Shown here: one piece after another, positions 1 through 64,000 of the stretch
Numbering within the stretch: position 1 is the stretch's first letter
Layout: the number at the start of each line of letters is the position of its first letter
Assembly (NCBI RefSeq): GCF_037055325.1
Contig: NZ_CP146373.1
Location: forward strand, 1,984,001 to 2,048,000
Direction: 5' to 3'
DNA: 64,000 nt
Source of the DNA: Arachnia propionica
GTDB taxonomy: Bacteria > Actinomycetota > Actinomycetes > Propionibacteriales > Propionibacteriaceae
Notes under the pieces: generated by a model
What the model was told of the DNA's origin: nothing
Seen by the model: only the letters and a program-made list of their open reading frames with translations
The model's database searches: none
Position numbers and translations under genes: made by a program

Positions 1-2
1 CG

Positions 3-689
3 TTGTACGAGCAGATGGCCCCGCAGCTGGAGATGGCGACGCAGTCGATGCCGCCCGCACTCATGCAGATTTGGGGCGCCACCAGCATGGCCACCCCTAC
101 CGGGTTCTACTGGGGCGAGACGATGAGCCTGATGGCCCCCGCCGCCGTGATCCTGGCCGGCGCTGCGGTGGCGTCGCGGCTGGGGTCGGACGAGCGTTCG
201 GGCCGGCTCGGCGTGCTGCTGTCCACCCCCACCACCCGCACCCGGATGCTGGCCACGGCGGCGGCAGCGCAGGCGACGCTCATCGCTCTGGTCGCGGGGC
301 TGACGGGCCTCGGGATCTGGGGTGGGGCCCGGCTGGGCTCGCTGGGTCTGGCGACGGAGAACGTCGCAGGCGCCACCGCGCACCTGCTGGCGCTGGGCCT
401 GTTCATCGGAGCGGCGGCGCTGCTGGCGGCGGCTGCCCTGGGCACCTCGGCGGCAGCGACCTGGACCGCGACCGGGGTGGGGCTGGTCGGCTACGTCATC
501 AACACCACCCTGCCCATGAATCCTGACCTCGCGGATTGGGCCCGCATCTCCCCGTTCCACTGGTACGGGGCCACCAATCCCTTGGAGAACGGCGCCAACT
601 GGGGGCACGTCGCGATCCTGCTGGTGGGGTCGGCGGTGTTGCTGGCAGCATCCTTCCCGCTGTTCACCAGACGCGACCTGCGGGTGTGA
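3..689 (+). CDS. ABC-2 type transporter permease, 3' part
   Basis: The visible 228 residues are the C-terminal part of a polytopic membrane protein; the gene probably begins before the window, since the apparent TTG start sits at the very edge. I see about five hydrophobic segments (residues roughly 40-60, 85-110, 125-150, 152-170 and 203-220). A short soluble loop with the pattern RSGRLGVLLSTP resembles the coupling-helix region of ABC-2 exporter permeases, where such loops contact the ATPase. The protein ends RRDL, as in many actinobacterial ABC-2 permeases. The substrate cannot be told. Its ATPase partner is presumably upstream, outside the window. Confidence 0.7.
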   Translation: MYEQMAPQLEMATQSMPPALMQIWGATSMATPTGFYWGETMSLMAPAAVILAGAAVASRLGSDERSGRLGVLLSTPTTRTRMLATAAAAQATLIALVAGLTGLGIWGGARLGSLGLATENVAGATAHLLALGLFIGAAALLAAAALGTSAAATWTATGVGLVGYVINTTLPMNPDLADWARISPFHWYGATNPLENGANWGHVAILLVGSAVLLAASFPLFTRRDLRV

Positions 690-696
690 TCCCACG

Positions 697-752
697 CCTT
701 CGACCCTCCCTGCCTGGACTCACATAGTCGAGAGGCGAGGGAGGGTCGAAGG
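697..752. terminator. Hairpin after the ABC permease
   Basis: A near-perfect inverted repeat (arms 697-715 and 733-752, core CCTTCGACCCTCCC) lies 8 bases after the permease stop. It has no clear T-run, so it may be an L-shaped actinobacterial terminator. It also separates the plus-strand permease from the minus-strand immunity array. Confidence 0.5.
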
Positions 753-835
753 ATTTGCTGCATGGAGCACGGTGTCTGGTCTGGATCAACTGCCGATGTC
801 GGGGCTCACGTGTGTTGTCGTCAGAAGTCATGGGT

Positions 836-975
836 CGGGTGCGCGAATTCATCGGTCCCGACACGACACGTCCCCTCAGGAATCTCGTCACGCGCGCGGG
901 GAGCACAGCAATGGTCGAAAACAGCTTCTTCTCAAAATCATCCCGCGTCGTGTATACAAAACTCCTTTACACATA
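836..975 (-). pseudogene. Collapsed remnant of a TY-Chap-like gene
   Basis: This stretch matches two separated parts of the intact gene at 4106-4603. Bases about 836-899 align with its 3' coding end (4139-4200), and bases about 900-975 align with its first codons, ribosome binding site and upstream bases (about 4555-4625). The central ~350 bases are missing. It is therefore a second, internally deleted copy, lying at the far end of the immunity array. Bases 976-1091 between it and imm-1 hold only short CCCTAA/TTAGGG-type inverted motifs and no gene that I can support. Confidence 0.7.
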
Positions 976-1091
976 GACAACACCACAACACGGGCAGCTT
1001 TTAGGGTCAAAAATGAAACATCCTATCGTTTTAGATGCCCTAAGATTATCCACATCAGCCCTAAGGGCCGCCGTCTTTTAGGGTTAGCTGT

Positions 1092-1541
1092 TTAGGTAAA
1101 ATGCCACTGCCCCTGCGGCGTGGTAAACCAGAAAAGCAGCGCATCAGAGCCTCCGGTGATCTCTGCAAATGATTCGTTTGAGAATTTCCAAACGACGACA
1201 GGATCATCACCAGTCCCTAGAAAGAATGCTTCCCCCCAAGCCCTTCTCCCAGCAGTCGCATAGGATGCGAAAAGGTCGTTCAGCTCCGCGGCCCCCTCAG
1301 CATCCCCTGTTTCATTATTTGCCGTGACGAGTGAAACTCGACAGATACTGCCCGATTTGTCCGCCCTGAGAGTTGCATTCCCAATTTCGTCGTCATATAC
1401 ATTGAAACAACTCGGTCGCAGAGTGGGTTTCCAGCCCATTTGCTCGGCGTAGGGAGGGAAGTCGTTGAGTTGGATGGGCCACGGAAACTGCATGAGCCTG
1501 TTGGTCCACGTGATGAAATCTCGTGGGGGGAATATGATCAT
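1092..1541 (-). CDS. Immunity protein paralog 1 (orphan, most divergent)
   Basis: A 149-residue protein, the last member of a six-gene minus-strand family whose copy nearest the toxin overlaps the toxin stop codon. Shared landmarks are the N-terminus MIIFPPRDFITWTN, the PWPIQLNDFPPYAEQMGWKPT segment, the ELNDLFASY helix and a C-terminal TPQGQWHF. It departs most from its siblings in the C-terminal half (NESFAEITGG in place of GDMFAQVTGG, and an added DDEIGNATLRADKSG stretch). No signal peptide or membrane segment is visible, so it should be cytosolic. The role is inferred from position: neutralising a variant of the toxin encoded at 5174-8614. A loose resemblance to DUF6301-type proteins needs a profile search. 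Confidence 0.7.
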   Translation of the reverse strand: MIIFPPRDFITWTNRLMQFPWPIQLNDFPPYAEQMGWKPTLRPSCFNVYDDEIGNATLRADKSGSICRVSLVTANNETGDAEGAAELNDLFASYATAGRRAWGEAFFLGTGDDPVVVWKFSNESFAEITGGSDALLFWFTTPQGQWHFT

Positions 1542-1735
1542 GGTTTTTCTTTCTTGATGAATTCGGCGACGAGTTATCCCTGAGGCTTATTCACAGCCAT
1601 CCTCAAACGCGCTCTGACTAGGGGTTTCACTGGTTGACACGTCGCCTGTGAATAAGCCTCCCTCACTGGGCTCGAGAATGACCCTATCACCCAGATCGCA
1701 TACCATCAGCTCTCGCATCCTTGTACAACCCGAAC
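1538..1735 (-). pseudogene. Toxin 3'-tip remnant 1, split by a MITE
   Basis: Upstream of imm-1 the minus strand can be read as LVAEFIKKEKP followed by a stop that overlaps the imm-1 start. This matches the last residues of the full toxin (LITEFIKKETP). The preceding part (about 1661-1735) resembles the toxin's FDLGGKVILKL segment as CDLGDRVILEP, and the two halves are separated by the 79-bp MITE at 1582-1660. It is a decayed toxin C-terminus with no start of its own. Confidence 0.7.
1582..1660. mobile_element. MITE copy 1 (79 bp)
   Basis: A 79-bp element bounded by the 15-base inverted repeats GAGGCTTATTCACAG and CTGTGAATAAGCCTC. Those termini equal the ends of the IS5-like element at 38682-39430. 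The interior matches the element at 2825-2903 in opposite orientation. It has no coding capacity. CCT flanks both ends and may be a 3-bp target duplication. The element sits inside a toxin-tip remnant. Confidence 0.85.
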
Positions 1736-1738
1736 CTT

Positions 1739-2191
1739 CTAGAGGAACTGCCGCCTTCCTTGGGGAGTGAAGAACCGAAACATGACAGTCCTGCGCCCTC
1801 TTGTCACCTGAGTGAACATGTCCCCAGGGAACCTCCACGTCACACCAGGCCCATCTCCGGCCTCCAGCAGGAACGGCTCCCCCCACGCCTCCCTCCCAGC
1901 AGCCGCACACGACACAAAATGATCATTCAACTCAGCAGCACCCTCGTCATTCCTTGCCTTATTCAGCGCAGCTCGCAAAAACAGATTACGCACATTCCCA
2001 TCCCTGTCACTACTGAGAATCGTGATCTCATCATCATTATCAGAACATACACTGAACTCATCCGGCAGCGAGGTGGGCTTCCAACCCAGCCTCTCGGCGT
2101 AGGGAGGGAAGTTGTTGACCTGGATGGGCCATGGGAAATGCATGAGCGCGTTGCTCCACGTGATGAATTCTTGCGGGGCAAATATAATCAT
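1739..2191 (-). CDS. Immunity protein paralog 2 (orphan)
   Basis: A 150-residue member of the array family. I chose the second of two adjacent ATG codons because AAAGGAG lies five bases upstream of it and the protein then begins MIIF like its siblings. Family landmarks are PWPIQVNNFPPYAERLGWKPTSLPDEFSV, a run of acidic residues (SDNDDEITIL), ELNDHFVSC, WGEPFLLEAGDG and a C-terminal FFTPQGRRQFL. The SLPDEFSV stretch is shared with paralogs 5 and 6, so these three form a subgroup. It presumably blocks a related toxin tip; the inference rests on array position only. Confidence 0.75.
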   Translation of the reverse strand: MIIFAPQEFITWSNALMHFPWPIQVNNFPPYAERLGWKPTSLPDEFSVCSDNDDEITILSSDRDGNVRNLFLRAALNKARNDEGAAELNDHFVSCAAAGREAWGEPFLLEAGDGPGVTWRFPGDMFTQVTRGRRTVMFRFFTPQGRRQFL

Positions 2192-2280
2192 CATGTCTCC
2201 TTTTTAATGAAACCAGCGACGAGCACTCCAGCCCTGAACTTGAGAATAATCAAACCATCCACCTTCACGCCCTTGTGAAA
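2191..2280 (-). pseudogene. Toxin 3'-tip remnant 2
   Basis: Reading the minus strand from about 2280 to 2191 gives an open stretch of about 30 codons containing VKVDGLIILKF and GFIKKET, then a stop that overlaps the imm-2 start. This aligns with the last 30 residues of the toxin at 5174 (VKVGQFDLGGKVILKLKDG...FIKKETP), with a short deletion. The upstream side joins abruptly to the 3' end of imm-3, so no start codon or N-terminal toxin part remains. Confidence 0.7.
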
Positions 2281-2290
2281 CCCGAACCTT

Positions 2291-2743
2291 CTAGAGAAAA
2301 TACCACCGCCCCTCCGGCGTGAAGAACCGAAACAGAACAGCCGTGGATCCCCCTGTTACCTGAGCGAACATGTCACCAGGGAACCTCCAGGTAGCAGTGG
2401 GATCATCCCCAGCTTCCAGCAGGAAAGGCTCCCCCCACTCCTTCCTCCCAGCAGCAACACAGGACACGAGATGATCATTCAACTCAGCAGCACCCTCGAC
2501 ATCATCAGCGTCATTTATCGCCATGTGCAAAAAAAGCTTATACACGTCCCCTGCCTCACTACTGCTGAGGATCGTGATCTCATCATTTTTGTCAGGGACC
2601 ACGTTGAACCACGTCGGTCGCGAAGTAGGTTTCCAGCCCAGCTGTTCGGCGTAGGGAGGGAAGTCGTTGAGCTGGATAGGCCATGGAAACTGCACAAGCA
2701 TGTTGGCCCAGGTGATGAAATCTTGCGGGGGGAATATGATCAT
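2291..2743 (-). CDS. Immunity protein paralog 3 (orphan)
   Basis: A 150-residue family member. It carries the PWPIQLNDFPPYAEQLGWKPT block, then RPTWFNVVPDKND where paralogs 2, 4, 5 and 6 have SLPNEF/SLPDEF. This residue range (about 42-58) looks like the variable, specificity-determining part. The C-terminal half (EWGEPFLLEAGDDPTATWRF...FRFFTPEGRWYFL) is nearly identical to paralog 4, suggesting recent duplication or gene conversion between the two. Confidence 0.75.
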   Translation of the reverse strand: MIIFPPQDFITWANMLVQFPWPIQLNDFPPYAEQLGWKPTSRPTWFNVVPDKNDEITILSSSEAGDVYKLFLHMAINDADDVEGAAELNDHLVSCVAAGRKEWGEPFLLEAGDDPTATWRFPGDMFAQVTGGSTAVLFRFFTPEGRWYFL

Positions 2744-2824
2744 GATATTGCTTTCTTGATAAATGCGGTGATGAGTTATCTGTCTTTAAGCTTGACAATG
2801 TCCTTACCATCCGAGCCAAACACA
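2744..2824 (-). pseudogene. Toxin 3'-tip remnant 3, cut by a MITE
   Basis: Directly upstream of imm-3 the minus strand reads FGSDGKDIVKLKDR, an in-frame stop, then LITAFIKKAIS. This matches the toxin's FDLGGKVILKLKDGQLITEFIKKETP apart from substitutions and the stop. The remnant is truncated at its 5' side by the MITE at 2825-2903, and only about 36 bases separate that MITE from the 3' end of imm-4. Confidence 0.7.
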
Positions 2825-2903
2825 GAGGCTTATTCACAGACAGCGTGGCGGCCAGTAAAACCCCTAGTCAGGGCGCACTTCAGGAAGGCTGTGAATAAAC
2901 CTC
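2825..2903. mobile_element. MITE copy 2 (79 bp)
   Basis: Same length and termini as the MITE at 1582-1660 but inserted in the opposite orientation; the reverse complement aligns along its full length, including the shared internal CTGACTAGGGGTTT. One terminal repeat has a single change (AATAAACCTC). No convincing target duplication is visible. Confidence 0.85.
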
Positions 2904-2939
2904 GCAATCCACCCTTACCCCTTATAAAACCCGAATTCT

Positions 2940-3392
2940 CTAGAGAAAATACCACCGCCCCTCCGGCGTGAAGAACCGAAACAGAACAGCCATGAATCCC
3001 CCTGTCACTTGAGCGAACATGTCCCCAGGGAACCTCCAGGTAGCAGTGGGATCATCCCCAGCCTCCAGCAGAAACGGCTCCCCCCACGCCTTCCTCCCAG
3101 CAGCCACACAAGACACAAAATGATCATTCAACTCAACAGCACCCTCATCATTCTTCATGTCGTTCACCGCCATGTACAAAAAAAGTTTATACACATCCCC
3201 TGTTTCACTGCTACTGAGAGTCGTGAACTCATAATCATTGTCAGGGAATACAGTGAATTCATTTGGCAACGAAGTGGGCTTCCAGCCCAATTGTTCAGCA
3301 TAGGGAAGGAAGTCGTTGAGTCGGATGGGCCACGGAAACTGTATGAGTGTGTTAGTCCACATGATGAATTCTTGCGGGGCAAATATAATCAT
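2940..3392 (-). CDS. Immunity protein paralog 4 (orphan)
   Basis: A 150-residue family member with N-terminus MIIFAPQEFIMWTN (shared AP-E variant with paralog 2) and PNEFTVFPDNDYEFTTL in the variable region. The C-terminal half is almost the same as paralog 3, while the N-terminal half groups with paralog 2, so the gene looks mosaic. It is preceded by its own toxin-tip remnant. Confidence 0.75.
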   Translation of the reverse strand: MIIFAPQEFIMWTNTLIQFPWPIRLNDFLPYAEQLGWKPTSLPNEFTVFPDNDYEFTTLSSSETGDVYKLFLYMAVNDMKNDEGAVELNDHFVSCVAAGRKAWGEPFLLEAGDDPTATWRFPGDMFAQVTGGFMAVLFRFFTPEGRWYFL

Positions 3393-3478
3393 GTTGCCTC
3401 CTTTTTGATGAAACCAGCGACGAGCAGCCCAGCCCTGAGCTTGAGAATAATCGGACCATCCACCTTCACGCCCTTGTG
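3393..3478 (-). pseudogene. Toxin 3'-tip remnant 4
   Basis: The minus strand upstream of imm-4 encodes VKVDGPIILKL, RAGLLVAGFIKKE and then runs into the imm-4 start region. It is close to remnant 2 (both carry VKVDG and RAG..LVAGFIKKE), which indicates that the tip and the immunity gene were duplicated together as one cassette. Confidence 0.7.
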
Positions 3479-3491
3479 AAACCCGAGTCTT

Positions 3492-3944
3492 CTAGAGGAA
3501 CTGGTATTTCCCTTGGGGTGTGAAGAAATTAAACAGAACAGCCCTACTCCCTCCTGTCACCTGAGCGAACATGTCCCCAGGGAACCTCCACGTCACACCA
3601 GGACCACCCCCAGCTTCCAGCAGGAACGGATTCCCCCACGCCTTCTTTCCAGCAGCCACACAGGACACAAAATGATCATTCAACTCAGCAGCACCCTCAT
3701 CATCCTCAGCCTCATTCGACGCCATATACAAAAACAGATTACGCACATTCCCATCCCTGTCACTACTGAGAATCGTGATCTCATCATCATTGTCAGGAAG
3801 TACGCTGAATTCATCCGGCAGCGAGGTAGGCTTCCAGCCCAGTTTTTCGGCGTAGGGGGTGAAGTCGTTGAGTTGGATGGGCCATGGGAACTGCACGAGC
3901 GTGTTGGTCCAGGTGATGAAATCTTGCGGGGGGAATATGATCAT
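3492..3944 (-). CDS. Immunity protein paralog 5 (orphan)
   Basis: A 150-residue family member; the ATG at 3944 aligns with the MIIF start of its siblings, and a longer in-frame extension upstream would read through the toxin-tip remnant. It is closest to paralog 6, the probable cognate immunity protein: both carry SLPDEFSV, ASNEAEDDEGA/ASNEAEDAEGA and a C-terminal FNFFTPQGKYQF. This is the nearest relative of the active pair and may keep partial cross-protection. Confidence 0.75.
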   Translation of the reverse strand: MIIFPPQDFITWTNTLVQFPWPIQLNDFTPYAEKLGWKPTSLPDEFSVLPDNDDEITILSSDRDGNVRNLFLYMASNEAEDDEGAAELNDHFVSCVAAGKKAWGNPFLLEAGGGPGVTWRFPGDMFAQVTGGSRAVLFNFFTPQGKYQFL

Positions 3945-4020
3945 GGTGTTTCTTTCTTGATGAAATCGGTGACGAGTTGTCCGTCCTTGGGTTCGAGTGT
4001 GGTGGATATTCGCATTCCCT
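3941..4020 (-). pseudogene. Toxin 3'-tip remnant 5
   Basis: Upstream of imm-5 the minus strand reads LEPKDGQLVTDFIKKETP and a stop that overlaps the imm-5 start, the same arrangement as the intact toxin and imm-6. Similarity to the toxin ends near 4020, just before a terminator hairpin, so only about 20-25 C-terminal codons survive. Confidence 0.75.
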
Positions 4021-4042
4021 GGGTGCGGTGTGATAACAGAAA

Positions 4043-4092
4043 GGGACCTATCCGCAACCACCCTGGATGTGGGTGGTTTGCGGATAGATCCC
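4043..4092 (-). terminator. Rho-independent terminator after the TY-Chap-like gene
   Basis: A long hairpin (CTATCCGCAACCACCC paired with GGGTGGTTTGCGGATAG, loop about 7) lies 14 bases after the stop of the gene at 4106. On the minus strand it is followed by a T-rich stretch (CCCTTTCTGTT). It should end transcription from the toxin, so the orphan immunity genes beyond it would need read-through or their own promoters. Confidence 0.75.
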
Positions 4093-4105
4093 TACGCGCT
4101 GGCTG

Positions 4106-4603
4106 TCAGGCACGCTCCCGCTGGAGACCAAGGGACGGAAGGTCGAGTTCATCAGTCCCGACACTACGCTCCTCCTCGGGGATTTCGTCGCGGTAGTCGG
4201 GGTAGCTCCACGCCTTGTAGACGAGCCGCTCCGGAGAATCAACATCACCGATGTCCCGAAGCCGAATAACACACGCCCGAACAACATTCCTGATGGTAGC
4301 GCTGGGTGTGGGCCAGGGAAGCTCCTGCTTCCACGTGAAACCATCCTCATCAGGAGCAAACCCCAACTCCCGGAACTCCGCCTGCTGCGCATCAGTGAAG
4401 GTGACCCGCTGATTCCCGACATTCAACAAGGACAACTCAGCAGTCATCGTGGTGTTATGACCAAACGCATAGATCCCACCAAACTGCACAAACGGCGTCC
4501 CCGTCTTCCCGGCCTGATCCGGCACACCAACAATCAAAATCGTGTGCGACGGAAACGCCATAACAGTCGAAAACAACCTCTTCTCAAAATCATCCCACGA
4601 CAT
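4106..4603 (-). CDS. TY-Chap-like (YbjN-related) protein, possible second immunity factor or chaperone
   Basis: A 165-residue protein unlike the immunity family around it. The arrangement MSWDDFEKRL at the N-terminus, a central VQFGG strand, then TDAQQAEFRELGF, FTWKQELPWPTPSATIRNVV and LRDIGDVDSPERLVYKAW resembles TY-Chap domains, which are type III-chaperone-like folds often found beside actinobacterial T7SS substrates. I place the start at ATG 4603, ten bases after AAAGGAG; a GTG two codons upstream is possible. It sits between imm-6 and the remnant of tip 5, and a collapsed copy lies at 836-975. A role as a toxin chaperone or alternative immunity protein is inference. Confidence 0.6.
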   Translation of the reverse strand: MSWDDFEKRLFSTVMAFPSHTILIVGVPDQAGKTGTPFVQFGGIYAFGHNTTMTAELSLLNVGNQRVTFTDAQQAEFRELGFAPDEDGFTWKQELPWPTPSATIRNVVRACVIRLRDIGDVDSPERLVYKAWSYPDYRDEIPEEERSVGTDELDLPSLGLQRERA

Positions 4604-4724
4604 ATACACAAAACTCCTTTACACATAGGACCACACCAAAACACAAAACAGCCTCCCCCACAGGACCCGCCACCGATTCCACCCAAACCACACCCACTTT
4701 CACTTCTTGCGAAAATCGAGTCTT

Positions 4725-5177
4725 CTAGACGAACTGGTATTTCCCTTGGGGCGTGAAGAAATTAAACAGAACAGCCCTGCTCCCTCTTGTCACTTGAGTG
4801 AACATGTCTCCGGGGAACCTCCACGTCACACCAGGCCCATCCCCAGCCTCCAGCAGGAAAGGATCCCCCCACGCCTCCCTCCCAGCAGCAACACAGGACA
4901 CAAAATGATCATTCAACCCAACAGCACCCTCAGCGTCCTCAGCCTCATTCGACGCCATGCGCAAAAACAGTTCGTACACATCCCCAGCTTCGTCGTCACC
5001 AAGAATCGCACGCCCGCCGTTATTACCGGCACGTACGCTGAACTCATCCGGCAGCGAGGTGGGTTTCCAGCCCAATTTCTCTGCATAGGGAGCGAAGTCG
5101 TCGACTTGGATGGGCCACGGAAACTGCACGAGTGTATTGGCCCAGGTGATGAATTCCTGTGGGGGGAATATGATCAT
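4725..5177 (-). CDS. Probable cognate immunity protein (paralog 6)
   Basis: A 150-residue protein whose ATG overlaps the stop codon of the toxin (ATGA arrangement at 5174-5177), the usual layout for translationally coupled toxin-immunity pairs. It carries all family landmarks (MIIFPPQEFITWAN, PWPIQVDDFAPYAEKLGWKPT, GLNDHFVSC, DMFTQVTRG, FFTPQGKYQFV). Residues about 48-62 (VRAGNNGGRAILGDD) differ from every sibling and may fit the current toxin tip. No export signal is seen. It is the only family member still attached to a complete toxin gene. Bases 4604-4724 upstream of the neighbouring TY-Chap gene hold no gene. Confidence 0.8.
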   Translation of the reverse strand: MIIFPPQEFITWANTLVQFPWPIQVDDFAPYAEKLGWKPTSLPDEFSVRAGNNGGRAILGDDEAGDVYELFLRMASNEAEDAEGAVGLNDHFVSCVAAGREAWGDPFLLEAGDGPGVTWRFPGDMFTQVTRGSRAVLFNFFTPQGKYQFV

Positions 5178-8100
5178 GGTGTTTCTTTCTTGATGAATTC
5201 GGTGATGAGTTGTCCGTCCTTGAGTTTGAGAATGACTTTACCACCGAGATCAAACTGTCCCACCTTGACGGTGCCGTCGGTTCGGGCATTGACCATTTCG
5301 TAGACGACCTCGACGCCTTCGGTTTTCAGTTTCTGGTAGAAACCGGCGTGCTCTGGCGAGTGCTCCAAAGAGGTCAGGGCCTCGAGGAGTCTCGGGTCCT
5401 GGTTCTTCCCGCTCAACAGGTCCATCACGTACTCCGCGGTTCCCTGCTGCGCCCTGGAACCCGCGGCAGTCTCCCGGCTGCCGAGTCCAGGGCTGTCGCC
5501 GCCCTTGTTCTCCCCGAAAACCAGCCGCGAATCACCCTCGGTGCTAAACCGGTCCCCCCTCCCCGCACCAGTGGGTTTCGCCCCATCCGGGGTATCGGCA
5601 GGTTCACCCAGCAAATGTTTGCGCCCTGCACCACCCGCATCCGGGGAGTGGTCGAGAGTGAAGTGATGCCCCGCACGATCCCCCGCCCACTCCGACACCT
5701 TCCGCAGATCAGACGCAGACCTTGTAGCAGCACGAAGGTCTTTCCTGATCTGTTTCGCTTTGGCCTGCGATTCAGGATCCAAGGCATCAAGGTTATTTTT
5801 GATTTCTTCTGCGAGTTTCGCGTAGGACTTGTCGGTGGTGTCGAGTTGTAGTTTCTTGCCGTCCCGAGTTTTCAGGGTTTCGATGTCATTGATCGCCTGA
5901 GTGGCCGCACGACGATCCGTGCGTGCTTTGGTGCGAGCCTCATCCCAGATACGCGTATCAGCCTTAGTGCGTTCAGCCAGCGCGGGATTGTTCCAGTCAT
6001 GATCACCCAACAGGATCTTCCGGGCGTAGTACTTGATGCCCTTCGGTCTGTGAGCATACGGATCCTCCGCGAACTGCCCATTATCGGAATGCCGCAGCCT
6101 ATTGTCCTGACTCCTGAAAGTCCCTTCCGGATCAGAAGCGTAATGTTTCCGACCATCACCACGATCGACCTCCACCGGATCGCCATGGTCATCGTAGAGA
6201 GGATTCCCCTTCTCGTCGTAGCGGGGAAGATCATCTATCGGATCGTTTCCTGAACCCGACCCTCCATGATCCGATCCATCACCGCCAGAACCAGAACCCT
6301 CATCCGGGTGACGATGATCATCCGCACCATCAACCCCGTCACCACGTCCATCACCGGGATGCTCACCCCGGCCAGGATTTTCATCCACGTCAGGATGCCT
6401 ATCCCGACCCGAATGCTCATCCACATCAGGACGCCTATCCCGACCCGAATGCTCATCCACATCAGGACGCCTATCCCGACCCGAATGCTCATCCACATCA
6501 GGACGCCTATCCCGACCCGAATGCTCATCCACATCAGGACGCCTATCCCGACCCGAATGCTCATCCGGACCGGAATGCTTGTCCCGACTCGGATGGTTGT
6601 CGGGTGTGATGTCGGTTCTGGGTTTGGCAGGATCGCCGGTGTCAGTACGGGGCCGCTCGACATCGTCCCCACGCCCCTCTGGACGCGTCCTGTCGCCGGG
6701 ACGCTGGTCAGGCGAATCCGCGAGATCAGCATCCGGTTTCTTCCGAGGAGCATCAGGAACATCACTTCCCGGCTCCCCTCCACGGTTACGCGTCCTGGGA
6801 GCATGATCATCCGGCACGTTGTTCTCATCCGGAGAACGCCTCGGTCGCGATGGAACCTCCGGCTCCGGCGCATGGGGCGCACCACCGTGGTGGCTCGGCG
6901 CGCCGCCATGATGCCCCGACGACCCGCCATGCGAGGTTCCACCCCCATGCCCGGCCCCGCCACCGCCGGTATGCGGAGTGGCACCGCCGTTGTTTCCAAG
7001 ATGAGCACTCGCCGATCCCCCACCATGCGAGGAACCACCACCATGACCTGCCCCGCCAGCACCATGATGCGCGCTCGGGCCTTCGCCACGACCACCAGCC
7101 GATGTGTGACCCGGCTCCGGGGAATGACCATGGGACGTCGACCCGCCCACCTCCATGGAGCGACCTCCGCCCGTTCCGGCCAAGGCCGGCTCACGCACCT
7201 CGGGAGCATCCATACCGGGACGCGACGGGACTTTGCCGGGAGAATCCACCGGGTTCGACGTGAGTTTCGGCCCACCCGGGTTGGCCGGGGCCTCGAAATC
7301 AGGACCCGGCCCCGAGGACCTTGACACACCACCCCCACTGGTGGCGTGTGGGGAAGCGCCGCCGTGGCCGCTCGGGTTGTGCCCGCTGGGGGTGAGCGGC
7401 CCTGATTTGGTGGGCCCTGCCGCATCGGTGAGATCGACAGGGGTTTTGGAACGAAGTTTCTGGATCTGTTCCAAACCCAGATCAATAGCCTTGACCCCGC
7501 CCCGGATCAGCCACCCACCGCCGGGAACCGCGAAGTCTGCCACCCGCGTGGCCATGTTCACCGTTTTGAGTGCTGCAGCACCCACCTTGGTGCCACCTAT
7601 GACGCCCTTGGCCGCACCGGCGCCAGGAATGAAGTTCGATCCGATGTTCAACGCCGACTCGGTGGCCGCAGCAACCGGGTCCTCCGCCCATTTGTGCCAG
7701 CCGTCCTTACCGGCCTTGTGAGCTGCGTAGTCGAAACCGATCATGCCGGTCCATGCGGTCGCGGCGACATCATGGCGGGCATCCACCCATGCGTCCACAT
7801 CATCGTTACCGAAGAACTTGATCGTGTCACTTACATCCAAGGCCAACAGAGCCGTCGACCCGATGAAATCAACTACTCCCAACCAGGTGTTACCAGCATT
7901 CGCCAACGACCATGACCCATCCGGAGCGAAACCGAACATGGCCTTGGCGCCATCCCAGGTGCCCTGGAGAAAGTTTCCCGCCCCGTGTACAACGGACTCG
8001 CCGCAGTTGCGGTTCTTCTCCACCGGCGCGCCCCAGGGCATCATCTCCCCAGACTGCATAAGCGCATCCGCCGAGATTCCCTCCACCGCGGGCAGCTCTA

Positions 8101-8614
8101 CCCCATCCAGCAACCCATTAATCGAGTTCGCGCACGCAGCAGCCGCTGTGGTGAGAGTCTCCACCACCTTCGCGTAACGCCCCAACAACGCGTTGTTACG
8201 ATCCACTACCTCCTGATGATCCCGCCACTTGTCCCCATACTCCGACAACGTGGCGCTACGAAACGAAGCAGCCTCCTGCTCCAATGTTGCAAGCTCACTC
8301 TTGACCGGTTCTATCGCACCAGCGAAATCATCCAACGCACTAGAAGCCTTCTCAAACTTCGTTTTAATCGTCTCCGACGCCGTCGCCGCCGGAGCCATCA
8401 ACCCATACGCCTGCTCCGCTTCCGGAGCCACATACACAGCCGGTAAACCATTCCACAACCCAACAATCGCATCCATCCGGGAATCAATCGTTTGTCCCAT
8501 GGACTTCAGTTTCCCGGACGCGGCCCTCACATTCTCCGCATTAATATCCTTACTCTTACACGGAAACGCCTCCGGCATCACTAACCCATCACCCGACTGC
8601 GGCTGCTCACCCAT
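5174..8614 (-). CDS. Large polymorphic toxin, T7SS/WXG-type N-terminus
   Basis: An 1146-residue secreted-toxin candidate. Residues 1-180 are helical and WXG100-like (LWNGLPAVY near 50, long heptad-like helices to 170). Residues about 200-380 form a conserved-looking pretoxin region with hydrophobic helices. Residues about 385-850 are a Gly/His/Pro/Asp-rich low-complexity linker, including five 12-residue repeats DEHSGRDRRPDV. Residues about 860-1000 are a charged helical segment. The last ~90 residues, from about QQGTAEYVMDLLSG to FIKKETP, are the presumed toxic tip; I do not recognise its activity. ATG 8614 is preferred over the GTG one codon earlier. The tip's 3' end is found as remnants before five orphan immunity genes, so tips have been exchanged here. 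WXG100-type genes upstream and the secretion locus at 19-41 kb support export by a T7SS. Confidence 0.8.
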   Translation of the reverse strand: MGEQPQSGDGLVMPEAFPCKSKDINAENVRAASGKLKSMGQTIDSRMDAIVGLWNGLPAVYVAPEAEQAYGLMAPAATASETIKTKFEKASSALDDFAGAIEPVKSELATLEQEAASFRSATLSEYGDKWRDHQEVVDRNNALLGRYAKVVETLTTAAAACANSINGLLDGVELPAVEGISADALMQSGEMMPWGAPVEKNRNCGESVVHGAGNFLQGTWDGAKAMFGFAPDGSWSLANAGNTWLGVVDFIGSTALLALDVSDTIKFFGNDDVDAWVDARHDVAATAWTGMIGFDYAAHKAGKDGWHKWAEDPVAAATESALNIGSNFIPGAGAAKGVIGGTKVGAAALKTVNMATRVADFAVPGGGWLIRGGVKAIDLGLEQIQKLRSKTPVDLTDAAGPTKSGPLTPSGHNPSGHGGASPHATSGGGVSRSSGPGPDFEAPANPGGPKLTSNPVDSPGKVPSRPGMDAPEVREPALAGTGGGRSMEVGGSTSHGHSPEPGHTSAGGRGEGPSAHHGAGGAGHGGGSSHGGGSASAHLGNNGGATPHTGGGGAGHGGGTSHGGSSGHHGGAPSHHGGAPHAPEPEVPSRPRRSPDENNVPDDHAPRTRNRGGEPGSDVPDAPRKKPDADLADSPDQRPGDRTRPEGRGDDVERPRTDTGDPAKPRTDITPDNHPSRDKHSGPDEHSGRDRRPDVDEHSGRDRRPDVDEHSGRDRRPDVDEHSGRDRRPDVDEHSGRDRHPDVDENPGRGEHPGDGRGDGVDGADDHRHPDEGSGSGGDGSDHGGSGSGNDPIDDLPRYDEKGNPLYDDHGDPVEVDRGDGRKHYASDPEGTFRSQDNRLRHSDNGQFAEDPYAHRPKGIKYYARKILLGDHDWNNPALAERTKADTRIWDEARTKARTDRRAATQAINDIETLKTRDGKKLQLDTTDKSYAKLAEEIKNNLDALDPESQAKAKQIRKDLRAATRSASDLRKVSEWAGDRAGHHFTLDHSPDAGGAGRKHLLGEPADTPDGAKPTGAGRGDRFSTEGDSRLVFGENKGGDSPGLGSRETAAGSRAQQGTAEYVMDLLSGKNQDPRLLEALTSLEHSPEHAGFYQKLKTEGVEVVYEMVNARTDGTVKVGQFDLGGKVILKLKDGQLITEFIKKETP
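6385..6564. repeat. Five tandem 36-bp repeats in the toxin linker
   Basis: Five consecutive 36-bp units (6385, 6421, 6457, 6493, 6529) encode DEHSGRDRRPDV on the minus strand; three internal units are identical at the DNA level. They lie in the low-complexity linker at about residues 684-743 and could vary in number by slippage, changing linker length only. Confidence 0.9.
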
Positions 8615-8643
8615 CACACACCACTTTCTTCTTGCTTTGGAAT

Positions 8644-8784
8644 TTACTGGTCATCTTTGTAGCCGTGGGTTTCGAAATAGGAGAAGTCGCCGCTCGACGC
8701 CGATGCTGTCATCTGGCGTTGGAACTCGCCGGCCATGTCGCCCTGCCCACGGTTGCAGGCGACACGTGAGTTCACCACTCTCAC
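8644..8784 (-). CDS. Possible 46-residue small protein
   Basis: An open frame between the WXG100 gene and the toxin encodes about 46 residues from a GTG at 8784 (RVVNSRVACNRGQGDMAGEF, then QRQMTASASSGDFSYFETHG, KDDQ and a stop). A strong AAGGGGGA lies about 15 bases upstream, somewhat far. It has an amphipathic make-up with aromatic residues near the C-terminus and could be a small T7SS helper, but I know no family for it. It fills an otherwise empty 190-base gap in a co-directional operon. Confidence 0.4.
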   Translation of the reverse strand: MRVVNSRVACNRGQGDMAGEFQRQMTASASSGDFSYFETHGYKDDQ

Positions 8785-8805
8785 ATGCCGGTCTGCGGAT
8801 CCCCC

Positions 8806-9114
8806 TTACTCGGGGATGGCCGAGCGTGCGGTTGATAGGGCCCTGGCGGCCACGTCATCGTTCTCCGCCAACGATTGACGGATCGCTCCAATCACCTCAC
8901 GTACCTGACGACCCGCCATGTTCCACTGCTGCTCCAGATGCGCATACTCATCCGAGACCCCATCAGCCTGATACGCACTCATCGCCTGCTTCACATCAGC
9001 ATCCCGACGATCCAACGCAGCCTCCAACTCCGAAGCCACCGCCTCAAAATTCCCCTGCACAGCCTGAGACGCACCCACACTGTAATCATTACGATCCATC
9101 TGATTACCAGACAT
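8806..9114 (-). CDS. WXG100-like small helical protein
   Basis: A 102-residue, mostly helical protein in the size range of ESAT-6/WXG100 proteins. It reads MSGNQMDRNDYSVGASQAVQ, then a long helix (FEAVASELEAALDRRDADVK), a turn around residue 50, and a second helix ending AARALSTARSA. The classical W-x-G turn is replaced by AYQADGVSDEY; W is found later (QQWNMAG). The start is chosen for GGGAG eight bases upstream. Such proteins pair as helical hairpins and accompany T7SS toxins; partnership with the neighbouring gene at 9185 and the toxin is inferred. Confidence 0.7.
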   Translation of the reverse strand: MSGNQMDRNDYSVGASQAVQGNFEAVASELEAALDRRDADVKQAMSAYQADGVSDEYAHLEQQWNMAGRQVREVIGAIRQSLAENDDVAARALSTARSAIPE

Positions 9115-9184
9115 CACACACACTCCCAACACAACAAACCAGAAATAAACAAACACCCCCCACAAGCAACAATCCCAGCAGAAA

Positions 9185-9529
9185 CTACTGCGGACCGATA
9201 CGCGACAAAAACCCCTCAGCACTGAAATCAGCAGCACCCTCCGCCGACGCATGCACCGACGCACCATCCTCAGCCGCCGTCACAAACGCCCGATTCTGCC
9301 CCGAAATCGAACCCACAATCCCAGCCAACGCAGAATTCAACGACGCAGAAATCTCATCCACACTCACCTTGAACTTGTCAAACGCAGCCCTCGCCGGACC
9401 ATTCACCTGACCCGACAACGGCTCAGCAGCCTCAAACAACCGCCTCACCAACACCCCCAAATCCTCAGACTCCGTCTGAGACCGCTGCCCCAACACCACC
9501 AACGTGTCACTCTCCATCGCGAACTTCAC
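9185..9529 (-). CDS. WXG100-like/EsxB-type protein
   Basis: A 114-residue helical protein, first gene of the toxin operon. Two helical stretches flank the segment around QVNGPARAAFDKFKVSVDEI; the PARAAFDKF motif is typical of the WXG100 turn region where W may be absent. A GTG at 9529 is preferred because GAAGGGG stands eight bases before it, whereas the ATG at 9517 (protein starting MESDTLVVLG) has no good ribosome binding site. It likely forms a heterodimer with the product of 8806-9114 and guides or accompanies the toxin through a T7SS. Confidence 0.7.
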   Translation of the reverse strand: MKFAMESDTLVVLGQRSQTESEDLGVLVRRLFEAAEPLSGQVNGPARAAFDKFKVSVDEISASLNSALAGIVGSISGQNRAFVTAAEDGASVHASAEGAADFSAEGFLSRIGPQ

Positions 9530-9806
9530 GCGAAACACCCCTTCCCGAAAAAACAATTCCTCACACACAAAAAATTTGAGGTCCCCATACCCTCACCCAC
9601 CCCACCACCACCCCACAACCACCCTTTAAACATCAAATACAACCCGCCTGCCGCCGATCCACCCCACACGCCCCCGACAAGCGACAACACCCCACAACAC
9701 GCCACCATGTCCACCAAACGGACGACACCCGGAAACTCCTCCGGCATAACACACGGTTAACGCCCACCCACCCGACACGAAGCGGAATGTGCGTGCTGGG
9801 CGCCTC
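9530..9806. other. Intergenic region upstream of the toxin operon
   Basis: This 277-base region separates the toxin operon from the oppositely ending aldo/keto reductase region. It is C-rich on the plus strand (CCCACC/CCACAA runs) with an AT-richer island near 9625-9645 (TTTAAACATCAAATAC). It presumably holds the toxin operon promoter, but I cannot point to -35 and -10 boxes. Open frames here look spurious. Confidence 0.4.
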
Positions 9807-10844
9807 TCAGTCCTCGGTTTGACTGACCCAGAGATTGATCCCCGACTCGACGGCGTGCTCATCGATGGCGGCCAGCTCGTCGTCGGTGAAGACCATGTTC
9901 TCCAAGGCCCCCAGGTTGGATTCCAGCTGTCGCAGCGACGACACACCGATCAGCGTCGACGTGACCCGTGGGTCGCGCAGCACCCAGGCGAGCGCCATCT
10001 GCGCCAACGACTGCCCACGCTCACGGGCAATCTCGTGGAGGGCGCGAACATGGGTGAGGACGTCGTCGCTGAGCTGTTCGCGGGTCAGCGACCCGCCACG
10101 CGCCGCACGGGAGTCCTCCGGAACGCCACTGAGATAGCGGTCGGTGAGCAGCCCCTGCGCCAGGGCGGTGAAGGCGATGATGCCCATGCCCTGGTTCTCG
10201 CAGGCATCGATCAGGTCGGATTCGATCCAGCGGTTGAGCATGTTGTAGCTGGGCTGGTGGATCAACAGCGGGGTGCCGAGTTCACGGGCGATGCGGGCCG
10301 CCTCCTGGGTCCTGGTGGCCGAGTACGACGAAATCCCGACATACAGAGCCCGACCGGAACGCACTGCCCGGTCGAGGGCCGTCATGGTCTCCTCGACGGG
10401 GGTATCGGGGTCGAAACGATGCGAATAGAAAATGTCGACATAATCCAGGCCCATGCGCTCCAGCGACTGATCGAGGGAGGCCAGCACGTACTTGCGCGAC
10501 CCACCGCCCTGCCCATAAGGACCCGGCCACATGTCATAGCCCGCCTTGGTGGAGATGATCAACTCGTCACGAAACGGCGCGAGATCCTGCCGGAAAATGG
10601 TGCCGAAATTGATCTCCGCCTGCCCATAGGGCGGACCATAATTGTTGGCGAGATCGAAATGAGTGATGCCGGCGTCGAAAGCGCGACGAATGATAGCCCG
10701 CTGCACTCCGAGGGGTTTGTCGTCGCCGAAATTTTGCCACAACCCCAACGACATCGTCGGAAGCAGCAGCCCAGAACGTCCACAGCGACGGTAGGGCATA
10801 CGACCGTCGTAGCGGTCGGGATCGGGAGTGTAGGTCGGAAACAT
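9807..10844 (-). CDS. Aldo/keto reductase, L-glyceraldehyde 3-phosphate reductase-like (YghZ/Gpr family)
   Basis: A 345-residue soluble NADPH-dependent oxidoreductase. The (beta/alpha)8 AKR tetrad is visible: Asp and Tyr in DLANNYGPPYG, Lys in ISTKAGYDMW and His in DIFYSHRFDPD. The N-terminal MPYRRCGRSGLLLPTMSLGLWQNFG and the MWPGPYGQGGGSRKY insertion are characteristic of the YghZ/Gpr and Kv-beta-like subgroup, which reduces L-glyceraldehyde 3-phosphate and methylglyoxal. The C-terminal ALAWVLRDPRVTSTLIGVSS matches the cofactor-binding end. Length is normal. It follows the ABC exporter genes but a hairpin at 10861-10892 separates them. Confidence 0.85.
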   Translation of the reverse strand: MFPTYTPDPDRYDGRMPYRRCGRSGLLLPTMSLGLWQNFGDDKPLGVQRAIIRRAFDAGITHFDLANNYGPPYGQAEINFGTIFRQDLAPFRDELIISTKAGYDMWPGPYGQGGGSRKYVLASLDQSLERMGLDYVDIFYSHRFDPDTPVEETMTALDRAVRSGRALYVGISSYSATRTQEAARIARELGTPLLIHQPSYNMLNRWIESDLIDACENQGMGIIAFTALAQGLLTDRYLSGVPEDSRAARGGSLTREQLSDDVLTHVRALHEIARERGQSLAQMALAWVLRDPRVTSTLIGVSSLRQLESNLGALENMVFTDDELAAIDEHAVESGINLWVSQTED

Positions 10845-10860
10845 GGCCTCATCCTGCCAG

Positions 10861-10892
10861 CCACCCTCCCCGCATCAGCACGGGGAGGGTGG
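10861..10892. terminator. Hairpin between the ABC exporter operon and the reductase gene
   Basis: A perfect 12-bp stem, CCACCCTCCCCG and CGGGGAGGGTGG, with an 8-base loop. It lies just past the stop of the permease gene (10901, minus strand) and before the start of the reductase gene. No T-run follows. Confidence 0.65.
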
Positions 10893-10900
10893 TCAGCCGG

Positions 10901-11635
10901 TCAGGTCCGCTCGAGGATCCGGATGGCCGCGAGGAAACCGAGCACCGACCAGACGGCGAGCACCACGTAGCTGATGATTCCGGCCTGAAAGGTCTCGTGT
11001 GCCAGGGAGGCCCTCATCACCTGGGCCATGTGATGGAGCGGCAACAGCAGGTGCACGAACTGCAGCCACTCGGGCAGACGGTCCATCGGGAAACTGATCG
11101 GTGTGAACATGAGGGTAACGAACGCAATAATCTGCGACAGCCCCATCGCGAGCTCAGCCGGCATCGCATACGAGTAGCCGTAGCCGATGCCGAAACAGGC
11201 CGTCACCACCAGCACGTAGGCGGGGATGATCGTCCACAAAACCGAGAACCCGGGCTGGAACATGAAATGCGCGGTCACGACGGCGATGACGATCGCCGGC
11301 ACCGTCACGAGCAGCCAGACCGTGCAGTCGGCGAACAGGAAGTTCTTGCGACTCACGGGCAGCGACTTGATGAAGTCGATGTACCCGGCTACCCGCGCGG
11401 TCGCGTTCTGCATGGGGACGACGACGAGCGCGGTCATGATCAGAACGATCGTCGGCGCCCCCGTGGCCAGGTACAGCATCTCGTTTCCCGCAGACGAAGA
11501 GGGCACCAGGAACGAAAACCCGATGATCACGCCGAGCGCTATAACCGTGAAAAATATGCCGTAGGCCACCAGGTGGCCGCCCAGTTTCTGGGCCTGAAGC
11601 CTGAACACATGCCCCAGTTCCGTTTCAGTGCGCAT
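10901..11635 (-). CDS. ABC-2 transporter permease
   Basis: A 244-residue membrane protein with six hydrophobic segments (about residues 22-45, 55-80, 100-125, 135-160, 165-185 and 218-238). The soluble loop IDFIKSLPVSRKNFLFAD between segments 2 and 3 is the typical ABC-2 coupling region. Its start overlaps the ATPase gene upstream by 11 bases, so the two form one exporter, probably of a drug, lantibiotic or lipid type; the substrate is unknown. The divergent PadR regulator points to inducible expression by a toxic compound. Confidence 0.8.
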   Translation of the reverse strand: MRTETELGHVFRLQAQKLGGHLVAYGIFFTVIALGVIIGFSFLVPSSSAGNEMLYLATGAPTIVLIMTALVVVPMQNATARVAGYIDFIKSLPVSRKNFLFADCTVWLLVTVPAIVIAVVTAHFMFQPGFSVLWTIIPAYVLVVTACFGIGYGYSYAMPAELAMGLSQIIAFVTLMFTPISFPMDRLPEWLQFVHLLLPLHHMAQVMRASLAHETFQAGIISYVVLAVWSVLGFLAAIRILERT

Positions 11636-12575
11636 CGGTGCCCGCCTCCTTGCTCCCCACCAGCTGAACGTAGGTGTCCTCCAGGGACATCTCGCGCAGC
11701 GAGTAGTCGCCCACCAACCGGCGGCCCCGCAGCTCCGCGGCCCACGTCAGGGCGTCAACCGCCCGATCCCTCGGGAATGAGACGACCACCTCGCCGTTTC
11801 TGACCTCGATGTTCCCGGCCCAGTCCGGCTGCCCGAAGGCCTCGCGCGAGGCCGTGGTGAATGCCTGCAGCTTCATGTCGTCCCCGACCGTTGAGGCCTT
11901 GATGCGCGACGCATTCCCCCGAGCCAACACCCTGCCGTGATCCAGGATCGCCATCTCATCCACGGCCCCCTCGGCCTCGCCGATGTTGTGGGTCACCAGC
12001 AACACCGCCGTGCCGTCCCCGGTCAGCTCGCGGATCGAACCCCACAGGTACCTGCGCCGCACCGGATCGACGTCGTTCGTGGGCTCATCGAGCACCACCA
12101 CACGTCCCGGTCGGATCGCCGCCATGCAGAAACAGGTCAACCGCAGCACACCCCCGGACAACTTATTGCCGGGCTGATCCGCCCACTCGGCAATGTCCAG
12201 CTGTTCGAACAGTTCACCGACCCTGCGCGTGATCTCCTCATCGCCGGCTCCGCGCATCCTGGCCATCAGGCTCGTGATGGCGCGCGGGGTCAGCTCCCCC
12301 AGGGGAACGGACGCCTGCGGCTGCACCGAGCACAGATAGCGTCCCCGCCGCCGATTCCGGACGATGTCCTCACCGGCCACCACGATCGAGCCCGCATCCG
12401 GGCGGAGCAGTCCCAGCAGCTGGTTCACCAGCGTCGTCTTGCCGGCCCCGTTGTGCCCGAACAGCCCGAACACCGACCCTTCCTCGACGTGCAGGGTGAC
12501 GTCGTCATTCGCCACCACCCCACCGTCCCGGGTCCCGTACGTCTTGGAGACGTGATCGACCTCAATCAGTGCCAT
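11625..12575 (-). CDS. ABC transporter ATP-binding protein (drug-exporter type)
   Basis: A 316-residue ATPase with Walker A GHNGAGKTT (about residue 39), Q-loop in CSVQPQASVP, Walker B VVVLDEPTNDVDP and switch His in LLVTHNI. The signature is LSGGVLRL rather than LSGGQ or LSGGM, a small departure. The C-terminal ~90 residues (after residue 225) resemble the accessory domain of DrrA-type exporters. It pairs with the permease at 10901 and is transcribed away from the PadR gene; the shared 90-base intergenic region holds two palindromes that look like the PadR operator. Confidence 0.85.
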   Translation of the reverse strand: MALIEVDHVSKTYGTRDGGVVANDDVTLHVEEGSVFGLFGHNGAGKTTLVNQLLGLLRPDAGSIVVAGEDIVRNRRRGRYLCSVQPQASVPLGELTPRAITSLMARMRGAGDEEITRRVGELFEQLDIAEWADQPGNKLSGGVLRLTCFCMAAIRPGRVVVLDEPTNDVDPVRRRYLWGSIRELTGDGTAVLLVTHNIGEAEGAVDEMAILDHGRVLARGNASRIKASTVGDDMKLQAFTTASREAFGQPDWAGNIEVRNGEVVVSFPRDRAVDALTWAAELRGRRLVGDYSLREMSLEDTYVQLVGSKEAGTDAH

Positions 12576-12608
12576 GTCCTGACCTCCTGAGTCCTACACA
12601 CCCGCATC

Positions 12609-12638
12609 TATATCTCATAGATATATATCTAACAGATA
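12609..12638. promoter_or_regulatory. Twin palindromes, probable PadR operator
   Basis: Two inverted repeats of the form TATCT-N3-AGATA lie side by side (12609-12625 with TATATCT..AGATATA, and 12626-12638), centres 15 bp apart, in the divergent region between the ABC operon and the padR-family gene. AT-rich dyads of this kind are typical PadR-family sites. The assignment is from position and symmetry. Confidence 0.65.
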
Positions 12639-12664
12639 CATTCTCGTGGGGCAAGTGCACTACC

Positions 12665-13216
12665 GTGACACCCGTGAGCTACGTGATCCTCGGGCTGCTG
12701 CACATCGCCCGCATGAGCCTGTACGACCTCATGAAGGCCTTCGAGGCCGGGGCGTCGCTCTTCTACGGCTCCAGCGCCGGAAGCATCAAACGTTCCCTCG
12801 ACAAACTCCTGGCGGAGGGAGCGGTGGAGGTCACCCATCAGGAACCCGGAGCCCGCGGACGCCGGGAATACGGACTCACACCCCTGGGCAGACAGAAATT
12901 CACGACATGGATGCATGCCGAAGTCCAAGGAAACTTCGACGCCACAGGGGTCGCCCGAATCTATTTCCTGGGACTCATCCCTCCAGCCGACCGCCCACCG
13001 ATCATCGCGAGGCTCCGGGAATGCATCACCGCGGAACTCGAACGACTGGAGTCTGTGGAACAACAAATCTCCGGACAAGAAGTACCCGACACCTACCGCG
13101 ACGTGGGCCGCTTCAACCAAGCCGCCCTCCACTACGGCCTGTCATCGATACGCCACACCTACGACTGGCTCACCGCCTTCGAAACCGAAGTAACGAAACA
13201 CGACGAAACGACATAA
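12665..13216 (+). CDS. PadR family transcriptional regulator
   Basis: A 183-residue regulator starting at one of two close GTG codons (12665 or 12674). The N-terminal winged helix reads SYVILGLLHIARMSLYDLMKAF, SAGSIKRSLDKLLAEGAVEV and GRREYGLTPLGRQKF, the standard PadR pattern. Residues about 85-180 are the C-terminal helical dimerisation region of the Vir-type. It is divergent from the ABC exporter pair and very probably represses it through the twin palindromes between them. Sixty-four bases of this gene recur at 15242-15305 as a fragment. Confidence 0.85.
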   Translation: MTPVSYVILGLLHIARMSLYDLMKAFEAGASLFYGSSAGSIKRSLDKLLAEGAVEVTHQEPGARGRREYGLTPLGRQKFTTWMHAEVQGNFDATGVARIYFLGLIPPADRPPIIARLRECITAELERLESVEQQISGQEVPDTYRDVGRFNQAALHYGLSSIRHTYDWLTAFETEVTKHDETT

Positions 13217-13226
13217 GACGCAACCC

Positions 13227-15185
13227 TCAGGAACGCGTCCCCTCACGACCCGCCATCCGGTACAACGCCCGAACAACCACCACAAACAGCACAACCCCCA
13301 CCACCGTGGTGACGCCACCAAACCCCTTGGGCACAATCGCCAACGGATCCTCCTTGCCGCTGAAACCGACGATGCCGGCGAAGATCACGCCGTAAAGGCT
13401 CTCGCCCACGATGAGGCTCGTGGCCATGAGCGTCCCCAGGCGCGTCGCCTTCTCCGGATTGGTAGAACGCTGCGCCCAGCGGTTGTAGAGCGCACCCAGG
13501 CCCGCGCCGACGGGGATCATGATGGTGACGGCGGCGGGAAGGTACATCCCCATGCCCACGGCCAGCGGCGGCAGGGAGAGCTTCGGCGTCGCGCGTTTCA
13601 GGACCTCGTCAATGACGATGGCAACGACTCCGATGCCGGCGCCGAGACCCAGCAGGCCCCAGTTGATGGAGCCACCAAACACCCCGGATACCAGGGAGGA
13701 GATCAGGGAGGCCTGGGGAGCCGCCAAGGCGTTCTCACCGGCGCCAGGAGCCCCGGCGAAACCGAAAGCGGTCTGCATGAGACTCAAAACCGGCGGGATG
13801 ACGATCGCCCCGAAGACCACACCGATGATCAACGCGACCTGCTGTTTCCACGGGGTGGAGTCCACCAGCTGCCCGGTCTTGAGATCCTGCAGGTTGTCGT
13901 TGGAGATCGACGCGATGCTGAAAACCACCGCGCTCGTGAACAGGGTGTAGGCCACCAAGGCGCTGGTCTCGTCACCGGATGCCGAGCTGGCGACGGCCTT
14001 GACGAGCACGGCGGCAGCGAGCGCCGCGAGAATGCCAACACCCGAGATCGGCGAGTTGGAAGATCCGATGAGCCCGGCCATGTAGCCGCACACCGAGGCC
14101 ACCGCCAGGCCCGTGATCAGGATGAACAGGATCGAGACCAGGATCAGCCCCCACGCGTGGTTCGCCACACCGGTGTCCTTGAGGAAAAGCCACATCAACA
14201 CACCGATGGGAAGCATGGATCCCAGAGTGACGCCCACGACCACCTTCATGGACAGGTCGCGCTCCGTGAGGGGGACGTCGCTGTCGGTGACCCTCCCGCG
14301 TCCCTTGGCGAGAGATTCACCGATGCCCTTGACGATGGGACCGAGGATCTTCACGAAGGTCCAGATCGCGGCAATCGCGATGGCACCGGCACCGATGAAC
14401 CGCACGTCCGTGGAGAAGATCTTGCTGATCACGCCCTGCAGCTCATCGACACCCTCCACCTGCCCCCAGGTGCGGATGGGCAGCATGACGCCGTAGGAGA
14501 TGACCAGCCCCAGGATCATGGCAACACCGACGGCGATGCCGACCAGATGCCCCACGCCGATGAGGGCCGTGGACAGCGACGTGCTGAACATGGTGGCGCC
14601 CGCTCCGACCTTGAAGACGCTGGAAATCTCCACCCCGATGGCCTTGAGAGACGACAGGAGGGACAGCCCCGCGGAAGCCAGCGAGCCCCGCAGAATCATC
14701 CTGAATCCCTGCTGGGACTCCTCGGCCCCCTCGGTGGTGTCGCCGACGCGAAGCACCTCGGCCCCCGCCACTCCCTCGGGATACGGCAGATCGGAATGGG
14801 TGACCAGGGCCCGCCGCAGCGGAATGGAGTAGGTGACCCCGAGGATGCCGCCAAGAATGATGATGAAGACCGTCGTCCAGTAGGGAAAACCCGACCACCA
14901 GCCGATGATGATGAGTCCCGGCAGGACGAAGATGATCGACGACAGGGTGCCGGCTGCCGAAGCGATCGTCTGAACGATGTTGTTCTCCTGGACCGTGTGA
15001 TCGGCGAAACGCCGCAGGATTGCCATGGAGATGACCGCGGCCGGGATGGATGTGGCGAAGGTGATCCCCACCTTGAGCCCCAGATAGACGTTCGCCGCCG
15101 TGAAGACGACGGTGATGATGCCGCCGATAATTATGCCGCGAATCGTCAGTTCCTTGATGGAACTGGTTGCGGGTGAATGGGACAT
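13227..15185 (-). CDS. OPT family oligopeptide transporter
   Basis: A 652-residue integral membrane protein with roughly 14-16 hydrophobic segments. The N-terminal SSIKELTIRGIIIGGIITVVF, NVYLGLKVGITFATSIPAAV, SDLPYPEGVAGAEVL and GMYLPAAVTIMIPVG motifs are typical of prokaryotic OPT transporters, which import peptides or siderophore-like metal chelates. The ATG at 15185 is chosen because upstream in-frame codons cover a duplicated PadR fragment. The gene ends 10 bases from the convergent PadR gene. The substrate is unknown. Confidence 0.85.
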   Translation of the reverse strand: MSHSPATSSIKELTIRGIIIGGIITVVFTAANVYLGLKVGITFATSIPAAVISMAILRRFADHTVQENNIVQTIASAAGTLSSIIFVLPGLIIIGWWSGFPYWTTVFIIILGGILGVTYSIPLRRALVTHSDLPYPEGVAGAEVLRVGDTTEGAEESQQGFRMILRGSLASAGLSLLSSLKAIGVEISSVFKVGAGATMFSTSLSTALIGVGHLVGIAVGVAMILGLVISYGVMLPIRTWGQVEGVDELQGVISKIFSTDVRFIGAGAIAIAAIWTFVKILGPIVKGIGESLAKGRGRVTDSDVPLTERDLSMKVVVGVTLGSMLPIGVLMWLFLKDTGVANHAWGLILVSILFILITGLAVASVCGYMAGLIGSSNSPISGVGILAALAAAVLVKAVASSASGDETSALVAYTLFTSAVVFSIASISNDNLQDLKTGQLVDSTPWKQQVALIIGVVFGAIVIPPVLSLMQTAFGFAGAPGAGENALAAPQASLISSLVSGVFGGSINWGLLGLGAGIGVVAIVIDEVLKRATPKLSLPPLAVGMGMYLPAAVTIMIPVGAGLGALYNRWAQRSTNPEKATRLGTLMATSLIVGESLYGVIFAGIVGFSGKEDPLAIVPKGFGGVTTVVGVVLFVVVVRALYRMAGREGTRS

Positions 15186-15241
15186 GGTGAGAACTCTCGT
15201 TGTCAGCTTCTTTCCGCAGGCAGGATAACACCGGGAGAGGC

Positions 15242-15305
15242 AGCGGTGGAGGTCACACATCAGGGGCCCGGGGCCCGCGGACGCCGGGAATACGGGCTCA
15301 CACCC
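15242..15305 (+). pseudogene. Duplicated fragment of the PadR-family gene
   Basis: About 59 of 64 bases match 12820-12883, inside the PadR-family gene (the TGGAGGTCAC...GCCGGGAATACGG...CTCACACCC stretch). It stands upstream of the OPT gene with no start or remaining coding sequence, so it is a leftover of duplication and deletion, with the OPT gene lying between parent and copy. Confidence 0.75.
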
Positions 15306-15567
15306 GATAACCGCAGGGAAATTCCCATCCCTCAGGTTCCGGCTCCACGTTGACATCACATTCCTGCTCCACCGCGAAGACGGAATCAAAAGCGGGAATC
15401 GCCGCGCGAAGAGACGCTTCCCACAAGAAAACCACCGACACACACGGCGGCTGGTCAGAATCCGGGGGCGATAACCATCTGACGCGCTGCACCATCTGTG
15501 GAAAGAAAGCATCCGGCAACGGGAAAAATTCTTGGTCGCACGAGAGGCTATCCATCAGGACCCACAC
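15298..15567 (-). CDS. Hypothetical 89-residue protein, doubtful
   Basis: An open frame beginning MWVLMDSLSCDQEFFPLPDAFF and ending in PEGWEFPCGYRV. It has a mixed hydrophobic and acidic make-up, no membrane segment and no recognised domain. Its stop codon falls inside the duplicated PadR fragment, so it may itself be truncated. It could be the remainder of a gene lost in the rearrangement that placed the PadR fragment here. Confidence 0.35.
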   Translation of the reverse strand: MWVLMDSLSCDQEFFPLPDAFFPQMVQRVRWLSPPDSDQPPCVSVVFLWEASLRAAIPAFDSVFAVEQECDVNVEPEPEGWEFPCGYRV

Positions 15568-15647
15568 TTTATGGCTGGCCCGCCGTCACGGTGAATAAGG
15601 TTCCCAGGTGACGAAGGACTGCCCCCGCCCGCAGGCATCATGGTGGG

Positions 15648-17342
15648 ATGGTGAACGACAAAGAGTGGTCCTGGGCCAACGAGTACGGGCGCGACCAACT
15701 GTTGCGCAAGGAGCTGGAAGCCCAGACAGAGGCCCTGGCCACCAGCAGGAAACGACAGCAGCGCGACACCTCGAAACTACGTTCCGAGCTGCGCACCATG
15801 CAGGGCTCGCTGGAGGCGCTCACCAACGCCTTCGTCGCTTTCGTGGAGCTCGACGGAATCCGCAAACAGCTGACGGCCTTCCCGCAGCACACCGAGGCGC
15901 GACGCTACGCCTTCCAGGACCTCCAAGTGCTGCTCGACGGCGGTATTCCCCCGCAGCGACCGGATGTCGACGGCTACTGGCTGCCACCCGCGATGGCCGC
16001 CCTGCGTCCCGACGGTTCCGTTGACCCGGAGCAGGCCGCACTCGCCCGGCAACGCGACCCCCACACGGCACCGGTCTTCCTCGCGACCGCGCAGGCCGCA
16101 TTCGGCGCGGGTGAGGCCGTGGTCGCGGAGCTGCCGAAGCTCCTGACCCCCGACGACCAGGGCACCTGGGCCGATTGGCAGCTGCTGCTGTGGGACGCCA
16201 CGTTGCGCGGGGCCTTCGGCCCGGCGGCCCTGACAACGCTCACCGCAACCTTCCGACCGCTGATCACCAGCGCCGACGACTGGCTGGTGTGGGCGAGAGC
16301 CCAGGCCGACACCAACGACACCACAGCACTGGACTGGGTGGCGTCGCAGCTCGAGGAATTCACCCCACGGCCCACTCCCAAGCAGGAAACCGGCCGGACC
16401 GCCACCAGAACGGGCCGCCCCGATTTCGTGATCCGAGGTTCCGGACGCTTCCGGGACACCTCGAGCAGGCCAGAACTGGAGCTGGAACCAGAACCGGAAC
16501 TGGAACCAGAACCGGAACTGGAACCAGAACCGGAACTGGAACTGGAGCTGGAACCGGAGGAAACCCCCATGACCGCGGAGGAGACCTCGCCTGAGGAGAA
16601 TGCCTGGGAATCCACCCGGGCCATGCTCGTCCGGGTGCTGCAGGTCCACATCAACGGCGGTAGCGAGAGTGAACACGAGCTGCTGGCCCGCGCGGAACTC
16701 CTGGAAGAACAGTTCACCAATCCCCTCGGCGCCAGCAAACTCCCCGACGAGGTGCCCGAAAAACGTCACATCGTCATCGACGCCCTGCGGCAGACAGCCC
16801 TCGACGACCACGCCGGCCGGAAGAACCGCCGCAGCCTGTGGTTGCTGATCGCCGAGGCCTTCACACCGGTCGCGCGGGAATGGCAGAAGGAACCGGAACC
16901 GCGACTCCCGGAGGAGAAGGTCTCCGGTTACGAGAGCCTCACCGTCGGCCCTCAGGGCATCCACGACCAGACAGCGATGCGAACCCTGATGCGCCGCTAC
17001 GACTCCCAGCAGCCCACAGGCCTCATCCTTCGCGGCAGGGAAATCATGTGGGCGGGGGCCGCCTTGACGGCCGCCTCCGTCGCGCTGCTCCTGGTAACAC
17101 GCTCGAACTGGTTCCTGCTGCTCGGCCTCGCAGGAATCGTCGCAGCGGTACTCGGCTACAAGCTGAACGAGACCGCCGTGGAGCGGCGCAACGCACTGGA
17201 GGCCAGCAAGGACTCCTTGACCAGGCGCGTCGAGGACGCCACCAAAACCACTGCCGACACATACGAGAAGGCCAAGGTCGAACACGAGGAACGCCAGGCA
17301 TCGGCGTCCCGTTTCCTCACGACGCTTCGCTCGTCCTCGTGA
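15648..17342 (+). CDS. Unrecognised membrane-anchored protein with coiled coil
   Basis: A 564-residue protein that I cannot assign. Residues 1-75 are a coiled coil (RKELEAQTEALATSRKRQQR). Residues 90-250 are Ala/Leu-rich helical, with TPR-like helical hairpins. Residues 277-305 are an acidic repeat of Glu-Leu-Glu-Pro. Residues 310-440 are a second helical domain, and residues about 465-505 hold two membrane segments followed by a charged coiled coil to the end. N-terminal and C-terminal halves are thus probably on the cytosolic side with a hairpin anchor. It overlaps the convergent flavodoxin gene by 26 bases. Confidence 0.7.
   Translation: MVNDKEWSWANEYGRDQLLRKELEAQTEALATSRKRQQRDTSKLRSELRTMQGSLEALTNAFVAFVELDGIRKQLTAFPQHTEARRYAFQDLQVLLDGGIPPQRPDVDGYWLPPAMAALRPDGSVDPEQAALARQRDPHTAPVFLATAQAAFGAGEAVVAELPKLLTPDDQGTWADWQLLLWDATLRGAFGPAALTTLTATFRPLITSADDWLVWARAQADTNDTTALDWVASQLEEFTPRPTPKQETGRTATRTGRPDFVIRGSGRFRDTSSRPELELEPEPELEPEPELEPEPELELELEPEETPMTAEETSPEENAWESTRAMLVRVLQVHINGGSESEHELLARAELLEEQFTNPLGASKLPDEVPEKRHIVIDALRQTALDDHAGRKNRRSLWLLIAEAFTPVAREWQKEPEPRLPEEKVSGYESLTVGPQGIHDQTAMRTLMRRYDSQQPTGLILRGREIMWAGAALTAASVALLLVTRSNWFLLLGLAGIVAAVLGYKLNETAVERRNALEASKDSLTRRVEDATKTTADTYEKAKVEHEERQASASRFLTTLRSSS
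16478..16560. repeat. Short tandem repeats encoding Glu-Leu/Glu-Pro
   Basis: Repeats of about 18 bp (GAACTGGAACCAGAACCG units) run from 16478 to about 16560 within the gene at 15648, giving an acidic, extended linker of about 28 residues. Confidence 0.8.
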
Positions 17343-17814
17343 ACTTGAGCTCCCGGGCCCAGGCGCGGATCGTCGGTGGATCGACGTGGTCGGCGGGTTT
17401 CTTCGCAAGAATCCAGAACAGCAGCTTCTTGAACAACCCGACCTTCTCGGGGGCGTAACGACCCGCGAAGGCCGCCTGTGAGGTGGCCTCGACCAGCTCC
17501 ACCGCGGCCTTGTTGTGGCCGAGCGCGACGTCCTGCTTGGCGGGGTCGACGGCAGTGATGGAGACGTTGAACAACGCGGCCCGCCCCACATCCTCCCCGT
17601 GTTTGCGCAGCCATGTCAGCGACTCCGGCAGCCACGTCAACGCCTGGGTGGCACTGCCCAGCACGAACCCGTCGAAGCCTGCCGGGTCGGGGTCGTCGCG
17701 CAGATCCGCCACCACGACGTCGATACCCCGGGCGCGCAGTTCGTCAGCGATGAACCCGGCCACTTCAGCCGTGGAACCCGCACGGGTCGCATATCCCACC
17801 AGTACTCGCTGCAT
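17317..17814 (-). CDS. Flavodoxin-like protein
   Basis: A 165-residue FMN-binding candidate. The N-terminal [13 protein letters not shown] is the flavodoxin phosphate loop, and [16 protein letters not shown] and [13 protein letters not shown] match the later flavin contacts. The C-terminal [12 protein letters not shown] region resembles the HemG/protoporphyrinogen-oxidase-like flavodoxins, which have a long-chain insertion, but the assignment to haem synthesis is not secure. It is convergent with the preceding gene and divergent from pfkA. Confidence 0.75.
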
Positions 17815-17883
17815 GGGTCAAAGCTAGTACCCTGCAGCACATCTCCGCTTCGGAGTAGGCTCGGCGTGAACGAGGAGGTTCTC

Positions 17884-19008
17884 ATGAGCAGCGCGAAACG
17901 CATCGGTGTCCTAACCGCGGGCGGCGACTCCCCCGGCCTGAACGCGGCCATCCGCGGACTGGGCAAGGCAGTGATCGGCAGACACGGCATGGAACTGATC
18001 GGTTTCCGCGACGGGGTGCGCGGCCTGGCCGAGAACAGGTGTTTCCAGCTCGGCCCGGAAGCGCTGTCGGGGATCCTCACCATCGGCGGCACCATCCTCG
18101 GGACCAGCCGCGACAAGGTGCACCGCATGCGCATGGGTGGCGAGGTCGTCGACGCCATTCCCACCATCAAGGACGTCGTGGAGCAGGCTGATCTCGACTG
18201 CCTGGTGATGCTGGGCGGCGGCACCGCGAAGAACGCGCTACGCCTGTCGGAGGCGGGCATCCCGGTGATGCACCTGCCCAAGACCATCGACCGCGACGTC
18301 GCCCACACCGACAACACCTTCGGGTTCTCCACTGCCCTGGAGATCGCCACCGACGCCATCGACCGGCTCCACTCCACCGCCCACAGCCACCACCGGGTGA
18401 TCCTGGCCGAGATCATGGGACACAAGGCGGGCTGGCTGGCCCTGGGCGCAGGCATCGCGGGCGGGGCGGACGTCATCTTGATCCCCGAGATCCCCTACTC
18501 CGTCGACGCCATCGCCGAGACCATCCGGGCGCGCCAGGCACGCGGCACCAACTTCAGCGTGATCGCGGTGGCCGAGGGAGCCAATGACGTCGCGGCCGCT
18601 CAGGCCATCGCCGCCGCCGAATCGCTGAAGAAGGCCGCCGGAACCCCACAGGAGAAGGCAGCCGCGAAGTCGCATCTGGCCCGGGTCCTCGACGACCACC
18701 GCGAACACACCTTCCGGCTGGCCCGCGCCTTGGAAGACGCGACGGGCCTGGAGACCCGCGTCACCATCCTCGGCTACGTGCAGCGCGGCGGGACGCCATG
18801 CGCGGAGGATAGGCTGTTGGGGTCGCGGATCGGCACCGCCGCCGCCGACCTCATCGCCGACGGGGTCAGTGGGGTGATGGTCGCGAGCAGGGGCGACGGT
18901 ACCGAGCCCGTCGACCTGAAGAAGGTCGCGGGCAATCTGGCGCTGGTCCCACCGGACCATCCGTGGATCCGGACCGCCCGCGACGTGGGGACGGGCCTCG
19001 GAGACTGA
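17884..19008 (+). CDS. pfkA: 6-phosphofructokinase family protein
   Basis: A 374-residue glycolytic kinase that phosphorylates fructose 6-phosphate. Recognised segments: phosphoryl-donor loop start [35 protein letters not shown] with the catalytic Asp pair, [11 protein letters not shown] and [18 protein letters not shown]. Lys in PKTID is common in pyrophosphate-using and actinobacterial enzymes, so the donor (ATP or PPi) is uncertain. The glycine loop reads [12 protein letters not shown], which lacks the Asp of the canonical GGDGS and looks one residue shorter than GGGGT/GGNGT versions. ATG 17884 has GAGGAGG upstream. Confidence 0.85.
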
Positions 19009-19114
19009 GCACAAAATTGCTCCGCTGCAGGTATTCCGCTGCAGGTATGGAGCCTGGACTCTCCTCCCAGCTATGCTGAACGAGTTCGTCTGAATTTATC
19101 TCAGGGGGGTAGTT

Positions 19115-22100
19115 GTGCAATCAACTATTCGCCGTAAGGTGGAAAGCGGAGTCACTGCACTGCTTATTCTCACCTTGGGTGGGTTTGCATTCGCACACCA
19201 GGGGGTTCCGGCCGAGGAAGTGGACCTCAACGACGGCGGAGTGTGGGTGACCAATACCGCTTTGGGAATGACCGGGCACCTCAATTACCAGTCGCGCATC
19301 ATCGACGGTGGTCTCAATGCACCGACACGTGATTTCGACATCTCCCAGGAAGGCAATCAGGTCCTGCTGCAGGACAAAACGGACAAGGCAGCCAGGCCTA
19401 TCGACACCGCGACCCTGACGATGGGAAACCGGGTCACCACCGGGAACCTGGAATACAGCCACGGCGCGAACACTGTGCTGATCGCGGACACAGGAGAGGG
19501 CAAGGTCTGGGCCACCAGCCTGGAACGGTTCACCGATTTCTCCTCCAACGCCGTCCCGCTGCTGGAGGACGTCGACTCCCCCCACGTCGTCGTGGGACGC
19601 GACGGCACCGGTTTCGTGGTCGACGCATCCGGGGCCATCACCAAGGTCACCGGCTCCGACGAACGCTTTCGGACCGACTCCGTCGGCGCACTCCCAGACG
19701 GCATCACGAGCAGCACCCAACTGACGATCGCGGGAGACCAGCTCGTGGCCGTCGACGAGGGACGGGTCCGGACAGCCGGTTCCAGCACCGAGGTTTCCGG
19801 GATCACCGCGACGTCCCTGGCCCAGCAGCCGAGTCTGGAACGCGGCCACGTCACCGTCGCCGCCGCTGACGCGCTGCTCACCATCCCATTGGGCGGCGGC
19901 GATCCGCAGCGCGTCGAGGTGCCATCCGGGAAACCGGCAGCGCCGGTCGACGTGGCGGGATGCGTCTACGGGGCCTGGTCCGGTTCCGGCGCCCACGTGC
20001 GCGACTGTCCCGGTGAATCCGACGACGTCAACGACACCAACGACACCCTCGCCGCCAGCACCAGCCCGCTTTTCCGTGTCAGCCGCGACATCATCGTCAT
20101 CAATGACGCGGCGGGCAACATCTATCTTCCGAACGACAACATGGCCATCGTCAACGACTGGGACAACGTGAAATCCCAGATCGAGGACCAGAACCAGACC
20201 GACGAGCAAGAAACCGACGAGAACCAGCGCGAGCGAACCAACGACAACAACGCCAAACAGGAACCCCCCGTCGCGACCGATGACCAGCTGGGCGCTCGGC
20301 CCGGGATCAGCACCACGCTGCCGGTACTGCTCAACGACATCGATCCCGACGGCGACGTGCTGACAGTCAAACTCGGCAACGTCCCCGAAAACGTGCAGGT
20401 CTCACTCGCCAGGAACGGTCGCTCGGCCCAGATCCTCCTGCCCCCCGACACCACGAACCCCGTGACGTTCACCTATCAAGCCTTCGACGGAGAGGACCTG
20501 TCCAACACCGCCACCGTGACGGTGACCCCCACATCGGACAACGGGGAACCCCAGCTGGCCCGCAAGAACACCGTCACCATGACCGAACAGGCGACGGTGG
20601 AGTACTCGACCCTGCCCGACTGGACCGACCCCGACGGCGACCCGCTCTACCTGGTCAACGCCACGGGCAGCGAGGGCATGGCCGTCACCTTCCGTCAGGA
20701 CGGTTTCATCTCGGTGCGCGACCTGGGCACCGAGGGGCCCGGCACCCGGGAACTGACCGTCACCGTCTCGGATGGCACCGCAGAGACCCCCGCGACAATT
20801 CCCGTCCAGGTCTCCTCCGGATCCACGAACCTGCCACCAGTGGCCAACGCCGACCATTACGTGGTCAACGTGGGGGAGCGAGTGTTGCTGCGTCCCCTCA
20901 GCAACGACTCCGACCCCAATGGTGAAACCCTCGTCCTCTCGGAGATGGGCGAACCGGCAGCGGACGAAACCCTCGAGACGGACTACGAGAAAGCCAACGC
21001 ACTGTTCTCCTCGACCCGGGTCGGTTCCCACGAACTCACCTACGTCGTCTCCGACGGCCCGAACGCGTCCGGTGGCAAGATCCGCGTCGACGTGCAGGAT
21101 CCAGCAGCCATCGATCCGAAACCCAGCGCCCAGGACGACCTCGCCCTGCTGCCCCCCGACGCGCCGGTGCTGGTAAACGTCCTGGACAACGACACCGACC
21201 CGCTCGGCGGAGTGTTGGCGGTCCAGTCGATCTCCGTCGACGCAGGGCTCGGCATCACCGTCGAGGTGAAAGACCACTCGACGCTGCGCATCTCGGCATC
21301 CAACGAGTTGAGCGGTCCCCGCACCTTCTCCTACACCGTCTCCAACGGTCGCGAGTCGGCGACCGCCCGGGTGGTGGTGCTGCCGCAACAGCCCCGCCTG
21401 AACAACCAACCCCCCGTGGTCCTCGACGACACCGCCGTGGTGCGAACCGGCGACATCGTGGCGATTCCCGTGCTGTCGAACGACTACTCACCCACCGGCA
21501 TGGAATTGAGTGTCTATCCCGAGGTGGAGGTGCGCGGCGACTCCACCCTGGGAGAAGCCTTCGTCTCTGGTGACCTGGTGCGTTTCCGTGCCGGGAGCGC
21601 CACGGGCAACACCACACTGGTCTACACCGCGCACGACAATGCGGGGAACCGGACCAGCGGCAAGATCGACATCGCGGTGCGCGGACAAGACAGCGCAAAC
21701 CAGAAACCAACCCCCCACCCGGTGACGGGGCGCGTCTTCGCGGGCGCGGAGACCACAGTGGCGGTGTCCTTGAGCGGGGTGGACCCCGACGGCGACTCCG
21801 TGGAACTCGTGGAGGGTTCCTCGCAGAGCCCCAAACTGGGCAACGTCAAGATCGAGGGGGGCTACCTGACCTACAAAGCCGCGCACGACTCCAGCGGCAC
21901 GGATTCGTTCACCTACCAGGTGCGGGACCGGTTCGGTGCCGTCGGCGAAGCGAGCATCCAGGTGGGCGTCGTGCCGCCGCCGACCACCAACCAGCTTCCC
22001 ATCGCGGTGCCCGACCAGGTGACGGTGCGTCCCGGGCGAACCGTGCAGATCCCCGTCACGAAGAACGACGTGGATCCCGACGGCGACGAGATCAGCATCG

Positions 22101-25100
22101 TCGCGAACAGCGCGAAGGCCCAGGCCCCCTGGGAGGCCGATCTCGAGATCGTCGGACAGGACGTGAAAGTGGTGGCCCCCAACAGGCCGGGCAACTACAA
22201 GTTCAGCTACGACATCACCGACCGCGGCGGAGCTTCCGTGACCGGCTACGGCACTCTGATCGTCGACGAACAGGCCCAGCTCATACCACCGGTGGCGGTG
22301 GACGACCGGCTTCCAGTCTCCGCGGTCCTGGGCAAGGCCGAGGTCGAGGTCCCGGTGCTCAAGAACGACAACGACCCCGACGGCAGCCAGGACGACCTGC
22401 GGATCGAGGTCGAGTCCCCGGGACTCGTCGAATCGGGACAGGTCCGGGTACCGGTTTCCGACGACCCCCAGGTGCTGCTCTACACCATCACCGACAAGGA
22501 TGGCGGCACTGCCCGCGCCGCCATCTTCGTTCCCGGCGTCGCGAACGTGCCTCCCACCCTCAACCCCGAGAAGGCTCCTGCCAAGGTGAAGGCCGGCCAG
22601 CCCCTGCGCGTCGACCTGTCCGATTACGTGTTGGCCCGCCGCGGCCACTCGCCGAAACTCACGTCGAGGGAGTCGCTGAAGGCCGGGACGGGAGCATCCA
22701 GCGACCAGGCGATCACCATGGTCAGCGACACGGTGTTTGAGTTCACCCCCGATGCCTCCTTCTACGGCCCGACGACCCTCGCCTTCGGGGTGCACGACGG
22801 CGAGAGCCTCGATGACCCGAACGGTCTGCAATCCACCCTCTCCCTGCCCGTCGAGGTGGAGGCCTCTGGCATGGTTCCCCCGGAGCTACGTCCCTCACCG
22901 GTTGAGGTGGCCAAAGGGGAGCAGGCCACCCCCGTCAAGCTGCGCGACATGGTCAAGGACCCCGACCCCGGAGACGAGGAGGCGATGGCCTATTCGCTGG
23001 TCTCCGCTCCAGGAACGCTGAACGTGGAGGTCTCCGGGCAGGAGATGCGGATTTCCGCCACCTCCGAGGCCCCACTCGGCGCTGCGGGAGAGGTCGTGGT
23101 CCGGGTGCACGACGGGAAAACCGACCCCCTGGAGATGAAGATTCCCGTCACCGTGGTGGGCACCACGCGGCCCCTCATGACCACGACGGAACTCACCGAG
23201 TCCGATGGGCGTGTCGGCCAGGCGAAAGTCTTCGACCTCTCCACCGCCATCACGAACCCGTTCGCCGACCAGGGCGGGGCCATCACGATCAGCGGCGCTG
23301 CCACACGGCAGGGAAAGGCCGAGGTCTCGGTCAGCGGCACCGACCTGTCCGTGACACCCACCGAGATCGGAACCGTCGTGGTCAACTACACCGCATCCGA
23401 CGCCACGGGGGACGCGGCCCGACAGGTCACGGGGCAGGTCACGTTGATGGTCAAGGGCACCCCGCTGGCACCGACGGGCCTGACCGCCCGATCGGACGTC
23501 TCCCGCACCGTGGAGCTGGCCTGGACCCAGGGCGATCTGCAGGGCGGGACCCTGGACCACTTCCAGGTCTCGTGGAACGGGGGCAGCCAGGACTGCGGAA
23601 CTGTTACCAACTGCCGCATCACCGGGCTCACCAACAACACCGACTACACCTTCACGGTCGCCCAGGTCACCGATGTCGGAACCTCCGAGCCCTCGAACCC
23701 CGCCCAGGCTCATCCCGACGTGCGCCCGAACCAGCCGTCGACACCTACCGCCACCTCCGGCGACCGGGAGATCGCACTCACCTGGCCCGCCACCCAGGTG
23801 CCCGACGGGGGTTCACCGGTGGAGAAGTACAACATCCAGGTCTCGCCCGGGATCGGTGGGCAGACGACGTTCTTGACCAGCGACACCTCATACAACTTCA
23901 CGGGACTGACCAACGGCACCGCCTACCGGTTCCGCATCCAGGCCGTCAACCGCTACGCAGAAAACAACGTGGCCCGCGAGGCCGACTACCTGTGGAGCGA
24001 CTGGTCCGTCGCCGAGATCCCCGCCGGCGCACCGACAGGACAGGGCGCACCGACAGTGAGCATGAGCAGGGCTGCCGCCGGGGTGACGCCGCGGGCGTCG
24101 CTGTCCTGGGGTAAACCCGCCAACATCAACGGCGACGACAACCTCACCTACGAGGTGACCGAGAACAGCTCGGGACAGGTCGTCTACACCGGGCAGGACA
24201 CCCAGACCACGGTCAGTATGGGCACCGACGCGTCCGACAGAACCTTCACCGTGCGTTCCACCAACAAGTCCAAGAAGTGGAGCGACCCTTCCCCCGCCTC
24301 GAACGCGGTGCGTTTCTACCAGCCGCCCTCCGCCCCCACCGGTTTCTCGGTGAAACCCACCGGGGTTCCCAACCAGGTGACCTTCTCCTTCAACGCCAGT
24401 TCCGGGAACGGCGTCCGGGCTGACGAGATCAGCTACCGGTGGAATGCCAACGGCGCCAGCGGCACCGTCTCCAACGGCCAGACGCTCACCAACGGGGCCT
24501 TCGCCAACGGTCGTGACGTCCAGGTCACCCTCACCCCCGTGGCCAACGTCAAGGGGGAAACCGCCGAGGGAGAGTCGGCCTCGGCCTCCGTGAACGCCTA
24601 CGGTCCTCCGTCGGCACCCAGCATCTCCGCTTCCGGTGGCTACCAGTCGGTGACCTACACCTGGAGCGCCGACGTCAACAGCGGGGGCCGCAGCTCCACG
24701 GTCACCATCGACAACCAGCAGGTGGCCGCCAGCGGCAGCACCACCCGCGACGGTCTGGGCGCCAACAGCCAGTCGTGCGCGACGATCACCGTCACGAACT
24801 CAGAGGGCCAACAGGCCAGCAACCAGGCGTGTGGCACCAGCTGGCAGGCCCCCGAGACCAACGACCGCAGGGGTGCTGAGGCCACCGGATGCCCCGCAGG
24901 CTGGGGCAGGTGCGACGCCTACGAGGTCCGGCTCCAGCGTTGGAAGCCCAACAGCACGGTGCACTGCAACATCCCCAGCACCACGGGTGAGGACGGCAAC
25001 GTCGACATCCGGGTGGATGCCAACGGCTCCTGGGGCTGGGCCCGATACAAGGACACCTGGCGGATCGGCACCCAGGAAATCGCCGGTAACGTCACCGAAT

Positions 25101-25117
25101 ACTGCACACAACAGTGA
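19115..25117 (+). CDS. Giant Ig-like/fibronectin III surface protein of the T7SS-like locus
   Basis: A 2000-residue protein starting at GTG 19115 with AGGGGGG six bases upstream. An N-terminal hydrophobic segment (residues about 12-30) anchors or exports it. Residues 35-330 look like a beta-propeller. A D/N/Q/E-rich linker covers 345-378. About ten cadherin/Big-type Ig repeats follow to ~1440, each with a VLxNDxDPDGD-like motif, suggesting Ca2+ binding. Four to five FN3 domains (starting PLAPTGLTARSD) run to ~1900, and a C-terminal Cys-bearing domain ends the protein without LPXTG or membrane anchor. It heads a seven-gene chain with MoxR, DUF58 and transglutaminase-like genes, a layout known from actinobacterial FHA/EccC secretion loci. 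Its exact job (cell-wall spanning scaffold or adhesin) is inference. Confidence 0.85.
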   Translation: MQSTIRRKVESGVTALLILTLGGFAFAHQGVPAEEVDLNDGGVWVTNTALGMTGHLNYQSRIIDGGLNAPTRDFDISQEGNQVLLQDKTDKAARPIDTATLTMGNRVTTGNLEYSHGANTVLIADTGEGKVWATSLERFTDFSSNAVPLLEDVDSPHVVVGRDGTGFVVDASGAITKVTGSDERFRTDSVGALPDGITSSTQLTIAGDQLVAVDEGRVRTAGSSTEVSGITATSLAQQPSLERGHVTVAAADALLTIPLGGGDPQRVEVPSGKPAAPVDVAGCVYGAWSGSGAHVRDCPGESDDVNDTNDTLAASTSPLFRVSRDIIVINDAAGNIYLPNDNMAIVNDWDNVKSQIEDQNQTDEQETDENQRERTNDNNAKQEPPVATDDQLGARPGISTTLPVLLNDIDPDGDVLTVKLGNVPENVQVSLARNGRSAQILLPPDTTNPVTFTYQAFDGEDLSNTATVTVTPTSDNGEPQLARKNTVTMTEQATVEYSTLPDWTDPDGDPLYLVNATGSEGMAVTFRQDGFISVRDLGTEGPGTRELTVTVSDGTAETPATIPVQVSSGSTNLPPVANADHYVVNVGERVLLRPLSNDSDPNGETLVLSEMGEPAADETLETDYEKANALFSSTRVGSHELTYVVSDGPNASGGKIRVDVQDPAAIDPKPSAQDDLALLPPDAPVLVNVLDNDTDPLGGVLAVQSISVDAGLGITVEVKDHSTLRISASNELSGPRTFSYTVSNGRESATARVVVLPQQPRLNNQPPVVLDDTAVVRTGDIVAIPVLSNDYSPTGMELSVYPEVEVRGDSTLGEAFVSGDLVRFRAGSATGNTTLVYTAHDNAGNRTSGKIDIAVRGQDSANQKPTPHPVTGRVFAGAETTVAVSLSGVDPDGDSVELVEGSSQSPKLGNVKIEGGYLTYKAAHDSSGTDSFTYQVRDRFGAVGEASIQVGVVPPPTTNQLPIAVPDQVTVRPGRTVQIPVTKNDVDPDGDEISIVANSAKAQAPWEADLEIVGQDVKVVAPNRPGNYKFSYDITDRGGASVTGYGTLIVDEQAQLIPPVAVDDRLPVSAVLGKAEVEVPVLKNDNDPDGSQDDLRIEVESPGLVESGQVRVPVSDDPQVLLYTITDKDGGTARAAIFVPGVANVPPTLNPEKAPAKVKAGQPLRVDLSDYVLARRGHSPKLTSRESLKAGTGASSDQAITMVSDTVFEFTPDASFYGPTTLAFGVHDGESLDDPNGLQSTLSLPVEVEASGMVPPELRPSPVEVAKGEQATPVKLRDMVKDPDPGDEEAMAYSLVSAPGTLNVEVSGQEMRISATSEAPLGAAGEVVVRVHDGKTDPLEMKIPVTVVGTTRPLMTTTELTESDGRVGQAKVFDLSTAITNPFADQGGAITISGAATRQGKAEVSVSGTDLSVTPTEIGTVVVNYTASDATGDAARQVTGQVTLMVKGTPLAPTGLTARSDVSRTVELAWTQGDLQGGTLDHFQVSWNGGSQDCGTVTNCRITGLTNNTDYTFTVAQVTDVGTSEPSNPAQAHPDVRPNQPSTPTATSGDREIALTWPATQVPDGGSPVEKYNIQVSPGIGGQTTFLTSDTSYNFTGLTNGTAYRFRIQAVNRYAENNVAREADYLWSDWSVAEIPAGAPTGQGAPTVSMSRAAAGVTPRASLSWGKPANINGDDNLTYEVTENSSGQVVYTGQDTQTTVSMGTDASDRTFTVRSTNKSKKWSDPSPASNAVRFYQPPSAPTGFSVKPTGVPNQVTFSFNASSGNGVRADEISYRWNANGASGTVSNGQTLTNGAFANGRDVQVTLTPVANVKGETAEGESASASVNAYGPPSAPSISASGGYQSVTYTWSADVNSGGRSSTVTIDNQQVAASGSTTRDGLGANSQSCATITVTNSEGQQASNQACGTSWQAPETNDRRGAEATGCPAGWGRCDAYEVRLQRWKPNSTVHCNIPSTTGEDGNVDIRVDANGSWGWARYKDTWRIGTQEIAGNVTEYCTQQ

Positions 25118-25136
25118 GCGGCGAGAAGGAGCAGTC

Positions 25137-26114
25137 ATGACAGTAACCCCCGAGCACGCCGCCTGGTTCGCGGACACCTTCACCAAACTCACCGACAACG
25201 TGGGGCAGGCGCTACTGGGCAAGGCATCCGTGATCAGACTGGCCCTGACCTGCATGTTGGCCGAAGGGCACCTCCTGCTGGAGGACTCCCCCGGAACGGG
25301 CAAGACTGCCCTCGCGCGGGCCATCGCCGCCACGGTCCAGGGCAGCCACAATCGCATCCAGTTCACGCCCGACCTGCTGCCCTCCGACATCACCGGCGTC
25401 ACCATGTACGACCAGTCGACGCGTCAGTGGGAGTTCCACAAGGGCCCCGTCTTCGCCAGCATCGTCCTGGCCGACGAGATCAACCGCGCCTCGCCAAAAA
25501 CCCAGTCCGCACTGCTCGAGGTGATGGAAGAGGCCATGGTCACCGTCGACGGGGTGCGTCACCCTGCCGGTCGTCCCTTCATGGTGATCGCCACCCAGAA
25601 CCCCATCGAGCAGGCCGGCACCTACAAATTGCCGGAGGCCCAGCTGGATCGTTTCCTGATGAAGACCAGCGTCGGCTATCCCGACCGTGCCGCCGCGTCG
25701 CAGATCCTGCTGGGCGCAGCACAACCAGATCGGTCGAAGTCATTGACGGCGGTGATCTCCCAGCAAGCCGTCAGCGAGATGAGCGACCTGGTCAAGGAGA
25801 ACTACATCGACCCCACCATCGTTGACTACATCCAGGACCTGGCTGAGGCCACCCGTCAGGACAAGGACACCGCGATCGGCGTGTCCACGCGGGGCGCGAT
25901 CGCCATGGTGCGTGCCGTCCGCGTCTGGGCGGCGGCCCACGGTCGCAATTTCGTCATGCCCGACGACGTGAAGGATCTCGCCGCCCCGGTGTGGACGCAT
26001 CGCATCATCATGGCACCCACCGCCGAGTTCGCCGGTTCCACCGCGTCCCGGGTGATCACCCGGGCACTGAACTCCGTGACCGCCCCCGCAAGCCGGGCAC
26101 AGAGCGGATCGTGA
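25137..26114 (+). CDS. MoxR-type AAA+ ATPase
   Basis: A 325-residue cytosolic AAA+ ATPase. Walker A is LEDSPGTGKTALA (about residue 45), Walker B VLADEINRASPKTQSALLEVM, sensor 1 ATQNPIEQAGTYKLPEAQLDRF with the Arg finger, and the lid domain follows. MoxR proteins usually act as chaperones that mature or remodel partner complexes, and they stand next to DUF58 proteins, as here. AGAAGGAG precedes the ATG. The next gene overlaps its stop (GTGA). Confidence 0.9.
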   Translation: MTVTPEHAAWFADTFTKLTDNVGQALLGKASVIRLALTCMLAEGHLLLEDSPGTGKTALARAIAATVQGSHNRIQFTPDLLPSDITGVTMYDQSTRQWEFHKGPVFASIVLADEINRASPKTQSALLEVMEEAMVTVDGVRHPAGRPFMVIATQNPIEQAGTYKLPEAQLDRFLMKTSVGYPDRAAASQILLGAAQPDRSKSLTAVISQQAVSEMSDLVKENYIDPTIVDYIQDLAEATRQDKDTAIGVSTRGAIAMVRAVRVWAAAHGRNFVMPDDVKDLAAPVWTHRIIMAPTAEFAGSTASRVITRALNSVTAPASRAQSGS

Positions 26115-27316
26115 GTTCCCTCAAAGCGTTACTCAAGCAGATCCTGACGCTGTGGCAGCGTGTCCGCAGCATCGGGTTCGTCGCCATTGTCACGCCACTG
26201 GGATGGGCGACGCTGGTCATCGGTGGGGTTTCCGCGATCATCGGGTGGTCGCGCGGCTGGTTGGAATTCCGCGGACTCACCTTCCTGGCGCTGGTGCTGT
26301 TCGTCGTCGCGGTACTGCTGACGCTGCGGCGCCCCGCCCACGACGTACTGCTGGAGCTGCACCAGCCGCGGGTCCCTGCCGGGGAACCCGGCCTGGGCCG
26401 GGTGCTGCTGCGCGGGCGTCCCGGCGGCACGCCCGCCGCCACCATCGAACTGCCGGTGGGCAAGGCGGTGGCGCGATTTCGGGTGGCGTCGTTGGGTGAG
26501 AACGACGAACACGAAGAGCTCTTCAGCATCCCGACCCGACGCCGGGGCGTCATTCCCGTCGGCCCGGTACGTGCGGTGCAGGCCGATCCGGTGGGTCTGA
26601 TCCGCCGCACGAAAGTGTTCAGCGAGCCGATGGAACTGTTCGTCCATCCCCGGATGGTGCCGCTGGAACTGGCGACCGTCGGTTTTCTCAAGGACGTGGA
26701 GGGCATCACGACCGCGAACCTGTCAAGCTCTGACGTCAGCTTCCACGCCCTGCGCGACTACGTCCCCGGCGACGACCGGAGGGCCGTGCACTGGCGCACC
26801 ACGGCCCGTACGGGACGCCTCATGGTGCGTCAGTTCGAGGAGACGATGCGTGCCCATCTCCTGCTGATGCTGTCCACCCTGCGTGACGATTACGCGAGCG
26901 AGGACGACTTCGAAACCGCGGTCAGCGTGACCGCGTCACTGGCCGTCGCGGCGTTGCGGGAGGAACGACAGGTCAGCCTGTACACCTTCGAGGGGCCGGT
27001 GGCCTTCCCGAACGCGATGGGCGCGCTCGACGAGCTGTGTCGGGTGACGCAGATCGACAAGGGTCCCGACCTCAGCCAGGTGGCGCTCCGGGCGGGACAC
27101 GACACCCCGGGGGCATCGGTGGCGGCTTTCGTCACCGGCGGCACCGACCCTGCACAGCTGCGTGCCGCACAGCTGGTGCTGCCACCCCAGGTCATGACGT
27201 TCGCGCTGCGCGTCAGCTCGGACCTGGAGATGGCACACCGTCAGCTCGGCGATCTGACGGTTCTGGACCTGCCGGTGCTCGATCAGCTGCCCCTGGTGAT
27301 GCGGGGGCTGTCGTGA
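26111..27316 (+). CDS. DUF58 domain protein
   Basis: A 401-residue membrane-anchored protein starting at a GTG that overlaps the moxR stop codon. Two hydrophobic segments at about residues 18-65 are followed by a soluble region with the diagnostic DUF58 block ALRDYVPGDDRRAVHWRTTA and GRLMVRQFEE (about residues 208-240). The C-terminal part resembles a von Willebrand A-like fold. It should work with the MoxR ATPase in assembling the locus products at the membrane. Confidence 0.85.
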   Translation: MSSLKALLKQILTLWQRVRSIGFVAIVTPLGWATLVIGGVSAIIGWSRGWLEFRGLTFLALVLFVVAVLLTLRRPAHDVLLELHQPRVPAGEPGLGRVLLRGRPGGTPAATIELPVGKAVARFRVASLGENDEHEELFSIPTRRRGVIPVGPVRAVQADPVGLIRRTKVFSEPMELFVHPRMVPLELATVGFLKDVEGITTANLSSSDVSFHALRDYVPGDDRRAVHWRTTARTGRLMVRQFEETMRAHLLLMLSTLRDDYASEDDFETAVSVTASLAVAALREERQVSLYTFEGPVAFPNAMGALDELCRVTQIDKGPDLSQVALRAGHDTPGASVAAFVTGGTDPAQLRAAQLVLPPQVMTFALRVSSDLEMAHRQLGDLTVLDLPVLDQLPLVMRGLS

Positions 27317-29583
27317 AGGGCGTCGGACTGCGGTGCATCGGGGTCTGGCTGCTGCTGATCCCGTCGGTGGTGGCACTCCAACCGGCTTTCGGAGGCTGGC
27401 CCGGTTTCCTGCCCGGAATGGCCGGGATCACCCTTGGTGTGCTGGTCGGCTACCTGACGGCCCGGTTCAGGCTGTCGCTGCTGTTGACCGTCCTGGCAAC
27501 ACTGGTCACCTATCTACTGTTCGGCGGCGCGTTCGCCCTGCCACGCACCACCATCGCCGGGTTCGTTCCGACCCTGGACACCGTTCGTCGTCTGGTGTTG
27601 CTCAGCGTCCAGAGCTGGCGTGACCTGCTGACGGTGGCTACCCCGGCCGACGATTTCACCGGCCCCGCCGTGGTGCCGTGGCTGCTGGGGCTGCTGGGAG
27701 GCGTGGTCGCCGCGACGCTGGCGGCCCGCACCCGCGCCGTGTTCTGGCCGCTGCTACCGTCCCTGGTGCTGTTGATCGTGAGCATCACCATGGGGGTGCG
27801 CACCGCACCGACCGCGACGTGGCTCGGGGCAGCTCTCGGCGCGGGCATGCTGGTGTGGGTGTGGGTTCACCAGACAATGACCCAGCGCGCCGACAACGCT
27901 GACATCCTGGTGAACAACCAGGCCGAGTCGTCCCAGACTCTCCGCCGGGCGATGGCGGCGGCGGCACTGCTCGGTGTCGGGGTCTCGGCAACAGTCATGG
28001 CCACGGGAATCACCGGAAGCAACACTCACCGCGACGTGTTGCGCGACCACATCGCTCCCCCGCTGAACCTGCGCAACTACCCCTCTCCCCTGATGAGCTA
28101 CCGCCGCTACGAGGTGGAGCAGAAGGACACGACCCTGTTCACGGTCACCGGCATGCCCGCTGGGAGCCGGTTGCGACTGGCGGTCATGGACACCTACGAC
28201 GGCAACGTGTTCAACGTGTCCCAAGACGCCAACCACTACCTACGCACGGGTCGCAGCATCACCCAGGACATCGAGGCCAGCACGACCCTGCAGGTCTCAA
28301 TCGGCGAGTACAACGGGATCTGGGTGCCACTGGCCGGATCGCCGCGCTGGCTGGAGTTCTCCGGGAACCGGGCCGATCTGATGGCCGACGGCACCTACTT
28401 CAACCAGAGCGCTCAACAGGTTCTCGCGACAGCCGGAACGGAATCGGGGGACATCTACCGGCTGGAGTCCTCCACGACCACGGAACCCACCGAGGAGCAG
28501 CGAGCGGAACTGGGTGCCACAATCCCGGGGAATGCCCCGCTGGCCAAATTGGAACGGGTCCCCGAGATCATGTCGTCACTGGCCGTCGAGTACGCCGAGG
28601 GCAAGTCCACCGCCTTCGAGCAGATGGTGGCCATCGAGACCAAGCTCAGGACCGACGGCTACTACTCGGATGGCTCCAAGGACAGCAACCGCTCCCGTCC
28701 CGGGCACACGACGGAGCGCCTGTCCACGATGTTCCAAAGTCCGATCCTGGTGGGTGATGACGAGCAGTACGCCACTGCGATGGCCATCATGGCGAACCAG
28801 CTGGGAATTCCCGCTCGGGTGGTGCTCGGTTTCTACCCCGAGGAGAACCCGGGTGAGGTGTGGGACGTGAAGGGCACCCAGGCCCACGTCTGGGTGGAGG
28901 CCAACTTCGCCGATGTCGGGTGGGTGAGTTTCAACCCCACCCCCGACCGGGACAAGCAGCCCAACACCGAGGTGCCCAAACCCAAACCCAAACCCAAACC
29001 GCAGGTCGATCCACCGCCGAACCCGCCGGAGAAGGTCCCGGAGGAACCGGTGATCCCGGACCGGGAGGCCGACGACCGGGACGGCGACGACGACTGGAAA
29101 ATCGACTGGGGGCTGATTTTTGCGGCACTTGGTGCGGTGGGAGGAATCGGGGTGATTTCGTCCCCGTTCCTGGTGGTGCTGGGATTGAAGATTCGCAGGA
29201 CCGGACGTCGTCGCAACGCCGCCACTGCCCAAGAGCGCCTGGTGGGAGCCTGGGACGAGATCGTGGACCGGGCGCGGGATCTTGGATTCCAGCCCGCGCA
29301 GAGCAGGACCCGTCGTGAGACCGCCTCCGAGTTGCAGCGCCTCCACCCCGGGATTGCCTTCGCCGAGACAGCGGAAAGGATCAACACGGCCGTGTACGGA
29401 CCCGTCCCACCCGAGGCCCCGGTGGCCGAGACGGCCTGGCGGGTGACCGACGGCATCACACACGAGTTGGTCAAGGACCTTCCGTGGTATCGCCGGGCCC
29501 TGGTGGCGCTGTCGCTGCGTTCACTGCGCCGGACAAAGGTGGAACCCAGCACCACGCCCCAGGAGGAACCTGATGGCACGTAA
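27313..29583 (+). CDS. TgpA-like transglutaminase-fold membrane protein, catalytic residues lost
   Basis: A 756-residue protein overlapping DUF58 by four bases. Residues 1-235 contain about seven membrane segments; residues 240-555 are extracellular and include the transglutaminase core (GDDEQYATAMAIMANQLGIP near 479, then HVWVEANFADVGWVSFNPTP). The position of the catalytic Cys holds Asp (DDEQ instead of xCEQ) and the catalytic Asp of DPTP is Asn, while the His is kept, so cross-linking activity is unlikely. A Lys-Pro repeat linker follows near 555-570, a further membrane segment near 612-635, and a DUF4129-like cytosolic tail. It probably has a structural role. Confidence 0.85.
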   Translation: MKGVGLRCIGVWLLLIPSVVALQPAFGGWPGFLPGMAGITLGVLVGYLTARFRLSLLLTVLATLVTYLLFGGAFALPRTTIAGFVPTLDTVRRLVLLSVQSWRDLLTVATPADDFTGPAVVPWLLGLLGGVVAATLAARTRAVFWPLLPSLVLLIVSITMGVRTAPTATWLGAALGAGMLVWVWVHQTMTQRADNADILVNNQAESSQTLRRAMAAAALLGVGVSATVMATGITGSNTHRDVLRDHIAPPLNLRNYPSPLMSYRRYEVEQKDTTLFTVTGMPAGSRLRLAVMDTYDGNVFNVSQDANHYLRTGRSITQDIEASTTLQVSIGEYNGIWVPLAGSPRWLEFSGNRADLMADGTYFNQSAQQVLATAGTESGDIYRLESSTTTEPTEEQRAELGATIPGNAPLAKLERVPEIMSSLAVEYAEGKSTAFEQMVAIETKLRTDGYYSDGSKDSNRSRPGHTTERLSTMFQSPILVGDDEQYATAMAIMANQLGIPARVVLGFYPEENPGEVWDVKGTQAHVWVEANFADVGWVSFNPTPDRDKQPNTEVPKPKPKPKPQVDPPPNPPEKVPEEPVIPDREADDRDGDDDWKIDWGLIFAALGAVGGIGVISSPFLVVLGLKIRRTGRRRNAATAQERLVGAWDEIVDRARDLGFQPAQSRTRRETASELQRLHPGIAFAETAERINTAVYGPVPPEAPVAETAWRVTDGITHELVKDLPWYRRALVALSLRSLRRTKVEPSTTPQEEPDGT

Positions 29584-30691
29584 GCAGCAGATCCCCGAAA
29601 AATTCACAGGGGCCACGGTGACCGCCATCCGACGCGCTTCGGCTCGTTTACTGCTGGCCTTGCTGGAAGTCCTCCTGGCGGGGGTCGTGATCGGACTCCA
29701 GCTGTGGGCCGGCAAGCTTCACATAAAGATCGACGCCGTGTGGGTGGTGCTCTGTTCCGTGGCCTTCGGAGTGTGGCTGCTGATCAACACTGTGATCCTG
29801 CTGTTCCAGTCGCGAACCATCCCTGCACTGATGCTGGGATTCGAGTACAGATCGGTGGAAACCGGCCAGCGTGCCGGCGGCAAGGCCTTTCTGGGGCGGC
29901 TGCTCACGGCCCTGCTGTTCTACGCGACCCTCGGGGTCATGGGGATCCTGATGGCTGCCACCTATCGGAACGGACAGTCAGTGGTGGATCGCTGGCTCGG
30001 GCTGGTGGCGATACATCCGAAACGAATCCGCGACGTCTTCGACCCGGCTGCGCTGGTCCCCCCGACTCCTCCGGCACGTGTACAGCAGGTAACCATGCCC
30101 GGAATGACCTCCTCCCCCCCTCTGTACTCCCCGCCCGTTGCTCCTCCGGGCCCCCAGCACCCCGCCCCGGCCCCTGCAGTGTTCACCGCTGCGCCCTTCG
30201 CCCCACCCCAGGAAGCTGCCGGGCAGCCCAGCGCCCTCAGGAACCTGCCGGGTTTCCCCACATCCCAGGCGGCCCCTGCGACGCCATCGCCCATCCCTTC
30301 ATCACAGGCACCGGGCAAGGCGCCACCCGTGGACGAGACCGAACTGGATGCGAACCTCGCCGTCCCGACCGGAATCACGATCCGTTTCGACGACGGAACA
30401 TCCCTGCTGCTGGAGACCACCATGGTTCTCGGACGCAACCCCATCACACCCGATGGTTTCTCGGACGCCCGCTTGGTCGACCTGCCGGACCCGTCGATGC
30501 AGATGTCGAAAACACACGTCGTGATCATTCCCGAGGCGAAAAAGGTGAAGATCATGGACGTCGGTGCCCGCAACGGGGTCGTCCTCGAACTGGACGGAAC
30601 GAAAGTGCGGATCCCCCCGCAGCAGGTGATCGATCTTCCCGACCAGGCGACGGTGCATTTCGGCGGCCGATCCTTCCAGGTGGTGTCATGA
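29573..30691 (+). CDS. RDD-family membrane protein with C-terminal FHA domain
   Basis: A 372-residue protein. Residues 20-140 carry three membrane segments in an RDD-like arrangement (TAIRRASARLLLALLEVLLA, GKAFLGRLLTALLFYATLG). A Pro/Ala-rich linker covers 160-270. Residues about 285-372 form an FHA domain with MVLGRNPITP, MQMSKTHVVII and DVGARNGVVLEL, the phosphothreonine-binding signature. It overlaps the preceding gene. It should recruit Thr-phosphorylated partners, made by the kinase at 32968, to the membrane. Confidence 0.85.
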   Translation: MARKQQIPEKFTGATVTAIRRASARLLLALLEVLLAGVVIGLQLWAGKLHIKIDAVWVVLCSVAFGVWLLINTVILLFQSRTIPALMLGFEYRSVETGQRAGGKAFLGRLLTALLFYATLGVMGILMAATYRNGQSVVDRWLGLVAIHPKRIRDVFDPAALVPPTPPARVQQVTMPGMTSSPPLYSPPVAPPGPQHPAPAPAVFTAAPFAPPQEAAGQPSALRNLPGFPTSQAAPATPSPIPSSQAPGKAPPVDETELDANLAVPTGITIRFDDGTSLLLETTMVLGRNPITPDGFSDARLVDLPDPSMQMSKTHVVIIPEAKKVKIMDVGARNGVVLELDGTKVRIPPQQVIDLPDQATVHFGGRSFQVVS

Positions 30692-31506
30692 TGACCGACA
30701 GGACACGAGTCGGCACGGACCAGCCGAGGTTCACGGTACGTCACGGGGGCTGCTCCGACCGGGGGCAGGTGCGAAAGCGCAACGAGGATTCGTTCCTGAC
30801 AGCCGCCCCGTATTTCATCGTCGCGGACGGCATGGGTGGGCATTCCAATGGTCAGGATGCTTCCCAGACAGCCGTGGAGACGTTCCGACCCCGGAATGAT
30901 CTGATGTGGGCCACATCCGAGGGGGTCATTGGCGGAATCAGCAAGGCAGCTGCGGCGATCCGGAGACTCCCCGGCACAGGCCGCCCCCCGGGCAGCACCA
31001 TCGCAGGGGTCGGGCTCAGTATCCAATCCGGTCATCCCTGCTGGCTGGTGTTCAACATCGGTGATTCCCGGGTGTATCTGCTGCGCCGCGGACTGCTGAC
31101 CCAGATCACCGCCGACCATTCCATCCGTCACGAAGGACCCGACAGCATCAGCCGCAACGTCATCACCCGTGCGCTGGGGGGCGGACTGACACAGCCGCTG
31201 CAACCCGACCAGTGGCTGATTCCCGCCCTGCCGCACGACCAACTACTGATCTGCTCCGACGGGCTCTACATCGACCTGACACAGCAGTTGATGACGGCGA
31301 TCCTGCTGGGGGACGGCAATCCCCAGCGAAAGGCCGAGGCCCTGGTCGATGCTGCCAACGCAGCCGGGGGACGGGACAATGCAACAGCCGTGGTCGTGGT
31401 CGCCGATGACGTCGCCCCGGTGTCCGGGGCGGCCATGAGAATCAACGAGGCCACGGTGCGCGATGACGAGACCGAGACAGCTCAGGAGGAGGAACTGGTC
31501 CCATGA
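30688..31506 (+). CDS. PP2C-family Ser/Thr protein phosphatase
   Basis: A 272-residue soluble phosphatase. Metal-binding motifs are all present: RNEDSF, FIVADGMGGHSNGQ, NIGDSRVYLLR, LLICSDGL and GGRDNATAVVVV. It starts at ATG 30688 or 30691, overlapping the previous stop. It should reverse the action of the kinase encoded at 32968 on FHA-ligand sites within the secretion locus. Confidence 0.9.
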   Translation: MMTDRTRVGTDQPRFTVRHGGCSDRGQVRKRNEDSFLTAAPYFIVADGMGGHSNGQDASQTAVETFRPRNDLMWATSEGVIGGISKAAAAIRRLPGTGRPPGSTIAGVGLSIQSGHPCWLVFNIGDSRVYLLRRGLLTQITADHSIRHEGPDSISRNVITRALGGGLTQPLQPDQWLIPALPHDQLLICSDGLYIDLTQQLMTAILLGDGNPQRKAEALVDAANAAGGRDNATAVVVVADDVAPVSGAAMRINEATVRDDETETAQEEELVP

Positions 31507-32966
31507 CCAAACGATGGGCCCCCGGAGCCTGCAAACTACTGGCCTGGGAACAGGGCGTAGCACTGCTGGACAGCGAGATCAGTGACGAACAGGCCGAGAA
31601 ACTCTGGACAACCGTGCAACACGAGGCGAAGCTCGCAACCTTCCTGCAGGCCCTGATGGAAGCCACGGGCGCAGGGTTGTTGAGCATTCCGCCCTTCGCC
31701 GTGGCAATCCTGGACGAACGCGGAGCCCACGTGGCTGTTCGTGGAGGATGGCTCGTTTCGGTGCGCACCGTCGATCAGGACATCAGGCTCAACGGCGAGA
31801 ACATCACCACGTGGGAGGAGAAGCTGGTGGCGGGCGCCGTCGCAGTGGAACTCCAGACATCCGGCAGCCACGACCGGAACCTGCCGCTCACGGGTGGAAT
31901 CGTCGACGCCGGTCGCGTGCTGTGGTCCTGGGGGGATGAATCACCGTTCCCGTCAACCCTGACGGCCCCGGTGGAGGTGGCGGCCGAGGTGAGATCCCCG
32001 GGTGAGCAGCGAGCAGAGACTTTGGTCGATCACGTCCCAACCATGATCCCGAAGGACGACCGCAGCCACCAGGACGACCAACCCAAAACACCAGAACACA
32101 CACAAGAACCCCGCCACGACACCGGGGAAGACGACCGCAGCCACCAGGACGACCAACCCAAAACACCAGAACACACACAAGAACCCGGCCAGGACACCGG
32201 GGATGCGGGCGTAATGCTCACGGTTCCGAAGAGGAAACTTCCAGATCCGGGAAATCCTCAGGATTCCAGAGGACAGACCACCCTGGTTGTGCCCGTCGAT
32301 CCGGACTCGGTCGTCCCCGACAGCCCCTATGCTCACCTGTGGGACGACTCGGCAGAGGTGGCGGATCCTGGGATGAGCGGCGGGGAGAACATCGAGGCGA
32401 AACCGGGTGAACCGAATGCACAGCCCAGCACCAGAACCACGGCCGGCGAATTGCGCGACGGATTGACCGTTGCGGCGAACGACGAGATCCCGATCGCCTC
32501 GTTCCCCAGTACTCGCGGCCCGCAGGTACTGGCATCCTTCTGCGCCGCCGGACACCCCAATCCCCCGCAGCGGGTCCAGTGCTACGAGTGCGATGCTCCT
32601 GTCAGCGGCCAACCCCAGTTAGTGGAACGGCCACAATTGGGCTGGCTTCGCATCACCGGAGGCGAGACGGTGCCGTTGCACGGCCCCGTGGTCGCGGGAC
32701 GCAACCCCAGGAGCACGGCTTTCTCATCACCGGAGCCACCACGTTTGATAGCTCTGCCCCACCGTCACATTTCCAGCAACCACATCGCCTTCATCCTGGA
32801 AGGCTGGTCAGTGCTGGCTCGTGATCTGGGATCCAGCAACGGCTCCTACCTGCGACGCCACGGCAACCCGCCCGTCCGCCTACCGGAGAACGACACCCTC
32901 CTGGTACCCGGAGACGTAATAGACCTGGGACACGGGGTGTTCATCAACCTGGATCGGATTCCCTGA
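31503..32966 (+). CDS. FHA protein with zinc-ribbon-like motif
   Basis: A 487-residue protein. Residues 1-150 are a conserved-looking N-terminal domain without a name to me. Residues 160-320 are acidic and low-complexity. Near residue 343 is FCAAGHPNPPQRVQCYECDAPV, a Cys/His cluster like a zinc ribbon; the C-terminal 100 residues are an FHA domain (VVAGRNP, HRHISSNHIAF, DLGSSNGSYLRR). ATG 31503 overlaps the phosphatase stop. It likely binds phosphothreonine on locus partners. Confidence 0.85.
   Translation: MTKRWAPGACKLLAWEQGVALLDSEISDEQAEKLWTTVQHEAKLATFLQALMEATGAGLLSIPPFAVAILDERGAHVAVRGGWLVSVRTVDQDIRLNGENITTWEEKLVAGAVAVELQTSGSHDRNLPLTGGIVDAGRVLWSWGDESPFPSTLTAPVEVAAEVRSPGEQRAETLVDHVPTMIPKDDRSHQDDQPKTPEHTQEPRHDTGEDDRSHQDDQPKTPEHTQEPGQDTGDAGVMLTVPKRKLPDPGNPQDSRGQTTLVVPVDPDSVVPDSPYAHLWDDSAEVADPGMSGGENIEAKPGEPNAQPSTRTTAGELRDGLTVAANDEIPIASFPSTRGPQVLASFCAAGHPNPPQRVQCYECDAPVSGQPQLVERPQLGWLRITGGETVPLHGPVVAGRNPRSTAFSSPEPPRLIALPHRHISSNHIAFILEGWSVLARDLGSSNGSYLRRHGNPPVRLPENDTLLVPGDVIDLGHGVFINLDRIP
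32055..32204. repeat. Tandem 75-bp duplication in the FHA-zinc ribbon gene
   Basis: Two 75-bp units (starting at 32055 and 32130) encode DDRSHQDDQPKTPEHTQEP plus DTG; they differ at only a few bases. The repeat is in the acidic linker and keeps the reading frame. Confidence 0.85.
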
Positions 32967-32967
32967 C

Positions 32968-34578
32968 ATGCCACCACGCAAACCCGCCCCGGAAATTCCC
33001 GGATTCACGTTGATCGACTGGCTGGGCGGCGGCGGTTTCGCCGACGTTTTCCGGTACCACGACCACAGCCTCGATCGCGAGGTGGCCATCAAGGTTCTGC
33101 ATCGCGGCGGAAGCACCGACAAGGCGCGTCAGGCTTTCCGCACCGAGGCCAGCCTCATGGCCAAGCTCAGCAGCCACCCCAACATCGTCAGCGTCTTCCA
33201 AATGGGGGTGGCCGGCGACGGTCGTCCTTTCCTGGTGATGGAAATGTGCGCGACTCAACACCTGGGAGACACCAGTTCCCGCAGACCCTACAGCCCCGCG
33301 AAGGCGATGGAACTGGGAATCCAGATCGCAGGTGCGGTCGAGACCGCCCACCGGCTGGGAATTCTTCACCGCGACATCAAACCCTCCAACATCATGTTCA
33401 CGGCCTTCGGCCGGCCCGCCCTGACCGACTTCGGCATCTCGATTTCCTTGGATCAGGGGGCATCGGCCCAACTGGCCATGAGCCCCCTGTGGGCGCCGCC
33501 GGAGCAATTCGGAAGCTCGGCGGGAAGCATTGGCCCGTGGAGCGACGTCTACTCCTTGTCAGCGACGGTCTGGGCACTGATGGTGGGTCACAGCCCCATG
33601 TACCTCCCGGGCGAGTCGAACGACCGGCTAAACCTAGAAGCGCGGATCAGGACCATGCAGGTGCCCCGGACCTTGCGTCCCGATGTGCCCGAGGAACTGG
33701 AACGGGTGCTTGCTGTGGGCATGGCCAAGGATGCGCACGCACGCTTCCAGACCGCCATCGAATTCGCGCGAGCGTTGCAGAGTGTCCAAGGTGTGATCAA
33801 CCAGCCCGTCACGTCCATTGACGTGTTCACCGAACCCGGACAGGAACACTACGACGAGGAGGAGCTGCTCGACGAGGGAACCCGGATCTCAGGGTTCCAG
33901 TTGATCGACCCCGACCAGGTTGACCAGACCAGCAGTGCCACCGGCCCCACCTCCGGTTCGACGACGCTGGAGGGACGGGACTCCACCGGTGGCGGGTACG
34001 GTTCAACACCTGTAATTCCAGCGGCCGTGCTGCAACACGGCCGCGGCGTCGCCGCTCCCGGTCTGCGAGATTTCACCTTCACGGGCGAACCTCCGGAGCA
34101 GCTGCCGACAGAGCCCGTCGATGTGCTGCGTTCCGCACCCCCGGCCCCCGAAACCCCCGTCAGTCGACGTCCCCCCTGGAAATTGATCGCATCCGTGGCT
34201 GTCGCCTTGGCCGTGGTCATCGGAGCGGTTTTGGTGTTCACGCTCAACCGGGGGCAGGGAGCCACCACCCCAGATGTCACCGCCAGCACGAGCCGCAGCG
34301 GCCGTCCGGCGGATCCCCTCGTCATAGTTCCCAAGGTCACGGACCTGACGGGACACATCGACGGCGACAAGGCGACGTTCACGTGGACCAACCCAGCTCC
34401 CGAACCGGGGGATCAGTTCCGCTACACGCTGTTAGATCCCCGCAATGGAACCGCCTACGAGGCAACCAGCGAAACCACCGTCACCGTATCGAAACTTCCG
34501 GGTGACACGTGCCTGGAGGTGGCGTTGACCCGCAGGAACGGTCGGAGTTCCGAACCGGCCAAAGTGTGCGCGGCATGA
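32968..34578 (+). CDS. Membrane Ser/Thr protein kinase (PknB-like)
   Basis: A 536-residue Hanks-type kinase. Visible are the glycine loop GGGGFADVF, catalytic Lys in AIKVLHRGG, HRDIKPSNIMF, DFGIS and an APPEQ segment (WAPPEQFG) in the kinase domain (residues 8-275). A Pro/Thr-rich juxtamembrane region follows, one membrane segment at about 402-425, and an external FN3-like domain of about 90 residues that ends in a Cys-containing strand. No PASTA repeats. It sits between FHA genes and a PP2C gene, so it is the likely source of their phosphothreonine ligands. Confidence 0.9.
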   Translation: MPPRKPAPEIPGFTLIDWLGGGGFADVFRYHDHSLDREVAIKVLHRGGSTDKARQAFRTEASLMAKLSSHPNIVSVFQMGVAGDGRPFLVMEMCATQHLGDTSSRRPYSPAKAMELGIQIAGAVETAHRLGILHRDIKPSNIMFTAFGRPALTDFGISISLDQGASAQLAMSPLWAPPEQFGSSAGSIGPWSDVYSLSATVWALMVGHSPMYLPGESNDRLNLEARIRTMQVPRTLRPDVPEELERVLAVGMAKDAHARFQTAIEFARALQSVQGVINQPVTSIDVFTEPGQEHYDEEELLDEGTRISGFQLIDPDQVDQTSSATGPTSGSTTLEGRDSTGGGYGSTPVIPAAVLQHGRGVAAPGLRDFTFTGEPPEQLPTEPVDVLRSAPPAPETPVSRRPPWKLIASVAVALAVVIGAVLVFTLNRGQGATTPDVTASTSRSGRPADPLVIVPKVTDLTGHIDGDKATFTWTNPAPEPGDQFRYTLLDPRNGTAYEATSETTVTVSKLPGDTCLEVALTRRNGRSSEPAKVCAA

Positions 34579-35290
34579 GTACTCTGCAGATCGACTTCGC
34601 CGGCGAGGTGTACCAGGTGGAGCCGGGGCAGGAGTTCGTCATCGGGCGCACCGGCGATCTCGCCATCGAGGACAACCCATACCTGCACCGTCAGTTCCTG
34701 TCCATCCGCCACGACAGACAGATGTGGTGGGTGCACAACGTGGGCAGCCGCATCCCGGCCCGCCTATCAGACATCAACTGCTTCACCACCAGCACCCTTC
34801 CACCCGGTGCAGGTCTGTCGCTGGTGTTCGAGTCGATGCTGCTGACCTTCAACGCCGGGCAGGTCGGTTACGAAATCGAGCTGTCACTGGCCTCCTCGGT
34901 GTTCCAGATGGTGGTGCTACCGGAGGAGGACCTGGGGGACACCACCATGGGGAAACCCGCTTCACCCATTCACAGCTGCTGGCGATCCTGGCCCTCGCGG
35001 AGCCCGTGCTGAGCCGAGCCGGAGTGGGAAGCTGGCAGATTCCGTCGGCCGGTGAGGCTGCGGCACGCCTGGGATGGGCCCAGACCCGCTTCAACCGGAA
35101 ACTCGACAACGTGTGCGACAAGCTCGACAAGGCCGGGGTGAAGGGGCTGCACGGCGGGGTGGGGTCCTTGGTCAGCAGTCGTCGCGCCAACCTCGTGGAC
35201 TGGGCGGTGTCATCCCGCCTCGTGACCACCGAGCACCTGCCCGTACTGGACATCGAGGCAGCACAAAACCGCACGATGATGGAGGACTGA
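34575..35290 (+). pseudogene. FHA/winged-helix-like protein, frameshifted
   Basis: The first frame gives an FHA-like domain (MSTLQIDFAGEVYQVEPGQE, FVIGRTGDLAIEDNPYLHRQ) from ATG 34575 to about 34950. The continuation, FTHSQLLAILALAEPVL then GEAAARLGWAQTRFNRKLDN, is in the next frame and ends at 35290, overlapping the EccC start. The two halves belong to one actinobacterial protein type as I remember it. One missing G in the GGGG of CATGGGGAAACC (about 34948-34957) would restore a 239-residue product. It is either a real mutation, a phase-variable G tract or a sequencing error. Confidence 0.75.
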
Positions 35291-38200
35291 TGCAGCTCCG
35301 GGTCACTCTCAGCAGAGGAGATTCCTTCCACAACGTGCTCATCACCGCCGACGCCACCGCCACCGATGTGGCCACCGCCATTCTCAGTGAAGGATTGTCC
35401 GAGCCGCTCGAAACCTCGGGGCCACGCCCAACCCTGCAGGTCCAGGACCCCCTTGGGCACGTCGCGGTGCTGTCTCCCGATGCCGCGGTGGCAGAGTCCG
35501 GGGTGCATTCTGGAAGCATGATCCGGGTGGTTCCTGAGCCCGAGAACCATGCGGGCAGTGAAACGGTCGGCGCCGTGCTGCGGGTGTTGGACGGCCCGGA
35601 CACGGGGCTCGAGGTGCCGCTGCGAATAGGGGCCTCGAGGATTGGGCGTTCCCACAGCGCCGACGTCCGGCTGAGCGACCCGAAGGTGTCGAAACTCCAC
35701 GCCCGGGTTCTTGTGGGCACCACCATCGACATCATCGACGACAACTCCGCCAACGGAGTGCTGGTCGGAAACCAGCGGATCAACCGGGCCACGCTGGGAG
35801 CCGGTGACATCGCGGTGCTCGGCAAAACCCAGCTGCGCATCGACGCCATGGCAGGTGCGCGCGGCGGTGCCAGCGTCGAGGTGGCCTACATGCGTCCCCC
35901 TCGGGTGCTGTCCCGGCCCGTGTCCATGGAACTGGAACTACCGGACGTTCCCGAACCCCCGACCCGCGCACGATTCCCGTTGCTGGCGCTCATCGGCATG
36001 GTGCGTTCCGAACGGGTGTTCGCGTCCGTCTCGACCGAGGCCGTCGACCTGGAGACGGCCCATGCCCTAGCCAGGACCATGTCGCCGCTAGTGGACGCCT
36101 CCTCGCCGGTCGAGGACGAATCCGACCTGCCACGCATGGTGTCCGTGGTCGGTCTGTTGGGGTCGTCGGTGGACGACCCCGAGCAGGTGCTGTCGCGGTG
36201 GCAGGACAACGGCTCCTACGTGAACCGGTCGGCCCCTGCCGTGCCCCGGGAACGCGCCGGGGATCTGCGTGCCACCGTCGGGCACGCCGGTCTGGAACCG
36301 TTCACCATCGACCTACGCTCCCAGGGGCCGCACGCCCTGGTGGGTGGCACCACGGGAGCCGGCAAGTCCGAGTTTCTCCAGGCCTGGGTGCTCAGTATGG
36401 CCCACGCCCACAGCCCGGACCGGGTGACCTTCCTGTTCGTCAACTACAAGGGCGGTGCGGCCTTCGCCAAGTGCGTGGAGCTGCCGCACTGCGTCGGGAT
36501 CGTGACCGACCTGTCGTCCTACCTGGTACGGCGCGCGCTGCGGAGCCTGAGGGCAGAGATCCGCTACCGCGAGCACCTGTTCAACGCCAAGGGCGTCAAG
36601 GATCTCATCGAGTTCGAGAAACGCGGCGACCCGGAGTGCCCGCCGGGCCTGATCATCATCGTCGACGAGTTCGCGGCCCTGGTCGGTGAAGTACCGGAAT
36701 TCATCGACGGCGTGGTGGACGTGGCACAGCGTGGTCGTTCGCTCGGACTGCACCTGGTACTCGCGACGCAGCGCCCAGCCGATGTGATCAAAAACAATCT
36801 GCGGGCGAACACGAACCTCCGCGTGGCGCTGCGCATGAACGACGAGCACGACTCCACCGACGTGTTGGGCAGCCCCGTCGCGGCCTCCATCGACCCAGCG
36901 AACCCGGGCAGGGGGGTCGCGAAGATGGGACCGGGACGGCTGATCCCGTTCCAATCGGCATTCCCGGGTGCCCGCACCCCCGCGGAGCCCCCCGCTCCTC
37001 CCATCGACGTCGACGAGCTGGACTTCGGAATGGTGACGCGGTGGAAGATTCCCCGCGTCTCCACCTCCGGCGACCAGGTGGAGAAGGACATCGAGCGGGT
37101 GGTGCGCACGGTGTCACAGGCCTCGACGCTGGGACGAATCCCGACTCCCCGTCGACCCTGGCTGGACACTCTCAGCGAGTCCTACGACCTTCTGACATTG
37201 AAACAGCAGCGCGATTCCACCCTCATGCTGGGTGTCGTGGACGACCCGGACAACCAGAGCCAGTACCCGGACGCTTTCCATCCGGACGAGACCGGGAACA
37301 TCGTCTATTACGGGGCCGGCGGGTCGGGCAAGACCACGGCGCTGCGGTCGCTGGCGATCGCAGCCTCCATCACGCCGCGGTCCGGCCCTGTTCACATCTA
37401 CGGCCTGGATTTCGCGGGTGGTGGTCTCAACATGCTCGAGCCGCTGCCGAACGTGGGTGTCATCATCTCGGGCGACGACGACGAACGGGTGTCACGGCTG
37501 ATGGAGATGCTGACCAAGAAACTGGACGAACGAGCAGCGGCTTTCAACGCAGTGGCGGCCGACGTCCTCAGCAAGTACCGGCAGCAGCCGGGCAAACAGG
37601 ATGAACCTCGTATCCTGATCCTGCTCGACGGTTTCCAGAGTTTCCGCACCGAGTACGACTCGGGGTTGCAGCGGGCGAAGACCTACTCCCAGTTCCACAG
37701 GTTGCTGGCGGAGGGCCGTGCCGTCGGGATCCACGTGGCGGTCACCGCAGATCGTGGGGCCGCGATTCCTTCGGCCATGCAGGGTTCCTTCCAGGAACGG
37801 ATCGTGTTGCGGATGAGTGACACGGATCAGTACCTGACCCTCAACGTCCCGAAGGACGTGCTGAACAACGCCAGTCCTCCGGGACGTTGCATGAACAGCC
37901 GCAACGGCAACGAGATGCAGCTGGCGGTGCTTGGCAGCGACCCGTCGCCGCCGGCCCAGGCCCGGGAGATCGAGCTGTTGGCCCAGAGCATCGCACAGTT
38001 CCAGCGCACCCGTCCCGAGCCGGTGAGGCGGTTGCCCGCACAGGTATCGGCCGACGAGCTCCCAGTACGGTGGGTGGCCTCCCGACGCTGGGTCTGGAGG
38101 ATCAGAGTCTCGGACCGATCGGTTTCGAACCGCAGGGGGTGTACCTGCTGGCCGGGCCGCCGAAGTCCGGGGTGTCGTCGCTAGTACGGTGGCTTGCACA

Positions 38201-38732
38201 GTCGATGGCGAACGCCCACCCGCAGGTGCCGAGGATTCTGCTCACGGCCCGGCCCTCGCCGCTCGCCAAACTGCCCCTGTGGACGGCGGTGATCACGGGA
38301 CCCGACCGGGTGCAGGACTACATCAACAACCAGTTGAAGCCCTACCTCACCACCGAGGCCGAGCCGCGACAGCCGCGGGTCGCAGTGTTCGTGGAGCAGT
38401 TCTCGGAGCTGGCCGGTTCGCTCGCGGACGCGACGTTGGCGGAGGCGTTGAAACTGGCACGCCGCAACGGGCACCTGATGGCGGGGGCCGGGGAGACGGC
38501 CTCGTTCTCGGGTTTCAACTCCAGCATCCCGGAGCTCAAGGGAGCCCGCCAAGGTATGTTGCTGCAACCCGAAACCACGGACGGCGACATCTTGAAGGCC
38601 GCCCTGCCCCGATCCCGAGCCGCTGATTTCCCGCCGGGCCGCGGTTTCTGGGTGAGCGCCGGCAACGTCGTCAAAGTCCAGGAGGCTTATTCACAGAACG
38701 GCCAGCCACCACCAGAGACGCATCCTGAATAA
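35290..38732 (+). pseudogene. FtsK/SpoIIIE-type ATPase (EccC-like), frameshifted before the third ATPase domain
   Basis: The core motor of a type VII-like secretion system. From ATG 35290: N-terminal ubiquitin-like region; FHA domain at residues ~100-185 (IGRSHSADVRL, VSKLHARV, NSANGVLV); ATPase 1 with Walker A GGTTGAGKSEF (~351) and Walker B LIIIVDEFAAL; ATPase 2 with Walker A GAGGSGKTTAL (~675) and Walker B ILILLDGF. Near 38062-38070 the frame shifts by one missing base; the next frame continues with LPTLGLEDQ and a third ATPase-like domain (AGPPKSGVSSLVRWLA) to 38732. Its last codons derive from the IS that begins at 38682. With one base added, the product would be about 1148 residues with three ATPase domains, as in EccC. 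The FHA domain links it to the kinase. Confidence 0.8.
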
Positions 38733-38799
38733 ATAGATTGGACGGTTCGTTTCAGATAGAATAGGTGTTGAATAAAACATTAACGAAACGAGCCGCTGA

Positions 38800-39069
38800 A
38801 TGTATAATAGCACAGGCCTAGTTGACGATCAGTTCAACGCCCTCTACGAGTGCCTCAAGGCGGCAATACGCAACAGTCTTAAACAAGACAGAAAAACCGG
38901 TGCAGATTCCGACAGTTCTAGGTATCATAGGGGCACTCGACAGGTACCCAAGGACACCGCCCTCCTGATCGACGGTACGCTCCTGCCCTGCTGGAGATGG
39001 AAAGCCGAGAAGACCATCTTCTCAGGCAAGCACCGCCACAGTGGCGTCAACGTCCAGAGCCGTCACTGA
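38800..39069 (+). CDS. IS5-like transposase, N-terminal frame
   Basis: An 89-residue frame containing the first part of a DDE_Tnp_4-type domain: LIDGTLLPCW (first catalytic Asp) and FSGKHRHSGVNVQ. It ends in SRH after overlapping the second frame by 28 bases. Some IS5-family groups (IS427) make transposase from two overlapping frames by frameshifting, but no slippery run is visible here, so decay is equally possible. The N-terminus looks shortened. Confidence 0.7.
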   Translation: MYNSTGLVDDQFNALYECLKAAIRNSLKQDRKTGADSDSSRYHRGTRQVPKDTALLIDGTLLPCWRWKAEKTIFSGKHRHSGVNVQSRH

Positions 39070-39421
39070 CACCCACGGAAACCTCCAGTGGATCTCACCC
39101 ATCCTCGAAGGGAGTATCCATGACGTTAAAGCATTCGATACCCACGAAATCCTGAGGCACCTAAAAGCTAGAAACATCATCGCTGACAAAGGCTACATCG
39201 GCCGCGGACTCCACACTCCGGCCAGAACCCAACCCGGACGAAAACTAACCGGGCTGGAAAAAGACTATAACCAACGAATCAACCACATCAGATGGCCCAT
39301 CGAACGTGCCATCGCGCACCTCAAAACCTGGCGCATCCTCCACACCATCTATCGCCGCCCATACTCGACATTCCAAACCACAGTCAACGCCATCACAGGA
39401 ATCATCTTTGGGATTCTGTGA
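39041..39421 (+). CDS. IS5-like transposase, C-terminal frame
   Basis: A 126-residue frame with the second and third parts of the DDE domain: AVTDTHGNLQWISP, SIHDVKAF, IIADKGYIGRG (second Asp) and NHIRWPIERAIAHLKTWRIL (catalytic Glu). Joined in frame after GVNVQ of the first frame, it would make a continuous transposase core. Confidence 0.75.
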   Translation: MASTSRAVTDTHGNLQWISPILEGSIHDVKAFDTHEILRHLKARNIIADKGYIGRGLHTPARTQPGRKLTGLEKDYNQRINHIRWPIERAIAHLKTWRILHTIYRRPYSTFQTTVNAITGIIFGIL

Positions 39422-39430
39422 ATAAGCCTC

Positions 39431-40137
39431 ATGGTGACATACAACTATCTTCTCCCGGATGACTGGGTCCAGGTGCGACTGGATCCACTGGATCGTTCGT
39501 CGGTCAAACAGTTGACTGATCGGATGTTCGCGGACATCGATGACGAGGTGACGCGCGTCCGCGTCTCCGGCTGGGTCACTAGCCGGATGACGACCCAGCT
39601 CGAGGAGATCTCGAGCCAGGGAGCCTGGGCGGCCTACCTGCCTGCCGAGGATCCCCGGCTCTCCCCGGTACGGCCCATGATCGTGACCCGCCCCTTCGAC
39701 ATGACAACCACGGATTCCGATCCCATGGAGGTACTCGTCGCGTTGGCCGCGGACTCGGACGGGGAGTTCTCGACGATCGAGCCCCAGAACATGGTGGGTT
39801 TGAAGATCCGGATGCCGGAGGATCCGGAGAAGGCCCTGCTCGATTCGCTCGCCGAGGTTCCCGAGGACATCCTCGAGTTGACCATCCGCGACGAGCTGCT
39901 GGCGGCGGCTGCCGAGACCACCCGGTTGTCGCGCCGCGTCCAGTACATCATCGGCGACCCCTCAGACCGGACCGCTGGATGGCGATCGAGGCATCCGTCA
40001 GCTGCATGCTGGCCGAGGAGGCCTCCACGGCCCTCGACGGGGTGGAGGAGTTCTTCGACGCCTGGGTGACTGCCGTGAGCTGGGTCGACGAGGATGACCC
40101 GGACGAGTCCGCCGAGGAGGAGAAGCCCGATGAGTGA
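39431..40137 (+). pseudogene. Unknown T7SS-locus protein, frameshifted
   Basis: From ATG 39431 the frame reads MVTYNYLLPDDWVQVRLDPL and continues acidic and helical to YIIGDPSD near 39965. Its natural continuation, WMAIEASVSCMLAEEASTAL...EEFFDAWVTAVSWVDE..PDE, is in another frame and stops at 40137, overlapping the next gene's ATG. One missing base around 39968-39976 explains it. The restored protein would be ~236 residues. I do not recognise the family; position between eccC and WXG100 suggests a secretion accessory or chaperone. Confidence 0.7.
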
Positions 40138-40705
40138 ACCGACACCCGTGGTGCTGCCGCTGCCGCCCAACATGCCGCAGGAGCAGGCACCGGCGTGGCT
40201 GAATGAGGTGTTCCCCGATCTGATGCGGACCGGTATCGTCACGGATCCCGAGGGCACGGCAGCCGTGCTCCTGGAAATGACGGCGTTTGGTATCCCCGAG
40301 CCTGCGGTAGCGTGCTGCGCCCTGCTGCTTCCCGACACCATGCCGCTGTTGGTCGCGGTGTTCGCCTCACCGGATGCCGGCGAGACAGCGATGCTGCCCA
40401 GCCTGCTTGTCGACGACACCCCGGGAGACACTGTCATCAAACGTGCCGACGAGACGGTGGATGCGCTCGGCATCCGGGTTTTCCAGGCGTCACGGGTGGT
40501 GTCCTCGTTCGAGAACGGGGAGAACAAATTGTTCCTCCGGGGCGCCTTGGCGGGCACTCGTCCGGTGAACGGCGTTGAACGCGACGTGTGTCTCTACTTC
40601 ACCGGCAGCGAGATCGGCAACCTGACCACCGCGTTCTGGCCGCTGACCTCGTTCCTCGTCGGCGACCTCCTGCCTCAGCTCATTCAGCTCGGCGAGAACG
40701 CCTGA
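40130..40705 (+). CDS. Unknown T7SS-locus protein
   Basis: A 191-residue protein starting MSEPTPVVLPLPPNMPQEQA, overlapping the preceding stop. It has an alpha/beta make-up with hydrophobic strands (AVLLEMTAFGI, ACCALLLPDTMPLLVAVFAS, TTAFWPLTSFLVGDLLPQLI) and no clear membrane segment or signal peptide. I know no domain. It may act with the preceding gene product as a substrate-specific accessory, similar in position to EspG-type chaperones, but no sequence similarity is claimed. Confidence 0.65.
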   Translation: MSEPTPVVLPLPPNMPQEQAPAWLNEVFPDLMRTGIVTDPEGTAAVLLEMTAFGIPEPAVACCALLLPDTMPLLVAVFASPDAGETAMLPSLLVDDTPGDTVIKRADETVDALGIRVFQASRVVSSFENGENKLFLRGALAGTRPVNGVERDVCLYFTGSEIGNLTTAFWPLTSFLVGDLLPQLIQLGENA

Positions 40706-40785
40706 CACAAGACTTGGCGGAGGCACGGTGGGGAACCGCCGCCAACCTATAGCAACATCCCCACGCAAGAAAGGAAGGACGACTC

Positions 40786-41084
40786 ATGGCAGCGAATCTC
40801 AATGTCTCCTACGAAGCGATGGAGAGCGAGGCTTCTGCACTGGTCAGCGGTAAAGAAGAGATCACCCAGAAGCTGAGTGCCCTGAAAACCCGCATCGACA
40901 ACCTGGTGTCCAATGGTTTCGTGACCGACCAGGCCTCTGGTGCGTTCAACGAGATGTACCAGAATTTCACGACCTCGGCCAGCAACACCATCTCGTCCCT
41001 CGACGGAATCGCCAACGGTCTGCGTTCATGGCAAACGCCATGCGCGAGACCGACTCCCAGATGGCGAGCCAGATCCGCAGCTGA
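40786..41084 (+). pseudogene. WXG100 family protein, frameshifted near the end
   Basis: A typical ESAT-6-like start, MAANLNVSYEAMESEASALV, followed by helices around ITQKLSALKTRIDNLVSNGF (W-x-G replaced by SNGF) and EMYQNFTTSASNTISSLDGI. In the first frame it runs into a basic tail to 41220, but the expected ending, MANAMRETDSQMASQIRS and a stop at 41084, is in the next frame. One missing base near 41022-41027 explains it; restored length would be about 99 residues. It is the likely secreted substrate or gate partner of the EccC-like ATPase. AGAAAGGAAGGA stands upstream. Confidence 0.8.
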
Positions 41085-41097
41085 CCCTTTTCCCGGA

Positions 41098-41154
41098 CGA
41101 CGCCGGTTGCCCTGCCCGTGGCTTCACGCCACAAGCTGTGAACAACCGGCGTCG
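41098..41154. terminator. Nested hairpin ending the T7SS-like locus
   Basis: An outer 12-bp stem CGACGCCGGTTG (41098-41109) and CAACCGGCGTCG (41143-41154) encloses a smaller hairpin GTGGC..GCCAC (41118-41132). It lies between the WXG100 stop and the convergent reductase gene and can serve both directions. Confidence 0.65.
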
Positions 41155-41162
41155 CTACTTTC

Positions 41163-41765
41163 TCAGTCGAAGATCGGACCGACGTCGCGGGACCGCTTGA
41201 GCTCGAAGAATCCCGGGTAGGCGGTGACTTTCACGAAACCGTCGAACAGCTCACCCGCGGCCTCGCCCTTCGGGGCGGGCGAGATGACGGGACCGAACAG
41301 CGCCATGCCGTTGACGCGGATGACCGGGGTGCCGACGTCCGTTCCGACGAGGTCCTGGGCCACCTTCTGGTAGGCGCGCAGGTCGGTGTCGAATTCGTCG
41401 GTGGTGACGCGTTCAGCGATGTCGGCCTCCAGGCCGCAGTCGGCGAGGGCCGCGGCGACGGTCTCGACGTCGACCGGCTCACCTCCGGGATGGAAACGGG
41501 TGCCGAGCGCGGTGTAGAAGTCGCGCAGGACGTCGTGGCCGTGGAGTTTCTGCACCGCGGCTGCCGCACGCGAAGCGACGAGGGTGGCGTCGATGCGTTC
41601 CCGGTAGCCGGGGTCGAGGTCGCGTCCCTCGTTGAGGATGTAGAGGCTCATGGTGTGGAAGGTGACCTTCACGTCGCGAACCTTCTCCACCTCCAGGATC
41701 CAGCGGGAGGTCATCCACGCCCACGGGCATGTCGGGTCGAACCAGAAATCAACTTGAGTGGTCAT
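41163..41765 (-). CDS. DsbA-family protein, mycothiol-dependent nitroreductase-like (Rv2466c-type)
   Basis: A 200-residue thioredoxin-fold protein. [43 protein letters not shown] and [19 protein letters not shown] follow the mycobacterial Rv2466c type, which uses mycothiol to reduce oxidised or nitro substrates. The active site is CPWA, not CPWC, so only the nucleophilic Cys is kept, which fits a monothiol mechanism with mycothiol. ATG 41765 is chosen by family alignment. It is convergent with the T7SS-like locus. Confidence 0.85.
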
Positions 41766-41870
41766 GCACTCATCCCACCACACTGCGCCAAAGAAGCGAC
41801 CCCTGTCGAGATCACGCTCTCGGCTCCGCTATGTTCAGGACCGGTTTACGTCCGTCACGAGGAAGGTCCC

Positions 41871-42422
41871 ATGAGCGAACAACCCACCGTGTCCACATCC
41901 GGTTCGAACGGGTTTCTCTCACCGCGACGGGTGGCGCGGGTCGCGATCCTGGTGGCGCTGTCGGGGGTGGGGGCGTTCATCAAGATCCCGAGCCCGACGG
42001 GCACCGTCGCTCTCGACGCGGCCCCCGGATATCTGGCCGCGGTCGCCTTCTCCCCGCTGGAGGGTGGTGTCGTGGGGGCGCTCGGACACCTGATCTCCGC
42101 CGCGACCGCCGGTTTCCCGCTGGGCCTGCCGATCCACCTGATCATCGCGGCGGAAATGTTCGTGTTCGCCTGGGTCCTCGGCGTGCTGGCCCGGCCCCTG
42201 GGCGCCGTGGTGGCCGCTGCGGTGGCGGTGCTTCTCAACGGTCTGCTGGCCCCCGCGGTCCTGCTTCCCATCGGCGGGCTCGGAATGTATGCCGCGCAGG
42301 TGGTGCCGCTGCTGGTGGGTTCCGCCATCAATGTCGTCGTGGCCGTGATCGCGGGGATCGCCCTGGCGGCGGCTGGGCTCGCCGAACGTTCCGTACGACT
42401 CATGGGCCGCAGCACATCGTGA
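41871..42422 (+). CDS. ECF transporter S component, probable alpha-ribazole type (CblT-like)
   Basis: A 183-residue membrane protein with about six hydrophobic segments. Its segment IPSPTGTVALDAAPGYLAAVAFSP and GALGHLISAATAGFPLGLP look like CblT-type substrate-binding components, which capture alpha-ribazole for cobamide salvage in Listeria and Geobacillus. The stop overlaps the GTG of a kinase-like gene, and the transporter motor (A-A-T fusion) follows. Without a search, the substrate assignment rests on the motif and this neighbour pair. No cobalamin riboswitch is recognisable in the ~100 bases upstream. Confidence 0.75.
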   Translation: MSEQPTVSTSGSNGFLSPRRVARVAILVALSGVGAFIKIPSPTGTVALDAAPGYLAAVAFSPLEGGVVGALGHLISAATAGFPLGLPIHLIIAAEMFVFAWVLGVLARPLGAVVAAAVAVLLNGLLAPAVLLPIGGLGMYAAQVVPLLVGSAINVVVAVIAGIALAAAGLAERSVRLMGRSTS

Positions 42423-43180
42423 CGGACCCGGTTCGTCCCGTCCGCGACCTCCTGATCGTCGACGGCTCCCCGCCTCTGGTGATCGCCTGCGACTCGGTGG
42501 GCGGTATTGGACCGCGACCCGCCGATCTGGTGCGGGTGTCCGCCGACGTGGTGGCGCACTTCGCGGCCCGGGTGCCGCTGCTGGAGGTGCTGTGCTCCGG
42601 GGCGCAACCCGTCGCGTTGGTCAACACCCTCTGCCACGACATGGCCGAGGCCACCGTCTTCATCGACACGTTCCGCGCGGTCGCCTCGGAGGTCGGCATC
42701 CGAGGCGACGCGGTGACGGGCAGCACGGAGGAGAACGTGCCCTCACCCGCGACGGGGGTCGGGGTGACGGTGATCGGCACCCTGGCAGGTGACCTGCTCA
42801 CCGGTGGGGGCCGCCCGGGCGACGTGGTGATCTGTGTCGGCTGGCCGCGTTCCGCCCCGCACGACGAGGTTTTCATCGGCCATCCGGACATCGTGCCGCT
42901 GTCTACCGTGCAGACCCTCGTCACCACCGGAGCGGTCCACGACGCCCTGCCGGTCGGGTCGCGGGGCATCAGTTACGAGGCCGGGCAGCTCGCCGAATCC
43001 AGCGGATGCGCTCTCACGTGGCTGCCCCACCCCCTCCCCCTCGACGTCTCGGGTGGGCCTGCCAGCTGCGTGCTCCTCGCCTGCGACCCGGCCTCCGTCG
43101 CCGACCTGCGGAATGCGGTTCCCGGACACGTCCCGTGGCATCCGGTGGCGGAACTGACAGCGAAACCGACGCACCGGTGA
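42419..43180 (+). CDS. AIR-synthase-like kinase, probable alpha-ribazole kinase (CblS-like)
   Basis: A 253-residue PurM-fold protein. RDLLIVDGSPPLVIACDSVGGIG, the VNTLCHDM segment, TGSTEENVPSPATGVGVTVIG and GDVVICVGWPR match the ATP-grasping core of the AIR-synthase/selenophosphate synthetase superfamily, in which CblS phosphorylates alpha-ribazole to feed the lower loop of B12. It overlaps both neighbours by 4 bases (GTGA), so S component, kinase and transporter motor are co-translated. Function is inferred from family plus context. Confidence 0.7.
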   Translation: MTDPVRPVRDLLIVDGSPPLVIACDSVGGIGPRPADLVRVSADVVAHFAARVPLLEVLCSGAQPVALVNTLCHDMAEATVFIDTFRAVASEVGIRGDAVTGSTEENVPSPATGVGVTVIGTLAGDLLTGGGRPGDVVICVGWPRSAPHDEVFIGHPDIVPLSTVQTLVTTGAVHDALPVGSRGISYEAGQLAESSGCALTWLPHPLPLDVSGGPASCVLLACDPASVADLRNAVPGHVPWHPVAELTAKPTHR

Positions 43181-45270
43181 TCGAGGCCCGAGGGCTCGGT
43201 TTCTCCCACCGCGGCACCGGAACCCGGCAGCTAGCCGACATCACCTGCGACATCCCCGCAGGAAGCCGCGTCGCGGTGATGGGCGCCGCGGGTGCAGGCA
43301 TGTCGACATTCGCGATGACCCTGAACGGCCTGGTCCCCCACCACCACCCCGGCGACCTCTACGGGCAGCTGCGGGTCGCGGGCATCGCCACCCACGAGAC
43401 GACCCCGCCCCGCCTGGTGCGCGTCGTCGGCCTGGTCTCGCAGAACCCGGAAGCCCAGGTGATGGAGCGCCTGGTGATCGACGACGTCGCCACCGGTCCC
43501 GCGAACCTAGGGCTGGACCGCGACGAGGTGCTTTTCAGGGCCCGGCGCGCCCTGGAAGAGGTCGGGCTGGCGGGCCTGGCGGATCGTGAAACGGCCACGT
43601 TGTCCGGCGGGCAGCTCCAGCGACTCGCGATCGCCGGGGCGCTCGCGATGGAACCGCAGATCCTGGTCCTCGACGAACCCACCTCGGCCCTCGACCCGGA
43701 GGGGGCGGCGACGGTGCGGCGCATCGTCGCGGACCTCAGCGCTGCGGGACGCACCGTGGTCATGGTGGATCACGACCCGGATGCCGTGGCCGTCTGGGCG
43801 GATCTGCTCCTGGTGCTGGAGGAGGGGAAACTCGCGTATTTCGGCGCACCTGGCGCGTTCCTCGACGACGAGCGGCGGGTCGCGGCGGCGGGTATCCGCC
43901 CCCGCCACCGGTGCCGCGGCGGTGTGCCGGAGCGACCCGAACCACAGACTCCCCCCGTCCTGGAGGCCATCGACCTGACCCACCGCTACCCGTCGGGGGT
44001 GCTGGCCCTTGACGGGGTCGACGTCACCATCCACCGCGGCGAGTTCGTCGCGCTGTTGGGCGGCAACGGAGCGGGCAAGACCACCCTGGCAAAGCATTTC
44101 GCCGGGCTGCTGGAACCAACCTCCGGGACGGTCCGCAGCCACGCCGAGCGGGTGGGGTTCGTCTTCCAGAACCCCGACCATCAGATCTTCGCGAACACCG
44201 TCCTCGACGAGGTCGCCTTCGGGCCGCGCAACGCGGGACTGCCGGACCCGGAGGGGGCGGAACGGGCCGGTCGGGCCCTGAAACGGGTGGGGCTGGGGGA
44301 TGTCGCAGGACTGCATCCGCTGCGGCTCGGACGCGGGGACCGGCAGCGACTGGCGGTGGCCTCTGCCCTGGTGATGAACCCCGACGTCCTCATTCTCGAC
44401 GAACCCACCAGCGGCTTGGACTGGCGGGGCGCCGAGGCGCTCATGGGATTGCTGACGGACCTGAATCGCGACGGCACCACGATCGTCATGATCACCCACG
44501 ACCTGCCCCTGGCGGCCCGTCACGCCTCCCACACCGTGACGCTGCCCGCTCCCGTCCCAGAGATAGCCCCGAAGGATCCCGGGAATGCGACCGCACGCGG
44601 GAACGGTCTCGATGTGCGTTCAAAGCTCATGGCGCTGACAGCCGTCGTCGCCGCGACCTTCCTTGCCTCCGCTCCCTTGGTCTACCTCGGGCTGGCCGCG
44701 CTCACCGCCGGAGCCCTGGTGCGGGTACGCGGGATGCGTGGGCTCTGGGGGCTCTTGGCCCCGATGCTCCCCGTACTGGCCCTGGTCTTCGGTTTCGCCG
44801 CCTTCACCCCGGGCGGAATCGGGTACGCCTCCACCCTGGTGTTGCGGCTGGTGACGATGCTGTGCTCGACGGCAGCGCTGCTGGCCACCACCCCCGCCGA
44901 ACGATTCACCACCCTGATGCGCACCCTCCGGCTGCCGAATCCGCTGGTGTTCGTGTGCACGACCGCGCTGCGTTTCATCCCCACCCTGCGGCGGCGTTCC
45001 CGCCAGATCACCGAGGCCCAGCGGGTCCGGGGAGCTCACATCGACTCACGCGGCCCGGTGCGTCGCGTCCTGGCCCACGCCACCATCATGGTGCCGCTGC
45101 TGACCAGCGGAATTCGCATGTCGGAGGACCTGGCAGCGGCGATGATCTCCCGCGGCTACGGCATCACCCGTCACCCGACCCGCCTGCACGACCTCCACTG
45201 GACCTGGCGCGACACCCTCCTGGCCCTGGTATCAGCCGCCCTACCGCTCCTCGCCGTCGCCGCCGGTTGA
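43177..45270 (+). CDS. Fused ECF energising module (EcfA-EcfA-EcfT in one chain)
   Basis: A 697-residue protein joining two ABC ATPases and the transmembrane coupling protein of an ECF importer. NBD1 (residues 1-240) has GAAGAGMSTF at Walker A, where the catalytic Lys is Met, but keeps LSGGQLQRL, Walker B ILVLDEPTSALD and His in VMVDHD. NBD2 (~260-480) has normal Walker A GGNGAGKTT, Walker B VLILDEPTSGLD and ITHDL, while its signature is LGRGDRQRL. EcfT (~500-697) has about five membrane segments and the coupling motifs AQRVRGAHI and AAAMISRGYG. The altered Walker A and altered signature would meet in the same composite site. The gene overlaps the convergent NagD-like gene by 30 bases. Confidence 0.85.
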   Translation: MIEARGLGFSHRGTGTRQLADITCDIPAGSRVAVMGAAGAGMSTFAMTLNGLVPHHHPGDLYGQLRVAGIATHETTPPRLVRVVGLVSQNPEAQVMERLVIDDVATGPANLGLDRDEVLFRARRALEEVGLAGLADRETATLSGGQLQRLAIAGALAMEPQILVLDEPTSALDPEGAATVRRIVADLSAAGRTVVMVDHDPDAVAVWADLLLVLEEGKLAYFGAPGAFLDDERRVAAAGIRPRHRCRGGVPERPEPQTPPVLEAIDLTHRYPSGVLALDGVDVTIHRGEFVALLGGNGAGKTTLAKHFAGLLEPTSGTVRSHAERVGFVFQNPDHQIFANTVLDEVAFGPRNAGLPDPEGAERAGRALKRVGLGDVAGLHPLRLGRGDRQRLAVASALVMNPDVLILDEPTSGLDWRGAEALMGLLTDLNRDGTTIVMITHDLPLAARHASHTVTLPAPVPEIAPKDPGNATARGNGLDVRSKLMALTAVVAATFLASAPLVYLGLAALTAGALVRVRGMRGLWGLLAPMLPVLALVFGFAAFTPGGIGYASTLVLRLVTMLCSTAALLATTPAERFTTLMRTLRLPNPLVFVCTTALRFIPTLRRRSRQITEAQRVRGAHIDSRGPVRRVLAHATIMVPLLTSGIRMSEDLAAAMISRGYGITRHPTRLHDLHWTWRDTLLALVSAALPLLAVAAG

Positions 45271-46050
45271 ATCCTTTTCGACGAGTTCGTGCACACCCTC
45301 GACTATCTCGCTCGGGCGGAAAGGGAATCTCTTGGCAGATTCACGGGTGGTGATCCCGGTGAGCACCAGAACGGTATGGAGACCGGCCTCCATTCCGGCG
45401 ACGATGTCGGTGTCCATTCGGTCACCGATCATTCCCGTGTGTTCACTGTGTGCGCCTATCCGATTCAGCGCAGAACGGAACATCATCGGATTCGGTTTCC
45501 CGACCACATAAGGTTTCTTCTGTGTCGCCTCACTCACAAGAGCAGCAATTGCTCCGGTGGCGGGCAATATCCCATCGTTGCTGGGCCCTGTGGCATCAGG
45601 ATTTGTGACGATGAAACGCGAACCGGATTCGATCAATCGAATTGCACGAGTGATTGATTCAAATGAATACGTTCGAGTTTCCCCTATGACCACGAAATCC
45701 GGATTGCGGTCGGTAAGCACGAAACCGGCCTCGTGAAGGGCGGTTATGGTGCCCGCCTCGCCAATCACATACACCGAGGCCCCCGGCTGCTGCTGCTCCA
45801 GGAAGGTGGCGGTGGCCAGGGCCGAGGTCCAGATGTGGTCCTCGGGAACTTCCAGCCCAGAGTCACGCAGCCGCGCCGAGAGGTCGCGGGGGGTGAAGAT
45901 CGAGTTGTTCGTCAGCACCAGGAACGGCGTTTCCGTGCGGGTCCACTGTTCGATCAGCTCCTGGGCCCCGGGAAGCGCCTGTTCCTCGTGCACCAGGACC
46001 CCATCCATGTCGGTCAGCCAGGCATGCACATCACTTCGCAGTCGCATCAT
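45241..46050 (-). CDS. HAD-superfamily phosphatase, NagD-like
   Basis: A 269-residue HAD hydrolase. Motif I is WLTDMDGVLVHEEQ, motif II LVLTNNSIFTPRDL, motif III includes the Lys in VVGKPNPMMF and motif IV is MIGDRMDTDIVAGMEAG. The C2 cap between motifs II and III and the TNNS pattern fit NagD/AraL-type phosphatases, which act on nucleotide monophosphates or sugar phosphates. ATG 46050 is followed directly by another ATG. It is convergent with the ECF fusion gene. Confidence 0.85.
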   Translation of the reverse strand: MMRLRSDVHAWLTDMDGVLVHEEQALPGAQELIEQWTRTETPFLVLTNNSIFTPRDLSARLRDSGLEVPEDHIWTSALATATFLEQQQPGASVYVIGEAGTITALHEAGFVLTDRNPDFVVIGETRTYSFESITRAIRLIESGSRFIVTNPDATGPSNDGILPATGAIAALVSEATQKKPYVVGKPNPMMFRSALNRIGAHSEHTGMIGDRMDTDIVAGMEAGLHTVLVLTGITTRESAKRFPFRPSEIVEGVHELVEKDSTGGDGEER

Positions 46051-46059
46051 GACGTCACG

Positions 46060-46632
46060 CTACAGGCTCAGCTCAGCGCGAGCCCGTCCGAGAAATGCGC
46101 CAACCTCTTGGTCGCGCAGCCTTGCCAGCAGGCCCTCCGGCATCCCAGCCGCCTCGTACAGGGCAGTGCTGACCGCACGCTCGTGGCTCCACGCGATGAC
46201 CACCCGTACGGTGCCGGCGAGCCTACCGACGGCATCTAGCAGCGCCCACCGCTCCTCGTCGGGGATCTCGGAGCGGACCAGCGCGTCCACCACCAGCTGC
46301 ACCACGTGGTCCGAGGCTGCCAACATCATGGGGTTCGCGGCGCCCTTGGTGACGTGCACCAGCCCGATGAAGGCCATCCAGACCAGGTAGTCGTCATCCC
46401 ACGGCCCGGTCACCGTCCGCCCCCACCAGCGCTCCAGGTCCTCCCGCGACGGCTCAGCACCCTCGGGCAACCGGGAGTACAGGACCTCTTCCAGGCCCTG
46501 CGCGACCTCGGGCCCGAGGGCCAGCAACCGCTCCTGGTGGCGTCGAATGGCGTCGCGGTCCTCGTCGCGCAGGAGTCGCTGCGGGGGAATCTGCCCGACC
46601 GCCTCCCGCACCATCACGTGCAATGTCTCCAT
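46060..46632 (-). CDS. Protoglobin/globin-sensor-like protein
   Basis: A 190-residue all-helical protein. The order LLRDEDRDAIRRHQERLLAL, EVLYSRLPEG, WWGRTVTGPWDDDYLVWMAF and IGLVHVTKGAAN resembles a protoglobin domain, with His in GLVHVTKG as candidate proximal haem ligand. It begins two bases after the roadblock gene, so the two are co-transcribed. Gas or redox sensing is inference, and haem binding is not shown by sequence alone. Confidence 0.6.
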   Translation of the reverse strand: METLHVMVREAVGQIPPQRLLRDEDRDAIRRHQERLLALGPEVAQGLEEVLYSRLPEGAEPSREDLERWWGRTVTGPWDDDYLVWMAFIGLVHVTKGAANPMMLAASDHVVQLVVDALVRSEIPDEERWALLDAVGRLAGTVRVVIAWSHERAVSTALYEAAGMPEGLLARLRDQEVGAFLGRARAELSL

Positions 46633-46634
46633 GA

Positions 46635-47024
46635 TCAGGCCCTCGTGAGTAGCTGTTTGATCTCCACGGCCGCGACGCGGGCCTCTATCCGCATCAGGCC
46701 AAGGTTGGATTCAATCGGTCCTTGCATCACCAGCACTGCGTCCTCGCCGGCCCCGTAGACGACCAGGTATCCGTTCCTGCCATGGATGACGGACTCCGAC
46801 AAGTCACCCATGTTGGTGCGCTCGGAGATACGTTTCCCAATTCCCAGGGCGGTGGCGGCCATCGCGGCGATGCGTTCTGCATCCGCTTCCGGGAAGTCGT
46901 GAGCAATGGCCAGGCCGTCCTGAGAAGCGATCATGACGCCATGAAGCTCCGGTATGGCCCGCCTGATGGCACTGAGAACAAGCTTGAGATCACTGTGCTT
47001 GCTGCTGCCGAATTTTCCATCCAT
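46635..47024 (-). CDS. Roadblock/LC7 (MglB-like) domain protein
   Basis: A 129-residue protein. The segment LVLSAIRRAIPELHGVMIAS, DGLAIAHDFPEADAERIAAM, LVVYGAGEDAVLVM and the C-terminal helix VEIKQLLTRA fit the roadblock/LC7 fold, which in actinobacteria serves as a GTPase-activating or scaffold partner. ATG 47024 is chosen because the fold starts there; AAGGAAG stands upstream. No GTPase is adjacent. Operon with the globin-like gene. Confidence 0.8.
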   Translation of the reverse strand: MDGKFGSSKHSDLKLVLSAIRRAIPELHGVMIASQDGLAIAHDFPEADAERIAAMAATALGIGKRISERTNMGDLSESVIHGRNGYLVVYGAGEDAVLVMQGPIESNLGLMRIEARVAAVEIKQLLTRA

Positions 47025-47264
47025 TGCGCTTCCTTCCGCCCTCGTTGGATATGTCACCCCACAGTGCCTCAGTGCCGGGACACCTCCTGAGGACACTCGC
47101 GGACATGTTATCCCCTTTTTGTAGGTCTTCCCCCGAAGTGGAATACTAGATGATTCCAGACGAAAGTTAGGATGTGAACGCAAAAACGTTCAGTGAAACT
47201 GGATCGGATACCCGGATGCAGCAAGTCGGGATATAAGGTCGGTTCACAAGAGTATGGAGGTGCC

Positions 47265-47996
47265 GTGAAGGGAACCATGGTGGCCGGGGTCGCCGGGTTG
47301 GTCGCACTCGTGGCCGTCGGGGCGGCAGGTGGTGCGCTGCTCGTGGAACGGACACTCACCGAGGAGGCGACCCGCTCGCTCGCAGCCCAGGGACTTGACG
47401 CCCACGTCGCCTTCTCCGGGTTGACCGCCACCGTCTCCGCCGCCGATCCAGACCAACTGCCGACGGCGATGAAACTGGTGCTGGACATCCCGGGGGTGAT
47501 CCGCGCCGAAGCCGATCGTTCCTCGCTGCCCGCCGCATCCACGTCACAGGCCACGAAGCCCGCGACGCCCACCCCGAGTCCCTCTCCCACACCCACACCC
47601 AGCCCCTCCGAACCGACGCCATCCCCCAGTCCGTCGCCCAGCCCGACTCCCAAGGAGATGCCGAAGTCGGTGGTGAAGTTCGAGGGTGGGGAGTCAGAAG
47701 TCTCGTCCAGCGAACGGACCAAGATCGTTGAACTGGCGGTCTGGCTCCAGGCCAATCCAGATGTCACCGTCGAAGTCGCCGGGCACACGGACAACGGGCG
47801 TTCTTCTGATTTCCGGCGGGAACTGTCGGAGAAACGCGCACAGCGCGTGGTCGACGCCCTCGTTGCGGCAGGGGCGAATCGCGATCAACTGGTGGCAGTC
47901 GGAAAAGCCGACACAGAACCCGCGGAATCGAATTCGACTCCGGAGGGCCAAGCAGCGAACCGGCGAGTGACGTTCGTGCAACGAGGGGAAAGGTAG
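47265..47996 (+). CDS. OmpA-family peptidoglycan-binding membrane protein
   Basis: A 243-residue protein from GTG 47265 with GGAGG upstream. One N-terminal membrane segment (residues 5-27) is followed by a short BON-like region (AFSGLTATVSAADPDQ), a Pro/Thr/Ser linker (residues 102-125) and a C-terminal OmpA domain with VEVAGHTDNGRSSDFRRELS and EKRAQRVVDAL, the peptidoglycan-binding pattern. It starts an operon with the coiled-coil gene three bases downstream and is divergent from the roadblock gene. Confidence 0.85.
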   Translation: MKGTMVAGVAGLVALVAVGAAGGALLVERTLTEEATRSLAAQGLDAHVAFSGLTATVSAADPDQLPTAMKLVLDIPGVIRAEADRSSLPAASTSQATKPATPTPSPSPTPTPSPSEPTPSPSPSPSPTPKEMPKSVVKFEGGESEVSSSERTKIVELAVWLQANPDVTVEVAGHTDNGRSSDFRRELSEKRAQRVVDALVAAGANRDQLVAVGKADTEPAESNSTPEGQAANRRVTFVQRGER

Positions 47997-47999
47997 ATC

Positions 48000-50678
48000 A
48001 TGAACGGATATCTTCTGCTGGCCATCGAACTGGCGGCAATTCTTGTCGTGTGCGTCGGTTTGGCGTTGTTCCTGGGATGGGTACTCGGAAAACGTTCCGC
48101 CCGCGCGAAACTGGCCGCCGAACAGGATTCGTCACAGACACCAGCGACGGATGCGTTGAAGACCTCCAGGGTCGAGGAGAAGAAGGAACCCACCCCTCTC
48201 ACTTCCCGTGCAGTTCCCGTGACCGCACAGACATCACCTGTCACCACGCAGTCCCCCTCCCCGATCGTGGCTTCCGCATCCGATCCACAGCAGCCGGTGT
48301 CGAGCCCATCGCCCTTTGCGCCCAGCCCGTCGCCCACGGGTAACGCAGCCCCCGCCGAGACGGGGACTGCTCGGCCCGATCCCCTCAACGACCACACCAT
48401 CTCCGACGACTCCGCCGTCGACACCCACCTGATCCCCCGGATCGCCGACCAGACCACGTCCCCCGCCCCCGAGCCCGAGGCTTCCGATCCGCGACTTCTG
48501 GATGCGGAAGCCCGCGCCAACGAGGCCGAGAGCAAGGCCCGTGACGCCGAGACCAAGGCCCGCGAAGCCGAAGTCAGGATCGAGGAGGCCAATCAGCGTG
48601 CCCGTGAGGCCGAGGCCAAGGCCCAGGAAGCTGAAGCAAAAGTCGAAGCGGCTGAGGCGAAGGTTGAGGAGGCCGGTCAGCAGATCACGCAGGCCGATCA
48701 ACGCGTTTCCGAGGCCGAGGCCAAGGCCCAGGAGGCCGACCAGATGGCCCGCGCCGCCGAGACCCGTGCCGCCGAAGCGGAAACCCGCGTGCAGGAGGCC
48801 AACCAGCACATCAACGACGCCGAACAGGCCCGTCGCCAGGTGGTCGAGCTGGAGGAACGGATCAACAAACAGGAAATCGACATGGCCCGGCTGGAGAACC
48901 GCGCCACCACCGCCTGGGACAAGACGATGCCTACCCTCATCGAACGAATCGAGTCCCTGGAAGACGATCTCTCCCATGCCCGCCGCGAAGCCGCGGAACT
49001 CCAGGCCATGCTCGCCTCCGAACGTGACCAGGCCACCCCCACCCCGGCTCCCGAGGCCGATACCGAAGAAGAAGCATCGGAAGCCGAACCCGTCCACGAG
49101 GACATCGTCGACGAGGCCACCGGGCAGACCGAAGTCATCAAGGAAGATTCCTGGCAGACAATCGGTCCTGGCACCGGAGCCGCACAGGAAACCCCGATCA
49201 CGTTCGCATCCAGCGCCCTCCCCAGCATGCAACCCGCCACGGAGGACGAGGGCGAGAACGAGGAACCGGAAGACCTCGAGTCAGCAGAGGAAACAGCAGA
49301 CGCCGAGGAAGCGGCAGACACCGAAGAAACGGCAGACACCAAGGCCGATGCAACCGAAGAACCCGAACCGACCAGCGTGACCGCAGAGGATGCTCCTGCG
49401 GAGCCGGTGGATACCGATCCGGTGGACGAGAAAACCGACGGGACCGAAGAGAACGAAGAACAACAGCCCACCGCCGAGGAATCCGCCACCGAGGAATCCG
49501 CTGAAGGCGAAGAACCAGACGTTCACTCCCACGAGCAGCTCGCCCCCACAGCCGTCGTCGAACACGAGGTGGAAATCCCGGACCACGACGCACACGACGA
49601 GGAACCAGCAGACCTCGAGCCAGCCGAAGAAACAGCAGACACCAAGGCCGCTGCAACCGAGGAACCCGAACCGACCAGCGTGACCGCAGAGGACGCACCC
49701 GTAGAAGACACCCCTGAAGAGGACGCCCCTGCGGAGCCGGTGGATACCGATCCGGTGGACGAGAAAACCGACGGGACCGAAGAGAACGAAGAACAACAGC
49801 CCACCGCCGAGGAATCCGCCACCGAGGAATCCGCTGAAGGCGAAGAACCCGAACCGGACGAAGAGGCCACCGAAACTCGCCTGATGCCGCTGATTCCAGA
49901 GCCCACCTTCACCAATTTCGACGAACTCACCGCCGCCTGGAAGGAGCGGGAGACCGTCAAGTCCGAGGAGAAGCCGCAGAGCACCAGCCACACCACGGCG
50001 TGGCCCGAGCCGGAGGACGTGGAGGCAGTCACAGCGACCCGCCTGATCCCCGTCATCAAGGATGAAGAACCAGCTCCCCGACCCAACGGGAAAGACGATC
50101 TGGAGGCTCTCACCGACACCGGAAGTTTCGCCCGGCTCATCGCAACCGGCCCAGCACCGGAAGCCCCTTCCTTCACCGCTCCCTTGGACATCCCCGGAAC
50201 GGAATACCTCACCCCCTCGACGCCGGCCTACCCCGTCACGGCACACCACGACGCCGCGACCATCCCCGACATCCCAAGGATCACCGCACCGATCGCCCAG
50301 CCCTTCGAAGCCAAGCAAGACGATGCCACCCCCGACTCACGGCACGACGCAACACCATCAAAAAGCGACCTGTTGATCGATGAAACCGAGGTCGACGAGG
50401 TTCCCGTCACCGCCGGGCTCGCCGAGCCGGAACCAGCCGCGGATCCGCGAGTCAACGCGGGACACATCATCGCTCCCCAGTTCAGCATGACCAAGGAACA
50501 CGACGGCATCCTGCGAAGCCCACTTGAGCGGAAGGGACAACAGATCTCGATCAGCCTCGAGGAGGACTACACCCTCGCCGATCCCATCGACGAGGAGATC
50601 GAGGTCATGGATGCCCCCGAGGAAGAGTTCCCCGTCGGGGTCGGTATCCCGCCCGAGGACTACCCCCGGGCCCGGTGA
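48000..50678 (+). CDS. Acidic coiled-coil membrane protein
   Basis: An 892-residue protein with one N-terminal membrane segment (residues 3-28). A variable linker leads to a long Ala/Glu/Lys coiled coil (about 165-350) with repeats such as KAREAEVRIEEANQRAREAE. The remainder is very acidic and low-complexity, with a duplicated block of about 55 residues. The protein ends in conserved-looking PVGVGIPPEDYPRAR. It may be a DivIVA-like or tip-organising scaffold acting with the OmpA-like protein, but no family is claimed. The end meets the convergent FN3K-like gene without a gap. Confidence 0.75.
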   Translation: MNGYLLLAIELAAILVVCVGLALFLGWVLGKRSARAKLAAEQDSSQTPATDALKTSRVEEKKEPTPLTSRAVPVTAQTSPVTTQSPSPIVASASDPQQPVSSPSPFAPSPSPTGNAAPAETGTARPDPLNDHTISDDSAVDTHLIPRIADQTTSPAPEPEASDPRLLDAEARANEAESKARDAETKAREAEVRIEEANQRAREAEAKAQEAEAKVEAAEAKVEEAGQQITQADQRVSEAEAKAQEADQMARAAETRAAEAETRVQEANQHINDAEQARRQVVELEERINKQEIDMARLENRATTAWDKTMPTLIERIESLEDDLSHARREAAELQAMLASERDQATPTPAPEADTEEEASEAEPVHEDIVDEATGQTEVIKEDSWQTIGPGTGAAQETPITFASSALPSMQPATEDEGENEEPEDLESAEETADAEEAADTEETADTKADATEEPEPTSVTAEDAPAEPVDTDPVDEKTDGTEENEEQQPTAEESATEESAEGEEPDVHSHEQLAPTAVVEHEVEIPDHDAHDEEPADLEPAEETADTKAAATEEPEPTSVTAEDAPVEDTPEEDAPAEPVDTDPVDEKTDGTEENEEQQPTAEESATEESAEGEEPEPDEEATETRLMPLIPEPTFTNFDELTAAWKERETVKSEEKPQSTSHTTAWPEPEDVEAVTATRLIPVIKDEEPAPRPNGKDDLEALTDTGSFARLIATGPAPEAPSFTAPLDIPGTEYLTPSTPAYPVTAHHDAATIPDIPRITAPIAQPFEAKQDDATPDSRHDATPSKSDLLIDETEVDEVPVTAGLAEPEPAADPRVNAGHIIAPQFSMTKEHDGILRSPLERKGQQISISLEEDYTLADPIDEEIEVMDAPEEEFPVGVGIPPEDYPRAR
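49352..49850. repeat. Internal duplication in the acidic coiled-coil gene
   Basis: The block from about 49352 to 49510 (EEPEPTSVTAEDAP, DTDPVDEKTDGTEENEEQQP, TAEESATEESAEGEEP) recurs at about 49658-49850 with an added PVEDTPEEDAP insertion. The two copies are nearly identical at the DNA level, implying recent duplication. Confidence 0.8.
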
Positions 50679-51512
50679 TCAACTGGCAAGGTCAGCGGTA
50701 CCGAGCCTGACCAGCTGCCTGCTCCGCTCCGCATCACCCCTGAGCCGTCGGGCCAGGGTGAGGGCTTGGGGAATGTAATTCCCGGAGTAGAGAGCAGCAT
50801 GCACGAGAACCATGTGGAATTGGTGCACAGACACCCGGTGCTGCCACCCATCCGCCAATGGACTGACCTCCTGGTAGCCGGCGATGATGGAATCCAGATG
50901 CGGGGCCCGGAAAAGCGCCAGCTCCGCCAAATCTGTCTCGGCGTGCCCGCCATGGGCCGACGGGTCGAGCAACGTACCAGTTGTTCCCTCAGCACCAGGC
51001 GTGACGGCCCACATCACGTTCCCGGCCCAGAGATCGCCGTGGATCCTCGCGACATCCCCGACCAGTGCGGGCTGGGGCGCATCGAAACGCCCCTCCGCCA
51101 CCAAGTCAATGGCTCGATGCAGCACCAACCTGGCTTCCCGGGGAACCTCCGCCAGCCTCAAGTAGGGACGCAACCGCGCCTCGGCATAGAACTCGCCCCA
51201 CCCGTTCCATCTGGGGGCACGACTGACGGGAGCCGGCAGCTCCGCCAACCGCGCATCGGTCTCGCGCAAACCCGGTGGTGGCGCACCCCAGTGTGACGCG
51301 CCAGCCGCATGGGTCCGCGCGAGGCGCCTCCCGAACCTGGCAGCGTCTTCAGAGCTCGGGGTTCCGTGGGTGAGACGGCGGGTCTCCAGCCACGACTGCC
51401 CACGATCCACCACTTCAGCCACAGCCGCGCCGCCCGTCGCATCGGCTAGCCAGAAAAGACTCGTAACCTCCGTCGCGATGGCCGCCGGGCTACCGCTCTT
51501 GTGGAAACTCAT
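50679..51512 (-). CDS. Fructosamine kinase family protein
   Basis: A 277-residue kinase-fold protein. IHGDLWAGNVMW holds the catalytic Asp and Asn, and LLDPSAHGGHAETDLAELALF is the metal-binding and family block of fructosamine-3-kinases, which repair glycated amines. The nucleotide-binding N-lobe is short (MSFHKSGSPAAIATE), so I prefer this start. It is convergent with the coiled-coil gene. Confidence 0.85.
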   Translation of the reverse strand: MSFHKSGSPAAIATEVTSLFWLADATGGAAVAEVVDRGQSWLETRRLTHGTPSSEDAARFGRRLARTHAAGASHWGAPPPGLRETDARLAELPAPVSRAPRWNGWGEFYAEARLRPYLRLAEVPREARLVLHRAIDLVAEGRFDAPQPALVGDVARIHGDLWAGNVMWAVTPGAEGTTGTLLDPSAHGGHAETDLAELALFRAPHLDSIIAGYQEVSPLADGWQHRVSVHQFHMVLVHAALYSGNYIPQALTLARRLRGDAERSRQLVRLGTADLAS

Positions 51513-51763
51513 AACCTCACCTCACCAAGCAGGCTCCCGATGCATGACATGTGCGCCGCGTCGCATCTGCCAAGGCCAGACATCCGTTCCATTTCGAGGC
51601 TCCCTTGCCTGTGTGACGCCCGGGATCGGGCACCCGGGCCTCAAGTTTACAGGCAATACCGCAGGAAACCAGCCCATGATGACGGGCACGTCTGCGTGCC
51701 CACGTGGGTGTGGTTGTGCTCCCACACGTGTTTGGGGTGTGGGGGCAGTTGTGGGTTTGTGTG
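51513..51763. other. Intergenic region between FN3K-like gene and 5S rRNA
   Basis: About 250 bases. The segment 51697-51736 has repeated CACGTG and CCCACAC/GTGTGGG motifs that can fold as an imperfect hairpin on the minus strand, a plausible terminator for the rRNA operon. The remainder probably holds the promoter of the FN3K-like gene. I see no gene here. Confidence 0.45.
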
Positions 51764-51881
51764 TCCGGCGGCGTCTTACTCTCCCACACACTCGCGTGTG
51801 CAGTACCATCAGCGCTGGGAGGCTTAACTTCCGGGTTCGGGATGGGACCGGGTGTTTCCCTCTCGCTATGGCCACCGGAAC
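51764..51881 (-). rRNA. rrf: 5S ribosomal RNA
   Basis: On the minus strand the sequence begins TTCCGGTGGCCATAGCGAGA and contains CCCGGTCCCATCCCGAACCC and the TAAGCCTCCCAGCGC segment, the standard actinobacterial 5S pattern, and ends CGCCGCCGGACA. It is the last gene of the operon. Confidence 0.9.
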
Positions 51882-51926
51882 AAGTCCGTGACACAAAAGA
51901 ATATGTTTTTGTTTGTTGTGGTGTTG

Positions 51927-56878
<4,952 letters not shown>

Positions 56879-57140
56879 CGAAAAAATCAAACACACCCAC
56901 ACCCACACAACAATGCAGACACAGGCACATCCAAAAATTCAACACAGAACCCAATCACCGACAAACCCCCACAACACACACAAACATGCATGCCACAGGA
57001 GCCATCAATCAAAGGAAAAAACAAGAAACAAACCAAGAACAAAAAATCCCTGATCCATCCCCAAAAAATGGCATTGACTTAAAGCACGCTGTTGAGTTCT
57101 CAAACTTCGGAAGCCATCCATGCGGCTGGCGACTCGATCA
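56879..57140 (-). promoter_or_regulatory. rRNA leader with boxA-like antiterminator
   Basis: The transcribed leader between promoter and 16S. The minus-strand TTTGAGAACTCAACAGCGTG at about 57085-57104 is the form common upstream of actinobacterial 16S genes (boxA region). The 56880-57050 part is A/C-rich on the plus strand with no gene. Confidence 0.65.
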
Positions 57141-57169
57141 ACTTTACCCGGACTCATTTTGATAGTCAA
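57141..57169 (-). promoter_or_regulatory. rRNA operon promoter
   Basis: On the minus strand TTGACT (57169-57164) and TAAAGT (57146-57141) are separated by exactly 17 bases, a good sigma-70 type promoter, reading toward the 16S gene. Transcription would start near 57134. Confidence 0.75.
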
Positions 57170-57403
57170 ATCAAGCCCTGATTAAGTTGTCCTGAGTTTG
57201 CTTCGGCCTGACCGAAGCTCATTCATCTTAGACCCATTTCCTCAATCCGTCAACCGGATCTTCATCTTCTTTCGCGACCCTGAGTGGGATCCATGCGACC
57301 ACACTCGCCTCAAAATCAGACGATCGGAATCGGGGTTCCCAATAAGTTCGCCCCGAGAGCCTGAGGTAGATTACACGCCTAGAACGGATCGCGCAACTCC
57401 ACG

Positions 57404-57430
57404 CCAGGGGCGGCTCTTCTAGCCCCGCCT
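57404..57430 (-). terminator. Weak hairpin after tyrS
   Basis: On the minus strand GGC-GG-GGCT, a 5-base loop and AGCC-GCC form a bulged stem 20-45 bases past the tyrS stop. It may end the tyrS transcript ahead of the co-directional rRNA promoter. Bases 57170-57403 hold no recognised gene. Confidence 0.35.
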
Positions 57431-57449
57431 AGCGGGCACGAAAGCCACA

Positions 57450-58709
57450 TCAGTCCACTCCGATCTGGATCCCACCGACGGTCCGCCGCCCCCTGCGCAC
57501 GATCGCGCAGCAACCGCCTAGGAGATCGGTCTCCGTCAGACTGAACTCGGGATCGGTGATCTTCTCGTTATTCACGTACGCGCCCCCCTCGAGGACAGCA
57601 CGTCTTGCCGCAGCCTTCGACTCAACGATCCCAGCAATCAGGAAGGCATCCGCCAAAGGAATAGGGAGCTTCACCTCCGGAGCCTTGAGCTCACGCATGA
57701 TTCCCCGGAGAGTTTCCTCCGACAACCCGGATAGCTCACCTCGACCAAACAGAGCCGCGGCAGCAGCCACCGCTCCCTTCCGTTCCTCGACTCCATGCAC
57801 GATGTCGGTGACGTCATCAGCGAGAGCCTTCTGAGCCAGCCGCTTGTGAGGTTCGTTCTCAGTGGCCTTCTCCAGTTCCTCGATCTCCTCACGAGTTCGG
57901 AAACTGAATACTTTCAGGTAATCAACCACCTTCACGTCCTCCGCGTTGAGGAAGAACTGATGGAAGGCATAGGGGCTAGTCAGCTCACGGTCAAGCCAGA
58001 CGGTACCGGACTCGGTCTTGCCGAACTTCGTGCCATCAGCCTTGGTCAGCAGAGGTGTGGCCAGAGCATGCGCCCGCACCTGATCGGACCGACGAAGTAG
58101 TTCAACTCCCGCAGTAATATTCCCCCACTGGTCCGAACCGCCATGTTGCAGGGTGACTCCGTACCGGCGGTACAACTCCCGGTAGTCCATCGACTGGAGA
58201 AGTACGTAAGAGAACTCCGTGTAGCTGATCCCAGAATCCAGCCGACGCGCCACCACGTCGCGAGCGAGCATCCGATTCACGGGAAAGTGCTTCCCGACAT
58301 CGCGCAAGAAATCGAGAACCGACATCCCTGCGGTCCAGTCGAGATTGTTGACCATCACCGCGGCGTTGCCCCCCTCGAAGGAAACGAAACGCTCAGCCTG
58401 GGCACGAATCCGCTCCACCCATCCGGCGACGACCTCCTTGGAGTTCATCACCCGCTCCCCCGTCTCCTTGGGATCACCAATCTGCCCCGTGGCACCACCC
58501 ACCAACAAGTGCGGTTTGTGTCCGGCCTGCTGCAGACGACGGGCGAACAGGAGTTGCACAAGATTTCCCATGTGCAGACTCGGCGCCGTCGGGTCGAAAC
58601 CCACGTAGAACTTGACAGGCCCCTCGTCCATGTGGGCCCCGAGGGCTTCCAGGTCGGTCGAGTGGGCAATCAACCCACGCCAGCAGAGGTCGTCGAGCAA
58701 TGCGTTCAC
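57450..58709 (-). CDS. tyrS: Tyrosyl-tRNA synthetase
   Basis: A 419-residue class I synthetase that charges tRNA-Tyr. The HIGH-like motif is PTAPSLHMGNLVQL, tyrosine pocket residues are in ISYTEFSYVLLQSMDY and HGGSDQWGNI, and the KMSKS-like loop is KFGKT. Residues ~350-419 form the S4-like RNA-binding domain (GIVESKAAARRAVLEGGAYV). Length is standard for bacterial TyrRS. It is divergent from the ArsR-type regulator with 87 bases between them. Confidence 0.95.
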   Translation of the reverse strand: MNALLDDLCWRGLIAHSTDLEALGAHMDEGPVKFYVGFDPTAPSLHMGNLVQLLFARRLQQAGHKPHLLVGGATGQIGDPKETGERVMNSKEVVAGWVERIRAQAERFVSFEGGNAAVMVNNLDWTAGMSVLDFLRDVGKHFPVNRMLARDVVARRLDSGISYTEFSYVLLQSMDYRELYRRYGVTLQHGGSDQWGNITAGVELLRRSDQVRAHALATPLLTKADGTKFGKTESGTVWLDRELTSPYAFHQFFLNAEDVKVVDYLKVFSFRTREEIEELEKATENEPHKRLAQKALADDVTDIVHGVEERKGAVAAAAALFGRGELSGLSEETLRGIMRELKAPEVKLPIPLADAFLIAGIVESKAAARRAVLEGGAYVNNEKITDPEFSLTETDLLGGCCAIVRRGRRTVGGIQIGVD

Positions 58710-58774
58710 GAAGGCAGCCTACTCACGCGCTCGCGCGGATTCATCCCACCCTCCCCAGGATTTGCAATGCAGAT

Positions 58775-58790
58775 ATTCGCATATAAGAAT
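58775..58790. promoter_or_regulatory. Probable SmtB/ArsR operator
   Basis: ATTCGCATATAAGAAT is an imperfect dyad (ATTC...GAAT) directly before the ribosome binding site GGAGG of the ArsR-type gene. Spacing and AT-rich centre resemble zinc-responsive SmtB/ArsR sites. Assigned by position only. Confidence 0.5.
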
Positions 58791-58796
58791 GGAGGC

Positions 58797-59108
58797 ATGT
58801 CAGGCACGGAGGTCGCCGAGTACGAGCCGGTCAGCAGCCTCTTCAAGGCGCTGGCGAATCCGGTGCGTGCTGCCATCGTGCACCTGCTCTCCATCCGAGA
58901 GCACACCGTGGGACAGCTCGTCGAAGACCTCGGGCTGCCCCAACCGCTGGTCTCCCAGCACCTGCGGATACTGCGAGGCGCCCGCGTGGTCGCCACCCGC
59001 AGGCAGGGGCAGGGAGTTTGGTACAGCATCTGCGATCAGCACGTCGCTCACATCCTGGGCGACGCGATGAAACACACCCAGGAGGGGAAACATGACCACG
59101 ACCACTGA
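58797..59108 (+). CDS. ArsR/SmtB-family metal-responsive repressor
   Basis: A 103-residue winged-helix repressor. SSLFKALANPVRAAIVHLLS, HTVGQLVEDLGLPQPLVSQH and LRILRGARVVATRRQGQGVW are the ArsR helix-turn-helix. The tail HILGDAMKHTQEGKHDHDH carries His/Asp in the alpha-5 region typical of Zn(II)-sensing SmtB/ZiaR-type proteins, whereas the alpha-3 CxC of arsenic or cadmium sensors is absent. ATG 58797 follows GGAGG. It overlaps the metallothionein-like gene, so it probably autoregulates the pair in response to zinc. Confidence 0.85.
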   Translation: MSGTEVAEYEPVSSLFKALANPVRAAIVHLLSIREHTVGQLVEDLGLPQPLVSQHLRILRGARVVATRRQGQGVWYSICDQHVAHILGDAMKHTQEGKHDHDH

Positions 59109-59418
59109 ACACATCGCCGCCGAGGCCCACAAGCACACCCACGGCCCGAACTGCGGTCACGAGGCCGTGATCCACTTCGATCACGTCGACTATATCCACG
59201 ACGGTCACGCGCACCGCGAGCACGATGGCCACTACGACGAGTGCACCACCTGCACCTGCGGAAACTGCTCCGACACCTGTGCCACCTGCACCTGCGAAAA
59301 CTGCACCTGCGAAAACTGCTCTCACAACACCTGCTCCTGCGGGTCCTGCAGCTGCGCATCCTGCGCCTCCTGCGTCTGCAAGGACTGCACCTGCCCGACC
59401 TGCCGTCACGCAGCCTGA
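59092..59418 (+). CDS. Cys/His-rich metallothionein-like protein
   Basis: A 108-residue protein overlapping the SmtB-like gene by 17 bases. The N-terminal half is His/Asp-rich (KHTHGPNCGHEAVIHFDHVD, HDGHAHREHDGHYDE), a form seen in small actinobacterial zinc-associated proteins. The C-terminal ~60 residues hold 20 Cys in C-x-C and C-x2-C arrays (CTTCTCGNC, CENCTCENC, CSCGSCSCASC, CKDCTCPTC). It should bind several Zn or Cu ions in the cytosol as a store or detoxifier. No signal peptide or membrane segment. I do not recognise it as a known metallothionein family, and the pairing of a His-rich head with a Cys-rich tail is unusual. Confidence 0.85.
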   Translation: MTTTTEHIAAEAHKHTHGPNCGHEAVIHFDHVDYIHDGHAHREHDGHYDECTTCTCGNCSDTCATCTCENCTCENCSHNTCSCGSCSCASCASCVCKDCTCPTCRHAA

Positions 59419-59474
59419 GTGCAAAAACTTCTGGGGCCCCCGAACCGGTTCGGGGGCCCCAGAAGTTTTTGCAC
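59419..59474. terminator. Perfect 56-bp palindrome, bidirectional terminator
   Basis: Two 28-base arms with no unpaired centre: GTGCAAAAACTTCTGGGGCC then CCCGAACC and its exact complement. A-run and T-run on either side give a U-tract in both directions. It starts at the base after the metallothionein-like stop and lies downstream of argH on the other strand, ending both transcripts. Confidence 0.9.
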
Positions 59475-59556
59475 ATGTATTTCTTCAATGCCGCTCCATG
59501 GCCGGTCAGCGGGCCAAACATGGTCTCGACACAGTGGCCTAGATGAATCCACCTGC

Positions 59557-61458
<1,902 letters not shown>

Positions 61459-61466
<8 letters not shown>

Positions 61467-62631
61467 TACATCTCTCCAACCATCCGGGCAGGGCGGTCAC
61501 GAAGGGGGCCAGGTCGGCCTCCGTGATGATCAGCGGCGGAGCAACCCGCAGCACATCGGGGCGCGGAGCGTTCAGCAACCATCCCTCCGACAGGGCCAGC
61601 TCCACCACCCGCGGAGCCGCCTCCCGGGTGAGCACGATACCCCGTAGCAGGCCCGCCCCGCGCACCCCTACGATCTCCGGGCATCCCAGGCCCATGATCT
61701 TTGAAGCGAACCAGTCGCCGACGCGACGGACATCCTCGAGCAGGCCGCTGCCCACCACGTCCAGGACGGCATTGCCAGCCGCCGCCGCGACGGGGTTGCC
61801 CCCAAAAGTGCTGCCATGCCCGCCGGGGGTCAGCAGGTCCGCGGCGCGCCCCGTGGCGATGCAGGCCCCGATGGGGAACCCATTCCCGAGGCCCTTGGCC
61901 ACCGTCACCAGATCCGCTGTCACCCCCTGGGCACGACTCAGCAGCAGTTCGCCACAACGACCAATGCCGGTTTGGACCTCGTCGATCCACAGCAGAGTCC
62001 CGGTACGGGAGGCGATCTCCCGGGCAGCAGCCAGGTATCCCTCCGGGGCCGGGATCACCCCGGACTCCCCCTGGACAGGTTCGATGACCACCGCGGCCAC
62101 CGTTTCATCCACGACCGCTTCAAGAGCTCCAGCGTCACCAAAGGGAACGAACGTGACCTCCCCGGGAAGCGGTTCGAAGGGTTCCCGGTACTTCTCGGTG
62201 TGCGTGACGGCCAGCGCCCCCATGGTCCGACCGTGGAAAGATCCCTCCATCGCCACGAGACGGGTCCGACCGGTCAGGCGACTCACCTTGAATGCGGCCT
62301 CGTTGGCCTCAGCCCCCGAGTTGGCAAGGAAAACCCTGCCCCCACCAGCCGCTTCCGAGAGGCGTTCTGCCAGCCGGATCTGCGGCTCGGAGGCGAAGAA
62401 GTTTGAGATGTGCCCGAGGGTTTTCAGCTGCCTGGTGACGGCCTCCACGACGGCGGGATGCGCGTGTCCCAGGGCGTTGACGGCAATTCCCGCCAGCAGG
62501 TCGACGTAGCGGGTTCCATCAACGTCCCACAGGTGGATGCCCTCGCCGCGGGCGAAGATCCTTCGAGGCGCCCCAAAGGCGTTCATCATGACCGCCCCGT
62601 AGCGGCTCCCGAGTTCGGTTTCGTGACTCAT
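61459..62631 (-). CDS. argD: Acetylornithine aminotransferase
   Basis: A 390-residue PLP enzyme. [42 protein letters not shown] and the PLP-Lys segment [15 protein letters not shown] are present. ATG 62631 overlaps the argB stop (ATGA). It overlaps argR by eight bases; argF, often located here in actinobacteria, is absent. Confidence 0.94.
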
Positions 62632-63530
62632 GCCGTCTCCTCGCAGACCATGGTTCCCACCCCGTCGTCGGTGAAGATCTCCAGCAGCAGGCAGTGCGGC
62701 ACGCGGCCGTCGATGATGGTGGCGGAGCGCACCCCGCCCTCCACGGCCCGCGCGCACGCCTCCATCTTCGGGACCATCCCCGAAGTGAGGCCGGGCATCA
62801 ACTGGCGCACCTCCTCGGGAGTGATGGAGGAGATGATGGTCGACTCGTCGGGATAGTTCGCGTACAGCCCCGCCACGTCGGTGAGCATGACCAGGCGTTT
62901 TGCCCCGAGCGCAATGGCCAGGGCCGAGGCTGCGGTATCGGCATTGACGTTGTAGATCTGACCATCAGGTCCGGGCGCGACGGTTGCGACCACCGGAATG
63001 CGGCCCGCCTCGATCAGGTCGAACAGCGCGGAGGAATCGACGGAATCGACGTCACCGACAAAACCCAGGTCGATCTCCTCTCCGTCCTCGACCAGACCAC
63101 GGCGCCGAGCCCGCAGCAGTCCGCCGTCCTCACCAGATAAGCCGACAGCGAATGGCGCGTGGGCGTTGATGAGACCCACCAGTTCCCTGCCAACCTGTCC
63201 CACCAGCACCATGCGCACCACATCCATGGCTTCGGACGTTGTCACTCTGAGACCGCCGCGGAACTCCGAGGTGATGCCGAGCCGCTCCAACATGGAACTG
63301 ATCTGGGGTCCGCCGCCGTGAACGACCACCGGTTTCAGGCCGACGCGGCGCAGGAACACGATGTCCTCGGCGAAAGCGCGTTTGAGGTCGTCGTCGATCA
63401 TGGCGTTTCCGCCGTATTTGACGACGACAGTCTCGCCCGCGAATTGGCCGATCCATGGCAAGGCCTCGATGAGGGTGTTGGCCTTGGTCAGAAGCAGGTT
63501 GTGGTCGGGATGGGTGTATCGGAGGGTCAT
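62628..63530 (-). CDS. argB: Acetylglutamate kinase
   Basis: A 300-residue amino-acid kinase. [38 protein letters not shown] and [20 protein letters not shown] match ArgB; the N-terminal helix before residue 20 suggests the arginine-sensitive hexameric type. It overlaps argJ and argD by four bases each. Confidence 0.94.
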
Positions 63531-64000
63531 GAGGAGTACTCCGCATTCTCCTTCACGTATTCGTACGTGAGGTCGGTGGTGAGGATGGTGGCCGTCGCAT
63601 CACCCGCGTGCAGATCGATCAGGACGTGGACCCTGCGACCGGACAGGTCGACCAGTTCGCGAGGGTCACCGATCCCGCCATCGCGGCAGACCTGGATGCC
63701 GTTGAAGAAGACGTCCAGCCGGTCAGCTTCAAAAACGGCGTCGGTGACACCAATGGCTGACAGCACGCGCCCCCAGTTCGGGTCGCCCCCGAAGATCGCA
63801 CACTTGAACAGGTTGCTGCGCGCCACCTCACGGCCCACCGTCTCCGCGTCACGCTCGGATGCGGCACCGACGACCTCAATGGCTACCTCGTGCCTAGCAC
63901 CCTCGGCGTCGGCAATCAGCTGGCGCGCGAGATCCTGGCAGAGTTCGCTCAGCGCAGCGGTGAACTCCCGCCCGTCCGGCGTGACACCGCTGGCCCCAGA
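63527..64000 (-). CDS. argJ: Ornithine acetyltransferase, C-terminal part (beta chain)
   Basis: The window ends inside this gene. The 157 visible residues, from [19 protein letters not shown] to the end [13 protein letters not shown], are the beta chain that follows the self-cleavage site. [20 protein letters not shown] and [14 protein letters not shown] are diagnostic. The self-cleaving Thr lies beyond 64000. It leads the argJ-B-D-R-H chain in the window. Confidence 0.92.

Follow-up and report, generated by a model that had tools for sequence, protein, structure and literature searches.

SmtA, the metallothionein of Synechococcus, has 9 Cys and 11 zinc ligands, and MymT of Mycobacterium tuberculosis is a short, one-part protein. 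According to a 2020 paper, in which only two bacterial metallothioneins are credited with an investigated biological function, SmtA binds four zinc ions and MymT is crucial for copper detoxification (PMC7387436). That paper also describes a His-rich metallothionein, from Pseudomonas fluorescens Q2-87 (PMC7387436), and units of a repressor and a metallothionein are already known in cyanobacteria (PMC8790569). In SmtA/SmtB, BmtA/BxmR and NmtA/AzuR, an alpha5 ArsR/SmtB repressor is combined with a metallothionein, with an inverted repeat at the promoter, and the locus described here, with its alpha5 repressor gene, metallothionein-like gene and promoter dyad, is of a similar kind. It differs in its layout, as smtB and smtA form a divergon and azuR is described as lying apart from nmtA (PMC8790569), whereas the two genes here overlap.

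The locus lies in a window of 64,000 nucleotides from Arachnia propionica (contig NZ_CP146373.1 of GCF_037055325.1, positions 1,984,001 to 2,048,000), in a genome that is a complete single contig of 3.3 Mb. An SmtB-type ArsR repressor of 103 residues with a His-rich C-terminus (KHDHDH) is encoded on the plus strand at 58797..59108, followed on the same strand by a single-copy gene for a metallothionein-like hybrid protein of 108 residues with 21 Cys and 14 His (59092..59418). A recount upheld the coordinates, length and Cys number given in an earlier note on this DNA, but not its figure of more than fifteen His, a slight overstatement. The 17-base overlap that it had reported between the two reading frames was also found, and was identical in 22 of 40 homologous repressor-hybrid pairs (L064 and L077 counted after a correction of +39 bases, because their matches start inside the gene). 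A ribosome-binding-site-like sequence, AGGAGGGG, can be read at 59080..59087 within the end of smtB, and a terminator-like hairpin with a 26-bp stem, a T run at its end and an A run opposite (59419..59474, −53.4 kcal/mol, z −11.2) follows the hybrid gene. The pair is flanked by genes for tyrosyl-tRNA synthetase (57450-58709) and argininosuccinate lyase (59557-60957), both on the minus strand. An rRNA operon (16S, 23S, 5S) is also present in the window, at 51763-56881 on the minus strand. We consider it likely that these two genes constitute a zinc-buffering operon, the hybrid acting as a zinc-derepressed, zinc-buffering metallothionein; the metal-buffering function that the earlier note had assigned to the operon is thus one that we also infer from the sequence.

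By its profile scores, the product of 58797-59108 belongs to the ArsR/SmtB metalloregulators (PF01022, 54.9 bits with a cut-off of 22; PF12840, 38.7 with a cut-off of 27; NF033788, 87.6 with a cut-off of 55). The motif DxHx10HxxE, which we take to be a zinc-type alpha5 site, was present in its last helix and in 39 of the 40 repressors encoded directly upstream of homologous hybrids. The site is similar to the alpha5 site described for AzuR and SmtB (PMC8790569). The exception was L071 (Rothia aeria), where the ArsR reading frame upstream of the hybrid is truncated, which may reflect a pseudogene or a sequencing error. If the main ligand were another metal (Cd, Pb or Cu), the operon would be a toxic-metal defence; Cys-rich tails bind Cd and Cu well, some ArsR relatives sense Cd or Pb, and the repressor scored 49 bits against the CmtR model. 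The copper protein MymT also comes from this phylum (PMC7387436). The CmtR score is, however, far under the cut-off of 150, and we regard this possibility as improbable. The presumably zinc-type alpha5 site, the znu/zur-type neighbours of the hybrid and the presence of its His-rich module on zinc permeases, described below, also argue against it.

The two halves of the hybrid differ in composition. Residues 1-50 (59092..59241), the His-rich module, contain 12 of the His, and residues 51-108 (59242..59415), the Cys-rich tail, contain two His and 20 Cys, arranged in a first unit of 10 Cys and one His and a second unit of nine Cys (ten in the window) and one His. Among 53,900 stretches of 58 residues from the open frames of the window, the best elsewhere had 11 Cys as compared with the 20 of the tail. 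The next Cys-richest stretch, with at most 11 Cys per 58 residues, is on the minus strand, at a reverse-complement offset of about 38920-38993. Nineteen of the 20 tail Cys were Cys in all 40 members of an alignment of the family (A2), while Cys88 was found in two of the 40. The two-unit, 19-Cys tail pattern, with Phe tolerated at one Cys, fitted 79 of 80 homologous loci, and L077 carries a five-residue deletion. The window protein is small and Cys-rich with repeated CxC and CxxC, the sequence features of the metallothionein class.

We found no match to PF02069, the model of SmtA-type metallothioneins, for the window protein or any of the 40 members (E ≤ 1), or anywhere in its own genome (E ≤ 10), and none of the 40 members matched any Pfam or NCBIfam model at E ≤ 1. 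A search of solved structures with the hybrid gave chance-level matches only (best E 0.21), and AlphaFold run on A2 gave no confident structure (mean pLDDT 51.5). Thus, in contrast to SmtA, the hybrid has no PF02069 match, carries a ZnuB-type module and has twice the Cys. With the metallothionein of P. fluorescens Q2-87, compared by description only, it shares a His-rich character and an extra segment; the Q2-87 protein is described as having an SmtA-like fold, a disordered tail as its extra segment and no adjacent metal-responsive regulator (PMC7387436), whereas the fused module of the hybrid forms a conserved domain at the N-terminus that also occurs on ZnuB. MymT, also compared by description only, is like the hybrid an actinobacterial Cys-rich metallothionein, but one with a role in copper detoxification (PMC7387436).

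In five pairwise comparisons, the nonsynonymous/synonymous ratio was 0.15-0.49 over the whole hybrid gene; residues 1-50 gave 0-0.13, and the Cys-rich tail, where the non-Cys positions evolve fast, gave 0.19-0.93. By these ratios, the hybrid gene is under purifying selection. Its codons are repetitive and a long antisense frame overlaps it, as might be expected if the open reading frame were a chance or artefactual Cys/His-rich frame; this idea, to which we give practically no credence, is refuted by the occurrence of homologous genes at 80 loci in many genera, by the purifying selection and by the complete single-contig genome. An assembly artefact, which the earlier note had named as a possible origin of the Cys-rich tail, is refuted, as the hybrid is present at all 80 loci.

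Residues 1-50 matched the C-terminal tails of ZnuB permeases (e.g. L048 and L049, E 8e-16 to 1e-14), and a pattern, HGPxCGH...HxDHVDYxHDGHxH..H.GHYDE, was common to hybrids, ZnuB tails and small proteins. By sequence, the His-rich half is therefore homologous to the ZnuB tail, an identity that the earlier reading had missed, along with the spread of the family through Actinomycetota. Since ZnuB permeases are zinc permeases, this homology points to a zinc-linked operon. In other actinobacteria, the module was found as a ZnuB tail or in small single- or tandem-module proteins, with several of the tandem type in genomes of 7.8-9.7 Mb; all of these carry the same module as the hybrid without the metallothionein-like Cys units. 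Behind ArsR genes, we observed the module alone (L013), twice (L054 and four of 14 tandem loci), with one Cys unit (L217) and with two units. As all of these forms follow ArsR genes, their series suggests that the hybrid was built up stepwise. In one member of the window's genus (G011), an alpha5 ArsR gene is followed by a module-only protein. In plasmids (three records) and phages (two records), matches were confined to the His-rich module, and no relative of the hybrid was found in viral contigs. The phage-labelled records with module matches, MT837699.1 and MT836058.1, are unannotated and come from human faeces. On the Citricoccus plasmid NZ_CP133844.1 (L245, 2950-3105), a single-module protein of 51 residues is annotated as 'zinc transporter permease', a label that is probably a misnomer.

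The homologue search that the earlier note had proposed was performed as a contig scan of a species-level genome collection, and gave 489 pattern matches and 392 relatives at E ≤ 1e-3, from which the best 80 were analysed; the other 312 may include ZnuB tails. All of the best 80 carry both the His-rich and the Cys-rich half, in agreement with the two-part design noted earlier. Among the matches listed, the closest named relatives were from [Pseudopropionibacterium] massiliense, at 91% identity, and from Arachnia propionica, at 81% and 75%. The 80 loci included Arachnia, Cutibacterium, Acidipropionibacterium, Actinomyces, Trueperella, Rothia, Mobiluncus, Alloscardovia, Nocardioides, Aeromicrobium, Dietzia, Streptomyces, Kutzneria, Kibdelosporangium, Lentzea, Pseudonocardia and Nocardia, so that the family ranges from Propionibacteriaceae to Pseudonocardiaceae and is spread through Actinomycetota. 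An even sampling of the phylum (396 genomes, its own included) gave 19 matches at E ≤ 1e-12, corresponding to three hybrids (its own, G037 and, with a single Cys unit, G293), 14 tandem-module proteins and two ZnuB tails, of which one was assigned from its position only. With three hybrids in this sample, the hybrid is scattered, not universal, in Actinomycetota. No literature on the family was found among openly licensed PMC papers, as judged from titles and the start of abstracts. Within the literature searched, both the family and its spread among actinobacteria are new, as are its sharing of a module with ZnuB and, in the hybrid-bearing clade described below, the decay of the ZnuB tail. Genera such as Arachnia, Actinomyces, Rothia, Cutibacterium and Nocardioides thus harbour a family without a Pfam or NCBIfam match among 40 members, and its repressor, dyad and zinc context are visible.

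To determine gene neighbourhoods, the 80 loci, some of which are short stretches, were translated in six frames and searched with phmmer. Pfam supported the assignment of the queries to FUR, DUF1980, ABC ATPase, ABC-3 permease and class II tRNA synthetase, and the finer names Zur, ZnuC and GlyRS are our reading of them. The compact pair of an SmtB-type repressor and a metallothionein-like gene, as the earlier note had described it, recurred at half of the loci, with 40 of 80 hybrids directly behind an ArsR/SmtB gene. Twelve hybrids were located upstream of an ArsR-Fur pair of smtB-zur type, with a DUF1980 gene present, 11 of them also near a class II tRNA synthetase gene, read as glyS; three were beside a convergent ArsR gene, and two (L095 and L137) lay between znuB-type and fur-type genes, the latter read as zur. 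At L074 and L084 the order was znuC-znuB-ArsR-hybrid-fur. At 23 of the 80 loci, none of the sought regulators or transporters was present in the stretch examined. The loci with the smtB-zur order were L088, L100, L101, L106, L107, L111, L113, L116, L117, L120, L123 and L132, in several Pseudonocardiaceae, whereas the smtB-zur operon has been reported only in Mycobacterium, Nocardia, Saccharothrix and Corynebacterium diphtheriae (PMC7174638). L106 is labelled Rhodococcus rhodnii, in a genome of 12.4 Mb, with a Kibdelosporangium-like locus, and the assembly is probably mislabelled.

The hybrids between znuB-type and zur-type genes make induction by zinc scarcity thinkable. The module would then take the zinc imported by ZnuABC and the Cys tail would bank it, giving the protein its main role in storage and delivery, with control shared with Zur. 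The module common to the hybrid and ZnuB tails, the gene orders at L095, L137, L074 and L084, and the co-regulation of mycobacterial smtB-zur by SmtB and Zur (PMC7174638) would fit such a role. We nevertheless consider it unlikely, as in the commonest arrangement (40 of 80) the hybrid follows an alpha5 SmtB-type gene, known relatives of which respond to an excess of zinc by derepression, and L137 itself has upstream, with two mismatches, a site related to the promoter dyad.

This dyad, an operator candidate at 58765..58800, was also claimed in the earlier note and gained comparative support. It spans about 36 bp, with its axis at an ATAT (58781-58784) in the −10 region, arms that extend to CATGC...GCATG and the smtB start codon inside the right arm. 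For SmtB/ArsR operators, the published consensus is a 12-2-12 inverted repeat. Among 34 non-identical promoters out of 41 (six without the core pattern that sets the register and one duplicate were excluded), cross-axis pairing averaged 8.5 of 16 positions as compared with 4.46 (SD 0.75) after permutation, a significant excess that none of 5000 column permutations reached. Leaving out the start-codon and −35 positions, 6.0 of 12 pairs were retained against 3.32, and on omitting the TATAAA positions as well, 4.29 of nine against 2.64. With 14 pairs considered, the mean was 7.8, and it fell to 3.0-4.6 when the axis was shifted by 1-3 bases. The window's own copy is imperfect (8 of 16 pairs), the best being that of L085 (14 of 16).

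A related 15-base site was found upstream, within about 150 bases, at 24 of 79 loci, as compared with three matches in 745,453 other bases; the pattern was first spotted by eye and picked after viewing these loci, and is not independent of them. Ten of the 24 sites precede an ArsR gene and 14 precede hybrid genes without a directly upstream repressor, while 55 of the 79 loci had no related site at up to two mismatches. When dyads in general were sought upstream of those hybrid genes that lack an adjacent repressor, the results were mostly no better than for shuffles. In its own genome, the sole perfect match to an extended pattern was at 58767-58790, in this operon, with five other places at three mismatches as compared with one for a reversed control pattern. 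From this distribution, the SmtB of the window would mainly serve its own operon.

These observations are explained most economically by a two-part buffer that is derepressed by zinc. At low free zinc, an SmtB dimer on the promoter dyad would silence both genes; as cytosolic zinc rises, the alpha5 site would be filled and SmtB released, so that the overlapping genes would be expressed together. The two Cys units of the tail would bind metal in thiolate clusters, and a more labile first site, formed by the His-rich module at the N-terminus, could take zinc and pass it onward. Because SmtA holds four zinc ions with 11 ligands, as compared with two Cys units here, we would guess at a load of up to about eight zinc ions for the tail. 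Such a buffer would set free zinc quickly while exporters respond. The linkage to the repressor, the conserved dyad, the homology of the module to ZnuB, the conservation of the tail Cys and the znu/zur-type linkage support the operon; the 23 of 80 loci without the sought neighbours and the 55 of 79 without a related site stand against it. Three CDF exporter genes are present in its own genome, the top one lying behind another ArsR gene, which lacks the alpha5 motif, and the operon is therefore not the sole answer to excess zinc.

In its own genome, ZnuB stops before the tail, of which a degenerate remnant ending in GDHYDEH is found in another frame (L141, 2326-2458), downstream of znuB, where its last codons run into the beginning of the next fur-type gene. 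We searched 39 congeneric genomes. The ZnuB tail was decayed in all nine with a two-unit hybrid (frame-broken in G000, G004, G017 and G212, the core altered in the other five) and in frame in all 26 hybrid-free congeners, G016 having one altered core stretch; G011 was counted as hybrid-free though it carries the module-only protein, and several hybrid-free genomes are incomplete. The tail was intact in G001 and G008, which have one-unit hybrids, and G013 (no match) and G007 were left unclassified. In the ZnuB tree, in which the frame-broken row of G017 is unreliable, one branch (100/99) separated the seven analysable two-unit genomes from the other 28. As this branch is single, the decay was probably one event, followed by later separate decay. 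These patterns suggest, without proving it, that the hybrid replaced the ZnuB tail in trans in the window's clade.

Elsewhere, the ZnuB alignment covered the whole tail in four of 37 distinct hybrid genomes: three from Nocardioides, in which the tails were read, and that of Actinopolymorpha, judged by alignment coverage alone. The 37 genomes correspond to 40 entries, three genomes being duplicated, and five of the 40 had no ZnuB over the cut-off; in the remaining entries the ZnuB alignment stopped short of the query end, and three that were read had no tail, absence not being proven for the others. Strict mutual exclusion of the hybrid and the ZnuB tail was rejected as a rule, given that G001, G008 and these four genomes keep both.

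A wider idea, which we regard as rather doubtful, is that the His-rich module works as an exchangeable port for zinc intake and that the freed hybrid does in trans what the ZnuB tail did in cis. The port would have been cut loose and fused to metallothionein clusters, and the soluble hybrid would take zinc at or near the importer and then store it. If so, the loss of the ZnuB tail would follow the gain of the hybrid, and bacteria would have a direct hand-over from import to storage; the module shared with ZnuB makes such a link between zinc import and storage testable. In G017 (L180) and G212 (L199), znuB itself looks damaged, with its N-terminal part not found or a change of frame.
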